Source: a virus
Reading direction: 5' to 3' (one strand)
IMG/VR virus record: IMGVR_UViG_3300045454_000043
Coordinates: 1 to 39,175 of that record
Length of the DNA stretch: 39,175 nucleotides
Shown here: positions 1 through 39,175 of the stretch, in pieces
Layout of the letters: the number at the start of each line of letters is the position of its first letter
How positions within the stretch are numbered: the first letter of the stretch is position 1
Notes under the pieces: generated by a model
Seen by the model: only the letters and a program-made list of their open reading frames with translations
Told to the model about the DNA's origin: nothing
The model's database searches: none
Translations under genes and position numbers: made by a program

Positions 1-51
1 GTTGCCACCCTCCTCGACATGCTGGATCTTTCGGATGGGGGCTGCCTGATG

Positions 52-359
52 TCACGCGAGATCGCGGGGAGCGTAGAGGCCGACGACGACCGCCTTCGCG
101 ATCCGCTCGCAGTCGCCACGGTTCTCGTAGCCCTGACCGCCGTCGGTCGCGACGCCCAGCGTTCGTCCGCACGCTGGTAGACCTGGAGCTCGGTCCCTCT
201 TGCGACCCGCTGTGCAGCCTCCGCGATGATCGAGGCGTTGCGGGCGGTGCGGGATGGATCCGGGTTGAGCGGGATGAACACCTCGAACGGCTCACCATCA
301 CCGACCATGCGGCGGGCGGGCTCTTCGCCCGGGGTGATGCCACCGCTACTCGTGGTCAT
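52..359 (-). pseudogene. Frameshifted small gene, DUF1508/YegP-like
   Basis: Starts at ATG 359 behind an AGAGGA ribosome site. The first frame is protein-like up to ...LQVYQRADERW, then becomes arginine/serine-rich. The -1 frame carries on sensibly from the same place (RVATDGGQGYENRGDCERIA...) and stops at TGA 54-52. Adding one base at about 153-158 joins the halves into 102 residues. The joined protein has the look of the short DUF1508/YegP fold (an aromatic VY..D.RW strand, then G.GY.N..DC). Function unknown. It is the last gene of the early side, 13 bp after the HNH gene. A real lesion, a sequencing error or a programmed shift cannot be told apart here; no obvious slippery heptamer was seen. 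Confidence 0.5.
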
Positions 360-372
360 GGGCATGTTCCTC

Positions 373-687
373 TCACCAGTCCTGTGAGGTGACGCCTGCT
401 TCGGTCGGGTTCTCGCCCGTGCCCGCCGACTGGTTGCACGCGAGATGCGCCGGCGCCCAGTTCGACGACACCCAGGTCAGGTGCGGGAAGTCTCGTCGTG
501 AGCGGATGTGCTGCACCGTGCAGCCGTCGGGGTCGGTCGATGGGAGCGAGTAGTCGATGTCCTGACCACAGAGGAAGCACGGGCGCTTCTTGCGCCGACC
601 TTCGCTCTTGACCCGGGCTAGCGCCTCGGTCGCTCGACGGCCTCCCCATTTCGGGATCGTCATACCGAGATCTCGTGGAGCCGCCAT
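373..687 (-). CDS. HNH endonuclease-like protein (104 aa)
   Basis: The start is ATG 687, chosen because GGGAG lies 7 bases upstream. The protein has a basic N-terminus, then CFLCG (zinc pair), a central C-T-V-Q-H-I core and a C-terminal HLACNQSAG, which is the Cys/His pattern of small HNH nucleases. Known role of the family: phage HNH proteins near the genome ends often act with the terminase in cutting packaging substrate, and others are homing nucleases. It lies beyond the main early terminator (905-931) and close to the right end of the genome. This suits the packaging role if the ends of the window are the cos ends, which is an inference. Confidence 0.75.
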   Translation of the reverse strand: MAAPRDLGMTIPKWGGRRATEALARVKSEGRRKKRPCFLCGQDIDYSLPSTDPDGCTVQHIRSRRDFPHLTWVSSNWAPAHLACNQSAGTGENPTEAGVTSQDW

Positions 688-904
688 GCTTTCGCTCCCA
701 ACACCGTGCCGGGGTGGACCCCAAGCCTCGCTGGCCGGAGTCCACCCCATTCACGTATGAGCCCCACCGGATCAACGAGCGACTGCGCGCAAGGTTGTTG
801 TGGTCGCGTGTCACGGTGGGGCGGCGGTCGTCGGAGGAACCCCGAACCGGACGACCGCCAAGCCGGCTGCTCCCCCACCCAAGAGAAGTGCCGGCAGAAC
901 CAGA
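688..904. other. Non-coding segment with two long inverted repeats
   Basis: No credible gene is seen here. It contains GGGGTGGAC at 711-719 with its perfect complement GTCCACCCC at 740-748, and GGCGGTCGTC at 823-832 with its perfect complement GACGACCGCC at 850-859. Together with the terminator at 905-931, three hairpins stand in a row upstream of the HNH gene. It may be a structured leader, a small RNA or an operator region; the sequence alone does not decide. Confidence 0.5.
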
Positions 905-931
905 AGAGCCCCACCCGATGGGTGAGGCTCT
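905..931 (-). terminator. Intrinsic terminator of the early operon
   Basis: A 12-bp stem (AGAGCCTCACCC on the minus strand pairing with GGGTGGGGCTCT through one U-G pair) closes a 3-base loop. It is followed on the minus strand by a moderately T-rich stretch. It lies 45 bases past the stop of the last clear early-operon gene (977-1786). Confidence 0.65.
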
Positions 932-976
932 AGGCATAGGTTCCGTGCACGCACAGCGTAGCACGCACCTCGGTCC

Positions 977-1786
977 TCACTCTGGCGGATTCGCAACTCC
1001 CGCGTGTCGGCGATCCTTCATGAGCTTCGCTGTGTCGTCGATCTCAGACGCGCGGAACCAACGTGTCACCACGCCCCGGGCATCGCGAACCTTCGCTGCG
1101 GGCCGGATCACCTCCGCCTGCACCCACTTGCGCAGCTGCCTCTCCGTCACGCCGGCACGTCGGGCGGCATCCCTCGAGGTGAGAAGCGGGTTATTCCACT
1201 CGGTCACGGGCGTGACAACGACGTCGAAGTCGTCAGCCCCTTCGCTCGTCGGGTACACGTGGCGGTCGCGGCGCTCGATACCCCACTTGGAAGCCGCGTC
1301 AGCCAACGACCACTGCCACCGAACACCCTCCGCGTCCTCGACGTGGATGTCGAACAACGCCGCCCACAACCGCTCGACCTGATCGGGATCCGCCAGGACG
1401 TCGTCGAGACCGACCAGCGTGTAGATGTTGAACAGTCGAGACCAGGCTGAGAGTGTTCGCTCGATCTGGGTGATCGCATCCAGGAGAGCGGAATCCACCT
1501 GATCGGGAGCCGACGCCGGGCTCGCTGGCACCTTCGCGTGCGAGTACACGGCGGCCTTGCCCTGAGCGGACAGCGAGCGGAGCCTCCCGAGAAGGTCACC
1601 GGCGTTGCGGAGCATGCCGCGGATGCGTCGGTTGCAGTCGACGCAGACCACAGTGTCGCGGTGCAGCGGCATGGGTGCGCAGCCAGAGCAGTCTCCATCC
1701 TTCACGCCGAAGCTCGGGCACTCGGCGAAGTGAACACCGACCTCGACGCATCCTCGGACGCATCGCTCAGAACGGCTCGTCATCAT
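977..1786 (-). CDS. Zinc-motif plus helix-turn-helix protein (269 aa)
   Basis: Starts ATGATG at 1786/1783 behind GGGAG. The N-terminal 51 residues hold seven cysteines (9, 13, 23, 33, 36, 48, 51), including a CSGC and a CVDC pair, so probably one or two zinc sites. The middle is helical. Residues about 200-260 read like a MerR/excisionase-type winged helix (LTSRDAARRAGVTERQLRKW, then RWFRASEI). It is the last gene of the early operon before the terminator and overlaps the replication-initiator-like gene by 20 bp. A DNA-binding role is likely; replication partner or regulator is open. The longer upstream frame is arginine-rich shadow sequence and was left out. Confidence 0.75.
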   Translation of the reverse strand: MMTSRSERCVRGCVEVGVHFAECPSFGVKDGDCSGCAPMPLHRDTVVCVDCNRRIRGMLRNAGDLLGRLRSLSAQGKAAVYSHAKVPASPASAPDQVDSALLDAITQIERTLSAWSRLFNIYTLVGLDDVLADPDQVERLWAALFDIHVEDAEGVRWQWSLADAASKWGIERRDRHVYPTSEGADDFDVVVTPVTEWNNPLLTSRDAARRAGVTERQLRKWVQAEVIRPAAKVRDARGVVTRWFRASEIDDTAKLMKDRRHAGVANPPE

Positions 1787-2483
1787 TGGGCGATGCTCCC
1801 TCGGTGTTGTCCTCGTCGAACACGGCCAACTGATCCTCGTAGCGTTCCCGCGCCAACCATCTCTCGTGGTACTTCCGAGCGGTGCCGCATGGCCCGCAGG
1901 GCTCCTGAGTACCGTCCGGATGATCCGCACACCCCAGCGGAGGAGCTGAGAGAAGCAGCGGCCGCTCCGGACGTCGACGCGACGGAGTCTGAGCTTGCGC
2001 CCTCCACGCGTCCCACCTCCGGGCGTCTGCCTCCTCCTCCCCTCGCACCCTCTCCCGCGCTCTCTCGCGCGCCCACGCGCGCTCCCTCTCCACAGCCACG
2101 GATTCCATGGAAAGCGGCGAGCGCGCCGTGTAGGCCGTCTGAGGGGGTTCCGGTGATGTTGCGGCCCGGCCGCGTCGGTCGCCGCGCAGTGGTCGGTGTA
2201 GTGCGAGCCATTCCTCGCCGTCGGCCACATAGGTCACCAAGAACCCAGACTCCTCGAGCATCAGGATGTGCAGCTCGACGCGAGTCTCTGCTTCCAGAGG
2301 GTCGTCCTCCGGGTACAGCTCTGCGGCGATCTCGGTGATGTCCAGGGGTCTCCTGCCGGCAAGGTCGGTCCTGGGCCACAGGCCGAGGGCCGTCACCTTC
2401 GCTTCGTGCGGGGCGCGCAGATAGCCGGCGAACCGTAGATCCGCTTCGCTGATGATCCTCTGCGGCCACGTTCGTGTTGACAC
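1767..2483 (-). CDS. Winged-helix, replication-initiator-like protein (238 aa)
   Basis: GTG 2483 is chosen, with AGAGGA 10 bases upstream; TTG 2504 is a weaker alternative. Residues about 8-90 look like the winged-helix domain of actinophage replication initiators (a run ALGLWPRTDLAGR, then ITEIAAELYP and LEESGFLVTY, ending in a WLAL strand). The middle is a charged Arg/Glu helix. The C-terminus has a Cys/His cluster (GCADH...CGPC) and an acidic tail. Initiators of this type bind the phage origin and recruit host replication proteins, but no helicase loader is recognised nearby, so the role is inferred. It lies in frame conflict with the upstream open frame (1783-2823), and this frame is clearly the better coding one in the shared stretch. 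Confidence 0.6.
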   Translation of the reverse strand: MSTRTWPQRIISEADLRFAGYLRAPHEAKVTALGLWPRTDLAGRRPLDITEIAAELYPEDDPLEAETRVELHILMLEESGFLVTYVADGEEWLALHRPLRGDRRGRAATSPEPPQTAYTARSPLSMESVAVERERAWARERARERVRGEEEADARRWDAWRAQAQTPSRRRPERPLLLSAPPLGCADHPDGTQEPCGPCGTARKYHERWLARERYEDQLAVFDEDNTEGASPNDDEPF

Positions 2484-2823
2484 CCTGTTCGTTTCCTCTC
2501 GCAAATCCTTCGATGCACAGCTCGACGGCGAGCTGCAGGTGGTACTCGCTGACGGTGAAGCACTCCGTCCATCCGCGACCGCGGAAGAGCAGGTCCTCTG
2601 CCTCGCGCCAGTTGCGGAACGCCTGAGGGAACCAGCGACGTAGTCGTCTGAGCGCCCATCTCTCCCACGAGCCGTCGGTGTTGCGCATGCACAGGATGAT
2701 TCGGGCGCCGGACATGCGGAGCATCGCGAGGCGTGAGCTGCGCCAGGCGCGACCGACCTTGAGGACGTTGGCGTGTGGCCAGTAGGCGACGTAGGTCATC
2801 GCGTAGGTGGGGCGGGCGCTCAT
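1783..2823 (-). CDS. GIY-YIG/T5orf172-like protein, over-long frame
   Basis: ATG 2823 overlaps the stop of the upstream recombinase (ATGA). Residues 8-100 read as a compact domain (YVAYWPHANVLKVGRAW, a second hydrophobic strand, then EDLLFRGRGWTECF), resembling the T5orf172/MUG113 branch of GIY-YIG domains. A canonical GIY motif is not present, so nuclease activity is uncertain. The frame stays open for 346 codons. From about residue 115 it becomes low-complexity Arg/Gly/Ser/Ala sequence running out of frame over the initiator-like gene. The real product probably covers only the first third (about 2823-2480). The stop may have been lost by mutation or a base error, or the gene may truly overlap its neighbour. 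Confidence 0.45.
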   Translation of the reverse strand: MSARPTYAMTYVAYWPHANVLKVGRAWRSSRLAMLRMSGARIILCMRNTDGSWERWALRRLRRWFPQAFRNWREAEDLLFRGRGWTECFTVSEYHLQLAVELCIEGFARGNEQGVNTNVAAEDHQRSGSTVRRLSARPARSEGDGPRPVAQDRPCRQETPGHHRDRRRAVPGGRPSGSRDSRRAAHPDARGVWVLGDLCGRRRGMARTTPTTARRPTRPGRNITGTPSDGLHGALAAFHGIRGCGEGARVGARESAGEGARGGGGRRPEVGRVEGASSDSVASTSGAAAASLSSSAGVCGSSGRYSGALRAMRHRSEVPREMVGAGTLRGSVGRVRRGQHRGSIAQ

Positions 2824-3659
2824 GCGACTCCGTCCTTTCGTGGCTGGTCGTTGGCGGCGAGGTCTTCGACGGCGTCGCGCATGACGCGGTGATCAAACTC
2901 GACGTAGCGCTGGGTGGTTCCGACGGATGCATGGCCGAGCATGGCCTGGACGAGGAGGATGTCCCGCCGTGAGGCGTAGAGCCGGGTCGCGAACCGGTGG
3001 CGGAGGGTATGCATCGTGAAGCCGTCAGGGAGGAGGCGGGCGATCAGCTTCCCGACGTACCGGGGCGATAGGTGGCCGTCGTCGTCGCCGGGGAACAGGT
3101 ACCCGGAGGGCGCGCCGGCGATGGCTTCGCCCAAGCTGCGGGGCAACGGGACCACGCGGTCCTTGTCGCCCTTGCCGTGCACCACGAGGCTGTAGTCGAC
3201 GAAGTCCTCGACGAGATCGTCGGTGTGCACCTTCGCGACCTCGGCCCGCCGCATCCCTACCTCGGCGGCCAGGCGGAGCATGAGCGCCTCGCGCGGGTGG
3301 GCGGCGAGCAGCGCTTCGTGGTACGCGCGGTCAGGAGCGGGCCGAGGCTTGCCCATCGACGATGGCACCTTTGGAAGGCGCTCGGCGATGTTCTCCGTCA
3401 CGAACCCTTCGGCGAGCGCCCAGGCGTAGAAGCGGACGTAGGTCGTGCGGCGGCCGCGGCGCGTCTCTTTGGCCCAGTCCTTCGAAGCAACGAAGTCCCG
3501 AAGCTCGTCGACGGTGAGATGCCAGGGGGTGGCGCTCACGTTCCGGGCAAGGTGCTCGAGCTGGTGGCGGCGCGCCTGTATCGTCTGCTCGCTCTTGCTA
3601 CCGGCGCGCTCGTGACGGAGGAAGGCTTCGATGGCGCGGTGCCAGCGTCGATCCAGCAT
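2820..3659 (-). CDS. Tyrosine recombinase, XerC/D-like (279 aa)
   Basis: ATG 3659 follows AGGAAGGA. An N-terminal SAM-like core-binding domain (about 1-100) precedes the catalytic domain, with R137 (GMRRAE), K163 (HGKGDKDR), H217 and R220 (HTLRHR), H243 (LGH) and nucleophile Y252 (TTQRY). All catalytic positions are present, so it is probably active. The catalytic half is visibly close to the integrase at 13148-14080 (shared HGKGDK.RVVPL, GYLFPG, LRHRFA and LGH motifs), suggesting duplication or exchange. It sits deep in the early operon, away from attP, so it may serve genome resolution or a second recombination reaction. It is coupled by ATGA to the next gene. Confidence 0.9.
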   Translation of the reverse strand: MLDRRWHRAIEAFLRHERAGSKSEQTIQARRHQLEHLARNVSATPWHLTVDELRDFVASKDWAKETRRGRRTTYVRFYAWALAEGFVTENIAERLPKVPSSMGKPRPAPDRAYHEALLAAHPREALMLRLAAEVGMRRAEVAKVHTDDLVEDFVDYSLVVHGKGDKDRVVPLPRSLGEAIAGAPSGYLFPGDDDGHLSPRYVGKLIARLLPDGFTMHTLRHRFATRLYASRRDILLVQAMLGHASVGTTQRYVEFDHRVMRDAVEDLAANDQPRKDGVA

Positions 3660-3703
3660 GAGCGTTCCTTCCTGTGACGGGTTATGGGTGGTGATCGCGG
3701 TCG

Positions 3704-3913
3704 TCAGACAGCTGTGTCGCGGTTCATCGCGGCGCGCAGCTTCGCGAAGAGGTCGCTGCGGTTTCCTGCCCCGAGACGCCGTCGCATCTTGCCGACGTGG
3801 TACTCGATCGTCTTGGGCGACAGGAAGAGCTGCGCGCCGATCTCCTTATGAGTGAGTCCCGCAAGGAGTCGTGTTGCAATCTGTTGCTCCTGCGCTGTCA
3901 GCCGATCGCTCAT
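3704..3913 (-). CDS. LuxR-type HTH protein (69 aa)
   Basis: ATG 3913 lies behind AGAGGAG. Nearly the whole protein is one LuxR/GerE DNA-binding domain (LTAQEQQIATRLLAGLTHKE, then TIEYHVGKMRRRLG). No receiver or ligand domain is present. Stand-alone GerE domains act as transcription factors, so this could be a phage regulator of early or late genes. It overlaps the preceding 45-codon frame by ATGA. Good confidence in the family; the target is unknown. Confidence 0.85.
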   Translation of the reverse strand: MSDRLTAQEQQIATRLLAGLTHKEIGAQLFLSPKTIEYHVGKMRRRLGAGNRSDLFAKLRAAMNRDTAV

Positions 3914-4047
3914 CGATGACTCCTCTTGGGGATGCGGTGGTTATGGCGGATCTCAGGAACGAATCGGGGCTGCGCGCTGGCGTAGGTCATCACGGCGATG
4001 CGCGGCGCGGCGGCGAGGACTCGGAGCAGGCGACTGCGGCGGATCAT
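3910..4047 (-). CDS. Small basic ORF (45 aa), coupled both sides
   Basis: ATG 4047 overlaps the stop of the upstream gene (ATGA) and has GAGGGG five bases upstream. Its own TGA overlaps the start of the LuxR-type gene (ATGA). The product is short and basic (MIRRSRLLRVLAAAP at the start) with no recognised domain. The two exact start-stop overlaps and the ribosome site support translation. It may serve mainly to carry ribosomes on to the regulator. Confidence 0.5.
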   Translation of the reverse strand: MIRRSRLLRVLAAAPRIAVMTYASAQPRFVPEIRHNHRIPKRSHR

Positions 4048-4436
4048 CGCGTCCCCTCACCCGTCCGCCCAGGCAGCTCCCACGTCACCATTCCTGCGGG
4101 AGGGTGGAAGTTCCCGTCGGCGCCCAAGGTCTCGCAGAACGCGCGCAGATCAGCCCGAGCGATCCTGCCCCACCATGCGTCTTCCGGCGCGGTGGGATCG
4201 CTGACACCCTCTCGCACCTGGATCGTGGTGTCCTGCCACCCAAGCCAGAGCGTGTCGTCGGTATAGCCCCACAGTGCAGATGTGCCGGTCTCGTCGGCGC
4301 GATCGAGCCGTTCTGGGTCATGGCCGAACGCGATCATCGCCGCACGCGTGCCGGACTCGCAGGGGCTGTCCACAATGGTCGAGTACCGGACGTAGAAGTC
4401 CTGGTCTCGCTTCGGCTTCATGATCGCGCTAGGCAT
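4044..4436 (-). CDS. Hypothetical protein (130 aa)
   Basis: ATG 4436 is preferred because GAGGGG lies 7 bases upstream; it overlaps the previous gene by 8 bp. The protein is soluble and tryptophan-rich (WGYTDDTLWLGWQD and WWGRI), with an acidic middle. No motif was recognised. It looks like a small alpha/beta accessory protein of the early operon; its function is unknown. Confidence 0.6.
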   Translation of the reverse strand: MPSAIMKPKRDQDFYVRYSTIVDSPCESGTRAAMIAFGHDPERLDRADETGTSALWGYTDDTLWLGWQDTTIQVREGVSDPTAPEDAWWGRIARADLRAFCETLGADGNFHPPAGMVTWELPGRTGEGTR

Positions 4437-4689
4437 CGCTGGACCCCTCACCAGTCGGTTCGGAGTCCATGCCGAGGACCGCCCGGAGTTGATTGGGCGT
4501 CAGGTCGTGCGCTGGCCACGGGCCGGTGTAGGTTTGCCCGTCACCGATGTCGTGGGCGACAACATAGACCGACCAATGCCCTGGGTCCGAGAGGATGTGC
4601 GCCGACTGCTGTGAGCAAACCCACTCGTCGCCGTACTCCCAGCCGAGGTCGGCGAGGCGCATGAAGCGCCCGCAATATCCGCAACGCAT
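4429..4689 (-). CDS. Zinc-ribbon hypothetical protein (86 aa)
   Basis: ATG 4689 overlaps the previous stop (TGATG) behind GGGGGCC. It begins with a CGYCG pair and a further Cys in EWVCSQQ, so a small zinc ribbon at residues 2-27 is likely. The rest (WSVYVVAHDIGDGQTYTGPW) resembles a small beta domain found in many actinophage early genes. No function is assigned. Confidence 0.6.
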   Translation of the reverse strand: MRCGYCGRFMRLADLGWEYGDEWVCSQQSAHILSDPGHWSVYVVAHDIGDGQTYTGPWPAHDLTPNQLRAVLGMDSEPTGEGSSDA

Positions 4690-5009
4690 CACTGGCCCCC
4701 ATCCGTGTGGTCTGTGTTCCGCTCGTAGACGTGCAGCACCAGGCCGTGGTCGGGGATGAGCGCCGTCCCCACGAACGCACCCGCGCCGTCAGGGATGTTG
4801 TGGCCAGTGCCGAACACCTCGAACACGCGGAACTCGCGGTCGGCGTCGGCATTGGGCACCTCGAACCAGAGACTCACGCCCGGTTCGCTCAGGGAGCCGG
4901 GGTTCAGCGTCTCGCTGGCAACGTGGACGACGCGGCTCCCGTTCGGCACCTGGAACGTGCCCACCACGTCCCGGTAGATGGGTATCGAGAACTTCCACAC
5001 GGTGCGCAT
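4689..5009 (-). CDS. Hypothetical DUF7352-like protein (106 aa)
   Basis: ATG 5009 follows a strong AAGGAGG and overlaps the methyltransferase stop (TGATG). The run KFSIPI, then VPNGSRVVHVA, LWFEVPN and FRVFEVFGTGHNIP matches my recollection of a small beta-rich family common in actinophage early regions (DUF7352-type). It is not an enzyme I can name. The 44 residues upstream in the same frame are not credible and were dropped. Confidence 0.65.
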   Translation of the reverse strand: MRTVWKFSIPIYRDVVGTFQVPNGSRVVHVASETLNPGSLSEPGVSLWFEVPNADADREFRVFEVFGTGHNIPDGAGAFVGTALIPDHGLVLHVYERNTDHTDGGQ

Positions 5010-5737
5010 CACTGGCCTCCTTCTTTTGCACGAACCTGTTGTTCTGGACCCGCCATCACGTTCACGTGCAGCATCTGCCGCCCGATGAACTCGGTGTACG
5101 CCGGCGGGATCGCTTCGCGTAGACCGTCTCGGTTTGCCCACGGCATGCCCATGATGCGGCGGGCGTGATCGACGCCGGAGAAGTTTCCGACGATGTGCAT
5201 GTACTCACCAGGGACGTAGGCGCGGCCCATCTTCGTCGTTCTCGCGAGATGCGGCAGGTGCTCGTGCGTCCACATCGGCCAGTTGGTCTCGAACAGCCGG
5301 TGACGGTAGGTCTCCAACTCAAACGTCTCACCGCACAGCATCACCGGGTCAACAAGTTCGTCGCGCGCCTCCTCGACGTTCTCGATGACGTAAGGCTTGC
5401 CCGTCTCGATCAGCAGCTCACGGGTGGGTGCGATCAGCTTCGGGTGCTCGCGCTTGTTGATCTTCCACGCCTTGGTGTGCGCCTGGCAGGGCGGGCTCGC
5501 GTGAATAGCGCCGATCGTGTCCAGGTTGCCGAACACGGGCACACCATCCGGCCTCGTGAACGTCAGCCAGTCGCCGCGGAGCAGGCCCCGCAACGCCTCG
5601 AGAGCGTCCATCTGAAGGAACGGAAACGGGTACCGCGGTTGCGGGTCCATGTCCACTCCGACGACGGTGTAGCCCGCGTCCGCGTAACCTCGCGAGGCGC
5701 CGCCCTGGCAGCAGTACAGGTCCAGAAGCGTTCTCAC
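5009..5737 (-). CDS. DNA (cytosine-5) methyltransferase, short (242 aa)
   Basis: GTG 5737 overlaps the previous stop (GTGA). The C5 methyltransferase motifs are in order: I at 4-17 (LLDLYCCQGGASRG, AdoMet loop), IV at 80-85 with catalytic C84 (SPPCQ), VI at 119-121 (ENV), VIII at 145-147 (RHR) and X-like at 209-219 (AIPPAYTEFIG). It would transfer a methyl group to C5 of cytosine in double-stranded DNA. The target-recognition domain is short compared with usual C5 enzymes of over 300 residues. No restriction enzyme lies beside it, so it is probably an orphan that protects phage DNA from host restriction. Confidence 0.88.
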   Translation of the reverse strand: MRTLLDLYCCQGGASRGYADAGYTVVGVDMDPQPRYPFPFLQMDALEALRGLLRGDWLTFTRPDGVPVFGNLDTIGAIHASPPCQAHTKAWKINKREHPKLIAPTRELLIETGKPYVIENVEEARDELVDPVMLCGETFELETYRHRLFETNWPMWTHEHLPHLARTTKMGRAYVPGEYMHIVGNFSGVDHARRIMGMPWANRDGLREAIPPAYTEFIGRQMLHVNVMAGPEQQVRAKEGGQ

Positions 5738-5934
5738 TGGGCACCAACCTCTGGTTCTGGAGCCGCGGGCGGGGTCCAGCCCGCGGCTCGCCAGTGCTCC
5801 TCCTGGATGCGTGCGCTATCGGCCTCGAGCTGATCGGCCAACGCGTCCAGGGCGGCAGCCGCTGAGTAGTCGCCGGCTGCGGCCAGATTGCGCGCAGCGA
5901 TCCGGCACTGCTCGACCAACCATTCGAGGTTCAT
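5734..5934 (-). CDS. Small helical protein (66 aa)
   Basis: ATG 5934 lies behind GAGGGAGAG and overlaps the previous stop (ATGA). The protein is alanine-rich and helical (LVEQCRIAARNLAAAGDYSA, then AALDALADQLEADSA). It may form a helical hairpin or TPR-like pair. No function is recognised. Confidence 0.6.
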   Translation of the reverse strand: MNLEWLVEQCRIAARNLAAAGDYSAAAALDALADQLEADSARIQEEHWRAAGWTPPAAPEPEVGAQ

Positions 5935-6098
5935 GAGTCGCTCTCCCTCGCCAGCGGCGCCGACAGCCGCCTCTCGGCGTCGTGGCACGCGCACTGACAG
6001 ACCGCGGGCTTGTCGTACACCTCGTCCCAGGTCCACTCCGGGCAGGCTCCGTGTTTGCCGTGCCTGCAGTCAGGGTCGACGGCGGCATGCATCGCCAT
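5931..6098 (-). CDS. Small Cys/His-rich protein (55 aa)
   Basis: This small frame runs from ATG 6098 (or ATG 6092) to TGA 5933-5931, which overlaps the next start (ATGA). It carries DPDCRHGKHGACPEW and then CQCACHDAE, so C11, C19, C34, C36 and C38 with nearby His could bind one zinc ion. The ribosome site (GGAG, 11 bases away) is mediocre. The exact overlap and the Cys/His pattern support it as real. Confidence 0.6.
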   Translation of the reverse strand: MAMHAAVDPDCRHGKHGACPEWTWDEVYDKPAVCQCACHDAERRLSAPLARESDS

Positions 6099-6101
6099 GG
6101 G

Positions 6102-7382
6102 TCACCGGCTCCGACGAAGGAACCGGCGGTGCTGCGATACGTGGACGCGCCTCAGCTTCGCCAGCGCGTAGTTCGCGCGCCGCGCCTGCATCACCTCGGC
6201 CGAGGCTCCGGCAACCTCACGGCGCGCTGCCTCCAGCTGCTTCTGGCCGTCGGCCCACTGGATCAGTGCCAGCACCATGGACCTCTGCGCAGCGTCCCTC
6301 TCCTCGGTGACCTTGGCGAGCTCCTGCTCGAGCCGCACCGCGAGGCTTCGGGCTTCCTCGCGCGATGTCAGGAGCTCCTCGCGCCCCTCGGGCACATCAC
6401 CCCATTCCGGCCGGGGGTGCGCGTCGATCGCCGACGAGAGCGACGGCGCCTGCTCCACAGCAGCCTGGATCGCAGCCTCGAACGCTTCATCACGCCACTC
6501 CGGCGCTGGTGACTGCTCGATGTCGGCAACGCGCTCTCTGGTCTCGTCCAGGATGTCGGTGAACTCGTTGGACTGAGCAACCGGCGACACGGCCACTGCC
6601 ACCTGATCTTCGATCGGCGCATCGACCCGCTTGGCGCCCTCCTTCGATCCTTCTCCCGAGTGCGCTGCGTAGGCGGCGAGCGCGTCCTGGGCGATGCGTC
6701 CCTTGATGGGGACGCTGGGGAATCCGTTGGCTCGGCACCAGTCGCGGATCTCGCGGAGCTTCCGGGTCTTCTGTGCGGGGGTGAGGCCGTGGGTCCATTG
6801 GTCGGTGGTGATCTCGGGTGCGGGCGCGGCCTTGCGAGGGGCTGTGGTCTTCTTCTTGGTGGGCTTCGAGCGGTTCGTGGTGGGTGCCGGGTTCTTGGGC
6901 ATGGGTGCTTCCTTGCGGTGGGAGTGGGTGGGGTGCCCCATCGCCTCGACCTTGGCTACCGGCTCGCTGGGTGCGGTCGGCGCCTCTCTCTCGATCGCCG
7001 GGGCGCCGGCGTCTTCCTGGGGGGTGGTGTCATGGGCGCGCTCTGCAAGGGGCTGTGCAGGCTTGGGGACCGCGGGGGCGCGCCGCGTGGTGGCCGTCCC
7101 GGCGCTGCGCGTCCCCGCGGTGGTCTCTTCGCGGATGGTGATCGCGTTGTCGATGGGCGACGGCGTGACCGGGGTGGGTCGGAGCCCGAGTCTTCGGGCG
7201 ATCGCGGCGGCGCGGGGGTCGCGGCGGCGGGCGTCCATGTAACGGCGTTCTTCGCTGATGAACCTGAAGTAAGCGGTCTCGCAGCTGAGGCCGTGCACGG
7301 GGGTGGCGGGGCACTTCTCGTGCTTGGTGCAGCCGGCTTCGTAACCTTCCGGGGTGCCGTGCTCCCGCGGTCTTGGGCTCAC
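6102..7382 (-). CDS. Lsr2-like DNA-binding domain protein (426 aa)
   Basis: GTG 7382 overlaps the previous stop (GTGA). Residues 7-34 have a Cys/His motif (HGTPEGYEAGCTKHEKC) found in other actinophage small proteins. Residues 60-200 are disordered, Pro/Ala/Thr-rich and end in a lysine-rich patch. Residues 209-243 match the C-terminal DNA-binding domain of Lsr2 (REIRDWCRANGF, then KGRIAQDALAAY). The last 150 residues form a long coiled coil. Lsr2 is the actinobacterial xenogeneic silencer that binds AT-rich minor groove; a phage copy could silence, counter-silence or bind phage DNA. An internal ATG at 6902 with AAGGAAG six bases upstream could yield a 266-residue form holding only the Lsr2 and coiled-coil parts. 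Confidence 0.72.
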   Translation of the reverse strand: MSPRPREHGTPEGYEAGCTKHEKCPATPVHGLSCETAYFRFISEERRYMDARRRDPRAAAIARRLGLRPTPVTPSPIDNAITIREETTAGTRSAGTATTRRAPAVPKPAQPLAERAHDTTPQEDAGAPAIEREAPTAPSEPVAKVEAMGHPTHSHRKEAPMPKNPAPTTNRSKPTKKKTTAPRKAAPAPEITTDQWTHGLTPAQKTRKLREIRDWCRANGFPSVPIKGRIAQDALAAYAAHSGEGSKEGAKRVDAPIEDQVAVAVSPVAQSNEFTDILDETRERVADIEQSPAPEWRDEAFEAAIQAAVEQAPSLSSAIDAHPRPEWGDVPEGREELLTSREEARSLAVRLEQELAKVTEERDAAQRSMVLALIQWADGQKQLEAARREVAGASAEVMQARRANYALAKLRRVHVSQHRRFLRRSR

Positions 7383-7567
7383 TTGACGACCTGCCCGGCG
7401 GCGTTCCAGCGGACGCCGCAGATGCAGCGGTGAGGAGCGGTGTGGGTACTGTGCTCCCGGCACGCGTGCGCCTTAGAACCCTTGAGGTGGCTGACGCACC
7501 GTTCGGCGCGGAGCGGGACGGGAGTGCCGTCGCCGTAGGTGTGACTCCCCCACCGTGGGTAGCTCAC
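7379..7567 (-). CDS. Small zinc-finger protein (62 aa)
   Basis: GTG 7567 overlaps the ParB-like gene's stop (GTGA), and its own TGA overlaps the next start. Cys/His residues in RCVSHLKGSKAHACREHSTH and HRCICGVRWN suggest one or two zinc sites. It is probably nucleic-acid or protein binding; no family is assigned. Confidence 0.6.
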   Translation of the reverse strand: MSYPRWGSHTYGDGTPVPLRAERCVSHLKGSKAHACREHSTHTAPHRCICGVRWNAAGQVVK

Positions 7568-9015
7568 GATGCGTCCGCTTCGGCCTCGTCGGCATCCTGC
7601 GGCTCGACATCGTCACCGTCACTCTCGGCGGCCTCTTCAGCGGTCGCCTGGTGGACTCGCGCGAGGTGTTCGCGGTCCGTGTCGGTGAGTGGGTAGCCCT
7701 GCTCCTCGAGGAAGGCCCAGTACCTCTCGCACAGCGGCGCCTCCAGCATGCCCTCGAACACGGCGAGCGCTGCGGCGAGGATGATGCGGAGGTTGGAGAT
7801 TGCCGGGTCGGTGATGTTGGCGACGAGGTCGTTCTCGTCCGCTTCCCAGGAGGTGCGGTCTCGGGGGTCTCCGGTGAGGAGCTCGAGGATGATGCCGTGT
7901 TGGGCTCCGTTGCGCCAGATGATCTCGGCCTGCAGGGCGGCGGCCATGATGTCGAAGTGGGTGGCCGTGGGTCGGAGCCTGCCGGTGGTGAGGTAGCCGT
8001 GGATCCACTCGCGGCGGGCGCGGGTGTTGGCCTTGATCAGTTCGCGGCGCTTGCGTCGTTCCTCTTCGGCGCGCGCCCATTCCGCTTCCCGTTCCAGCCG
8101 CTCGGGGGTCTTCTCGACGGCCCGCTCGGGTTCGGTGTGTCCGTTGGCCCGCCAGTCGGTGCAGACGTAGACGATCTTCACGCCGTTCGGAGCGTAGGCG
8201 GAGGCGCCCTCGATAATGGCGGCGTGTCCGGGGCAGGCCTGGTGCGCGTCGGGCTGGATACCGAGGCGCGGCAGGGTTCGGCCTGGCCCGCCAGATACAC
8301 CTTTGCCGGACCACCAGTCGGCGCCACTGTAGGTGAGGGTCTCGACGAGTGTGGTGCCCTCGTCTTTCAGATACTGCTTGAGCTCAGCGACCTTGGTTGC
8401 GAGAACGGCTTCCGCCCGCGTGGTCTCGACGTCACGACGAAAGTTCTCGGGCCGGGTCGTGGCGGTCTCGATGAGTTTCCTCTGCAGCTTCGGGTGCTCG
8501 TCGAACTCGGCGATGATCGCGGCCTGCTCGAAGTCGATCGACGGTTCCTCATCGACGAGGGTCGCGGCGGTCTTCGATGCGACGATGCGGAGGCCGGCGC
8601 GCACCCGGTCGGGCTTCTCCGCCAACTCGCGGGCGATGTCCTCTGGGGTGCGACCGAACAGCTGCAGCTTCTGATAGCCCTGAGCGAGCTCAGCCGCGGT
8701 TAGCCCCTTGCGGCGTTCGTTCTCGACGATCTGCTGCTCGAGCTTCACCGCGTCCTCGTCGACGTCGATCTCACGCACGAGCACGCTGATCTCGGTGAGG
8801 CCCGCGGCGATCGCTGCACCCACACGGCGGTGGCCCATCACGATCACATAGCCGCCGCGCTCAGGGTCGAACGCGACAGTCGGGGGCTGCATGATTCCGT
8901 ACCGCTTCACGGAGGCGACGAGCTGGTCGTCTGGCGTCGCGTCAGCGCGAGCCTGATCGAGGACGCCGAGATCGGCAGGGTTCACCGTCTCGATATGCAT
9001 GGTCGGAGTCGACAT
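7564..9015 (-). CDS. ParB/Spo0J-like protein (483 aa)
   Basis: ATG 9015 is chosen, with AGGAAGG upstream. The N-terminal ParB/sulfiredoxin-fold domain spans residues 8-105, with box GYVIVMGHRRVGAA (55-68) and an ENERR element at 98-102. A KorB-like helix-turn-helix follows (about 120-150), then a long middle part, a charged helix (about 290-340) and an acidic C-terminus. ParB proteins bind and clamp centromere-like sites using CTP. No ParA ATPase is seen in the window, so partition of a plasmid prophage is unlikely; such solo phage ParB-like proteins may be regulators or nucleases. It is about 200 residues longer than chromosomal ParB. Confidence 0.8.
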   Translation of the reverse strand: MSTPTMHIETVNPADLGVLDQARADATPDDQLVASVKRYGIMQPPTVAFDPERGGYVIVMGHRRVGAAIAAGLTEISVLVREIDVDEDAVKLEQQIVENERRKGLTAAELAQGYQKLQLFGRTPEDIARELAEKPDRVRAGLRIVASKTAATLVDEEPSIDFEQAAIIAEFDEHPKLQRKLIETATTRPENFRRDVETTRAEAVLATKVAELKQYLKDEGTTLVETLTYSGADWWSGKGVSGGPGRTLPRLGIQPDAHQACPGHAAIIEGASAYAPNGVKIVYVCTDWRANGHTEPERAVEKTPERLEREAEWARAEEERRKRRELIKANTRARREWIHGYLTTGRLRPTATHFDIMAAALQAEIIWRNGAQHGIILELLTGDPRDRTSWEADENDLVANITDPAISNLRIILAAALAVFEGMLEAPLCERYWAFLEEQGYPLTDTDREHLARVHQATAEEAAESDGDDVEPQDADEAEADAS

Positions 9016-9040
9016 GGGTGGGATGTCCTTCCTGGGCGGG

Positions 9041-9280
9041 TCAGCCGCCAACGCGGCGAGCGCGTTCGAGGAGGCGGGCGCGGGAGATGCGGCGGAGGCG
9101 GTTGGTCAGCATGGGGTCGATGCGGAGGGCTTCTTCGGTCCAGATCAGGCGGCCGAGGAGCTGGTGGTAGCGGGCGGGGGTGATCTGGAGCTGGTCGCGG
9201 ATCTTCTCTTCCTTGCGCCCCGTATTGCGGGGGTGGTCGCGTTCGAATGTGAGCAGCTGCTCGTCGGTGAGGCGGGTCAT
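9041..9280 (-). CDS. DUF3263 protein (79 aa)
   Basis: ATG 9280 overlaps the RusA-like stop (ATGA). The sequence matches the DUF3263 pattern throughout (LLTFERDHPRNTGRKEEKIR, then RYHQLLGRLI, then DPMLTNRLRRI). This small helical, helix-turn-helix-like family is found in actinobacteria and their phages. Its biochemical role is not established; DNA binding is plausible. Confidence 0.8.
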   Translation of the reverse strand: MTRLTDEQLLTFERDHPRNTGRKEEKIRDQLQITPARYHQLLGRLIWTEEALRIDPMLTNRLRRISRARLLERARRVGG

Positions 9281-9756
9281 GCGTCTTCGCTTCCGAGCCG
9301 GGGGGTTCCGTCTCCCCACTCGTCTTCGAGGTCGACACGAGTGACGGTGAGGGTGAAGCACGGGACGGTGACGAGGCCGCCGGCCTCGCTCAGATGCTGA
9401 ATGACGGGGCGGGGCTTCTCCATGAACGCAGGACGGTCGTCGGGAACCACGCACGCGTCGACCAGTCCGTCGTACATCGGCTTCTCGAGACGCGCGAGGT
9501 TGTCGGTGTCACGGGTGCGATTGATCGCCACCCACCAGGTCACCTGAGCGCGGCAGCGGCCGAGGAGCGGGATGCCGGCGCTGCGCGCCAGGTAGGCGGC
9601 GCGGAGGCGGATCTGCTTGGCCTTGCGGGCGTTGGCGCGTGGGTTTCCCTGCGACCCGTTCATGGGCACCGGGTTCGTCGGGTAGCCGAAGTGGAGGATC
9701 CACGTCGCGTCGTCGGGGTGAGCAGTGCCGTGCAGCTCAAGCTCGGAGCGCATCAT
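9277..9756 (-). CDS. RusA-like Holliday junction resolvase (159 aa)
   Basis: ATG 9756 (ATGATG) follows AGGGG and overlaps the previous stop. The RusA-type core is TRDTDNLARLEKPMYDGLVD (81-100) with VVPDD (103-107); acidic residues D83, D85, D96, D106 and D107 fit the Mg-binding site of this family. It would cut four-way junctions made during phage replication or recombination so that branched DNA can be packaged. Length is close to the family norm of about 120-160. An upstream arginine-rich extension of the frame was discarded. Confidence 0.8.
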   Translation of the reverse strand: MMRSELELHGTAHPDDATWILHFGYPTNPVPMNGSQGNPRANARKAKQIRLRAAYLARSAGIPLLGRCRAQVTWWVAINRTRDTDNLARLEKPMYDGLVDACVVPDDRPAFMEKPRPVIQHLSEAGGLVTVPCFTLTVTRVDLEDEWGDGTPRLGSEDA

Positions 9757-10064
9757 GCACCCCTGCGGGCGCGCATGGCTTCGCGACTGCGGATGACCCG
9801 CAACGCTGTCTCGATCTGCGTCGGCGGCTGCTTGACGGGCGCGCCGTACCGGCGTTCGCACTCGCGGCGCGCGGCCGCGTGGGCTGCCTCGAGCGACCGG
9901 TGAGTGGAGAACGGGTGATCCTGGTCGGGAAACACCCGGTACCCGTCGGGTCGCTGGATGTACGGATACACACCCCACCGAAGAACGTCCTCCCGGGTCT
10001 CGCCGAATCGGGGGTTTCGGATCGCGGTCTGGCGTACGAGCCAGCGAAATGTGATGGTCTTCAT
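9753..10064 (-). CDS. Hypothetical protein (103 aa)
   Basis: ATG 10064 overlaps the previous stop (ATGA), and its TGA overlaps the resolvase start. It begins MKTITFRWLVRQTAIRNPRF, has a short strand pattern (VYPYIQRPDGYRVFPDQD) and ends in a basic helix. No domain is recognised. Confidence 0.6.
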   Translation of the reverse strand: MKTITFRWLVRQTAIRNPRFGETREDVLRWGVYPYIQRPDGYRVFPDQDHPFSTHRSLEAAHAAARRECERRYGAPVKQPPTQIETALRVIRSREAMRARRGA

Positions 10065-10831
10065 GCTGCGAACGCTCTTGTCTGGCCAGGGATTCTCGCG
10101 GCCTCAGCGTGCGAGATCAGGTGGATCTTGTACTCCGGCTCGGCGGCATCGATGCCGAGGAGCTTCCGGTCGCGGCCGATCGTGCGGATGTCGACGTCGG
10201 TGTGCTCCGCGATTCGGCCGTCGTTCATCCCGCGGGCGTTGAGCTCCCGCACGACGATGTGCCGTTCCCGCACGGTCAGGGTCACCCTCTGGCCGCTGAT
10301 GGCCAGTGCGACGGCGACGTCGTCGACGACGTCCTCACCTGTGATTTCAGCGGGTCCGTGGTCGTTGTCGATGTCGTCCCACGCGAGCGGCGGTGCATAA
10401 CCTCGGCGTCTGGAGAGCGCGAGGGTGCGGTTCACGCTCATCCTCTGCGACTTGGTGTCCGTGGGCGGTGTCATGACTGACAACCGCTCGTACACCTCAG
10501 CGACCCGGATGTGCGTGGAGCGTTGGACGAACTGGTTCCGGAGCCACTGCGTGATGACGACCTGTCGGTGGCCTACGTGGGCAGCGAGCGCGGACTGTGA
10601 CCAGCCGATGGCCATGAGTGCTTCGACGCGGCGGCGGACGCCGCGGGCGGGGATCAGGGAGTCGAAGACGTCCGTGCGTCCGGCGGCGAGCATGTGGCGG
10701 CGCCAGTATCCGTAGTCGCGGGCCGCGATCAGGCAGTCAGCGCAGCTGCACTTGTGCGTGTACCGGCAAGTGAGGGTCTCACCGTGCTTGTGGTCGGGCG
10801 GGCACACGCGGCCTTCCGTGCGCTCGCTCAT
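10061..10831 (-). CDS. Zinc-motif/HTH regulator-like protein (256 aa)
   Basis: ATG 10831 overlaps the previous stop (ATGA). The N-terminus has a Cys cluster (C10, C22, C28, C30, C33; TCRYTHKCSCADC) related to the HG..GC motif of the Lsr2-like gene. Residues about 65-120 look like an XRE-type helix-turn-helix (IGWSQSALAAHVGHRQ), and residues 185-230 like a second one (VREL.ARGMNDGRIAEHTDV, then IGRDRKLLG). It is probably a DNA-binding protein with two reader domains. Function is not assigned. Confidence 0.65.
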   Translation of the reverse strand: MSERTEGRVCPPDHKHGETLTCRYTHKCSCADCLIAARDYGYWRRHMLAAGRTDVFDSLIPARGVRRRVEALMAIGWSQSALAAHVGHRQVVITQWLRNQFVQRSTHIRVAEVYERLSVMTPPTDTKSQRMSVNRTLALSRRRGYAPPLAWDDIDNDHGPAEITGEDVVDDVAVALAISGQRVTLTVRERHIVVRELNARGMNDGRIAEHTDVDIRTIGRDRKLLGIDAAEPEYKIHLISHAEAARIPGQTRAFAA

Positions 10832-11061
10832 GATGGCCGCTCCGACTTCTCGGCCGTCGCGGCGGCCTCACGAGTGCGACAGACCGTTCGGGCCGGGAGC
10901 CCGTAGATCGCTCCCCCGTCATCGAGGTCGACGACGAGCATGCCGACCTCGCGCCCGTCGCTGCGAGTGAGGGGGTTGATCGCGGTGACCTTTCCCGCGC
11001 AGAGGAGGTCGAGGATCTCATCCCCGACGACCAGGTCCTCGAGTGCAACGTTCGCGGTCAC
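10828..11061 (-). CDS. Hypothetical protein (77 aa)
   Basis: GTG 11061 overlaps the upstream stop (GTGA), and its TGA overlaps the next start (ATGA). It looks like a small beta barrel (VALEDLVVGDEILDLLCAGK, then MLVVDLDDGGAIYGLP) with a charged tail. No family is recognised. Confidence 0.55.
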   Translation of the reverse strand: MTANVALEDLVVGDEILDLLCAGKVTAINPLTRSDGREVGMLVVDLDDGGAIYGLPARTVCRTREAAATAEKSERPS

Positions 11062-11201
11062 GATGTCACCTCGACCCCGACGACGAGGAGCGCCCCGACG
11101 AGGACAGCGGCCACGCCGATAGCCAGGACCACGATGCGTTCGTAGTCACGCCGGTAGGGCGGCAGCACACCACCGGCAGCGATCTTGCGCCGCCGGTTCA
11201 T
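11058..11201 (-). CDS. Single-span membrane protein (47 aa)
   Basis: ATG 11201 overlaps the upstream stop (ATGA), and the TGA overlaps the next start (GTGA). A basic head (MNRRRKIAAGG) is followed by one strong membrane segment (IVVLAIGVAAVLVGALLVVG, residues 23-42). The positive-inside rule puts the N-terminus in the cytoplasm. It may be an exclusion or lysis-control protein, but that is only a guess. Confidence 0.55.
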   Translation of the reverse strand: MNRRRKIAAGGVLPPYRRDYERIVVLAIGVAAVLVGALLVVGVEVTS

Positions 11202-11329
11202 CCGAGGGTCCAGGTAGCGACTTCGGCGAGCGCCGGGATGCCGATGTTGAGGAAGGCGAGGGCGGCGAAGGTGCCAACCCAGACGAGCCAAGTGGGCGCG
11301 TCGGTGCGAACGGTGGGTGTGGGGCTCAC
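11198..11329 (-). CDS. Small membrane-associated protein (43 aa)
   Basis: GTG 11329 follows AGGAG at 9 bases, and TGA overlaps the next ATG (ATGA). It has one hydrophobic segment, residues about 13-31 (WLVWVGTFAALAFLNIGI). Function is unknown; it forms a pair with the 47-residue membrane protein. Confidence 0.5.
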   Translation of the reverse strand: MSPTPTVRTDAPTWLVWVGTFAALAFLNIGIPALAEVATWTLG

Positions 11330-11341
11330 GGGTGGTGCTCC

Positions 11342-12031
11342 TCAGTCTTCGAAGAGGGTCGGGTGGGTGCCGGCCAGGGTGGGCTTGGGGTTCAGGGCGT
11401 GGAGGGTGCGACGGAGTTCGTCCATGCCCGCTGGTGTGATGTAGATCTGCGGGTAGGTGCGGCGTCGCTTCATGCCGGGCGAGGGGATCGCGACGTTGCG
11501 GATGGTGAGCACGCCGCGGCGGCGGGCGGTGGGGGTGATCTGCCACTCGCGCCACGCCGGGTTGTCAGCCTGCGCGCGGGTGATCCAGCCCTGGTCGGCC
11601 ATGTGGGCGAACAGGGAGTTCTGACCGATGCGGATCGCGGGGTCGCTGTCGAGGATCTGAGCTGCGACACGCACCGGGTGTGAGCCGATGAAGCCGGGGG
11701 TTGGTGCGGCGAGGTCGAGCGCTTCGTCGGTGAGCAGCTGCGCGAGGGTGGTGTCGAGCCACTGGAGGAACGTGGCCGCGGTCTCGGTCGCTTCGGACTC
11801 GCACCGGGCGATCGCGTCCTCGAGTTCGTAGTAGGGGTAGCCGTCGATCTCAAGCGGCCAGGCGTCGCCGAGCAGTGTTTCGCCGTGCGCCCACGGCGGG
11901 ATGCCGGCGAGGCGCTCGACGTCTTCGGCACGCAGGTACACGTGCCCGGCGCGGACGGCGACGTGCAGGTCGCCGTGCCCGAGCCACCGAGGGATCAGGT
12001 CCCGGGGTTGCTCGAGCTCGACCACGGTCAC
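11342..12031 (-). CDS. Phage antirepressor, KilA-C type (229 aa)
   Basis: GTG 12031 overlaps the previous stop (GTGA). The C-terminal half (about 110-225) matches the KilAC/ANT domain (RVAAQILDSDPAIRIGQNSL, then FAHMADQGWI, then TYPQIYITPAGMDEL). The N-terminal half has an AEDVERLAGIP recognition-like helix. Proteins of this type bind or displace the lysogenic repressor, or bind DNA, and tip the switch to lytic growth. It lies early in the operon transcribed from the promoter that the repressor would control, so it is a natural partner in the switch. The 126 upstream residues in the same frame are not credible. Confidence 0.75.
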   Translation of the reverse strand: MTVVELEQPRDLIPRWLGHGDLHVAVRAGHVYLRAEDVERLAGIPPWAHGETLLGDAWPLEIDGYPYYELEDAIARCESEATETAATFLQWLDTTLAQLLTDEALDLAAPTPGFIGSHPVRVAAQILDSDPAIRIGQNSLFAHMADQGWITRAQADNPAWREWQITPTARRRGVLTIRNVAIPSPGMKRRRTYPQIYITPAGMDELRRTLHALNPKPTLAGTHPTLFED

Positions 12032-12225
12032 CGCTCGTCCTCGCGCGGACCACCACGAAAGATGTCGACGCCGTCCATCCGGTCGAAGCGGGAGATCGCC
12101 TGAGCGGGGTCGTCGTGCGGATCGATCACGCGAGGGCGAGGACGGCTCTGCACGATCATCCGCGCACCGATCGCGACCGAGATCGCCAGCGACAGCAGCG
12201 CGATCGTGAGTGCGGCCGCGTCCAT
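12028..12225 (-). CDS. Small membrane protein (65 aa)
   Basis: ATG 12225 overlaps the previous stop (TGATG). One membrane segment covers residues 3-23 (AAALTIALLSLAISVAIGAR). A cytoplasmic-looking charged tail follows, ending in GGPREDER. Its function is unknown. Confidence 0.6.
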   Translation of the reverse strand: MDAAALTIALLSLAISVAIGARMIVQSRPRPRVIDPHDDPAQAISRFDRMDGVDIFRGGPREDER

Positions 12226-12494
12226 CACGCCACCACCACTCGGGGGACGTCCGGGGCGCACGCCTGCTGGGGCGCAGGTGAGGGCGCGGGGGACGCCACG
12301 CGCGCCCCGGACTGGGGGCCGGCGCTGTGGGATGCGCCGGTTCGACGGGCGGCGAGCTCCTCCGGGGAGAGGCGAACCGCCAGGTATGCGGCCAGCACCA
12401 CCAGGGCACCAGCGAGAGGGAGGCCGACCGGGGTCAGCTGCGTGCATACCGCGACCGACCCGAAGACGGCGGCGAGCGCCATGAATCGGATCAC
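12225..12494 (-). CDS. Two-span membrane protein (89 aa)
   Basis: GTG 12494 overlaps the xis-like stop (GTGA) and has AGG six bases upstream. Two hydrophobic stretches (about 4-19 and 22-42) are followed by a Pro/Ala/Ser-rich tail. It stands second in the early operon and may be a superinfection-exclusion or early membrane protein, but no family is recognised. Confidence 0.55.
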   Translation of the reverse strand: MIRFMALAAVFGSVAVCTQLTPVGLPLAGALVVLAAYLAVRLSPEELAARRTGASHSAGPQSGARVASPAPSPAPQQACAPDVPRVVVA

Positions 12495-12673
12495 GCGGCA
12501 CCTGCCAGGAGGGCCTCGATCTCGCTGCGGATGTAGCGCCGGTGGCCGGAGGGGAGGACGATGGGGTTCAGGCCGGGCATGGAGGCGAGCGTCTTGGGGG
12601 TGACTCCGAGGATGCGGGCCGCGTCGCCCGGCATCAGTCGGTCATCCGGTGACGGATTAGGAATCTGAGCCAT
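12491..12673 (-). CDS. xis: Excisionase-like MerR/BldC-type HTH protein (60 aa)
   Basis: ATG 12673 lies six bases after a -10 element with no ribosome site, so the message is probably leaderless. The protein is a single winged-helix domain (LMPGDAARILGVTPKTLASM, then LPSGHRRYIRSEIEALL), the usual shape of recombination directionality factors and BldC-like regulators. As first gene of the early operon opposite the repressor it could act both as excisionase for the integrase at 13148 and as a Cro-like regulator. The excisionase role is inferred from fold and position. An operator half-site (12651-12663) lies inside its codons 4-8. Confidence 0.7.
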   Translation of the reverse strand: MAQIPNPSPDDRLMPGDAARILGVTPKTLASMPGLNPIVLPSGHRRYIRSEIEALLAGAA

Positions 12674-12707
12674 ATCGGGAGGATAGGCACCAGTTTCCTA
12701 ATCCGTC
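12651..12707. repeat. 13-bp inverted repeat, candidate operator pair
   Basis: GACGGATTAGGAA (12651-12663) and its perfect complement TTCCTAATCCGTC (12695-12707) flank the early -10 element. The second arm covers the -35 of the early promoter. A second, shorter inverted pair, ATATCGG (12672-12678) and CCGATAT (12718-12724), is nested around the same region. The spacing would suit looping or two dimers of the repressor or xis-like protein. Confidence 0.6.
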
Positions 12708-12709
12708 AA
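12674..12709 (-). promoter_or_regulatory. Early promoter (leaderless)
   Basis: On the minus strand TTGACG (12709-12704) and TATCCT (12685-12680) are separated by 18 bases. Six bases after the -10 comes the ATG of the xis-like gene at 12673, so transcription should start at or next to the start codon. The 13-bp inverted repeat arm 12695-12707 overlaps the -35, as expected for repressor control. Confidence 0.65.
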
Positions 12710-12723
12710 ACACCTTTCCGATA

Positions 12724-12758
12724 TTGCTCAAATTTCCGCATTGCGCTAGCTTGTGCCT
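12724..12758 (+). promoter_or_regulatory. Repressor promoter (leaderless)
   Basis: TTGCTC (12724-12729) and TAGCTT (12747-12752) are 17 bases apart. Six bases later comes ATG 12759, with no ribosome site upstream. This fits a leaderless actinobacterial transcript for the repressor. Confidence 0.55.
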
Positions 12759-13151
12759 ATGTCGTCATCAGAGGCATCAACTGTCGCCCCGAACGTGGAC
12801 GCCGAGATCGGTCGTCGCGTTCACCAGCTCATGTGGGACCGCCGCATCACGCAGACCGCTTTTGGCGCGCGGGTCGGTATGGACCAGAGCTCGGTCGCGA
12901 AGCGCCTGCGCGGGAAGCTCTCCTGGAGCGCTGCGCAGGTCGTGGCGGCCGCCGACGCCCTCGGCACTACCGTGGGCTATCTCTTCGGTGAAACGACAGA
13001 AGCTCCCCGCCCTCGCGAGGAGGACGGGGAGCAGATGGTGCGCCCCCTGGGACTTGAACCCAGAACCCACTGGGTATGGGCCGAGCCGGCGGCCGATCGC
13101 CCACGGAACCGCCGGAAGCTGAACCGCGGCCCACGGAACCGCGGCCAATGA
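12759..13151 (+). CDS. XRE-type immunity repressor with attP in its 3' end (130 aa)
   Basis: ATG 12759 is chosen over GTG 12753 because it fits the leaderless promoter. Residues 14-76 form an XRE-type helix-turn-helix (recognition part about 30-51: TQTAFGARVGMDQSSVAKRL). There is no peptidase or oligomerisation domain. The tRNA-derived attP core (13036-13070) is read as residues 93-104, including GLEPRT, the familiar translation of a reversed tRNA T-arm. Residues 105-130 are a basic Arg/Asn/Pro tail existing only in the unintegrated genome. Integration would replace this tail with residues encoded by the host. Its stop overlaps the integrase start (ATGA). The size and layout resemble the BPs-type repressor, whose viral form is longer than its prophage form. 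Confidence 0.8.
   Translation: MSSSEASTVAPNVDAEIGRRVHQLMWDRRITQTAFGARVGMDQSSVAKRLRGKLSWSAAQVVAAADALGTTVGYLFGETTEAPRPREEDGEQMVRPLGLEPRTHWVWAEPAADRPRNRRKLNRGPRNRGQ
13036..13070 (-). other. attP core: 3' end of a tRNA gene
   Basis: On the minus strand 13070-13036 reads as a tRNA 3' end: variable-loop bases, a 5-bp T-stem CTGGG/CCCAG around the loop TTCAAGT, seven acceptor bases GGGGCGC, discriminator A and CCA. The rest of a tRNA is absent, so this is no functional gene but the crossover segment by which integration would rebuild a host tRNA. From memory the bases look most like an actinobacterial tRNA-Lys, but the isotype is not proven. Confidence 0.85.
13099..13142 (+). repeat. Direct repeats beside attP, candidate integrase arm sites
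   Basis: GCCCACGGAACCGC occurs at 13099-13112 and 13129-13142. The inner GAACCGC occurs three times at exact 15-bp steps (13106, 13121, 13136). Repeats of this kind within 30-110 bp of a core are typical arm-type sites bound by the N-terminal domain of tyrosine integrases. They also encode the Arg/Asn-rich tail of the viral repressor. Confidence 0.55.
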
Positions 13152-14080
13152 CGACCCGTCCTACAGGTAGACGCGACCCTACCCGGCCAGGCGACAACTG
13201 GGAATCCCCTTCCCCGCGGGCTCATGCCGATTCAGGGTGGAGAATGCGTGTGCTTATACCAACTGGGGAATGGGAGCACACCCTCGCCGATTACGTCCGC
13301 TGGCTGGGTGCCTCTAAACAACCCCTGACGACACAGAAACTCCGTTCCTACCACCTGCGCCGGTTCGCTGTTGAGACCGGCCTGCAGCCGCGCGACGTCG
13401 CGGACACCGACCTCCTGGACTGGCTGTCACGTCCAGAGTGGTCCCGCGCCTACGCGCGTTCGTTCCGGACGACGTTCCGGTCGTTCTTTCGCTGGGCGGC
13501 GAAGAGTGGCTTGGTCGCCGAAGATCCCGCTGTCGACCTGCCCGTCATCAGCGTGGCCCCCGGAGTCCCGCGTCCTGCTGGCGAAGATGCCGTTCAGTTC
13601 GGGATCATGACCTCCGACGAGCGCACGCGCCTGATGGTGCGGCTCGCGGCCGAGGCTGGGTTGCGGTGTCGTGAGATCGCGCTCGTGCAGACGCGCGACG
13701 TCCTCCGGGACGTTGACGGTTACCACCTGCACGTGCACGGCAAAGGTGACAAGGAGCGCGTCGTTCCTCTCACCGACGCTCTCGCTGCGCGCATCCTCGA
13801 GCACCCACCCGGCTACCTCTTCCCCGGACGCGACAACGGTCACCTCTCGGCACCCTACGTGTCGAAGCTGGTGAGCCGCGCGCTGCCTGTCGGCGTCAGC
13901 GCTCACCCACTCCGCCACCGCTTCGCGTCAATCACCTACGTCGGCACGGGCGGCGATATCCGTGCCGTCCAGGAGCTCCTGGGCCACTCGTCAGTCGCGA
14001 CGACGCAGGTCTACACGAAGGTGCCCGACGGCGCAAAGCGGCGCGGCGTCCTCGCGGCGGCGGTGCTAACTCCTCACTAG
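13148..14080 (+). CDS. int: Tyrosine integrase adjoining attP (310 aa)
   Basis: ATG 13148 overlaps the repressor stop (ATGA), so translation is probably coupled; ATG 13244 is a possible shorter start. A core-binding domain (about 45-125) precedes the catalytic domain, with R173 (GLRCRE), K199 (HGKGDK), H253 and R256 (HPLRHR), H280 (LGH) and nucleophile Y289 (TTQVY). It should recombine the tRNA-derived attP with the matching host tRNA gene. With no separate promoter seen, it would be transcribed from the repressor promoter in the free genome and lose that promoter on integration. It is a near relative of the recombinase at 2820-3659. Confidence 0.9.
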   Translation: MTTRPTGRRDPTRPGDNWESPSPRAHADSGWRMRVLIPTGEWEHTLADYVRWLGASKQPLTTQKLRSYHLRRFAVETGLQPRDVADTDLLDWLSRPEWSRAYARSFRTTFRSFFRWAAKSGLVAEDPAVDLPVISVAPGVPRPAGEDAVQFGIMTSDERTRLMVRLAAEAGLRCREIALVQTRDVLRDVDGYHLHVHGKGDKERVVPLTDALAARILEHPPGYLFPGRDNGHLSAPYVSKLVSRALPVGVSAHPLRHRFASITYVGTGGDIRAVQELLGHSSVATTQVYTKVPDGAKRRGVLAAAVLTPH

Positions 14081-14093
14081 CAAGCGCGATGGC

Positions 14094-14099
14094 TAGGCT
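14094..14099 (+). promoter_or_regulatory. Possible -10 element for the lipoprotein gene
   Basis: TAGGCT lies seven bases before ATG 14107. No ribosome site and no good -35 are visible. The arrangement copies the other leaderless starts at 12759, 12673 and 16308. Confidence 0.35.
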
Positions 14100-14106
14100 G
14101 GCGGCC

Positions 14107-14553
14107 ATGATCTTGTCCGGCCGCGTCGCCGCCGCTACCCTCGTCGCTATCCTCGCAACCGGGACCCTCGCCGGCTGCGCGGCGCCGAGCCCACAAACGC
14201 CTCAACTCGACGACGCAGCTCAGGGTGCGGCCACGGCGTCGCCCAACGTCGAGCCCTGCACCTACCTCGCCGGCGGGGCTTTCGACGACGCGGTGGACTT
14301 CTTTGGCACTTACGCAGCGGATCGCGAGGCTGCCGACCCGGCCGTGCTGACCGACGTTATCGAGCGGTTCGAGACCGCACAGCAGAGCTCCACAGGCTCC
14401 CTCTCCCTGTCCCTCGGCCGCGCGCTGGAGCAGTTGCACGCCATCGACCAGCGCTACACCGCCGGCACGCCGGCTGATCCAGACGTCGATTACGAGACGT
14501 TGCGCGACGCCCTCGACACCTCCCTGGCCGCTTGCGCCACCGCGCTGGAGTAG
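14107..14553 (+). CDS. Lipoprotein (148 aa)
   Basis: ATG 14107 is preferred over ATG 14089 because a -10-like TAGGCT lies just upstream. A signal peptide (residues 1-22) ends in the lipobox LAGC, so the mature protein should be lipidated at C23 and held outside the membrane. The rest is helical and acidic, with cysteines near residues 50 and 143 that may pair. Phage-encoded lipoproteins expressed from the lysogen often block superinfection by binding receptors or incoming DNA-injection machinery. That role is inferred from position beside the immunity genes; no family is recognised. Confidence 0.72.
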   Translation: MILSGRVAAATLVAILATGTLAGCAAPSPQTPQLDDAAQGAATASPNVEPCTYLAGGAFDDAVDFFGTYAADREAADPAVLTDVIERFETAQQSSTGSLSLSLGRALEQLHAIDQRYTAGTPADPDVDYETLRDALDTSLAACATALE

Positions 14554-14564
14554 AGACCTTCACG

Positions 14565-14604
14565 TAGACTCGATCAGTCTCGGCCGGAGGAAGGACCCCC
14601 GGCC
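14565..14604 (+). promoter_or_regulatory. Promoter and hairpin leader of the 14609 gene
   Basis: TAGACT (14565-14570) is a good -10 element; the -35 is unclear. The leader holds GGCCGG (14582-14587) and CCGGCC (14599-14604), a 6-bp hairpin. Its loop and stem contain the ribosome site GGAGGAAGG, which may therefore be partly masked. Confidence 0.35.
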
Positions 14605-14608
14605 ACCC

Positions 14609-14917
14609 GTGACAAACAATCGCCGCTACGAGGCGCACTACGACCGCCTCAACGATCGACGCATCGAGCAAGGCACCAGCCGGCGCCGCGCGTGCACGCT
14701 CGGGAGCAACGCCTACGGGCCGCAGCCAATCCAGTGGGCGCCCCGCGGCCAGCTGCCGAAGGTGTGGGCGTGGATCTCTTGGGCCGATGATCCCGCATCC
14801 CGCATCCCCGCGGAGGCGTCCGGCTGGAACGACCGCGTCGTCATCATCGAGTGGGAAGACGACGGCGGTCGACGCAGCGTCGTGGTGTGGCGCAACGCCG
14901 TCACCCGCCGGTCATGA
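14609..14917 (+). CDS. Hypothetical protein (102 aa)
   Basis: GTG 14609 lies 12 bases after GGAGGAAGG, a long spacing. The N-terminal 40 residues are basic (YEAHYDRLNDRRIEQGTSRR). A Trp-rich beta part follows (VWAWISWADDPASRIPAEA, then RVVIIEWEDDGGRRSVVVWR), like a small sheet domain. Its stop overlaps that of the converging second integrase gene by six bases. No function is recognised. Confidence 0.6.
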   Translation: MTNNRRYEAHYDRLNDRRIEQGTSRRRACTLGSNAYGPQPIQWAPRGQLPKVWAWISWADDPASRIPAEASGWNDRVVIIEWEDDGGRRSVVVWRNAVTRRS

Positions 14918-15823
14918 CGCGATCCGGTCGGCGATGCCCGACAGGTGCGCACTGACCTTGTAGGCGGCGTGACGGTCGAGGCTGAGCCGGTTCCGGTCGT
15001 AGTGCTCGACCATGCGGATGTCCGCCCACCGGCCAGCTTCCTGCACCTCGCGGAGGCTGGCGCCGGCCTCGAGCGCGATCGACGCCATCGCATGCCGCAG
15101 CTGGTGCGGGTGGATGTGACCTAGCCCGGCCTGCTTCCCGAGGGTGCGGAGCCACCGGTAGACGTCGTGGCGGGTGAGGTGTCGCCCAGTGCGGGTGCGG
15201 ATCAGGTGCCCCTCTGTGCGGGCGCCGGCGGCGTGGTCGAGGATGCGGGCGATCAGCGGTGGGATGGGGATGGTGGCGGGCTTGCCGCCCTTCCCGACGA
15301 GACGCAGCACGCGGTGGCCGCGGTCGTACCCGGCGAAGTCCTCGATCCGCACCGCGGCCGCCTCGGACGCGCGCAGGCCGAGGCCGCCGAGGAGGATCAC
15401 GAGGGCGGCGTGCTGCGGTGACCGCTGGTCGGCGGTGAGCAGCAGCTTCTCGAGGTCGTGGCGGGTGAGCCCGGTCAGCCGTGCGGGGTCGTAGTACACC
15501 CGCGGGCGCCGCACCATGACGGTGGGGTCGACGGTGATCCGGGCGTCCGCGAGAGCGACCTTGAAGAACGAGCTCAGCACCACGAGGTAGCCGGCGACGG
15601 TGGAGCGCTTCAGGCCCTCTCCGTCCTGGAGGTGGTGGCTGAACAGCTCGATGTCCGCGCGGGTGGCGTGGAGGATGTCGGGGCCGTACCAGTCCTGGAA
15701 CCGTCGCAACGCTGCGGTGTAGGTCTTGTGGGTGGGGCCGGTGTAGCGGGCCAGGAACGTCGCGACCGCGACATCCGATTCGGTCAGTGCGCGCGCGGCG
15801 CGGACAGGGCTATTGTGAGCCAT
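14912..15823 (-). CDS. Second tyrosine integrase (303 aa)
   Basis: ATG 15823 follows GGAG at 7 bases. It has a SAM-like N-terminal domain (about 15-100) and a catalytic domain with the Arg of GLGLRASE, the Lys of LVGKGGK, the HPHQLRH box (His and Arg) and nucleophile Tyr in MVEHYDRN. The LGH motif is replaced by AGRW, with Trp in the usual His position, a known natural variation. It is clearly diverged from the other two recombinases (no HGKGDK.RVVPL or YLFPG motifs). It lies only 0.8 kb from the attP-linked integrase, on the opposite strand. Which enzyme works on the tRNA core is decided here only by adjacency. Confidence 0.9.
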   Translation of the reverse strand: MAHNSPVRAARALTESDVAVATFLARYTGPTHKTYTAALRRFQDWYGPDILHATRADIELFSHHLQDGEGLKRSTVAGYLVVLSSFFKVALADARITVDPTVMVRRPRVYYDPARLTGLTRHDLEKLLLTADQRSPQHAALVILLGGLGLRASEAAAVRIEDFAGYDRGHRVLRLVGKGGKPATIPIPPLIARILDHAAGARTEGHLIRTRTGRHLTRHDVYRWLRTLGKQAGLGHIHPHQLRHAMASIALEAGASLREVQEAGRWADIRMVEHYDRNRLSLDRHAAYKVSAHLSGIADRIAS

Positions 15824-15930
15824 GGTCGTCTCCAGGTAAGGCTGGTTTCGGCTAGGCCCGGCGAGTGTTGGTAGCACTCGTTCGGGCCGCTCCCATCTTC
15901 GGGAGACCCCGATTCTAGGCACGACGAAAA
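15824..15930 (-). promoter_or_regulatory. Leader of second integrase with hairpins and a -10
   Basis: On the minus strand TAGAAT (15917-15912) is a -10-like element. Between it and the gene lie CTCCC/GGGAG and a longer imperfect hairpin, whose core is CGAGTG/CACTCG around seven bases, extended by GGCCCG/CGGGCC (about 15856-15890). The region could hold regulatory structure or an attachment site for this integrase; no tRNA fragment is evident. Confidence 0.35.
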
Positions 15931-15978
15931 GCCCCCGGGCGCTCCTCCCAGGAAGTTCTGGGAGAGGCGCCCGGGGGC
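15931..15978 (-). terminator. Strong intrinsic terminator
   Basis: A stem of about 20 bp (GCCCCCGGGCGC pairing with GCGCCCGGGGGC, continued inward by CTCCCAG/CTGGGAG) is followed on the minus strand by TTTTCG. It would end transcription from the tail-lysis region and the 71-residue membrane gene before the second integrase. On the plus strand no T-run follows. Confidence 0.85.
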
Positions 15979-16058
15979 AATGTCGTGATGGTGCGAGGGA
16001 AACTGCGGCGGCCCATACATATGACGGAGCAACAGGCCCTATCTGAGAGGAAGTGGGG

Positions 16059-16274
16059 CTAGTCGTCTCGCGCGCGGTCCCATCGGACGATCACGTAGGC
16101 GAGGACGCCGTAGACGAGGTAGATGACTGCGGCGGAACCGACCCAGCGAAGCGTCCAGTCGAGGGTGCCGGGGTCGGGGACGATCCAGAGGTTCAGGTAG
16201 CCGAGGCCAGCGAGAGCGAGCGCGGTGACCACCAGCCAGTAGGGGAACCATCGCGCGAGCATGCCGCTGAGCAT
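16059..16274 (-). CDS. Two-span membrane protein (71 aa)
   Basis: ATG 16274 is chosen; ATG 16262 is also possible. Two membrane segments (about 9-28 and 38-60: YWLVVTALALAGLGYLNLW and GSAAVIYLVYGVLAYVIV) are joined by an acidic Asp/Pro loop, and the tail RWDRARDD is cytoplasmic. It starts back to back with the polymerase/ligase-like gene and ends before the strong terminator. A role with that neighbour or in exclusion is possible; no family is named. Confidence 0.6.
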   Translation of the reverse strand: MLSGMLARWFPYWLVVTALALAGLGYLNLWIVPDPGTLDWTLRWVGSAAVIYLVYGVLAYVIVRWDRARDD

Positions 16275-16295
16275 AGCGGCCGACACGGAGTGAGA

Positions 16296-16301
16296 TAGGG
16301 T
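16296..16301 (+). promoter_or_regulatory. -10 element of the polymerase/ligase-like gene
   Basis: TAGGGT lies six bases before ATG 16308, the same geometry as the repressor and xis-like starts. No clear -35 is seen. It gives the gene its own promoter opposite to the late operon, as expected for a gene expressed in the lysogen. Confidence 0.45.
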
Positions 16302-16307
16302 GCCCGC

Positions 16308-17633
16308 ATGCAGACGATCACCCGAGCGGGCGGCGCCATCGTTTTTGGAGCCGTCGTCGTCGGGGCGGTCCTGCTCACCCTCTCGCAGCCGGTGATCGGT
16401 GTCGCCGTGATCGTGCTGCTGCTGTCCGGGCTGTGGGCGTGGCATCACCCGATTGCAGCGGCGAGCACGCTGGCGTTCCTGACAGCCGCGTTCCCGAAAG
16501 CCGGCGTCCGGGTCGCGGACTTCCCATTCCCGGTGTTCCTGTTCGGGCTCATCCTCGCGGTGCTGATCATGTGGGCGAAGACGCCCCGCGCCGCCCACGG
16601 ACCCGTGACGCTCCTCGCCGTCGGCGCTTACCTCGTGTTCGTCACGGCCAAGTCGGCGCAGTTCATGGGTGACGGTGGCGCGAGCGTGTTCGCGTTCGTC
16701 GCCTGGGCGGGACTCCCCATCATCATGCTCGCGTTCAGCACCAGCACGACCGGGTTCGATCCCCGGTTCGGTCGAGCTCTGCAATGGGGGTTCCTGCTGT
16801 CCGTCGCGTACGCGTGCGTGCAGTTCGTCGGCGGCATCGAAACCACCGCCGTCCCCGGTCTCACATACGCCCTGGGCGACGACATCACCGAGAAGCACAA
16901 CGTCATCTACGTGGAGTCCGGGGAGAACTACTCCAAGATTCCCTCGACGTATCATAACGGCAACATCTACGGGATGACCGCCGCAGTGTTCCTGCTGTAC
17001 TCCACGATCCGGCTGCTGCACCGCAAAGGCACGAAACTCGACATCGCGATTCTGGTTGGGGCGACGCTCGCGATCGGGCTGTCCGGGTCACGGACCGCGA
17101 TCCTTGCCGCCGCGATCCCCGTGTTCGTACTCCTCCTCGGGCGTGGCAGCTTCCGGTGGCGGTTCGGGATCGTCGCAGTGACAGCAGTCGCGGCGATAAC
17201 CGTGCTCACGCTGCAGCCCGACCTCGCCCGCCGCTACACCATCGACGCAGTTCTCGCGTCGGGTGGCGCCGGCCGCACCACCGCATGGGAGACCACGATC
17301 GCCAGCATGCAGCCGTTGGACTACATCTTCGGGATGCAGTCCCGCGCGATCGTGGTTGACGGGTGGGCGGGTGTCCTCGTGCAGCTCGGCATTGTCGGCG
17401 TAGCTCTGCTGATCGTCGCCGTTCTGACGTTGATGAGGCGGCGACCAGAGTGGCGGGTCATCCTGCTCGCGCTCCTGATCGGCCTCGTCATCGACTCGAC
17501 CTACATCACTTTCCCGACGTGGTTCATCCCCGCCGCCCTGTTCGGCCTGACCCTCGCCACCGACCCTCGGGCCCCCGCACCGCACCCCACACAGAGGCGG
17601 TCGGGGGCCCGAGCACGCGAACTCGTGCGCTAG
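16308..17633 (+). CDS. O-antigen polymerase/ligase-like membrane protein (441 aa)
   Basis: This polytopic membrane protein has about 10-12 hydrophobic segments. A long polar loop sits between two of them (about 185-220: ALGDDITEKHNVIYVESGEN). After it comes GLSGSRTAILAA, the signature of the Wzy/WaaL (O-antigen polymerase/ligase) superfamily, and a second loop with GGAGRTTAWE. These enzymes join undecaprenyl-linked sugar chains to each other or to an acceptor on the outer face of the membrane. In a Gram-positive host the substrate would be a cell-wall glycan. It stands alone on the plus strand within the late region, with a likely leaderless promoter, and converges on the tail-fibre gene, sharing CTAG as both stops. 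Phage D3 of Pseudomonas encodes a Wzy that converts the host surface and blocks superinfection; the same role is inferred here. Confidence 0.72.
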   Translation: MQTITRAGGAIVFGAVVVGAVLLTLSQPVIGVAVIVLLLSGLWAWHHPIAAASTLAFLTAAFPKAGVRVADFPFPVFLFGLILAVLIMWAKTPRAAHGPVTLLAVGAYLVFVTAKSAQFMGDGGASVFAFVAWAGLPIIMLAFSTSTTGFDPRFGRALQWGFLLSVAYACVQFVGGIETTAVPGLTYALGDDITEKHNVIYVESGENYSKIPSTYHNGNIYGMTAAVFLLYSTIRLLHRKGTKLDIAILVGATLAIGLSGSRTAILAAAIPVFVLLLGRGSFRWRFGIVAVTAVAAITVLTLQPDLARRYTIDAVLASGGAGRTTAWETTIASMQPLDYIFGMQSRAIVVDGWAGVLVQLGIVGVALLIVAVLTLMRRRPEWRVILLALLIGLVIDSTYITFPTWFIPAALFGLTLATDPRAPAPHPTQRRSGARARELVR

Positions 17634-20089
17634 ACCGGCGGTGAGGCGACGATGGTCGCAAGATCGAGCGTGACCAAACGTCCGGGCTCGTTGTTGAGCG
17701 ACGCGAGGCCGCCGCTGTCCCCGTTCGGACCGGTCTTGGTGACCAGAATCGTCAGCTTCCCATCGCCAAGGCCACGGGAGTCGAAGGGCAATTCCGCGTT
17801 ACCGAGGTTTTCGTCGAGGAACACGAAGGGCAGGAGACGGGCGACATCGCCGGGGGTAATCTCTCGGACCCACCAGCGTGTGAATGACCGAGGCGCGACG
17901 GCGCCCTCAATGCCGACCACTGGATAATCGGCGTAGTGGCAGAACACCCGCGATCCGTACGCCCACGTCTGCGGGCGCGATCGGAACGTGGGTGATGCAC
18001 CCGGAGCGAAGACGAGGTCATCCTGGTGCCAGAGGGCACCATCCCACCAGTAGTGACGGAGGATCGACGGCCCGCTCGTCGCGGGCGAACGCACCCACAT
18101 AACCGAGTGCGGGCGGTTGGACGAATCGACCGCCGCCCCACACTGGTTGATCTGGTCGAAGAACCCTGTAGCGATGAACGGTGCAGTGTGCTGCGGCAGG
18201 GTGGTCGCCGGGACGGCGGTTCCGTCGGCGGTGGTCCACGCCGTAGCGGAGGCGTCGGTGCTGCGGATGTAGCCGAAGTCGTGCGTGGTGGCGAGGTCGT
18301 CGGTTTCGCGCCACATGAAGAACAGGTGCCACTTCCCATCCGGGCCGATGGCCGGGGTGTTGACGTAGGGCGACTCGTTCTGCGCGGCCCCGTCCACGGT
18401 GAAGCCGGAGATGGGGCGGGAGATGTGCTCCCACCGCTGGTTGGTGAAGCTCCATCGGTTGATGAAGTACGCACCGTTTCCGGACCCACCCTGCCGCACG
18501 ACCAGCCACAGCGACCCGTCCAGCGGGCTGGTGAGGAACTGCGGGTAGGTGATGGAGTTGCGGTTTGCGGACGGAATGCCGGAGACGTCGGGGACGCTCC
18601 ACGCGGTGATGTTGTGCGCGGCGTTGGAGCGGACGATCTTGAGCGGGTCGTCGTGGTGGTCGCCCGAGACATGGATGCGGCCTTCACCGTCGACGCCGAT
18701 GGAGAACGTGTTGTGCCCGTCCGGGTCGACCGGTGATCCGAGCGGGTTGCCGCTGATCGTGGACAGGTCGAACGTGGACCACGCGCCCCAGGTACCCGCG
18801 GTGCGGACCCGCTTGCCGATGATCGGCTTGCGGGCGTTGTCCACCCACACGGCGTACTGGTTGTCACCCACGGTCACAACGTTGTCGCGGATGAACGCGC
18901 CCGCGTTGTTGTTGTAGGTGTTGTCCAGAGTGCCAGGCAGCGGTGACTCCTGACGGCGGTTCGCGGCGAGACGCGCGACCGGGCGGACGATGACTTTGAT
19001 GAGGCCGATCTGGTTCGCGCCGAGGCTACCGACGCCCGTGGTGCGGACGGTGAAGCGGGTCGCGCCCGGGGGGATCGTCACGGCGCTGGCAATGTTCGTG
19101 CGGCGCACGCGGCGCTGCGCGGGCGCGGTCAACAGCAGCGTCTTGGTCGATGCGGACTCGTTCAGCGACGACAGGTTCGTGCCCTCACCGACCGCGGCCC
19201 AGCGAAGCTGCAGCTGCACCGTGCCGGCGACGGCGGACACGTTGGTCCACTCGATGTCGATGTCCACCAGCGTCGGCGTGCGCTGCCCCAGGTTGATCGA
19301 GCACCCGACCACCTGTGTCGCGTTCGGCGACATCAGCCACATCGGCAGGCCGTGACTCGTCGTGTTCAGCGTGGGGGTCCCCGCGACAGTGGCGAACTCC
19401 ATCGCCGGGACGAACAGCCCCGAGGACTCAGCGACAACGGTTCCCCAGTCCGTCGCCGCCACAGCAGCGTCGACAGCAGTCGCCGCGGCAGGAGCGACGC
19501 TGGCCACAATCGCGGAACTAAAGGCCTGTTCCGTCTGGGTGCCGGGCGTGGTGATTCGGGAGGCGATGAAGCTGTCCGAGTCCACCAGCGCCGCGGCCGC
19601 CTCCGACGCCGCCGCCTGCGCCTCGGCGACGAGGGTCCCCCAGAAGTCTGGCACCGAAACGACGTCGCCCGCGGTCGAGGATGCCGGCACGGTCTTGTCA
19701 AGATCCACGACACCGTCACCGGCGGGGAGCACGAACGGGCCGAGGGTCACCGGCGGGATGCCGGCGGCACGGTTGTCGCTGGTGAGGAACTCGACCAGCG
19801 CGGTGTAGCGGTGCGAGTAGGCGTCCGGCGCGGAGACGTCGATAATCGCGCCGGTGCGGGCATCCTTCCACCCCTGCACATCGGTGCGAGGCAGCACGAT
19901 CTGCACCTCGCTGCCCTCCGCCGACGTCGCGGCGACACGGAGGTTCTCGAACCGGTATCCGGTGGCATCCCAGATCAACGACCTGGACCCGGTCACCGTC
20001 ACCCGCACCTTCAGCAGGTCGGCGGACTCGAGGACCATCGCACCGCCGACGCTGATGACGCGGGTAGGAACGTACTCGGGGAAGGGCAT
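17630..20089 (-). CDS. Tail fibre/minor tail protein with BNR-like domain (819 aa)
   Basis: ATG 20089 follows GGAG. The first 110 residues look like a tail-attachment domain. Residues about 150-210 are Ala/Ser-rich and probably a trimeric coiled stalk. Residues about 215-370 form a beta domain. The C-terminal 400 residues resemble the BNR-repeat (beta-propeller) family seen in sialidases and some polysaccharide lyases (DGHNTFSIGVDGEGRIHVSG, then DHHDDPLKIV, and later WHLFFMW). It is likely to bind, and perhaps cut, a host surface glycan. It is the last late-operon gene and adjoins the surface-glycan-like membrane gene. Catalytic residues cannot be assigned by eye. Confidence 0.72.
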   Translation of the reverse strand: MPFPEYVPTRVISVGGAMVLESADLLKVRVTVTGSRSLIWDATGYRFENLRVAATSAEGSEVQIVLPRTDVQGWKDARTGAIIDVSAPDAYSHRYTALVEFLTSDNRAAGIPPVTLGPFVLPAGDGVVDLDKTVPASSTAGDVVSVPDFWGTLVAEAQAAASEAAAALVDSDSFIASRITTPGTQTEQAFSSAIVASVAPAAATAVDAAVAATDWGTVVAESSGLFVPAMEFATVAGTPTLNTTSHGLPMWLMSPNATQVVGCSINLGQRTPTLVDIDIEWTNVSAVAGTVQLQLRWAAVGEGTNLSSLNESASTKTLLLTAPAQRRVRRTNIASAVTIPPGATRFTVRTTGVGSLGANQIGLIKVIVRPVARLAANRRQESPLPGTLDNTYNNNAGAFIRDNVVTVGDNQYAVWVDNARKPIIGKRVRTAGTWGAWSTFDLSTISGNPLGSPVDPDGHNTFSIGVDGEGRIHVSGDHHDDPLKIVRSNAAHNITAWSVPDVSGIPSANRNSITYPQFLTSPLDGSLWLVVRQGGSGNGAYFINRWSFTNQRWEHISRPISGFTVDGAAQNESPYVNTPAIGPDGKWHLFFMWRETDDLATTHDFGYIRSTDASATAWTTADGTAVPATTLPQHTAPFIATGFFDQINQCGAAVDSSNRPHSVMWVRSPATSGPSILRHYWWDGALWHQDDLVFAPGASPTFRSRPQTWAYGSRVFCHYADYPVVGIEGAVAPRSFTRWWVREITPGDVARLLPFVFLDENLGNAELPFDSRGLGDGKLTILVTKTGPNGDSGGLASLNNEPGRLVTLDLATIVASPPV

Positions 20090-20094
20090 CGGCG

Positions 20095-20178
20095 TTACTC
20101 CGCTCGCGAGAAGGGTGATGTGTAGATCGTGAAGAGGAGGGCTGCGGCGAGCGCCGCCCAGACGACGCGCCGCTTCAC
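20095..20178 (-). CDS. Tiny membrane protein (27 aa)
   Basis: GTG 20178 overlaps the previous stop. It has a basic start (KRRVV) and one hydrophobic span (WAALAAALLFTIY). It lies in the lysis region and may be a holin partner or antiholin; this is tentative. Confidence 0.4.
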   Translation of the reverse strand: MKRRVVWAALAAALLFTIYTSPFSRAE

Positions 20179-20276
20179 ATGCGGGCGACCATCAGGATGC
20201 AGATGACGACGAGCAGGGCGAGGTCGATGTCCAGGAGGGCGAGCCAGAGCAGCTCGCGCCGCACCCTCCCGGACAT
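20175..20276 (-). CDS. Tiny membrane protein (33 aa)
   Basis: ATG 20276 follows GGAGTGAGAC, a good ribosome site that overlaps the end of the holin-like gene. One membrane span covers residues about 8-31 (LLWLALLDIDLALLVVICIL), with a basic N-terminus. Its place between holin-like gene and tail fibre suggests a lysis accessory role. Confidence 0.5.
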   Translation of the reverse strand: MSGRVRRELLWLALLDIDLALLVVICILMVARM

Positions 20277-20279
20277 GTC

Positions 20280-20666
20280 TCACTCCGCTGCCGGGCCGGT
20301 GAGGTATTCGACCTCGCCGAGCTCCGCGAACGCGACGGGCGGTTCGTTCGGGACGACGTAGACACCGATGCCAGCGAAGGCGGCGATCGCGACCTGCACC
20401 CACTCCGAGAGGGTGACTCCGCCGCTCAGGAAGGAGGCGATGGCGATGCCCGCGGCGATGCCGAAGGTCATGATCGTCTTCAGGTACTGGCCCGGGCCGT
20501 CCTCCAGGTTGGGGACGAGGTAGACGATCACGGCGCCAGCAAGGGCGATGAGGATGTTGATGAGCTCCTCGATCGTGACCTGGTTGTCGGTGAGTGCGGT
20601 GACGAGCACCGCGGCGGTGGCGAGGGCGATGTAGGTGATCGCCTTCGCGTAGTGGCCGATGTTCAT
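20280..20666 (-). CDS. Holin-like membrane protein with internal duplication (128 aa)
   Basis: ATG 20666 follows AGGAGG. Four hydrophobic segments are seen at about 9-26, 35-52, 65-81 and 89-106. Residues 8-53 and 62-107 are two copies of one unit, each ending in a VYLVPN/VYVVPN motif after an acidic IEE/SEW helix, so the gene arose by duplication. Holins of this kind form membrane lesions that release or activate endolysin. The assignment rests on topology and the nearby endolysin. Confidence 0.65.
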   Translation of the reverse strand: MNIGHYAKAITYIALATAAVLVTALTDNQVTIEELINILIALAGAVIVYLVPNLEDGPGQYLKTIMTFGIAAGIAIASFLSGGVTLSEWVQVAIAAFAGIGVYVVPNEPPVAFAELGEVEYLTGPAAE

Positions 20667-20679
20667 GATGACCTCCTGG

Positions 20680-21297
20680 TCACTCGATAAGTTCGGGCGC
20701 CGCGGGGGTGCAGGCGCCTTCGGTGGGGGATGTGATGACGCACGTCTGCTGGGTGCCGAGCGCGTCGGTGAAGGTGAAGCTGAACGGGAACGCGGACTGA
20801 CCGGCAGGTCCGGGCTCGCCTTTGGGTCCTGCGGGACCTGCCGGCCCCTGTGGGCCTACGACAGACTCGCCCGGTGTTCCGGGCGCCCCGTCTGCTCCTG
20901 GTGGGCCTGACGCGCCCGTGGCGCCGTCCTCGCCCGGTTCTCCCGGTGCACCCTGGTCGCCTGTCGGGCCGGGTGGGCCGGGGACACCTCGCGGTCCGGT
21001 CTCGCCGGGCTCACCCGCCTCACCAGGCACCGTGACGACGTCGGCCGGTGCGTCTCCGTCAGGGTCCTGGCCGAGCTCGAGCAGTTGGTCGTACAGATCC
21101 TGAGCGTTCAGTTGGGATGCGTGGAGGTCGTCGAGGAGAACGCTGATCTGTTCCGCCTGCCGAGTGTTGCGGTCGTTCGCCGCGGCGAGGCGGGTGGACA
21201 GGTTCACGATCGTGAACGTCCCGAGCGCGAGCAATGACACCGACATTGCGGCGATCAAGGCGATGAAGAGCGCTCGAGCTCTGAATGCTCTGGTCAC
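20680..21297 (-). CDS. Membrane-anchored collagen-like protein (205 aa)
   Basis: GTG 21297 starts three bases after the previous stop. Residues 9-32 form a membrane anchor. Residues 33-78 are a coiled-coil stalk ([20 protein letters not shown]). Residues 92-166 are Gly-X-Y triplets with one interruption (GESVV at 143-147). A small C-terminal domain with two cysteines follows. Collagen repeats are common in phage tail fibres, but an N-terminal membrane span in the lysis cassette points to an anchored, trimeric surface or spanin-like protein. Which of these it is remains open. Confidence 0.75.
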
Positions 21298-21299
21298 GG

Positions 21300-21674
21300 T
21301 CAGCCTCCGAACAGTGGTCGGAAGGCGAGAGTGATGACGCCGAGCCCGGAAGCGAGCACCGATAGGGCGATCGCGATGCCGACGTTGTACTTGCGTGCCT
21401 CCATGCGGTCCTCGACCACCTGCAGTCGCTCGGCAACCTTCTTGCGCTCCCCTGCCTCCTTGTCGACGGCAGCATGGCGGGCGAGGGCTTCCTTCTCGAC
21501 CGCCGCAACACGCTCAGCCCGCTCCGACGCCAACGCGGCCACGAGATCTTTGATGCGGTCGTCGACGTGCGCTTGGTCGGTGCGCGTCGCCATGTTCCGT
21601 TTGATCTCGGTGACGTCGTCCTGGACGTTCGCGAGCCGCTCGACGATGACGGGGATCGACGGCTCCTCCGGCAT
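21300..21674 (-). CDS. Coiled-coil tail-anchored membrane protein (124 aa)
   Basis: ATG 21674 overlaps the endolysin stop (TGATG). Residues 5-92 are a long amphipathic coiled coil ([17 protein letters not shown], then [20 protein letters not shown]). Residues about 97-117 are one membrane span near the C-terminus. This layout is frequent among actinophage lysis-region proteins (DUF2746-like) and could be a holin or spanin component. Confidence 0.6.
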
Positions 21675-22417
21675 CAGCTGGCCGGCTTGAGAACGAGCTT
21701 CGCCAGGCCAGCGTCGATCGCCGCCGCGACGTCAGCCTTCGACGCACCCGAGGGGACGACGATCGACTTCGCGACCTCGGCCGCGATCGCCTGTCGGTCC
21801 TCGTCGGTCATCTTGACCGCGATCGCCTTGATGTCGCCGGAGTCGTCAGCGGCGCTGAGGAGCTCGAAGACTGTGGGGCCGAGCTGCCAGTTTGCACCCT
21901 TGCCGCCTGGGCGCACGTCGAACTTGAACGCGCGCTGCAGCCAGCTCGCGAACGTCTGATAGTTCTGCTCGGTGTTGTCGAGGGTTCCCATGTCGTCCTC
22001 CTCCTGGAAGGTCCACACCCCGCCGACCTGGGCGAGCGTGATCGTTTCGTTGCGGTGCTGGTCGAGGGACCAGAAGTACTCGAAGTGCCACGGCTCGACG
22101 AGCACGCCGTTGCGGTACACGGTGCGGCGCCACCCGTGACGCTCCATGAGGGCTACGAAGCGCTGCGCCTCGTTGGAGTCGATGGCGGCCCCGAGCTGGT
22201 GAACGCTCGGCCCGTTGCCGCGCGGTGGTGGGTAGGGCGACAGAGCGATCGGGTAGCCGTTGCGCTGGTAGTTGTTCCAGTGCTCGAGCTGCTTCTCCTC
22301 GGTTCGGCCGGCCTCGGTGATCTGGCACCGGTGCCCGATCTCCCGGTCGATGCGAGCTATCGAGCGCGCGGCCGGGTCCTCCAGCCACCCGCGGCCGCCG
22401 CCGAGATCAACCCTCAT
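21674..22417 (-). CDS. Endolysin, M15 (VanY-like) peptidase (247 aa)
   Basis: ATG 22417 overlaps the previous stop by 11 bp; the ribosome site is modest. The N-terminal domain (about 15-125) is a zinc D,D-peptidase of family M15, with ligands H73 and D80 (SVHQLGAAID) and H111 with catalytic E108 (EPWHFEYF). It would cut the peptide stems of peptidoglycan. The C-terminal 110 residues form a helical domain, possibly cell-wall binding (NYQTFASWLQRAFKFDV). The 32 residues upstream in the same frame are not credible. It heads the lysis cassette. Confidence 0.85.
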   Translation of the reverse strand: MRVDLGGGRGWLEDPAARSIARIDREIGHRCQITEAGRTEEKQLEHWNNYQRNGYPIALSPYPPPRGNGPSVHQLGAAIDSNEAQRFVALMERHGWRRTVYRNGVLVEPWHFEYFWSLDQHRNETITLAQVGGVWTFQEEDDMGTLDNTEQNYQTFASWLQRAFKFDVRPGGKGANWQLGPTVFELLSAADDSGDIKAIAVKMTDEDRQAIAAEVAKSIVVPSGASKADVAAAIDAGLAKLVLKPAS

Positions 22418-22595
22418 GATCCGGTTCCGGTTCAGGGTCTCCCCGGTCATCCTCCGGGCTGACGAGGACAAGCTCGCCGTTCTCGTCGAGGCCGACGTAG
22501 CAAGGCACACCATGCTCGTTCACCGTGAGAATCACAGGAGCACCCGTGATCCTCAGAGTCTCCGCGAGCGTCTGGTCCGGGAACCGTTCAGCCAT
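22407..22595 (-). CDS. Small acidic protein (62 aa)
   Basis: ATG 22595 lies two bases after the previous stop, with GAGGGC upstream. It has a beta-like pattern (VILTVNEHGVPCYVGLDENG) and an acidic tail (DDRGDPEPEPD). Proteins of this size often sit between minor tail genes and the lysin. No function is assigned. Confidence 0.55.
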   Translation of the reverse strand: MAERFPDQTLAETLRITGAPVILTVNEHGVPCYVGLDENGELVLVSPEDDRGDPEPEPDHEG

Positions 22596-22597
22596 GA

Positions 22598-23644
22598 TCA
22601 AGCCCTCACGATCCGGACGTACCCGTCGAGACGCATCGTCCCGGCGTTGTTCGAGATGACGTAGGTGGCGACATTCGCTGACGTCTCCACGTGCAGCAGC
22701 CGTGTCACAGCCATCTCGAAGAACCCGGACGGGGTCTGCCACTCGCTCTCGTCGGAGAGCAACGTCGTCGCGCCCGCGGAGGACACGATCATCTGCGAGT
22801 AGTTCTGCGCACCGAACGACACCTTCAGCGTCGCCGTGTACCAGTACGTGCCGGGACCGAGGACATAGGTCGCACCGTTCGCGCCCGACGTCGCCGTCCC
22901 ACCCAGGGTGTTCGTCGGGGTGCCCTCCCACCGCATGAGGGTGTTCGCACCGGCGTTGATCACCTGCTGCCCGTCGGAGCGCCGGAACCGGCCTTCGAAC
23001 AAAGGCGGAAGGGGTGTGTCCCAGGACCCGTCGAGGCGGGTGCGCATGCGGTCCTCGTCGATCCGGTACGCGAGCGACCCGTCCGCCGGAGCCCAGGCGT
23101 CCATCTCGGTCTGGTTCCGCAGGAACACAACCCCGCCGGCTGCTGCTGTGTACCGGTACGTCTGCGTGATCACGACACCGCTGTTCGTCGCGGTCGCCGT
23201 CGACGGGACGGTCGCGGTCGCGAGCTCGTACGCACCAGCCGGGATGGCCGGCTTCGTAGGCGTGCCTGACGCGGTGCCCTGCGTGACACCGAACACCGGC
23301 GTGGTCTGTCCCGAGTCGGTGTACGACGGGAACCGGCACCGCACCCAGATCACGTCGATGCGGGAGTTCGACCCCGGCGCCGCGGTGGTCGCGACCGTCG
23401 TGGCTCCGTCGTTCGCGACGAGCTCGACACCGGACCCGTTCCGCGACGTCGCAGCGACGAACGCCGCCACAGAGTACGACATCCCGGAGGTGCCGGTCAC
23501 GAGCGGGTTCATGTGCGTCGGGAACACCCCGAGGCGGGGCGCGCCGGTCGCGTCGCGGGCGATCAGGCCAGCGAAGATCAGGCGGGTGTCGGTGATCGAC
23601 AGACCACCGCCGTCCTCGGTGGGGAAAGAATCGGTGAGAGCCAC
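22598..23644 (-). CDS. Minor tail protein (348 aa)
   Basis: GTG 23644 follows GGAGGATCC. The N-terminal 130 residues (SITDTRLIFAGLIARDATGA, later SRIDVIWVR) look like an upper-baseplate attachment domain seen in actinophage minor tail proteins. A Thr/Ala-rich linker follows. The C-terminal part is a jelly-roll-like beta domain with Gly/Tyr strands, possibly receptor-binding. Called from fold pattern and gene order. Confidence 0.7.
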   Translation of the reverse strand: MALTDSFPTEDGGGLSITDTRLIFAGLIARDATGAPRLGVFPTHMNPLVTGTSGMSYSVAAFVAATSRNGSGVELVANDGATTVATTAAPGSNSRIDVIWVRCRFPSYTDSGQTTPVFGVTQGTASGTPTKPAIPAGAYELATATVPSTATATNSGVVITQTYRYTAAAGGVVFLRNQTEMDAWAPADGSLAYRIDEDRMRTRLDGSWDTPLPPLFEGRFRRSDGQQVINAGANTLMRWEGTPTNTLGGTATSGANGATYVLGPGTYWYTATLKVSFGAQNYSQMIVSSAGATTLLSDESEWQTPSGFFEMAVTRLLHVETSANVATYVISNNAGTMRLDGYVRIVRA

Positions 23645-23663
23645 AGGGATCCTCCAGTGGGTG

Positions 23664-24290
23664 TTATGCGAAGACGCCTTCGCCGATGACTTGCACGCGC
23701 AACGCGAGCCCCTGGAACACCCCGGACACCGGGGTGGTGTTCATGGTCGCCGCCCACATCCCGACGAAGCCGCGCGCGACGTAGGGGCCTGGATACAGCT
23801 CCTGGTCGATCTCGACCAGTTGGGCGCCCGTGGATATCGACATGCCCAGGCGGATGTCCGTGTACAGGCGCCCGGTCTTCTGGCCGAGCCCCGCGCCGGG
23901 GATCGCGACACCGTTCGCGTCGCGCAAGGAGTAGCCCACGTACCCGATGACGAAGGACCCGCCAGGGGTCAGCGATGCTTCGCCGACGGACGCTTCGATC
24001 AGGCACTGACCGGTGGGTATGTTGATGTCGTCGATTCGGCAGTCCGGTGAGGTCGCGTACCAGTACTGGGTGGCGTCGTTCGGGATGGTCGGCGTTGTGA
24101 AGTTCGACACCGGCGGCGACCCTTTTGTCTGCAGGCTGGCGAGGTAGGCGACGGTCGCCTCGAGCTGCGCGACTGATCCGACCCGCTGCGTTCCCGAGGG
24201 GGCCTTGAGCCGCTTCAGCTCCAGCTCAAGGCGCCGGATCCGGTCGACGACATCGCCGGCGCCCTCACGGGGTGGGGTTGGGTTAGCCAC
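23664..24290 (-). CDS. Minor tail protein (208 aa)
   Basis: GTG 24290 follows GGAGG and overlaps the previous stop by eight bases. Residues 10-60 are a short coiled coil (DRIRRLELELKRLK). The remainder is a beta-rich domain. Position directly after the Gp37-like hub protein suggests a baseplate or fibre component. Specific function is unknown. Confidence 0.65.
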   Translation of the reverse strand: MANPTPPREGAGDVVDRIRRLELELKRLKAPSGTQRVGSVAQLEATVAYLASLQTKGSPPVSNFTTPTIPNDATQYWYATSPDCRIDDINIPTGQCLIEASVGEASLTPGGSFVIGYVGYSLRDANGVAIPGAGLGQKTGRLYTDIRLGMSISTGAQLVEIDQELYPGPYVARGFVGMWAATMNTTPVSGVFQGLALRVQVIGEGVFA

Positions 24291-25425
24291 CGTCGTACGC
24301 CTCCCCGCAGGTGATCTCCACCCACTCGCCTCGCTCATCACCAGACATGCCGGCTATGCGGCGCCGGTACGTTCCCGGCGGCACATACCCGCCGGAGACC
24401 GGAGCATCCTTCGTGACGATCACGTCGATCAGGTCGCCGGGGTTGTACTCCCCCGGGAACGGCGGAAGGTCGGCGCGGACCTTGAACGACCAGAACTCCC
24501 ACGGACGCCGCGCGGTGCGCAGCGTCTCGACGTTCCAGGACTCAAGGGTCGCGACCTCGCTCGTGTTCGCCGACGCATCCGACTGCAGCTCAAGGAGCGG
24601 GTAACCCTGCTCGACGAGGTACGGGTCGTACATCATCGCGATCTCGGTGCGGTCATCCGAACGGCCACCGACCGACCAGGACACCGACCCCATCAGAGAC
24701 GGGTTCGTCTTCACGCTGAGCCCGGAGCCTTCACCGACCTCCCACGCGAACACGTCGGTGGACTGCAGGCGCGGCTGCGTCTCGGTCCCGGACTGGAACA
24801 CCCACCCGATGGTGTCCTCACTGGTCCAGACGAGCTGGAACCGGAAGTCTGGGCCGTTCTGCACCCCGGACAGGTCAGCGAGCGCGTCGTCGATGCTTTC
24901 GAGATCCACGGCGGCGTACCGGCGGTACCGGCTGCCGGCACGGTCGGGGTGGAACGTGATCGGAATGTCCGTCCACCCGGGCCAGGTGAACGCCTGCTCG
25001 GTGATCTTTTTCCCGATGGTGCCGAGGTCGTACCCGTTGATCAGGGTGTCCTTTGTCACATCCGGCACCCCGGCGGCGGTGACGAGCGACTCGGTGAGCG
25101 CCTCGACGGGGAGGATGTGGCGGCGCGCGAGCGCGACGCGGATGCCACGGGCGGTGAGGGTCAGCGAACTGCCGTCGTCATCGAAGTCGTGCGGCATGAT
25201 CGGGCCACCCAGAAGGCGCCCCTCGATGTCGACCGCAATCCCGTGCTTCCAGGCGGCGCCCAGGTTCGGCCAGTTCCGTGCCGCCTCAGCGGGGCTGTTC
25301 AGGTCGATCGTGATGTCGACCGTCTCCGGGGTGTTCGAGGTATTCGACCACGAGATCGTCAACGGCTCGGGCTCCGCGATCAGCTGACCACCGCGGATCT
25401 CGAACACGTACGCTCTCACCACCAT
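24283..25425 (-). CDS. Tail hub/Gp37-like minor tail protein (380 aa)
   Basis: ATG 25425 overlaps the distal-tail gene by 10 bp. The N-terminal beta domain (about 10-100) and a hub-like arrangement (TRGIRVALARRHILPVEALT, then GYDLGTIGKKI) agree with the Siphovirus ReqiPepy6 Gp37-like family. The C-terminus ends in a conserved GEYNPGDLIDV strand. Such proteins form the hub under the distal tail ring. Gene order supports the call. Confidence 0.7.
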   Translation of the reverse strand: MVVRAYVFEIRGGQLIAEPEPLTISWSNTSNTPETVDITIDLNSPAEAARNWPNLGAAWKHGIAVDIEGRLLGGPIMPHDFDDDGSSLTLTARGIRVALARRHILPVEALTESLVTAAGVPDVTKDTLINGYDLGTIGKKITEQAFTWPGWTDIPITFHPDRAGSRYRRYAAVDLESIDDALADLSGVQNGPDFRFQLVWTSEDTIGWVFQSGTETQPRLQSTDVFAWEVGEGSGLSVKTNPSLMGSVSWSVGGRSDDRTEIAMMYDPYLVEQGYPLLELQSDASANTSEVATLESWNVETLRTARRPWEFWSFKVRADLPPFPGEYNPGDLIDVIVTKDAPVSGGYVPPGTYRRRIAGMSGDERGEWVEITCGEAYDGG

Positions 25426-26246
25426 GCCGGGAACACCCGCCCCTCAAGAGTCGGTGACCCGGACGCGCCGGTGACGTCGAACTGGTAGGCGCGGGACGAC
25501 CCAGGCGGCACGGTCTCCCACTCCCGGAACCGCAGCCACCGGGACACGTCCGACTGGTCATCGATCACGGCCCGCCGGGTCGCGGTGTCGATCAGGACGG
25601 TGGACCCGGGCGGGACGTACCGGTCGAACCCGATCCGCGCGCCCGTCTCCATGCACGTCACCGTCGCGGTATCGAACCCGCCCTTGAGCTGGAAGCTCGG
25701 CGCCGACGGTGCCCGCCCCGTGTTCGCCAGAGTCACTCGCCCATCGACACCCCCGCCGGGCCACACGGCCGGCCACACGGCCGGCCACTCCAACCCCGCA
25801 CCCTCTGTCGGCGGTGCGGTAGACAACCAGCTTGCGTCTGCGTATCTGCGCCCGTCCTCGGCGAGAACATCAACGGTTGCCTGACCGAACCACCGATTTC
25901 TCGTGCTCTCCGGCGTGACTGCCTCGACCGAGACCCAACGCCACCAGCTTCCGTCCTCGGTGGTGACCCGCATCACGACGGGCGTCTCCGCGCCAGTGGC
26001 GGAGAGCGCGTCGAACGCGCGCTCCACCTCGAGGTGATCAGCCCCGCGATACCGGGCCACAAATGAGATCGCCCGCGAGGATCGCAGCGAGCGTGCCCGC
26101 TGAAATGACCCGTGAGCCTGCGGCCTCTCCCTTGCTTCCACCTTGTTGGCTGTTGATCCCCACCAGTCAGTGAGCGACAGGAAAGCCCACCCCTCGACAT
26201 CGGAATCTGAAAAGACGATCGAGTCGAGCTGGATGGTGGTGCTCAT
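25416..26246 (-). CDS. Distal tail protein (276 aa)
   Basis: ATG 26246 overlaps the tape-measure stop (ATGA). It has an N-terminal jelly-roll-like region (LTDWWGSTANKVEAR, then ISFVARYRG) and a C-terminal galectin-like part. This and its place directly after the tape measure match Dit-type proteins that cap the tail tube. A short WPAV duplication results from a 12-bp tandem repeat. Confidence 0.75.
   Translation of the reverse strand: MSTTIQLDSIVFSDSDVEGWAFLSLTDWWGSTANKVEARERPQAHGSFQRARSLRSSRAISFVARYRGADHLEVERAFDALSATGAETPVVMRVTTEDGSWWRWVSVEAVTPESTRNRWFGQATVDVLAEDGRRYADASWLSTAPPTEGAGLEWPAVWPAVWPGGGVDGRVTLANTGRAPSAPSFQLKGGFDTATVTCMETGARIGFDRYVPPGSTVLIDTATRRAVIDDQSDVSRWLRFREWETVPPGSSRAYQFDVTGASGSPTLEGRVFPAWW
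25759..25788. repeat. 12-bp tandem repeat inside the distal-tail gene
   Basis: GGCCACACGGCC occurs twice in tandem (25759-25770 and 25771-25782), followed by a partial third copy. It encodes a repeated Trp-Pro-Ala-Val segment and keeps the frame. Confidence 0.7.
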
Positions 26247-28984
26247 GACGACGCGAATCCCCTCTCCGCTTCTCGTCCCCACGCCCGCGCCTGCAATCGC
26301 GGGTCGGTCTGCTCGGTGCGGATGTACTGAATGACCTGCGCAGGCCGCGAAGCCCCCGTCGATGCCCTCGTCGACTGGGCGAGGCCGCCGTCCGCCATGG
26401 GCATGACACCCATCCGACGCATTGCCTCCAGGAGAATCGCCATCGAACGTGCCGATCTGTCGAGCGGGATGTATGCCTCGTCGACGTCTCCACGGTCTCC
26501 GACCACCCGGTAGGTGTTCGGAGAAACCATCTGAGCGATCGAGGGCATCGGATCGAACGCACCCCGAATCCCGCCGGAGGCCATGAACTCGAGGATGTCT
26601 CCGCGAGCCTCGTAGCGAATGGTTGACCCCTCGTTCTGATACGAACGACCGCCATAGGCGTCCACGTACACTGCGATCCGCCGTCCCGTGGCCGACTGAA
26701 TGAATCCCTCGAAGCCGTTGCGAGCGGGCGTGGTGTCGGCGGTGATAATCACCGAACCATCGGGCAGGGTGACGATACGATCCGCGAGAGACTGCACCTT
26801 CGCTTGCTCGTCACGCGCGTTGGAATTGAACGTGGTCGATTGCTGCACGGGGGTCGACAGAACCGTGTCGATCAAGGCCTGCGCCTCTTCCCGAGTCAGC
26901 CCGCTCTGGATCATCTGATCGAGGAGAGCCTGCGTGCCAGCCGCGTACCGATCCCGAAGGTTCTCCTGCGACTCCCCCGCCGCGTCAGCGGCGGACACCT
27001 CGTCGGAAAGGGCCGCGACCGCCGCGCGCACCTGCTCCTCCATCGTCCCTGACTCAGAACCGACCTGACCGATTGACTCCGCCAGACGCAGGGAGGCGTC
27101 GTTCAGGTACCCCATCGCCACGACCGGTTCCCCGAAGTCGTTGAGCCGCGTTCGGGCATCGTCGATAGCCCCGCCCAGGTCCTCACGGATGGTGTCCGCC
27201 GCGAGGTCAGTGACGTCGGAGAAGCCCCGCAACTCGTCCGCCGCTTCCTTCAGGCCGGATGTGTCCTGATTGAATGGCCACGGCAGCTTGCCAAGGATGT
27301 CCGCGACGGAGAAGACGAAGTCCGCCAGCGGGCCGGAAACGAAACCACCCAGCGCCTCGGTGCCAGTAGCTGTCCCCTCCACCAGACTGTCACCGAAGTC
27401 GAGAGCACCGTTGGCGAGATCCAGGAGGAATTGGGTCAGCGGACCACGGTTCTCAGACACGAAGTCGGCGAGCTCCGTGAGGGGCTCCGCGAACGCGGCG
27501 GCCGCGGCGCCCTGAATGCCCTGGAAGGCCACCTCTATGTTGCGTCGCGCCTGCTCGATCTTCGTCGCGTCGTTGTTGGCGAGGGTGTCGAACATGCGCT
27601 GCGCAGCGCCCTCAACCCCGTTGAGCTCGTCGACCGCGGTCGTCAGATCCATAGCATTCAGCGCGGCGGCCATGTCTTCCGCCTGCGTGCCGAAGATGGT
27701 CATCGCCGCTGCGCTTCGCTCCGCTGGATCCTCGATTGCGCGGATTTTGTCGAGCGTCTCGTCGAGCGCGGCCGCCGCATCCGGGCCGCCCGCCGCGATC
27801 CGTCCGGAGAGCTCCTCCCAGGAGAATCCGATCTCGTTGAACGCCTCCGCGTAGGCGGGGTCGGTTGCGCGGATCGCGAATTCCTTGAGCGCATCGGCGG
27901 CGATGTCGCTGTCGCGGGCGCCGGCGCGCAGCGCCTGGTTCAGTAGACCGAGGGACTGAGGACCGTCGATGCCGAGCTTCCGGAACTGGGTCGAGTACTC
28001 GTTGTACGTATCGAGGAGGTCCTCGCCGATGTTCACACCCTCGCGGGCGCCGGTGGCGAGGATGTCGAAGGCCTCGTCGGCGCTGCGTGCGAGACCTGTG
28101 CGGAGCAGCTGCGTCACGGCGCGGGCGACCGGCTGCACCTCCTCGCCGAGGACGTCCGCGATCCCAGAAAGGCCTTGGACGATACGCTGTGAGTCGCGGG
28201 AGGTCGAGGCCTCATCGAGGAGGCCGGACTGGAGCGCGATCCGCGCAGTGTCCATGTTTGCGGCGATCGACTGCCCGAAGACGTTCGCGTACGCTTCGCC
28301 CGCGCCCCGACCGATACGCTGCGCGGCCGCCTCGTCCAGACCGGTCAGTGCTCCGAGGCGGTCGAATCCAACCTCCACCTGCAGGCCGTCTTCGATGCCC
28401 CTCGCCAGCGCCTTGCCGGCCACGATCCCTACACCGACGATCGCACCAGCGATCGGGAGCGCCGCGAGGGACGCCATGATGCCGCTCTCAACCTCAGCCC
28501 CGGCGTCCTCACCCGCCTGCTTGCCGCCGGTGCGCGCCTGGCGCCGCAGCTCGTCAAGCTCAGCGACCGCCTGCGACGCATCAGCGTCCACCTCGATCGT
28601 GGCTCGCACTGACCGCAGTCCCTCGAGGTTTCGCTGCACCTTCTGCAGCTGCGCCTCCGCGCGCTTGATGTCCGCGCCGACCTCGAGAGTCGGTTCGACT
28701 GTGCGGAGGTAGTCGAGGCGCTCGACCACTCGAGTCAGCTGAGACTCGGCCCGCTCGATGTTCGCATCGATCGTCGCGGCCGTCTTGGCCTTCCGAATCC
28801 GCTCCGCGCCGTTCTCCACCTGCATCAGACCGGCGAGCGCGGGGGCGACCTTCGCGTCGACCTTGGCGGTGATCGGGTTCTTCTCTATCCGCTGCCCGGT
28901 GGACTTGATGTCCTTCTCGGCCTTTTCGACCGGCTGTGTGTTGGCGGTGAACAGGGTCTCGATCTCTGCGGCGCGTAGGGCCAT
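26243..28984 (-). CDS. Tape measure protein (913 aa)
   Basis: ATG 28984 overlaps the chaperone stop (TGATG). The N-terminal 160 residues are helical with a repeated pattern (ERAESQLTRVVERLDYLRTV and KRAEAQLQKVQRNLEGLRSV). A glycine-rich membrane-like stretch follows (about 168-195: LAALPIAGAIVGVGIVAGKA). The TP901-1/lambda-type tape-measure core (about 200-450, with ERSAAAMTIFGTQAEDMAAA) leads to a long helical C-terminus. It sets tail length and is threaded into the host with DNA. Being the largest gene, flanked by chaperones and distal tail genes, it is secure. The length implies a siphovirus tail of roughly 130-140 nm by the usual 0.15 nm per residue rule. Confidence 0.93.
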   Translation of the reverse strand: MALRAAEIETLFTANTQPVEKAEKDIKSTGQRIEKNPITAKVDAKVAPALAGLMQVENGAERIRKAKTAATIDANIERAESQLTRVVERLDYLRTVEPTLEVGADIKRAEAQLQKVQRNLEGLRSVRATIEVDADASQAVAELDELRRQARTGGKQAGEDAGAEVESGIMASLAALPIAGAIVGVGIVAGKALARGIEDGLQVEVGFDRLGALTGLDEAAAQRIGRGAGEAYANVFGQSIAANMDTARIALQSGLLDEASTSRDSQRIVQGLSGIADVLGEEVQPVARAVTQLLRTGLARSADEAFDILATGAREGVNIGEDLLDTYNEYSTQFRKLGIDGPQSLGLLNQALRAGARDSDIAADALKEFAIRATDPAYAEAFNEIGFSWEELSGRIAAGGPDAAAALDETLDKIRAIEDPAERSAAAMTIFGTQAEDMAAALNAMDLTTAVDELNGVEGAAQRMFDTLANNDATKIEQARRNIEVAFQGIQGAAAAAFAEPLTELADFVSENRGPLTQFLLDLANGALDFGDSLVEGTATGTEALGGFVSGPLADFVFSVADILGKLPWPFNQDTSGLKEAADELRGFSDVTDLAADTIREDLGGAIDDARTRLNDFGEPVVAMGYLNDASLRLAESIGQVGSESGTMEEQVRAAVAALSDEVSAADAAGESQENLRDRYAAGTQALLDQMIQSGLTREEAQALIDTVLSTPVQQSTTFNSNARDEQAKVQSLADRIVTLPDGSVIITADTTPARNGFEGFIQSATGRRIAVYVDAYGGRSYQNEGSTIRYEARGDILEFMASGGIRGAFDPMPSIAQMVSPNTYRVVGDRGDVDEAYIPLDRSARSMAILLEAMRRMGVMPMADGGLAQSTRASTGASRPAQVIQYIRTEQTDPRLQARAWGREAERGFASS

Positions 28985-29735
28985 CAGCTACCTGCCCTTC
29001 GTGTCAGCGCCGCTCTGAGTCGTGACTCGGGGCGGTCGAGGAGTCCGTACAGCGCGGTGCGTACGCCCGGCCAAGGGCGGGCCAGCACCGCGGGGTCGTA
29101 GAGGTCGAGACGGTAGATCGCGAGCATGTCGTCGATGACGAGGCGCCAGTTGGTGAGGATGCCAAGAAGTGACCCATCGACGATGACCGCGCCAGGAAGG
29201 AGCGGACTCTCTACGTGCTGGGCTTCGCGCGGGATCTGCCGGTAGTCCCGGAAGATCGGGACGCCGTTCTCGTCGTAGCTGACGGGATCGCCGATGCCGT
29301 ACTGCGCCCAGTCTTCGGCGGTCCACTCCTCGATCCTTTTGGGCGGGCATCGCCGCCCTCTCGGGTTTTCTCGCTGGTGCGAGCTGCAGAGTGCTCGCCC
29401 CACAGCTGCACCGCGACGACGTCGGCGTACTCACGGGATCGCGCCCAGAACAGCGTGGCGTATACGCCCATGCGCCCAAGGGTCCACGGGTCTACTCCCG
29501 CCTCGACGAGCTCGGCGTAGGTCGACCCGAGGGCAGGGTGGCCGTCCTCCGGGAGACCCTCGAGGAGTTCGTTGATCTCGGACGGCATGGCGTCAGCGCC
29601 GACCTCGAATCGCAGCGCCAACGCCATGACCATTCGGGCGTCGGCGACGCTGGGCGGGCGCACCGCGAAGGTGCGCCCGCGCCAGGGTAGTTCGAGGTCC
29701 GGCTTCACCCAGTTGGCGAAGTCGACCGCTGTCAC
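28984..29735 (-). CDS. Tail assembly chaperone, frameshifted long form (250 aa)
   Basis: The shared part starts at GTG 29735. Ribosomes slipping -1 at the CCCAAAA heptamer (29343-29337) leave the first frame and continue into a frame that reads PKRIEEWTAEDWAQYGIGD and ends at 28984. This corresponds to the GT protein of lambda, which binds the tape measure while the tube polymerises on it. The second frame has no ribosome site and starts only at a poor internal GTG, so it needs the shift. Length and position are typical. Confidence 0.85.
29211..29735 (-). CDS. Tail assembly chaperone, short form (174 aa)
   Basis: GTG 29735 overlaps the major-tail stop (GTGA). The body (DFANWVKPDLELPWRGRTFA, then MVMALALRFEVGADAMPSEI, then YAELVEAGVDPWTLGRMGVY) is the typical G-like helical chaperone. 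After the slippery site the unshifted frame continues as Ser/Thr/Arg-rich sequence to a stop at 29211. The functional core is therefore residues 1 to about 132. Confidence 0.82.
   Translation of the reverse strand: MTAVDFANWVKPDLELPWRGRTFAVRPPSVADARMVMALALRFEVGADAMPSEINELLEGLPEDGHPALGSTYAELVEAGVDPWTLGRMGVYATLFWARSREYADVVAVQLWGEHSAARTSEKTREGGDARPKGSRSGPPKTGRSTASAIPSATTRTASRSSGTTGRSRAKPST
29337..29343 (-). other. Slippery heptamer for -1 frameshift
   Basis: On the minus strand C CCA AAA is in the phase needed for tandem slippage to CCC AAA. The downstream codons in the new frame (AGG ATC GAG GAG TGG) give a sensible protein. It is the classical site class of tail-chaperone genes. Confidence 0.85.
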
Positions 29736-30247
29736 GGAGTGGGACCGGTGTAGGGGTTCGCGATCTCCGTGTACGGGCCGACACCGGTGAGGGTCCACGC
29801 CCACACCTCGATGGACCCGTCAGGGCCGGTGTTGGAGCGGGTGTACGCCACGGTCGCGATGCCCTGGCCGGCGTCGGTCGGGTTCGGCTCGCCCGACTCC
29901 GGCTTGTGGTACCAGCGCACCTCGACCTGCGCGTCCGCGCCCTTCGCGGTGGGGAGCGTCGCCTGGCGCAGCGCCTCGATCTCCTCGAGGTACGCGCCGG
30001 TGGTGGCGTCACGGTTGATCTGCGAGGAGAACGCCAGCGCCCACGACCAGCCCGTCACCGACTGGTTCTGCGCGCCGAGGTCGTCGTACGTCTGCGCGTC
30101 GGTGGTGACCGGGGTCGGGGTGAAGTTGAAGTTGAAGATGCGACGGAACGGCTGCCAGTCCGGCGTCTCGCTGGTGCCGACGTTGACGTCGAGTCCGTAC
30201 TCGTAGGACTTGCCGAGCGTGGTGCCGGCGGGAAGGGGGGTGCTCAT
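29732..30247 (-). CDS. Major tail protein (171 aa)
   Basis: ATG 30247 follows GGAGG. It is a compact beta-sandwich pattern (YEYGLDVNVG, then FRRIFNFNFTPTPVTTDAQ, then VEVRWYHKPES and IEVWAWTLTG), in the size range of siphovirus tube proteins. It directly precedes the chaperone pair, the fixed position of the tube gene. It polymerises in hexameric rings around the tape measure. Confidence 0.82.
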   Translation of the reverse strand: MSTPLPAGTTLGKSYEYGLDVNVGTSETPDWQPFRRIFNFNFTPTPVTTDAQTYDDLGAQNQSVTGWSWALAFSSQINRDATTGAYLEEIEALRQATLPTAKGADAQVEVRWYHKPESGEPNPTDAGQGIATVAYTRSNTGPDGSIEVWAWTLTGVGPYTEIANPYTGPTP

Positions 30248-30250
30248 GGC

Positions 30251-30460
30251 TCATGCCTCCAGGAAGGGGTCTGACTGATCGATCGGTGCCGCCGTCACAG
30301 CGGCGAGGATGTCGGCCTTGAGGGTCGCTTCCCCCAGGTCGATGCGGTTGTCGTCCGCGTAGGTGCGCAGGCGCTCGACCGTCCACGACTCAGAGGGGAA
30401 CTCTTCGGTGTCGCGGGGCGGGCGCATCCCGGCCTGGCGGTAGCGGTCAGCGGTGCTCAT
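30251..30460 (-). CDS. Small HeH/LEM-like protein (69 aa)
   Basis: ATG 30460 overlaps the previous stop (ATGA). Residues 25-57 (WTVERLRTYADDNRIDLG, then ATLKADILAAV) look like a HeH/LEM or SAP-type helix-extended-helix, common in small phage structural proteins next to tube or capsid genes. It is perhaps DNA or protein binding in the virion neck. Confidence 0.6.
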   Translation of the reverse strand: MSTADRYRQAGMRPPRDTEEFPSESWTVERLRTYADDNRIDLGEATLKADILAAVTAAPIDQSDPFLEA

Positions 30461-30894
30461 GTCGTCGATGCCTCCGGGTTGTCGAGGGTGATGAGGTAGT
30501 TGTCGGCTCGCTCTTCGCGGCCGTTGCCGTCCGCCCCGAGGGGCGACATGGAGAGCCGCTCGGCGCCGCTGATGCCGTGGACTCGGGAGAGCCCCTGAAG
30601 TCGCGCGAACGATCGGGCGGCGAGCGCGTCGGCGCCGTCGGGACGGCGGGGGGCGCCGCGGTGGTAGAGCTGTACGCGCCGCCAGTTCAGATGCCGGCGG
30701 CGGTCGTCGTCGGTCATGTACACGCGGACGGCGACACCCTGGTCGGGGCTGTCGTGGAGACGCCCGTATGCGACCGCGACCTCGTCGAGGTCGTAGGTGT
30801 GCTCGTCGGCGTCGGCCCACACCCACCCGTCGATCTCGCCGAGCAGCGAGCAGATGGTCTTGGTGAGGGTGACGTCGTCCATCGAGTCAGCCAC
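30457..30894 (-). CDS. Tail terminator/completion protein (145 aa)
   Basis: GTG 30894 follows GGAGG at 7 bases and overlaps the previous stop. Its alpha/beta pattern (TKTICSLLGEIDGWVWADAD, then VAVRVYMTDDD, then NYLITLDNP) and place between the gp10-like connector and the tube protein fit a tail terminator, the ring that ends the tube and joins it to the head. Confidence 0.65.
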   Translation of the reverse strand: MADSMDDVTLTKTICSLLGEIDGWVWADADEHTYDLDEVAVAYGRLHDSPDQGVAVRVYMTDDDRRRHLNWRRVQLYHRGAPRRPDGADALAARSFARLQGLSRVHGISGAERLSMSPLGADGNGREERADNYLITLDNPEASTT

Positions 30895-31207
30895 CGAGCG
30901 CCTCCCGGAGGTGACGGGCTTGGATGCCCTCGACGTCGACCTCAGCGGCGGCCGTCTCGAGGAACTTCGGCTGGCCGCCGCCGTCGTGGCGCCACTCGAG
31001 CTTCTCGTGCTGTAGACGCGAGACGATCGAGGTGAACCCCACTTGCGTGGTCAGGTCCTCGGTCGCGGTGAAACCGGACTTGTCGGAATCGCCGGTGTCG
31101 GTGGGGCTGAGCTCGCGTGCTCGCTTGAGCACGGTGCGGCCGATTTCTCGGTTCGCGTCCTGGGCGGCCTTCTCGACGGCGGTGAGGATCGGGAAGTACA
31201 TCTTCAC
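30887..31207 (-). CDS. HK97 gp10-like neck protein (106 aa)
   Basis: GTG 31207 follows GGAG; ATG 31201 is also possible. A helix at the start (VEKAAQDANREIGRTVLKRA) is followed by SPTDTGDSDKSGF and a strand-rich end, the usual pattern of the HK97 gp10 family. These proteins help complete the tail or the head-tail joint. Confidence 0.7.
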   Translation of the reverse strand: MKMYFPILTAVEKAAQDANREIGRTVLKRARELSPTDTGDSDKSGFTATEDLTTQVGFTSIVSRLQHEKLEWRHDGGGQPKFLETAAAEVDVEGIQARHLREALGG

Positions 31208-31221
31208 GATCGCGCTCCTTC

Positions 31222-31548
31222 CTACTCGAGCGAGAGCACCAGGAACGACGGCAGCGGCGGCACGTTGACCTCGTTGGCGATCGTGATCACGGCCGCCTCT
31301 CGCTGACGCGGGGTGCTCGGCCAGACGGTCACGAGTGAGCCGAGCGTCACGGCCGTGTCGGCCGGCACGGTCACCCGCGTGGAGGAGACGACCTCCTGAC
31401 CGGCGGCGTTGCGCACAAGCTTCTGCTCGTCGATCACCTCAGCGATCGACGGCTGCGGCTCGTCGAAGGATTCCCCCATGCCCCCGCGGCCGCGCAGTCG
31501 GCGGATCGAGACGTCGTGAGGGAAGAAGAACGCGACCGGCCAGCTCAC
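31222..31548 (-). CDS. Head closure/stopper protein (108 aa)
   Basis: GTG 31548 overlaps the previous stop (GTGA). It is a small beta-barrel-like protein (DVSIRRLRGRG, then STRVTVPADTAVTLGSLVTV, then REAAVITIANEV), fitting the SPP1 gp16-like stopper that closes the portal channel after packaging. Called by position and strand pattern. Confidence 0.62.
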   Translation of the reverse strand: MSWPVAFFFPHDVSIRRLRGRGGMGESFDEPQPSIAEVIDEQKLVRNAAGQEVVSSTRVTVPADTAVTLGSLVTVWPSTPRQREAAVITIANEVNVPPLPSFLVLSLE

Positions 31549-31913
31549 GGGTATGTCTCCTTCGGCCACAGCCGGTCGACGATACTGATCTCCGGGAACG
31601 AGCCCCGCGGCAGCGCCGGCGAGCGCCCAGCGCCGCACAGCGCCCGCAGCGATTGGACGTCATCCGCCGAGAACGCCGAGGCCACGTCGTCGAGGGTGAT
31701 AGATGTGCCGTTGCGGCTCATCTGCTTCACCCGCCGAGATCCCGGCTCGGGCATCTCCGCGATGACCCCTTTGAGGATGGCCACCGCGGTCTTGTAGTGC
31801 GGCGAGCCGTATTCGATCGAGTCGATGCAGGGGGCGATGACGCGAGCTCGAGCGAGCACCCGCAACGCGAGGTCTTCCTCGACGCCCGGGAAGTCTGCCT
31901 CTGAGATCGCCAT
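31545..31913 (-). CDS. Head-tail adaptor (122 aa)
   Basis: ATG 31913 is preferred over 31916 for spacing to AGGGGG. It is all-helical (DLALRVLARARVIAPCIDSI, then YKTAVAILKGVIAEM), ending in a loop and PKETYP tail, like gp6/gp15-type adaptors that dock on the portal. Gene order capsid, small protein, adaptor, stopper is standard. Confidence 0.65.
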   Translation of the reverse strand: MAISEADFPGVEEDLALRVLARARVIAPCIDSIEYGSPHYKTAVAILKGVIAEMPEPGSRRVKQMSRNGTSITLDDVASAFSADDVQSLRALCGAGRSPALPRGSFPEISIVDRLWPKETYP

Positions 31914-31929
31914 CATCGCCCCCTTCGTG

Positions 31930-32277
31930 TCACGACTGCTTCTCGTCGTCGGCAACCAGCGCCGCGACGATCTCCGGTCGATTGCCCGGCTCGGCGGGGA
32001 CGATCTTCGCGTCGTCCTCGCGACCCTCGTTCCGCTTGTCCAGCTCGGCCTTCAGGTCCGCGACGGAGACACCCTTGTAGGGCTCCGGGGCGGCCTTGGA
32101 GTTGCTGGCCTTCGGGGCCTTGCGCTCCTCGATCAGGCCGATCGCGAGAGCGTGATCGACGCTCTCCTTGGTGAACCCGCTGCCGTCGATCACCGCACCC
32201 CGGTAGAGGTACTGCGACGAGTTAGTGGGCGTGCGGAGCACGACGGCCCCGCCGGTCACTTCGTACGATGCGCTCAT
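31930..32277 (-). CDS. Hypothetical head-region protein (115 aa)
   Basis: ATG 32277 follows GAGGCG. The N-terminal part is beta-like (YEVTGGAVVLRTPTN, then YLYRGAVIDG). The C-terminal 50 residues contain a HeH/SAP-like helix (GVSVADLKAELDKRNEGRED). Such proteins often follow the capsid gene; a head-completion or fibre role is possible. Confidence 0.6.
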   Translation of the reverse strand: MSASYEVTGGAVVLRTPTNSSQYLYRGAVIDGSGFTKESVDHALAIGLIEERKAPKASNSKAAPEPYKGVSVADLKAELDKRNEGREDDAKIVPAEPGNRPEIVAALVADDEKQS

Positions 32278-32288
32278 CGGTCAGCGCC

Positions 32289-33215
32289 TCACAGTCCCGT
32301 GCCGGTGATCTGCACGCCGGCGAGCGGCTCGAGGACGACCGGGACCGTGACGCGGCGAGCGCGCACCGTCCACTTGTCGGCGCCGGTGACGCGCTCGGAC
32401 TGGCCCTCGACCCCGGAGTTGCCGTAGGTCGCCCAGTCCGGCGAGTTGAGTCGCTGGTCGGCCATGCCGCCGAGCTGCTCGCGGTCGACGAGGAGCGGGT
32501 TCGCGCCGGTGTAGTGCGGCGTGGTCACCCAGTTGAACCCGTACAGGTCCAGCGGAATGGAGCCGGTGATCGCCGGGTTGCCGGCCGCCTCACGCGGCAG
32601 CGCGCCGTCGTTGATGAACATGCCGACGAGCGTGGCGAAGTCGTCGCCGCTGAGCACGACCGTGTCGAGGTCGATTCCGAGACCGAGATCCGCGCGCTGG
32701 GTGCGGATGGCCTGCAGCGCCCGGACGACGTCGCCGGCCGAGTCCCACGCGCCACCGGGCGACGCGAACGTCGAGGTGACGACGCTGGAGATCACGGCCA
32801 TGGCGACGGTGTCGACGTCGCGGATGACGGTGTTCGCCAGCTTCAGCAGGGCGCGGACGAGGACGCTTCCGCCGCGCTCCGCCAGCTTCTCGTCGGTGAC
32901 GTCCGTGCCGAGGCCGCGCTTAACGGCGCGAGCCGCCTCGAGCACTCCCTCGGGGAGGACGACCTTGGGGTAGCTGGCGGCGGGGGCGACGAGCTCGGAG
33001 TTCGCCGGCGCGAACGTCTGCTCCCCTGTCTCGTAGAAGACACCGCCTGCGGACGCGTCGAGACGGTCTGCGAGGAGGTAGTCGGCGATGAACCGCATCT
33101 GCGTGATGTCGGCGAGACGCCGCGCGATGATGCGGTTGCTGCCAAGCGCGAGTCGCGCCTGTTCGGCAGTGAGCGTGCCCGACGGGTGTGCAGTCGGGTA
33201 GGTGTAGGAAGCCAT
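32289..33215 (-). CDS. Major capsid protein, HK97 fold (308 aa)
   Basis: ATG 33215 follows AAAGGAG. N-terminal arm, then P-domain-like helix (AAASYPKVVLPEGVLEAARA, then DEKLAERGGSVLVRALLKLA), then the A-domain (DLDTVVLSGDDFATLVGMF) and the C-terminal strand (RRVTVPVVLEPLAGVQI). No N-terminal delta domain is visible, in line with separate scaffold in the upstream gene. It follows the protease and decoration genes in the usual order. Forms the icosahedral shell. Confidence 0.85.
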   Translation of the reverse strand: MASYTYPTAHPSGTLTAEQARLALGSNRIIARRLADITQMRFIADYLLADRLDASAGGVFYETGEQTFAPANSELVAPAASYPKVVLPEGVLEAARAVKRGLGTDVTDEKLAERGGSVLVRALLKLANTVIRDVDTVAMAVISSVVTSTFASPGGAWDSAGDVVRALQAIRTQRADLGLGIDLDTVVLSGDDFATLVGMFINDGALPREAAGNPAITGSIPLDLYGFNWVTTPHYTGANPLLVDREQLGGMADQRLNSPDWATYGNSGVEGQSERVTGADKWTVRARRVTVPVVLEPLAGVQITGTGL

Positions 33216-33229
33216 TCCGAGGTCTCCTT

Positions 33230-33592
33230 TCAGCAGACGGCTTCGATGATGTCGCCGTCGGCGGCAGCCGCGGTGAGCGCGACGGCGAACCGGTTGGTTC
33301 CCGCGTCGTCGACCTTCCCGCCGGCGAGCGTGCCGATCGAGGCGCCAGCCGCGATCGCCGCACCGGCGGTGAGCTTGTGGACGGCACCCTTGAGGGGGTA
33401 CACGGTGACCCGGTCCCCGGAGGCCGCGTCGAAGCCGGCGACGCCCACGAGGGTCGTCGCAGCCGCGTCGGCGCCGGCGTGCGCGACGGTTCCGGCGCCG
33501 GAGACGGTGAGCACGCGCCCACCGGTCACGGCCGCCGAGGTGACCGCCGTGAAGGGCTCGCCGCTGTCGAACTTGGGCAGGTAGTCGGCCAT
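33230..33592 (-). CDS. Head decoration protein, DUF2190-like (120 aa)
   Basis: ATG 33592 overlaps the protease stop (TGATG). Gly/Ala-rich beta pattern (GGRVLTVSGAGTVAHAGADA, then LVGVAGFDAASGDRVTVYPL) typical of DUF2190 or lambda-gpD-like stabilisers that bind the outside of the expanded capsid. Placement between protease/scaffold and capsid genes agrees. Confidence 0.75.
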   Translation of the reverse strand: MADYLPKFDSGEPFTAVTSAAVTGGRVLTVSGAGTVAHAGADAAATTLVGVAGFDAASGDRVTVYPLKGAVHKLTAGAAIAAGASIGTLAGGKVDDAGTNRFAVALTAAAADGDIIEAVC

Positions 33593-34053
33593 CAGGCCAC
33601 CTCCTCGTCAGATCCGAAGACCTCGTTGTACAGCGCGTCCTCCGCGCTGGTGAGCGAGTCCGAGTGACCGATCTCGCGGACGGGGGTCGCGGTGTTGGCC
33701 GCGAGTCCGTTGAGGAGGGCAGTGGTGCCTTCCTCGTTCACGTCGAGCTGCTCGCGCCAGGTGGGCGCGGAGTTCGACGTGATGCGGCCGTCCCGGAGCG
33801 CCGCGTCGATGATCGCGTCGCGACGGGTGCGCTCCTGCTCGGCGCGCGCTTCGGCGCCGGCTCGGGCGTTGGCCTGCAGCTCCTCGAGCACGGTCGCGTC
33901 GATCGCGACGGTGCCGGCGGGGAGCGCCGCGACCGGGGTGTTGTCGGCCTGCTCGTCGAGCGCTTCGTCGAGTGCGGCGAGAACCGCCTCCTCCGAAGCC
34001 TCGGCCGTGACGCCGAGCCGCTCGCGAACGCCAGCCAGGAATGTATCGCTCAT
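33592..34053 (-). CDS. Nested scaffold protein from internal start (153 aa)
   Basis: An in-frame ATG at 34053 lies six bases after GGAGGGG, a much better ribosome site than chance would give inside a gene. It begins exactly at the scaffold domain (MSDTFLAGVRERLGV). Lambda Nu3 is made the same way inside gene C, so a separate scaffold product is expected here. Confidence 0.7.
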   Translation of the reverse strand: MSDTFLAGVRERLGVTAEASEEAVLAALDEALDEQADNTPVAALPAGTVAIDATVLEELQANARAGAEARAEQERTRRDAIIDAALRDGRITSNSAPTWREQLDVNEEGTTALLNGLAANTATPVREIGHSDSLTSAEDALYNEVFGSDEEVA

Positions 34054-34839
34054 GTTGAGCCCCTCCGTGGTGGTGGTGGTACCCGGCTCGGTCGAGTCCG
34101 GGGGCATGGAAGCGGCGTAGGTGCCGCGGCCGCGCGCCGCTGGGCGCAGCAGGATGAGGTTGTCGACGTCCTCGTTGGTGTCGTCGTCGATCTCGACGAC
34201 CTCGGCGCCGACCGTCTCCGTCTCGCCGGCGTCCGGGATCACGGCGGTGCGGTCGGCGAGACCCGCCTCCACCGCCTCCTTGGCGGAGAACCAGGTCTCC
34301 TCGGCGAGTAGCCGGGGCCAGTCCTTCTCGCCGGCCTTGTCGCGGTAAATGTCGATTAGCGAGGACTCGATCGAGTCGAGCACGCCGGCCTCGTGGCGCA
34401 GGCCGTCGGCGTCGCCCCACATGATGACCGACGGCTTGTGGATCATCATCTGCGTGCCCGGCGACATGACGGTCTCGTCCGCGCCGGCCGCGATCACGGA
34501 CGCGGCCGACGCGGCGAGGCCGTCGACGACCGCGGTGACCCGCGCCTTGTGCGCACGGAGCATGTTGAGGATGGAGACGCCCTCGAACACTTCACCGCCG
34601 GGCGAGTTGATGCGGAGGATGATCTGCTCGACCGAGTCGGGCAGGGCGTCCAGCACAGCGCCGACCTCCTTGGTGTTGATCCCCCACCAGCCACCCCAGG
34701 AGTCGATGGGCCCGTACAGCCGGATGGTGGCAACGGTTCCCTCTCCCGACGGGGCGGGCGCGGTCACGGCGTTGAAGAACTCTGCCTTGGACTTTGGGAC
34801 GGGGGTGCTACCCCAGTAGCGGTTCGGGTTGCGGCTCAT
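33592..34839 (-). CDS. ClpP-like head maturation protease with scaffold domain (415 aa)
   Basis: ATG 34839 overlaps the portal stop (ATGA). Residues 34-205 are a Clp/S14-type serine protease: RINSPGGEVFEG, catalytic S111 in GLAASAAS and H134 in MMIHKPS. Residues 206-260 are a flexible, acidic then Thr-rich linker. Residues 263-415 are a helical scaffold-like domain (ERLGVTAEASEEAVLAALDE, then ELQANARAGAEARAEQERTR). The protease cleaves scaffold during shell maturation. The fusion resembles lambda C, with a nested scaffold gene at its end. Confidence 0.88.
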   Translation of the reverse strand: MSRNPNRYWGSTPVPKSKAEFFNAVTAPAPSGEGTVATIRLYGPIDSWGGWWGINTKEVGAVLDALPDSVEQIILRINSPGGEVFEGVSILNMLRAHKARVTAVVDGLAASAASVIAAGADETVMSPGTQMMIHKPSVIMWGDADGLRHEAGVLDSIESSLIDIYRDKAGEKDWPRLLAEETWFSAKEAVEAGLADRTAVIPDAGETETVGAEVVEIDDDTNEDVDNLILLRPAARGRGTYAASMPPDSTEPGTTTTTEGLNMSDTFLAGVRERLGVTAEASEEAVLAALDEALDEQADNTPVAALPAGTVAIDATVLEELQANARAGAEARAEQERTRRDAIIDAALRDGRITSNSAPTWREQLDVNEEGTTALLNGLAANTATPVREIGHSDSLTSAEDALYNEVFGSDEEVA

Positions 34840-36263
34840 GCGGCCTCCTCGGACTCGGCATCGGCTTCCTGATCGGGGGCCAGTTCGGCCCCTGCGCGGC
34901 GCACGATGGCGCGCGCTTCTTCGCGAGTGACCACCGGGCCGACGCCGAGGTACACCTTCTGGATCACCTCGGCCACCTCTCGGGCTTCGCCCGCGTCGCC
35001 GCCTTGAGCGGCCGTATCCGCCTCGCTCGTGGTCGACATGACGGGTAGCCCGTACTTCGCGCGGAGGTGCGCCTCGAGGGCCGGGTTCCACCGGATCGCT
35101 CCGGACTCCAGCAGCGCGCGGATCGCCTCAGCCGTCGCGGGGTACTCCGCGCCGATTTTCGGGGGAACGAGCCGGGGGGCCGGCTCCATGGGTCCCCAGT
35201 TCGCGTCGACGAGGTCCTCGATGACGTGCTGCTGCACGGTCGTGGTGATGTGGCGCCCGAGCCCGTTCAGGGAGCGGGTGAAGAAGCTCTCGAACGTGTC
35301 ACCCAGGGCGTATGACCCGGTCGAGTTGTCGCCGCCGAGGTTCAGGAAGTTGGCGAGGACCGTCCGGCCGATCTGCTCGTCGTAATACCGGATCTGCTTG
35401 TCCAGGTCCGGCAGACGGCCCTCGACGCCTGAGAACTTCAGCTGAGCCCCATGCGGGAGCGCCGCTCCGGCAGCGTCACCGGCTCGCGCACCCTTCGCGA
35501 TCGCCAGTCCCCGCGCGATCTCCGCTTCGAGCCACTGCATCACCTCGTCGTAATCCGCCGTCGCGGGCGGCGCCGCGCTGGTATAGACCGGCAGACCAAG
35601 TCCATTCCGTTCCGCGGCAAGCGCCTGCACGCGCAGCGTGCGGTCCTTGAGGAGCCACATTTTGTACGCCGCGCGCAGCAGGGAGACTCCGACCCAGTTG
35701 GCTCCCTCGCGTTCGTTCACGAACACGACGAGTCGCTTGACGGGGATCTCGACGGGGCTGTTGCCGCCCTGCCCGTGCTGGACGATCGCGGACAGGCCAC
35801 CGTCCCGCTCGACCTTGAAGTCGGCGATCGTGCGGGGCGGCCGCCAAGCGAGCTTGGCGAGGCGTGTCCGGCCGGCGGTGTCGATGTCGTAGACCTGCTC
35901 GAACACGGAGTGCCCGAACACGAGCTCGAGGAGCGCGAGACGCAGGAACTCGTCCCAGGAGAACCGGCCCTTGGTCCGAAGCGGCGCCACCCGCTCGCGC
36001 CCCACGATCCCGAGGTTCAGGTCGTCGGCCACGAGCTGCGCGACCTCGTCGCGCACGCCCGTCGCGTCGAGCATCCACTCCGACTCCTGCATCGGCAGCG
36101 TGACCGCCCGCAGCACCGACATCACCTGCGAGTCCTCGCGGCGCATCCGGTCGAAGACGTTGTTGGACAGCGGCCAGATCAGGTCCGGGTTCGTCTCGCT
36201 GACTTCGGCCAGCATGCCGGCCCAGCCCTGCAGCGCGCCGGTCTGGTATCCGATCTCAGCCAA
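34836..36263 (-). CDS. Portal protein, DUF935/Mu gp29-like (475 aa)
   Basis: TTG 36263 is chosen: AGGAGG lies 7 bases upstream and no ATG or GTG is near. The protein has portal features of the DUF935 family: VSETNPDLIWPLSNNVFDRM near the start, KRLVVFVNEREGANWVGVSL in the middle and FLNLGGDNSTGSYALGDTFE about residue 310-330. The C-terminus is acidic. Twelve copies form the ring through which DNA enters and leaves; it receives the terminase during packaging. Confidence 0.87.
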   Translation of the reverse strand: MAEIGYQTGALQGWAGMLAEVSETNPDLIWPLSNNVFDRMRREDSQVMSVLRAVTLPMQESEWMLDATGVRDEVAQLVADDLNLGIVGRERVAPLRTKGRFSWDEFLRLALLELVFGHSVFEQVYDIDTAGRTRLAKLAWRPPRTIADFKVERDGGLSAIVQHGQGGNSPVEIPVKRLVVFVNEREGANWVGVSLLRAAYKMWLLKDRTLRVQALAAERNGLGLPVYTSAAPPATADYDEVMQWLEAEIARGLAIAKGARAGDAAGAALPHGAQLKFSGVEGRLPDLDKQIRYYDEQIGRTVLANFLNLGGDNSTGSYALGDTFESFFTRSLNGLGRHITTTVQQHVIEDLVDANWGPMEPAPRLVPPKIGAEYPATAEAIRALLESGAIRWNPALEAHLRAKYGLPVMSTTSEADTAAQGGDAGEAREVAEVIQKVYLGVGPVVTREEARAIVRRAGAELAPDQEADAESEEAA

Positions 36264-36277
36264 GGGCGGGCCTCCTG

Positions 36278-38134
36278 TCAGAATCGGGCGACCGCCAGGT
36301 CAACGTCGCCGGACGTCCCGACGTTGTCGCGGGTGAGGATCTGCGCCGACGGCGGCGGGGGCGGCGCCTCGGGCTTGTGGTTGTGCAAGAGCCATAGCGC
36401 CGCGATCCACGCGCGCAGCGCGGCGATGTCCACCGGTGACTTCACCGGATCGAGCACCCAGGTGCCACCGGCGAGCGCCTTCCGCTCGGCGGTCTGAGCG
36501 GCGAGGTCGAGGGCCGGCCACGGTGTGTGCCAGACGCGGCGCGCTCGGAGGGCGTCGTCCGCATCGGCGTATGCGTCGAGCAGATCCGAGCCCGCGAGGT
36601 CGTGCAACGGCATCCGGAATTTCCGGTCAGCCTTGAGCTTCTTGATCAGAGTGGACTCCGGAGCACCGCGAGCCTGCCCAGTGACTGCCTTGATCCGACC
36701 CTTGCGGTCCTTGTGCGTCAGCCACTCCGCCACCCAGTCGGGGCCGTAGCGTCCGGTGACGATCTCGACCTGTGGCAGCCCGTCCGGTCGCCATCCGGCG
36801 AGAGCGACGTATGTGAGCGCGCGGCTGTTGGACTGGGCGACGCCGGCGACGACCGGCCCGACGATGGCGTCCTGGTGAGCGTTCTTGACGCGCTTGCGCC
36901 CGTCTGGTCCGGTGATTGTCTCGACGGTGGTCTCTTCCCAGGCGCCGGGGTCGAACGGGCCGGACGTGGCTCCCTCGTTCCACTGACACAGCACTTCGGT
37001 GCGGAACACCCACTCGGGGTCGGTGTTGCAGGCGGATGCGATGGACTTCGTGGCGACGGTGTAGCCGCGCGAGGGGTTGGCGGCGGACCATCCAGCCCGG
37101 TCGCGCTTGTCGCATCCGGGCGGGGCGGACCACTCCAGCAGGCAGAGGGTGTCTTCGTCCTGCTCCAGGTCTACGAGGTCAAGATCCAGCTCGTCCTCGT
37201 CGTCGAACTCGTCGACGTCGTGCTCGTCGTCGTCTTCGTCGAAAGACTCCATCGTCTCGAGGTCGAACTGGGTAGGGCCTGCCTCGACGTCTTCCTCCGC
37301 TGCGGCGACGCCGTCGGGGTCGCCGAGCGCCTTGTGCGCCATGACCCGGAGGTACTTCAGCACCCGGCTCGTCACGTCGCCGGCGTTGGACAGCGCGAGG
37401 ATGAGCGCCTCAGCGCGCGCCATCGTGGTCTTCGTGATCGCGCCCCACGCGTCCCATGTCTGATGCTCGCGGAGCTCGTCGAGCAGCACGAGGTTCCCGG
37501 AGAGCCCGCGGCCGGCGCGACGGTTGGCGGCTTTCACCTTGTACTTCACGCCGGACGTCAGGACGAGGGCCTTCTTGCCGTTGACCTTGACCGTGTTCGC
37601 AACGAGCGTGGACAGCTCGTCGTCGGCCATGACCAGGTCGACGACTTCCTCCCACAGCGACTCGGCGACATCTAGGTCCTGCGCAGTGCCGAGGACGAGC
37701 GGCCACCGCCACACGAACATCAGCCAGATCGTGAGGACCTGGGCGAGCGTCGACTTGCCATTCTGTCGCGCAACGAGCACGACGACGGTCCGGAACCGGA
37801 GCGCGCCGTCCTCGTTCAGCTCGAGCATGCGGATCAGCGCGGCCCGCTGCCACGGCAGCAGAGTGATGCCGAGCACCTCGTAGGCGAAGTCGATGACCTC
37901 GAATCCGAGGGATGTCTCGGGCGTGAGCTCACGGAGCGGCGGCGTCGAGATCCGCGGTTCGGCGTTGCCGAAGAGGTGCGCGGTCTCCGGCGTCGCCTTG
38001 TCATGCTCGTGGACCTTGTCGACGTAGACCTGTCCGCAACCGACGGGGACCGGCCAGCGCGTGAGACGAGTCGCCTCAGCCCGCCTGGCGGCGCGCGGCG
38101 GCCGCGTCCTCGAACTTGCTGATCTTGCCGCCAC
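36278..38134 (-). CDS. terL: Terminase large subunit (618 aa)
   Basis: No good start is found outside the terS gene. GTG 38134, with AAGG at 7 bases, is preferred over GTG 38155; both overlap terS by about 60-80 bp. The ATPase domain has a Walker A-like VARQNGKST (about 121-129) and Walker B LVLLDEL (about 215-221). Between ATPase and nuclease domains lies a very acidic insertion (about 297-328, mostly Asp and Glu). The C-terminal nuclease domain includes PLHDLAGSDLLDAYADADDA. It pumps and cuts phage DNA at the portal. Confidence 0.92.
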   Translation of the reverse strand: MAARSASSRTRPPRAARRAEATRLTRWPVPVGCGQVYVDKVHEHDKATPETAHLFGNAEPRISTPPLRELTPETSLGFEVIDFAYEVLGITLLPWQRAALIRMLELNEDGALRFRTVVVLVARQNGKSTLAQVLTIWLMFVWRWPLVLGTAQDLDVAESLWEEVVDLVMADDELSTLVANTVKVNGKKALVLTSGVKYKVKAANRRAGRGLSGNLVLLDELREHQTWDAWGAITKTTMARAEALILALSNAGDVTSRVLKYLRVMAHKALGDPDGVAAAEEDVEAGPTQFDLETMESFDEDDDEHDVDEFDDEDELDLDLVDLEQDEDTLCLLEWSAPPGCDKRDRAGWSAANPSRGYTVATKSIASACNTDPEWVFRTEVLCQWNEGATSGPFDPGAWEETTVETITGPDGRKRVKNAHQDAIVGPVVAGVAQSNSRALTYVALAGWRPDGLPQVEIVTGRYGPDWVAEWLTHKDRKGRIKAVTGQARGAPESTLIKKLKADRKFRMPLHDLAGSDLLDAYADADDALRARRVWHTPWPALDLAAQTAERKALAGGTWVLDPVKSPVDIAALRAWIAALWLLHNHKPEAPPPPPSAQILTRDNVGTSGDVDLAVARF

Positions 38135-38693
38135 TGCCCGCCTTCTTCCGCGCACTCTCGGGCAGCGCTGCCGGTGTGATCTGCAGCTCGGCGCATCCCT
38201 TGAGGTAGCTGGGGATCATCACGAACGATGCCTTCTGCAGCGCCTCTAGCCCGGCGCGCTGCGCCTCGTCGATGAGCCAAGCGAGCGTGAGGACCGCCTC
38301 GCACGCGCCCTCAAATTCTTTGGAGTCGCCGAGCTTCGCCGCCTTCATCGACCGCTTGGTCGCGTCGTACATCGGCCCCGCTTTGCGGCGCGCCGAAGGC
38401 GGCCGGTTGAACAGCGGCGCCCAATCCTTGATCTGGTCGGCGAGCTGCCTCTCCGCGGCGAGCGCGGGGTGCACGATCGCGCCCTTCTTCTCGTCACCGA
38501 CCACGAGGCCGTCGTCCGCCACCTGCTTGGCCGTGCTGCGCCAGCGGGCGATGAGCGTGCAGTACGCCTCGAACATCGCCGCGTCGACGATCGGCGCGAA
38601 CGATGCGGCTCGATCAACCGTCTCCCGCCAGACGTCGGCGACGGCCCCGCTGAGCCGCTCAGGCGGTTCAGTGGGAATCTTGGGAGCCGACAT
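38076..38693 (-). CDS. terS: Terminase small subunit, P27-like (205 aa)
   Basis: ATG 38693 follows GGGAG at five bases. The pattern (PPERLSGAVADVWRETVDRA, then FEAYCTLIARWRSTAKQVAD, later LAWLIDEAQRAGLEALQKAS) matches the P27 family of small terminase subunits. It is longer than P27 itself because of a central insertion. The C-terminus is a basic Lys/Gly/Ala tail that would contact TerL. It recognises the packaging site and loads TerL. Confidence 0.82.
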   Translation of the reverse strand: MSAPKIPTEPPERLSGAVADVWRETVDRAASFAPIVDAAMFEAYCTLIARWRSTAKQVADDGLVVGDEKKGAIVHPALAAERQLADQIKDWAPLFNRPPSARRKAGPMYDATKRSMKAAKLGDSKEFEGACEAVLTLAWLIDEAQRAGLEALQKASFVMIPSYLKGCAELQITPAALPESARKKAGSGGKISKFEDAAAARRQAG

Positions 38694-39087
38694 GGAGACT
38701 CCCAACGGTCAGGGCTGGCGGGCGCAAGGTCTTGAGGGTGATCGATCCGAGTCGGATGCGCCCGAGCTCCAGGCGGTTTAAGTCTTCGATCTGACGCTCG
38801 AGCGCCGCCGGCCGGAGGCGGGCGACGAGGTCGGAGAGGGTTCGGCGCGACCCGGGCCACTCGACGATCTCCGCGACCTGCGTGACCGTGATGCGCGGAT
38901 AGTCGGCGAGGACATCGCGCACGGCCGGCTCGTACTCGTCTGCCATTGACGGGCGCTGGTACTGCAGGCGGGCGTCGGGGTCGATGGCCCGCCGCACCGC
39001 GTTGCGCGACGCGCCACGCTCACGCGCGATGCCGCGTATCGATCCGCCGGCCGAGTGGGCATCCCGGATGGCTCGACGGTCGTGCAC
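38668..39087 (-). CDS. HTH DNA-binding protein, IstA N-terminus-like (139 aa)
   Basis: GTG 39087 follows GGAGG at nine bases. Residues 2-33 form a helix-turn-helix like that of the IS21 transposase IstA (SIRGIARERGASRNAVRRAI). A second HTH-like unit follows (about 50-90, ITVTQVAEIVEWPGSRRTLS). No transposase catalytic domain is present. It is the first gene at the packaging end and overlaps terS by 26 bp, so it may bind the cos region or act as an accessory packaging regulator. Confidence 0.65.
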   Translation of the reverse strand: MHDRRAIRDAHSAGGSIRGIARERGASRNAVRRAIDPDARLQYQRPSMADEYEPAVRDVLADYPRITVTQVAEIVEWPGSRRTLSDLVARLRPAALERQIEDLNRLELGRIRLGSITLKTLRPPALTVGSLHVGSQDSH

Positions 39088-39175
39088 GCCAGCATCCTCC
39101 CCCGATCAGGGGCCGTTTTCACCGCCATCAAACACGCGGGAGGGGGACCCCCTCGGCCTCGGGGGGAGAGGAAGC
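39088..39175. other. Window end, GC-rich non-coding, possible packaging end
   Basis: No gene is seen. It holds a GC-rich symmetrical stretch (CCCCC...GGGGG around 39148-39166). Left of terS is where a cos or pac site would lie, but no overhang or repeat can be established from one sequence. Confidence 0.35.

What the first reader, a model, noticed from the sequence alone, without database searches (positions are those of the whole stretch)
12759..14080. Repressor-attP-integrase layout of integration-dependent immunity
A tRNA 3'-end (13036-13070) lies inside the reading frame of the XRE-type repressor, and integrase follows with an ATGA overlap. Integration at the matching tRNA would exchange residues beyond about 104 for host-encoded ones and cut integrase off from the leaderless repressor promoter. 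Mycobacteriophage BPs and relatives use this layout: the longer viral repressor is unstable and inactive, while the shorter prophage form is active. Here the viral form is 130 residues and the retained part about 104. The tail here lacks an obvious ssrA-like end, so the mechanism of inactivation may differ.
Basis: partly seen in the sequence, partly recalled or inferred. Interest (0 to 1): 0.88.

Follow-up and report, generated by a model that had tools for sequence, protein, structure and literature searches.

The report
Phage repressor trimmed by tRNA integration
A bacterial virus carries its integration site inside its own repressor gene, so inserting into a host lysine-tRNA gene trims the repressor from 130 to 104 residues and cuts the integrase off from its promoter; this is a known kind of switch, but here the usual destruction tags are missing and the same DNA also appears to hold a stop signal for the host tRNA.

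Summary
Confirmed. The window is a whole IMG/VR phage record. The XRE repressor (12759-13151, 130 aa) contains a 37-nt stretch (13036-13072) identical to the 3' end of tRNA-Lys(CTT) in two Curtobacterium genomes and one Microbacterium genome; integrase (13148-14080) follows with an ATGA overlap. In all three hosts the first base after the core turns Trp codon 105 (TGG) into TGA, so the prophage repressor is 104 aa.

Twenty-four Microbacteriaceae genomes carry related repressors that stop inside an antisense tRNA (Lys, Val, Thr, Met, Asn, Arg). In 13, both prophage ends were found; rejoining them gives a repressor 18-38 residues longer. This is the integration-dependent immunity layout of BPs and Gordonia CW phages. 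New points:
(1) neither protein has a terminal ssrA-like tag; the integrase ends GVLAAA-VLTPH where a relative stops at GVLAAA;
(2) a strong terminator-like hairpin on the tRNA strand sits in the repressor coding sequence just after the tRNA CCA. It recurs in 24 of 39 family members, against 7 of 507 control windows;
(3) a second, tRNA-Arg-clade integrase lacks a recognisable tRNA-type attP.

Inactivity of the viral repressor is inferred, not shown.

The parts
12759..13151 (+). XRE-type repressor, viral form, 130 aa; prophage form predicted to be residues 1-104
   Evidence: translation, Pfam HTH_31 and PHROG repressor hits, 36-53% identity to repressors of Microbacteriaceae prophages, 52% to the viral-form repressor of IMG/VR contig L119
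13036..13072 (+). attP common core = antisense of the 3' end of tRNA-Lys(CTT), CCA included; read in the repressor frame as VRPLGLEPRTH
   Evidence: exact 37-nt match to tRNA-Lys(CTT) in three Microbacteriaceae genomes
13071..13073 (+). Trp codon 105 (TGG) that becomes TGA at attL because the first host base is A
   Evidence: virtual attL in three host genomes; all 46 Curtobacterium-group sites continue ...CTGATTAAG
13074..13151 (+). viral-only repressor tail (with codon 105: WVWAEPAADRPRNRRKLNRGPRNRGQ), strongly basic, no ssrA-like end; contains the 14-nt direct repeat GCCCACGGAACCGC at 13099 and 13129
   Evidence: host tmRNA tags end -ALAA
13002..13032 (-). terminator-like hairpin (13-bp stem) on the tRNA strand, starting 3 nt after the tRNA CCA, embedded in the repressor coding sequence
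   Evidence: folding, synonymous-codon null, survey of 39 relatives; the strict consensus scan did not call it because its T-run is weak
13148..14080 (+). tyrosine integrase, 310 aa, start overlaps the repressor stop (ATGA); ends ...AKRRGVLAAAVLTPH
12650..12708 (.). probable operator: exact 14-bp inverted pair TGACGGATTAGGAA (12650-12663 on +, 12695-12708 on -) around the early promoter
   Evidence: repeats; pattern search, only near-exact copies in the window
12680..12709 (-). probable early lytic promoter (TTGACG-18-TATCCT) overlapped by the operator half-site
   Evidence: consensus scan
12491..12673 (-). first divergent early gene: 60-aa MerR/excisionase-like DNA-binding protein (position of the cro-like/RDF gene in BPs relatives)
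   Evidence: Pfam MerR E=2e-4 (below cut-off), PHROG 66 E=0.003: weak

Best explanation
This is an integration-dependent immunity switch of a temperate phage of Microbacteriaceae (Curtobacterium or Microbacterium likely). In the virus, one promoter drives a 130-residue repressor and then the integrase. Integrase recombines the core inside the repressor gene with the 3' end of tRNA-Lys(CTT). The tRNA is rebuilt with the phage's copy of its 3' end, the repressor is cut to 104 residues by a stop made by the first host base, and integrase plus the repressor's tail move to the far end of the prophage, away from the promoter. The 104-residue form (helix-turn-helix plus a short linker, the size seen in natural lysogens) is taken to be the active repressor, acting on the inverted 14-bp sites at the divergent early promoter. 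The hairpin on the other strand right after the tRNA CCA would end tRNA transcription before it runs antisense through the repressor. Shown: layout, core identity, predicted truncation, truncation in related lysogens, recurrence of the hairpin. Inferred: which form is active, operator use, termination.
For: Exact 37-nt tRNA-Lys(CTT) core inside the ORF; 104-aa product in three hosts; ATGA coupling as in Angel/BPs; integrase nearest to integrases found at attR of tRNA-Lys prophages (46-53%) and to Gordonia CW and BPs integrases (44-47%); 24 Microbacteriaceae loci where a related repressor stops inside an antisense tRNA, 13 with both prophage ends and a reconstructed viral form 18-38 residues longer; Gordonia CW phages with related integrases were reported to use a 37-bp tRNA-Lys attP and this immunity type (PMC5559632); BPs also gets its stop codon from the first host base (PMC9262239); hairpin statistics.
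Against: No lysogen of this very phage was found. The tail has no ssrA-like end and the integrase's LAAA is followed by VLTPH, so the usual way of inactivating the viral repressor is not visible. The hairpin's T-run is weak in this phage. The query used to find lysogens includes 11 tRNA-derived residues, which favours repressors that end in tRNAs, although several hits match over the helix-turn-helix only.
Confidence: 0.82

Rival explanations
1. The layout is real but the switch has lost its gate: with both degradation tags gone or masked, viral and prophage repressors are equally active and integration only turns integrase off.
For: Repressor ends -NRGQ and integrase ends -LAAAVLTPH, whereas the relative L118 integrase ends -GVLAAA, the relative L119 repressor and integrase both end -GAAA, and many relatives end -AA, -AS or similar; host tag is -ALAA.
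Against: Tag-less systems are reported in M. abscessus prophages and presumed to use other signals (PMC8092301); 4 of 13 reconstructed lysogen systems here also lack an alanine-containing end; the tail is retained as an open frame with the ATGA coupling and its codon-position GC pattern follows the repressor frame.
Confidence: 0.3
2. Ordinary tRNA-targeting attP that happens to lie in an open frame; the repressor overlap has no regulatory meaning.
For: Tyrosine integrases commonly target tRNA 3' ends next to int; GC-rich DNA has long open frames.
Against: In 24 lysogens from six tRNA types a related repressor runs into the tRNA, in 13 the longer viral frame is recovered, and the stop always falls within 3 nt of the core's edge.
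Confidence: 0.05
3. One of the other two tyrosine recombinases of the window (2820-3659 or 14912-15922, both -) performs integration, and the 13148 integrase is not the one used.
For: Three recombinases are present; 2820-3659 is a relative of tRNA-Arg integrases of the same system type.
Against: The only tRNA-like core next to a recombinase is the tRNA-Lys core beside the 13148 integrase, whose nearest relatives sit at tRNA-Lys sites.
Confidence: 0.07

Closest known systems
Integration-dependent immunity of mycobacteriophage BPs (cluster G; Angel examined here)
   Same: Repressor with attP core inside the frame, integrase downstream with ATGA overlap, tRNA attB, stop codon created by the first host base, 136 versus 103 residues (here 130 versus 104), divergent early gene.
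   Different: tRNA-Lys instead of tRNA-Arg; repressor tail ends -NRGQ (BPs/Angel ends -LDKAS, experimentally a degradation signal per PMC4557955); integrase 44% identical; Angel shows no significant hairpin after the tRNA.
Gordonia cluster CW phages (GMA5, GRU3, McGonagall, SallySpecial)
   Same: Related integrase (45-47%), tRNA-Lys 37-bp core, attP in repressor, hairpin after the tRNA in GMA5 and SallySpecial.
   Different: About 17-kb genomes; repressors end -AA; GMA5 has an extra gene between repressor and integrase.
Tag-less M. abscessus systems (MabC, MabN, MabO, MabH)
   Same: attP in repressor, stop codon at attL, no ssrA-like tag on repressor or integrase (PMC8092301).
   Different: Different hosts; sequences not compared here.
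IMG/VR contigs L119 (17.9 kb) and L118 (36.8 kb)
   Same: L119: repressor 52% and integrase 54% identical, tRNA-Lys core in the repressor. L118: integrase 55% identical, same conserved TATGGG after the core.
   Different: L119 repressor and integrase end -GAAA; L118 integrase ends -GVLAAA where the window's continues VLTPH. L118 begins inside the gene, so its repressor frame is undecided.

Membership tests
Integration-dependent immunity systems | attP common core lies inside the repressor ORF | tested here: met
[quoted passage not shown]
   tRNA-Lys(CTT) in three genomes by ARAGORN
Integration-dependent immunity systems | repressor and integrase in one operon, repressor first | tested here: inconclusive
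   same strand with ATGA overlap; co-transcription not testable
[quoted passage not shown]
   predicted for this phage in three hosts; observed in 13 related lysogens
[quoted passage not shown]
   tail ends -NRGQ; host tags end -ALAA
Integration-dependent immunity systems | integrase carries a C-terminal tag (typical, not universal) | tested here: not met
   ends -LAAAVLTPH; relative L118 ends -LAAA
Integration-dependent immunity systems | short prophage form active, viral form inactive | not testable with these tools
   needs immunity and stability assays
Integration-dependent immunity systems | operator at a divergent early promoter next to the repressor | tested here: inconclusive
   exact 14-bp inverted pair overlapping a promoter-like site; binding not shown
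Integration-dependent immunity systems | no arm-type integrase sites and no RDF | tested here: inconclusive
   a 14-nt direct repeat follows the core and a weak excisionase-like gene is divergent

The most novel reading that the evidence does not exclude
The repressor-attP segment is a four-way overlap: it encodes the repressor's linker, is the recombination core, supplies the tRNA's 3' end, and on the opposite strand carries a phage-borne transcription terminator that is installed downstream of the host tRNA on integration, shielding the prophage repressor from antisense tRNA read-through. In this phage the overlap works without proteolytic tags, so the viral repressor must be held inactive by another route, for example its basic tail.
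Probability: 0.45. Interest if true: 0.62.

Novelty: new variant of a known kind. Interest (0 to 1): 0.5.

Why it matters
It extends integration-dependent immunity to phages of Microbacteriaceae, where no paper in the held library reports it, and shows it is common there across six tRNA types. If the embedded terminator works, it explains how these phages express a repressor head-on to a strongly transcribed tRNA gene. The tag-less variant is a test case for how the viral repressor is kept inactive when tagged proteolysis is absent.

Tried and rejected
Nothing near-identical in the phage records or IMG/VR by repressor, integrase or attP core alone, so no lysogen of this phage could be read. 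The Curtobacterium group (67 genomes) has the attB but no related repressor, so the host stays open. A second tRNA-type attP for the 2820-3659 recombinase was sought and not found. Monophyly of the tRNA-Lys integrases is not shown (AU p 0.063). The direct repeat GCCCACGGAACCGC was considered as arm-type sites, but its near copies elsewhere are as frequent as chance. Joining the ends of L118's contig gave no intact repressor. Structure prediction of the repressor was not run: a single-sequence fold would not decide tail function.

Full report
What the window is. It is a complete IMG/VR virus record of 39,175 bases. Terminase, portal, capsid and tail genes lie on the minus strand to the right, early genes on the minus strand to the left, and the repressor-integrase pair on the plus strand in between. 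Terminase and capsid resemble Arthrobacter, Microbacterium and Gordonia phages at 41-59% protein identity. No near-identical phage is held.

The observation. The repressor is 12759-13151 (130 aa) and the integrase 13148-14080 (310 aa), overlapping as ATGA. The 37 nt at 13036-13072 are identical to the 3' end, CCA included, of tRNA-Lys(CTT) in two Curtobacterium genomes and Microbacterium halophytorum. Among 67 genomes of the Curtobacterium group, 46 have the site with at most three mismatches, and all continue CACTGATTAAG. After the core the phage reads G and the host reads A, so codon 105 changes from TGG to TGA. The predicted prophage repressor is 104 residues in all three exact hosts. BPs also gets its stop from the first host base (PMC9262239).

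Relatives in lysogens. Searching 400 Microbacteriaceae genomes and 367 genomes of the Microbacterium group gave 24 genomes in which a related XRE repressor runs into an antisense tRNA and stops 33-43 nt from the tRNA's 3' end: Lys(CTT), Lys(TTT), Val, Thr, Met, Asn and Arg. In 13 of them the second core copy was found 15-47 kb away with an integrase beside it. Rejoining the two ends restores a longer repressor frame, by 18-38 residues, and in every case the stop in the lysogen falls within 3 nt of the core's edge. The four tRNA-Lys(CTT) lysogens use two reading frames of the core, both of which meet an immediate stop in the host. The search query contained 11 tRNA-derived residues, which favours such loci, but several matches cover the helix-turn-helix only. 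In these lysogens the repressor is 89-112 residues long, so a 104-residue product is ordinary.

The integrase. The window's integrase is nearest to those at attR of tRNA-Lys(CTT) prophages (46-53%) and to Gordonia CW integrases; Arg, Val and Asn integrases form their own supported groups. Monophyly of the Lys set is not shown (AU p 0.063). Gordonia CW phages were reported to use a 37-bp tRNA-Lys attP and this immunity type (PMC5559632).

Missing tags. Tags of tmRNA in six of these genomes end -ALAA. Many reconstructed or viral-form repressors end -AA, -AS or another alanine-containing end, and many integrases end -AAA or -AA. The window's repressor ends -NRGQ. Its integrase ends AKRRGVLAAA-VLTPH where the 55% identical L118 integrase stops at AKRRGVLAAA. 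So the terminal tag is absent from one protein and apparently buried in the other. Tag-less systems are on record in M. abscessus prophages (PMC8092301), and 4 of the 13 lysogen systems here lack an alanine-containing end, so this does not exclude the system; it leaves the inactivation step unexplained.

The hairpin. On the tRNA strand, 3 nt after CCA, lies a 13-bp stem-loop (13002-13032). It is stronger than expected from dinucleotide shuffles (z -3.5) and from synonymous recoding of the repressor (z about -3.9). In 22 lysogens, 14 exceed the synonymous null at p<0.05. Over 39 family members including viral contigs, 24 have a hairpin of -18 kcal/mol or better at this place against 7 of 507 control windows upstream in the same sequences, and the T-rich side faces the tRNA direction (mean 4.0 versus 2.4 of 9, Wilcoxon p 0.001). 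Relatives are not independent, so these values overstate significance. Angel (BPs group) does not show it. In uninfected hosts a hairpin follows the tRNA at the same place. An ICE study shows that integration can displace a tRNA terminator and let the tRNA promoter read into the element (PMC13023037). The natural reading is that the phage brings a replacement terminator, written antisense inside the repressor's linker, that keeps tRNA transcription out of the repressor. None of the integration-dependent immunity papers I searched for the word mentions a terminator. The consensus scan did not call the window's hairpin because its T-run is weak.

Control region. Exact 14-bp inverted copies of TGACGGATTAGGAA flank and overlap a promoter-like site of the divergent early gene. 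This parallels BPs, whose operator lies between the -10 and -35 of its early promoter (PMC4557955). Binding is not shown.

Verdict. What it works like: BPs-type integration-dependent immunity, with high likelihood for the DNA logic and moderate likelihood for the activity switch. Membership: all layout features tested are met; the two tag features, typical but not universal, are not. I file it as a new variant of a known kind.

Noticed in passing
window 2820-3659 (-): A second tyrosine recombinase that groups with tRNA-Arg integrases of integration-dependent immunity systems (59% to one; support 97-99), placed in the early operon, with no recognisable tRNA-type attP or repressor beside it.
   Followed up: partly
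window 14912-15922 (-): A third, distant XerC-like tyrosine recombinase next to the integrase region.
   Followed up: no
window 13099-13142: Exact 14-nt direct repeat GCCCACGGAACCGC, 30 nt apart, just after the core; encodes the repeated PRNR of the repressor tail; possible integrase arm sites.
   Followed up: partly
L118 1-260: Relative contig shares CACTGG(A/G)TATGGG after the core and has a perfect hairpin with T-run on the tRNA strand; two frames through the core are open, one ending -SRAA.
   Followed up: partly
L036: Two tRNA-Lys(CTT) genes about 240 nt apart with a short repressor-like frame between them, possibly a remnant of an excised or decayed element.
   Followed up: no
L081 / L096: Two different related repressors in tandem in one genome, without an adjacent tRNA.
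   Followed up: no
L050-L052 (G389): Two extra core copies about 110 nt apart at attR, suggesting two integration events or a duplicated site.
   Followed up: no
window 11342-12409 (-): ORF with a KilAC (ANT) antirepressor domain in the early region; may act against this repressor.
   Followed up: no

Follow-up and report, generated by a model that had tools for sequence, protein, structure and literature searches.

The stretch of viral DNA analysed here (39,175 nucleotides, positions 1 to 39,175 of IMG/VR record IMGVR_UViG_3300045454_000043; below, the window) carries a gene for a predicted Wzy-type polysaccharide polymerase at 16308–17633 on the plus strand. We consider it probable that this is a Gram-positive counterpart of the D3-like conversion by polymerase swap, in which the prophage Wzy is made from its own leaderless-type promoter. 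The lysogen of this temperate phage, a Gram-positive soil bacterium, can probably re-link its coat polysaccharide and thereby shut out related phages.

The gene starts with ATG and encodes a polytopic protein of 441 amino acids. A polytopic reading frame with a GSRTA motif at this place had been described in the first-pass annotation, and it is borne out exactly: the motif comprises residues 260–264 (nt 17085–17099), and SGSRTA residues 259–264. GC content by codon position is 0.64/0.49/0.87. The frame is kept in three other phages with 62–64% protein identity, and in comparison with these three phages the substitution level is 0.48–0.53 at third positions versus 0.20–0.22 at second positions. 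Since the frame is conserved and the changes fall mostly on third positions, 16308–17633 is no chance ORF; taken together, the codon GC pattern, the conservation and the third-position excess indicate a real gene under purifying selection. The gene is flanked by the integrase-repressor region (12.7–15.9 kb) and by the end of the late operon, which lies on the minus strand. It runs opposite to this operon, as had been claimed, and its 3' end overlaps that of the tail fibre gene at the latter's stop codon. This neighbour (17630–20089, minus strand) encodes a receptor-binding tail fibre or spike of 819 amino acids with a BNR_4 domain (E 2e-45), so the BNR-like fibre that had been placed beside the gene is indeed there.

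Profile and structure comparisons agree with the earlier assignment to the Wzy/WaaL superfamily. Pfam PF04932 (Wzy_C) matches the window protein with E 9e-6 and 26 bits, below the gathering cutoff of 31.7; Wzy_C is also matched in three further members of the family, and other members score 24–27.5 bits, again below the cutoff. Five of the eight family members match NCBIfam TIGR04370 ('oligosaccharide repeat unit polymerase'); the window protein gives no hit in NCBIfam. A profile of the polymerase found no match among PDB sequences, PHROGs gave no significant family, and tblastn against INPHARED phages and PLSDB plasmids gave no match. An AlphaFold2 model of middling confidence (pLDDT 64, pTM 0.67) was aligned with VIA-align best to WaaL (7TPG; Z 15.1 over 307 residues, rmsd 5.4), far above the rest, with the caveat that a high Z can arise by chance for helical bundles. 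The next structures were FtsW/RodA (Z 6–8), which are relatives to be expected. Comparison of a predicted structure with Wzy/WaaL, as the first-pass annotation had proposed, thus puts WaaL at the top, though plain Foldseek gave no match at E ≤ 0.001 and WaaL surfaced only with the second-look aligner. A Wzy is expected to have 10–14 transmembrane segments and two large extracytoplasmic loops; the predicted helices, with loops at about residues 175–216 and 303–352, fit this. Pseudomonas Wzy has an RX10G motif in both large loops, and Shigella has RX15G. The present family differs from Pseudomonas Wzy in that RX10G is confined to one loop and that the two loops are both acidic: in the alignment of eight members R309 and G320 of the second loop are invariant (R323 follows shortly after), and the motif is absent from the first loop.

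By sequence search the polymerase family is rare. It occurs in 4 of 7 Plantibacter genomes, in one Arthrobacter and in 1 of 366 Microbacterium genomes; the family sample gave 4 of 398 (all four being those Plantibacter genomes) and the order sample 1 of 396. Three IMG/VR phage contigs have a homologue, among them the prophage carried by Microbacterium sp. CH12i. Cellular relatives are confined to exopolysaccharide clusters of Plantibacter and Arthrobacter, with 42–48% identity over nearly the full length and the same conserved loops. The neighbours of the Plantibacter homologue are a Bac_transf protein of CpsE/WcaJ type, a Wzz-kinase, an LMW-PTP, a WsaF-type protein and several GT4/GT2 transferases, and the homologue is the sole Wzy-like gene detected in these Wzx/Wzy-type clusters, where the flippase was assigned by eye. 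In Plantibacter G269 the flanking cluster genes are 77–97% identical, yet an unrelated Wzy_C protein fills the same slot. It follows that this slot belongs to the polymerase and that the polymerase is exchangeable against a common set of transferases. The idea that the Plantibacter copies are hidden prophages was rejected, as polysaccharide genes lie on both flanks. In Arthrobacter sp. H14-L1 the homologue stands between transferase genes and a group made up of the CpsE, phosphatase and Wzz genes. The same stretch (L006:9971-14300) also shows wzy abutting a lysis-type membrane protein, 62% identical to Arthrobacter phage proteins, together with a LysM fragment, an endolysin-like fragment and IS remnants; possibly a decayed prophage left wzy behind in the locus, a trace of movement from prophage to locus. 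If the conversion reading is true, it would account for the movable nature of the wzy slot in polysaccharide clusters of Microbacteriaceae.

Four largely different phages carry wzy in the same position, in convergent orientation to the gene of the receptor-binding protein, and in the tree their Wzy proteins form one clade against the chromosomal ones (support 100/100) with long branches. The four share little else: the window phage has head genes in common with the CH12i prophage, and the pair of wzy and a small membrane protein gene in common with the metagenomic phage contigs L002 and L004. The receptor-binding proteins differ in kind, being BNR_4 in the window, Mtd_N in L004 and a pectate-lyase-like pair in CH12i; those of L002 and L004 are near each other over most of their length. 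Judged from these comparisons, wzy has moved among phages that otherwise differ. The earlier proposal of a temperate phage with a Gram-positive host is supported, since one relative sits integrated as a prophage in Microbacterium sp. CH12i. As to the host group, the closest match to the major head protein is in Microbacterium phage Min1 (49%), the fibre N-terminus is nearest to Microbacterium phages, and an attP-like core corresponds to the tRNA-Lys(CTT) 3' end of Microbacteriaceae. The exact 28-nt attB was found in 0 of 59 Microbacterium genomes. Arthrobacter phage RadFad has a small membrane protein and an esterase in the same reverse-strand slot past the late operon (L054:4283-5776), perhaps another surface-modification module. 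Elsewhere in the window a membrane-anchored collagen-like protein is encoded in the lysis/tail region (20680–21297, minus strand), and 6102–7298 (minus strand) has an Lsr2-like stretch inside a longer sequence (PHROG 1223, E 1e-6).

Regarding expression, the earlier claim that the gene has its own promoter is plausible in a modified form. A sigma-70 consensus scan found no match for it; instead, a leaderless-type −10 box, TAGGGT (16296–16301, plus strand), stands 6 nt before the ATG, which has no Shine-Dalgarno sequence. The box recurs as TAGTGT in L002 and L004, TAGGCT in L005 and TAGAAT in L006, and TAGNNT is found 6–8 nt before the start in L002, L004, CH12i and Arthrobacter. In the window such boxes precede 4 of 57 genes, namely those of the repressor, a lipoprotein, the polymerase and the small membrane protein, where the chance level is 0.33% per position. 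The Poisson probability of at least four boxes is 4e-5; because the start of the small gene was chosen with the box in view, we also give the value for at least three without this gene, 9e-4. The set fits what one expects to be switched on in a lysogen and suggests expression there. The HTH repressor (12759–13151, plus strand) carries in its 3' part the attP-like end of tRNA-Lys(CTT) in reverse (core about 13036–13070), just upstream of a tyrosine integrase. Such a layout of repressor, tRNA end and integrase is known from the integration-dependent immunity of mycobacteriophage BPs (PMC4557955); here it occurs in a phage of the Microbacteriaceae group. There are three tyrosine recombinase genes in this 39-kb phage (13076–14080, plus strand; 14912–15922 and 2820–3659, both minus strand), and the second shows about 45% identity to integrases from phages of Arthrobacter; RadFad, one of these phages, itself has two. 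A role of the extra recombinases in phase switching is possible. The box-bearing lipoprotein gene (14107–14553, plus strand; predicted lipobox LAGC) has no homologue in INPHARED and is a candidate for an exclusion protein expressed in lysogens. PADLOC gave no match for wzy, the small membrane protein, the lipoprotein or 14609–14917.

The small gene (16059–16262, minus strand) is divergent from wzy and encodes a predicted two-helix membrane protein of 67 amino acids; its own box, TATGCT (16270–16275, minus strand), lies 7 nt before the ATG at 16262. Neither this gene nor the homologues in chromosomal polysaccharide loci figured in the first-pass annotation. A two-helix protein of 64–67 amino acids is divergent from wzy in three of the four phages and is absent beside wzy in CH12i. 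The window protein is about 41% identical to its counterparts in L002 and L004, which occupy the same position; outside these two contigs no similar protein was found, nor any match in PHROGs or INPHARED, and it does not resemble gp33 of RadFad, which occupies a similar reverse-strand slot. Iap of phage D3, a protein of 31 amino acids, mimics TM2 of Wzz (PMC12004945). The protein described here is longer and has two helices and no shown similarity to Iap; by its place and size it is nevertheless a candidate Wzy partner with a possible Iap-like function. A more far-reaching version, in which a complete and independently assembled Gram-positive seroconversion cassette combines a divergent, leaderless re-linking polymerase with a new two-helix inhibitor that silences the host Wzy, we regard as tentative and on the whole doubtful.

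The fibre gives some indication of the receptor. The closest solved structures to its BNR domain are the Bacteroides BNR_4 enzymes 4IRT, 5MVH and 5MUK, and the L-rhamnose-alpha-1,4-D-glucuronate lyases 7ESL/7ESK are also near. The Bacteroides enzymes include rhamnosidases acting on the same L-rhamnose-glucuronate disaccharide. The WsaF family, which the Plantibacter cluster encodes, is associated with rhamnosyl transfer. From the likeness of the fibre domain and the presence of WsaF one may reasonably guess that the receptor is an exopolysaccharide containing rhamnose and uronate. If the conversion reading is true, it would also point to the phage receptor in a host group with little-known surface glycans.

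The mechanism that we propose is as follows. The prophage would make an integral-membrane Wzy of the Wzx/Wzy pathway from the leaderless-type promoter, while the host builds its repeat units on undecaprenyl and moves them to the outer face of the membrane. There the prophage Wzy would join these units with its own linkage, replacing or competing with the host Wzy. The exopolysaccharide or capsule to which the glycan-recognising fibre of this phage binds would thereby be altered, and related phages would fail to adsorb. Released progeny would be spared loss on sister lysogens. As Iap does in D3, the small divergent protein may act to weaken the polymerase of the host. The enzymatic activity, the linkage change, the exclusion and the role of the small protein are inferred. 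The first-pass annotation had read the gene as a conversion module that remodels a wall glycan; the module layout stands, given the separate orientation, the leaderless-type promoter and the mobility, and the likely target is recast as a Wzx/Wzy-made exopolysaccharide or capsule rather than the wall glycan as such.

The earlier wording 'polymerase/ligase-like' left room for an enzyme of the same fold that passes a finished glycan or a repeat unit to an acceptor (cell wall or protein) and does not polymerise. The nearest solved fold is that of WaaL and the Pfam family bears the name 'O-antigen ligase', but Wzy and WaaL have a common fold, so the fold leaves the choice undecided. What favours a polymerase is the position in the last large loop that we take to hold the catalytic His of WaaL, which is Asp or Glu in all eight members in the motif alignment (D351 in the window protein). 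The same conclusion follows from gene context, because homologues sit in the wzy slot of Wzx/Wzy-type clusters as the only Wzy-like gene detected, and in G269 that slot holds a different Wzy_C gene. Moreover, the host group has no LPS, and lipid A-core, the acceptor of WaaL, is missing in Gram-positives. A ligase is thus distinctly unlikely, and the product is better called a Wzy polymerase.

A polymerase could also act without changing the receptor, altering the amount or length of polymer (biofilm, desiccation, grazing) and raising the fitness of the lysogen while phages are not excluded. In line with this, Plantibacter has a gene of this family among its normal exopolysaccharide genes, but wzy always adjoins the gene for the receptor-binding protein in the four phages, and those proteins are of several unrelated kinds; the window and CH12i fibres bear domains of glycan-active type, and the known phage Wzy cases alter linkage. 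We regard this explanation as unlikely. It is very improbable that the phage picked up wzy from a host only recently and carries it as cargo of no use to itself. The border between late operon and integrase is a frequent site of acquired genes, which is where wzy lies, but the phage-specific clade with its long branches, the pattern of purifying selection, the occurrence in four phages and the conservation of promoter boxes and partner gene all speak against a passenger. Conversion by polymerase swap remains our preferred reading.

The nearest lysogen is Microbacterium sp. CH12i. Besides the integrated prophage with its wzy copy it has, elsewhere, a polysaccharide cluster related to that of Plantibacter (Wzz 56%, initiating transferase 54%, GT4 49%, GT 39%), whose own Wzy matches Wzy_C with E 1e-13 and has no significant overall similarity to the prophage Wzy. 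With D3 in Pseudomonas and WzyPh1 in Acinetobacter, too, a host wzy meets a different phage wzy (PMC4815439, PMC9241936). CH12i offers a directly testable pair, since one sequenced strain contains both the prophage polymerase and that of the host.

For the O-antigens and capsules of Gram-negative bacteria, conversion by exchange of the polymerase is a classic theme. In D3 lysogens the linkage is changed and superinfection is resisted, and D3 encodes a polymerase of Wzy_C type together with a small hydrophobic protein (PMC4815439, PMC12004945). The Pseudomonas unit (Wzy-beta, Iap and a third gene; also in phi297 and PMG1) is likewise that of a temperate phage with these two proteins, but it acts on Gram-negative LPS, whereas here no third gene is seen and the two genes are divergent with leaderless-type promoters. 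The Acinetobacter baumannii prophage polymerase WzyPh1 (K127) has a proven effect on capsule linkage, and like the phage copies described here it is kin to Wzy of other loci (K loci in that case), occurs in unrelated prophages and meets a host with its own Wzy, as seen here for CH12i (PMC9241936). It differs in its Gram-negative host, and it is not known to have a divergent small membrane protein. Salmonella epsilon15 has a Wzy_C protein and an inhibitor of the host polymerase, and epsilon15 conversion and VG_p25 of VarioGold resemble our case in having a Wzy_C protein in a temperate phage, although the target there is Gram-negative O-antigen (PMC4815439, PMC9658991). The Plantibacter and Arthrobacter sp. 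H14-L1 Wzy proteins are chromosomal, with a biosynthetic cluster around them, and fall in a clade separate from the phage copies. No Wzy of a Gram-positive phage was found in open-access text. If our reading is true, the actinobacterial case would mean that the same strategy arose where LPS is absent. The kind of system is known from Gram-negative phages, while the host group, the promoter arrangement and the partner protein are new as far as open-access text shows.
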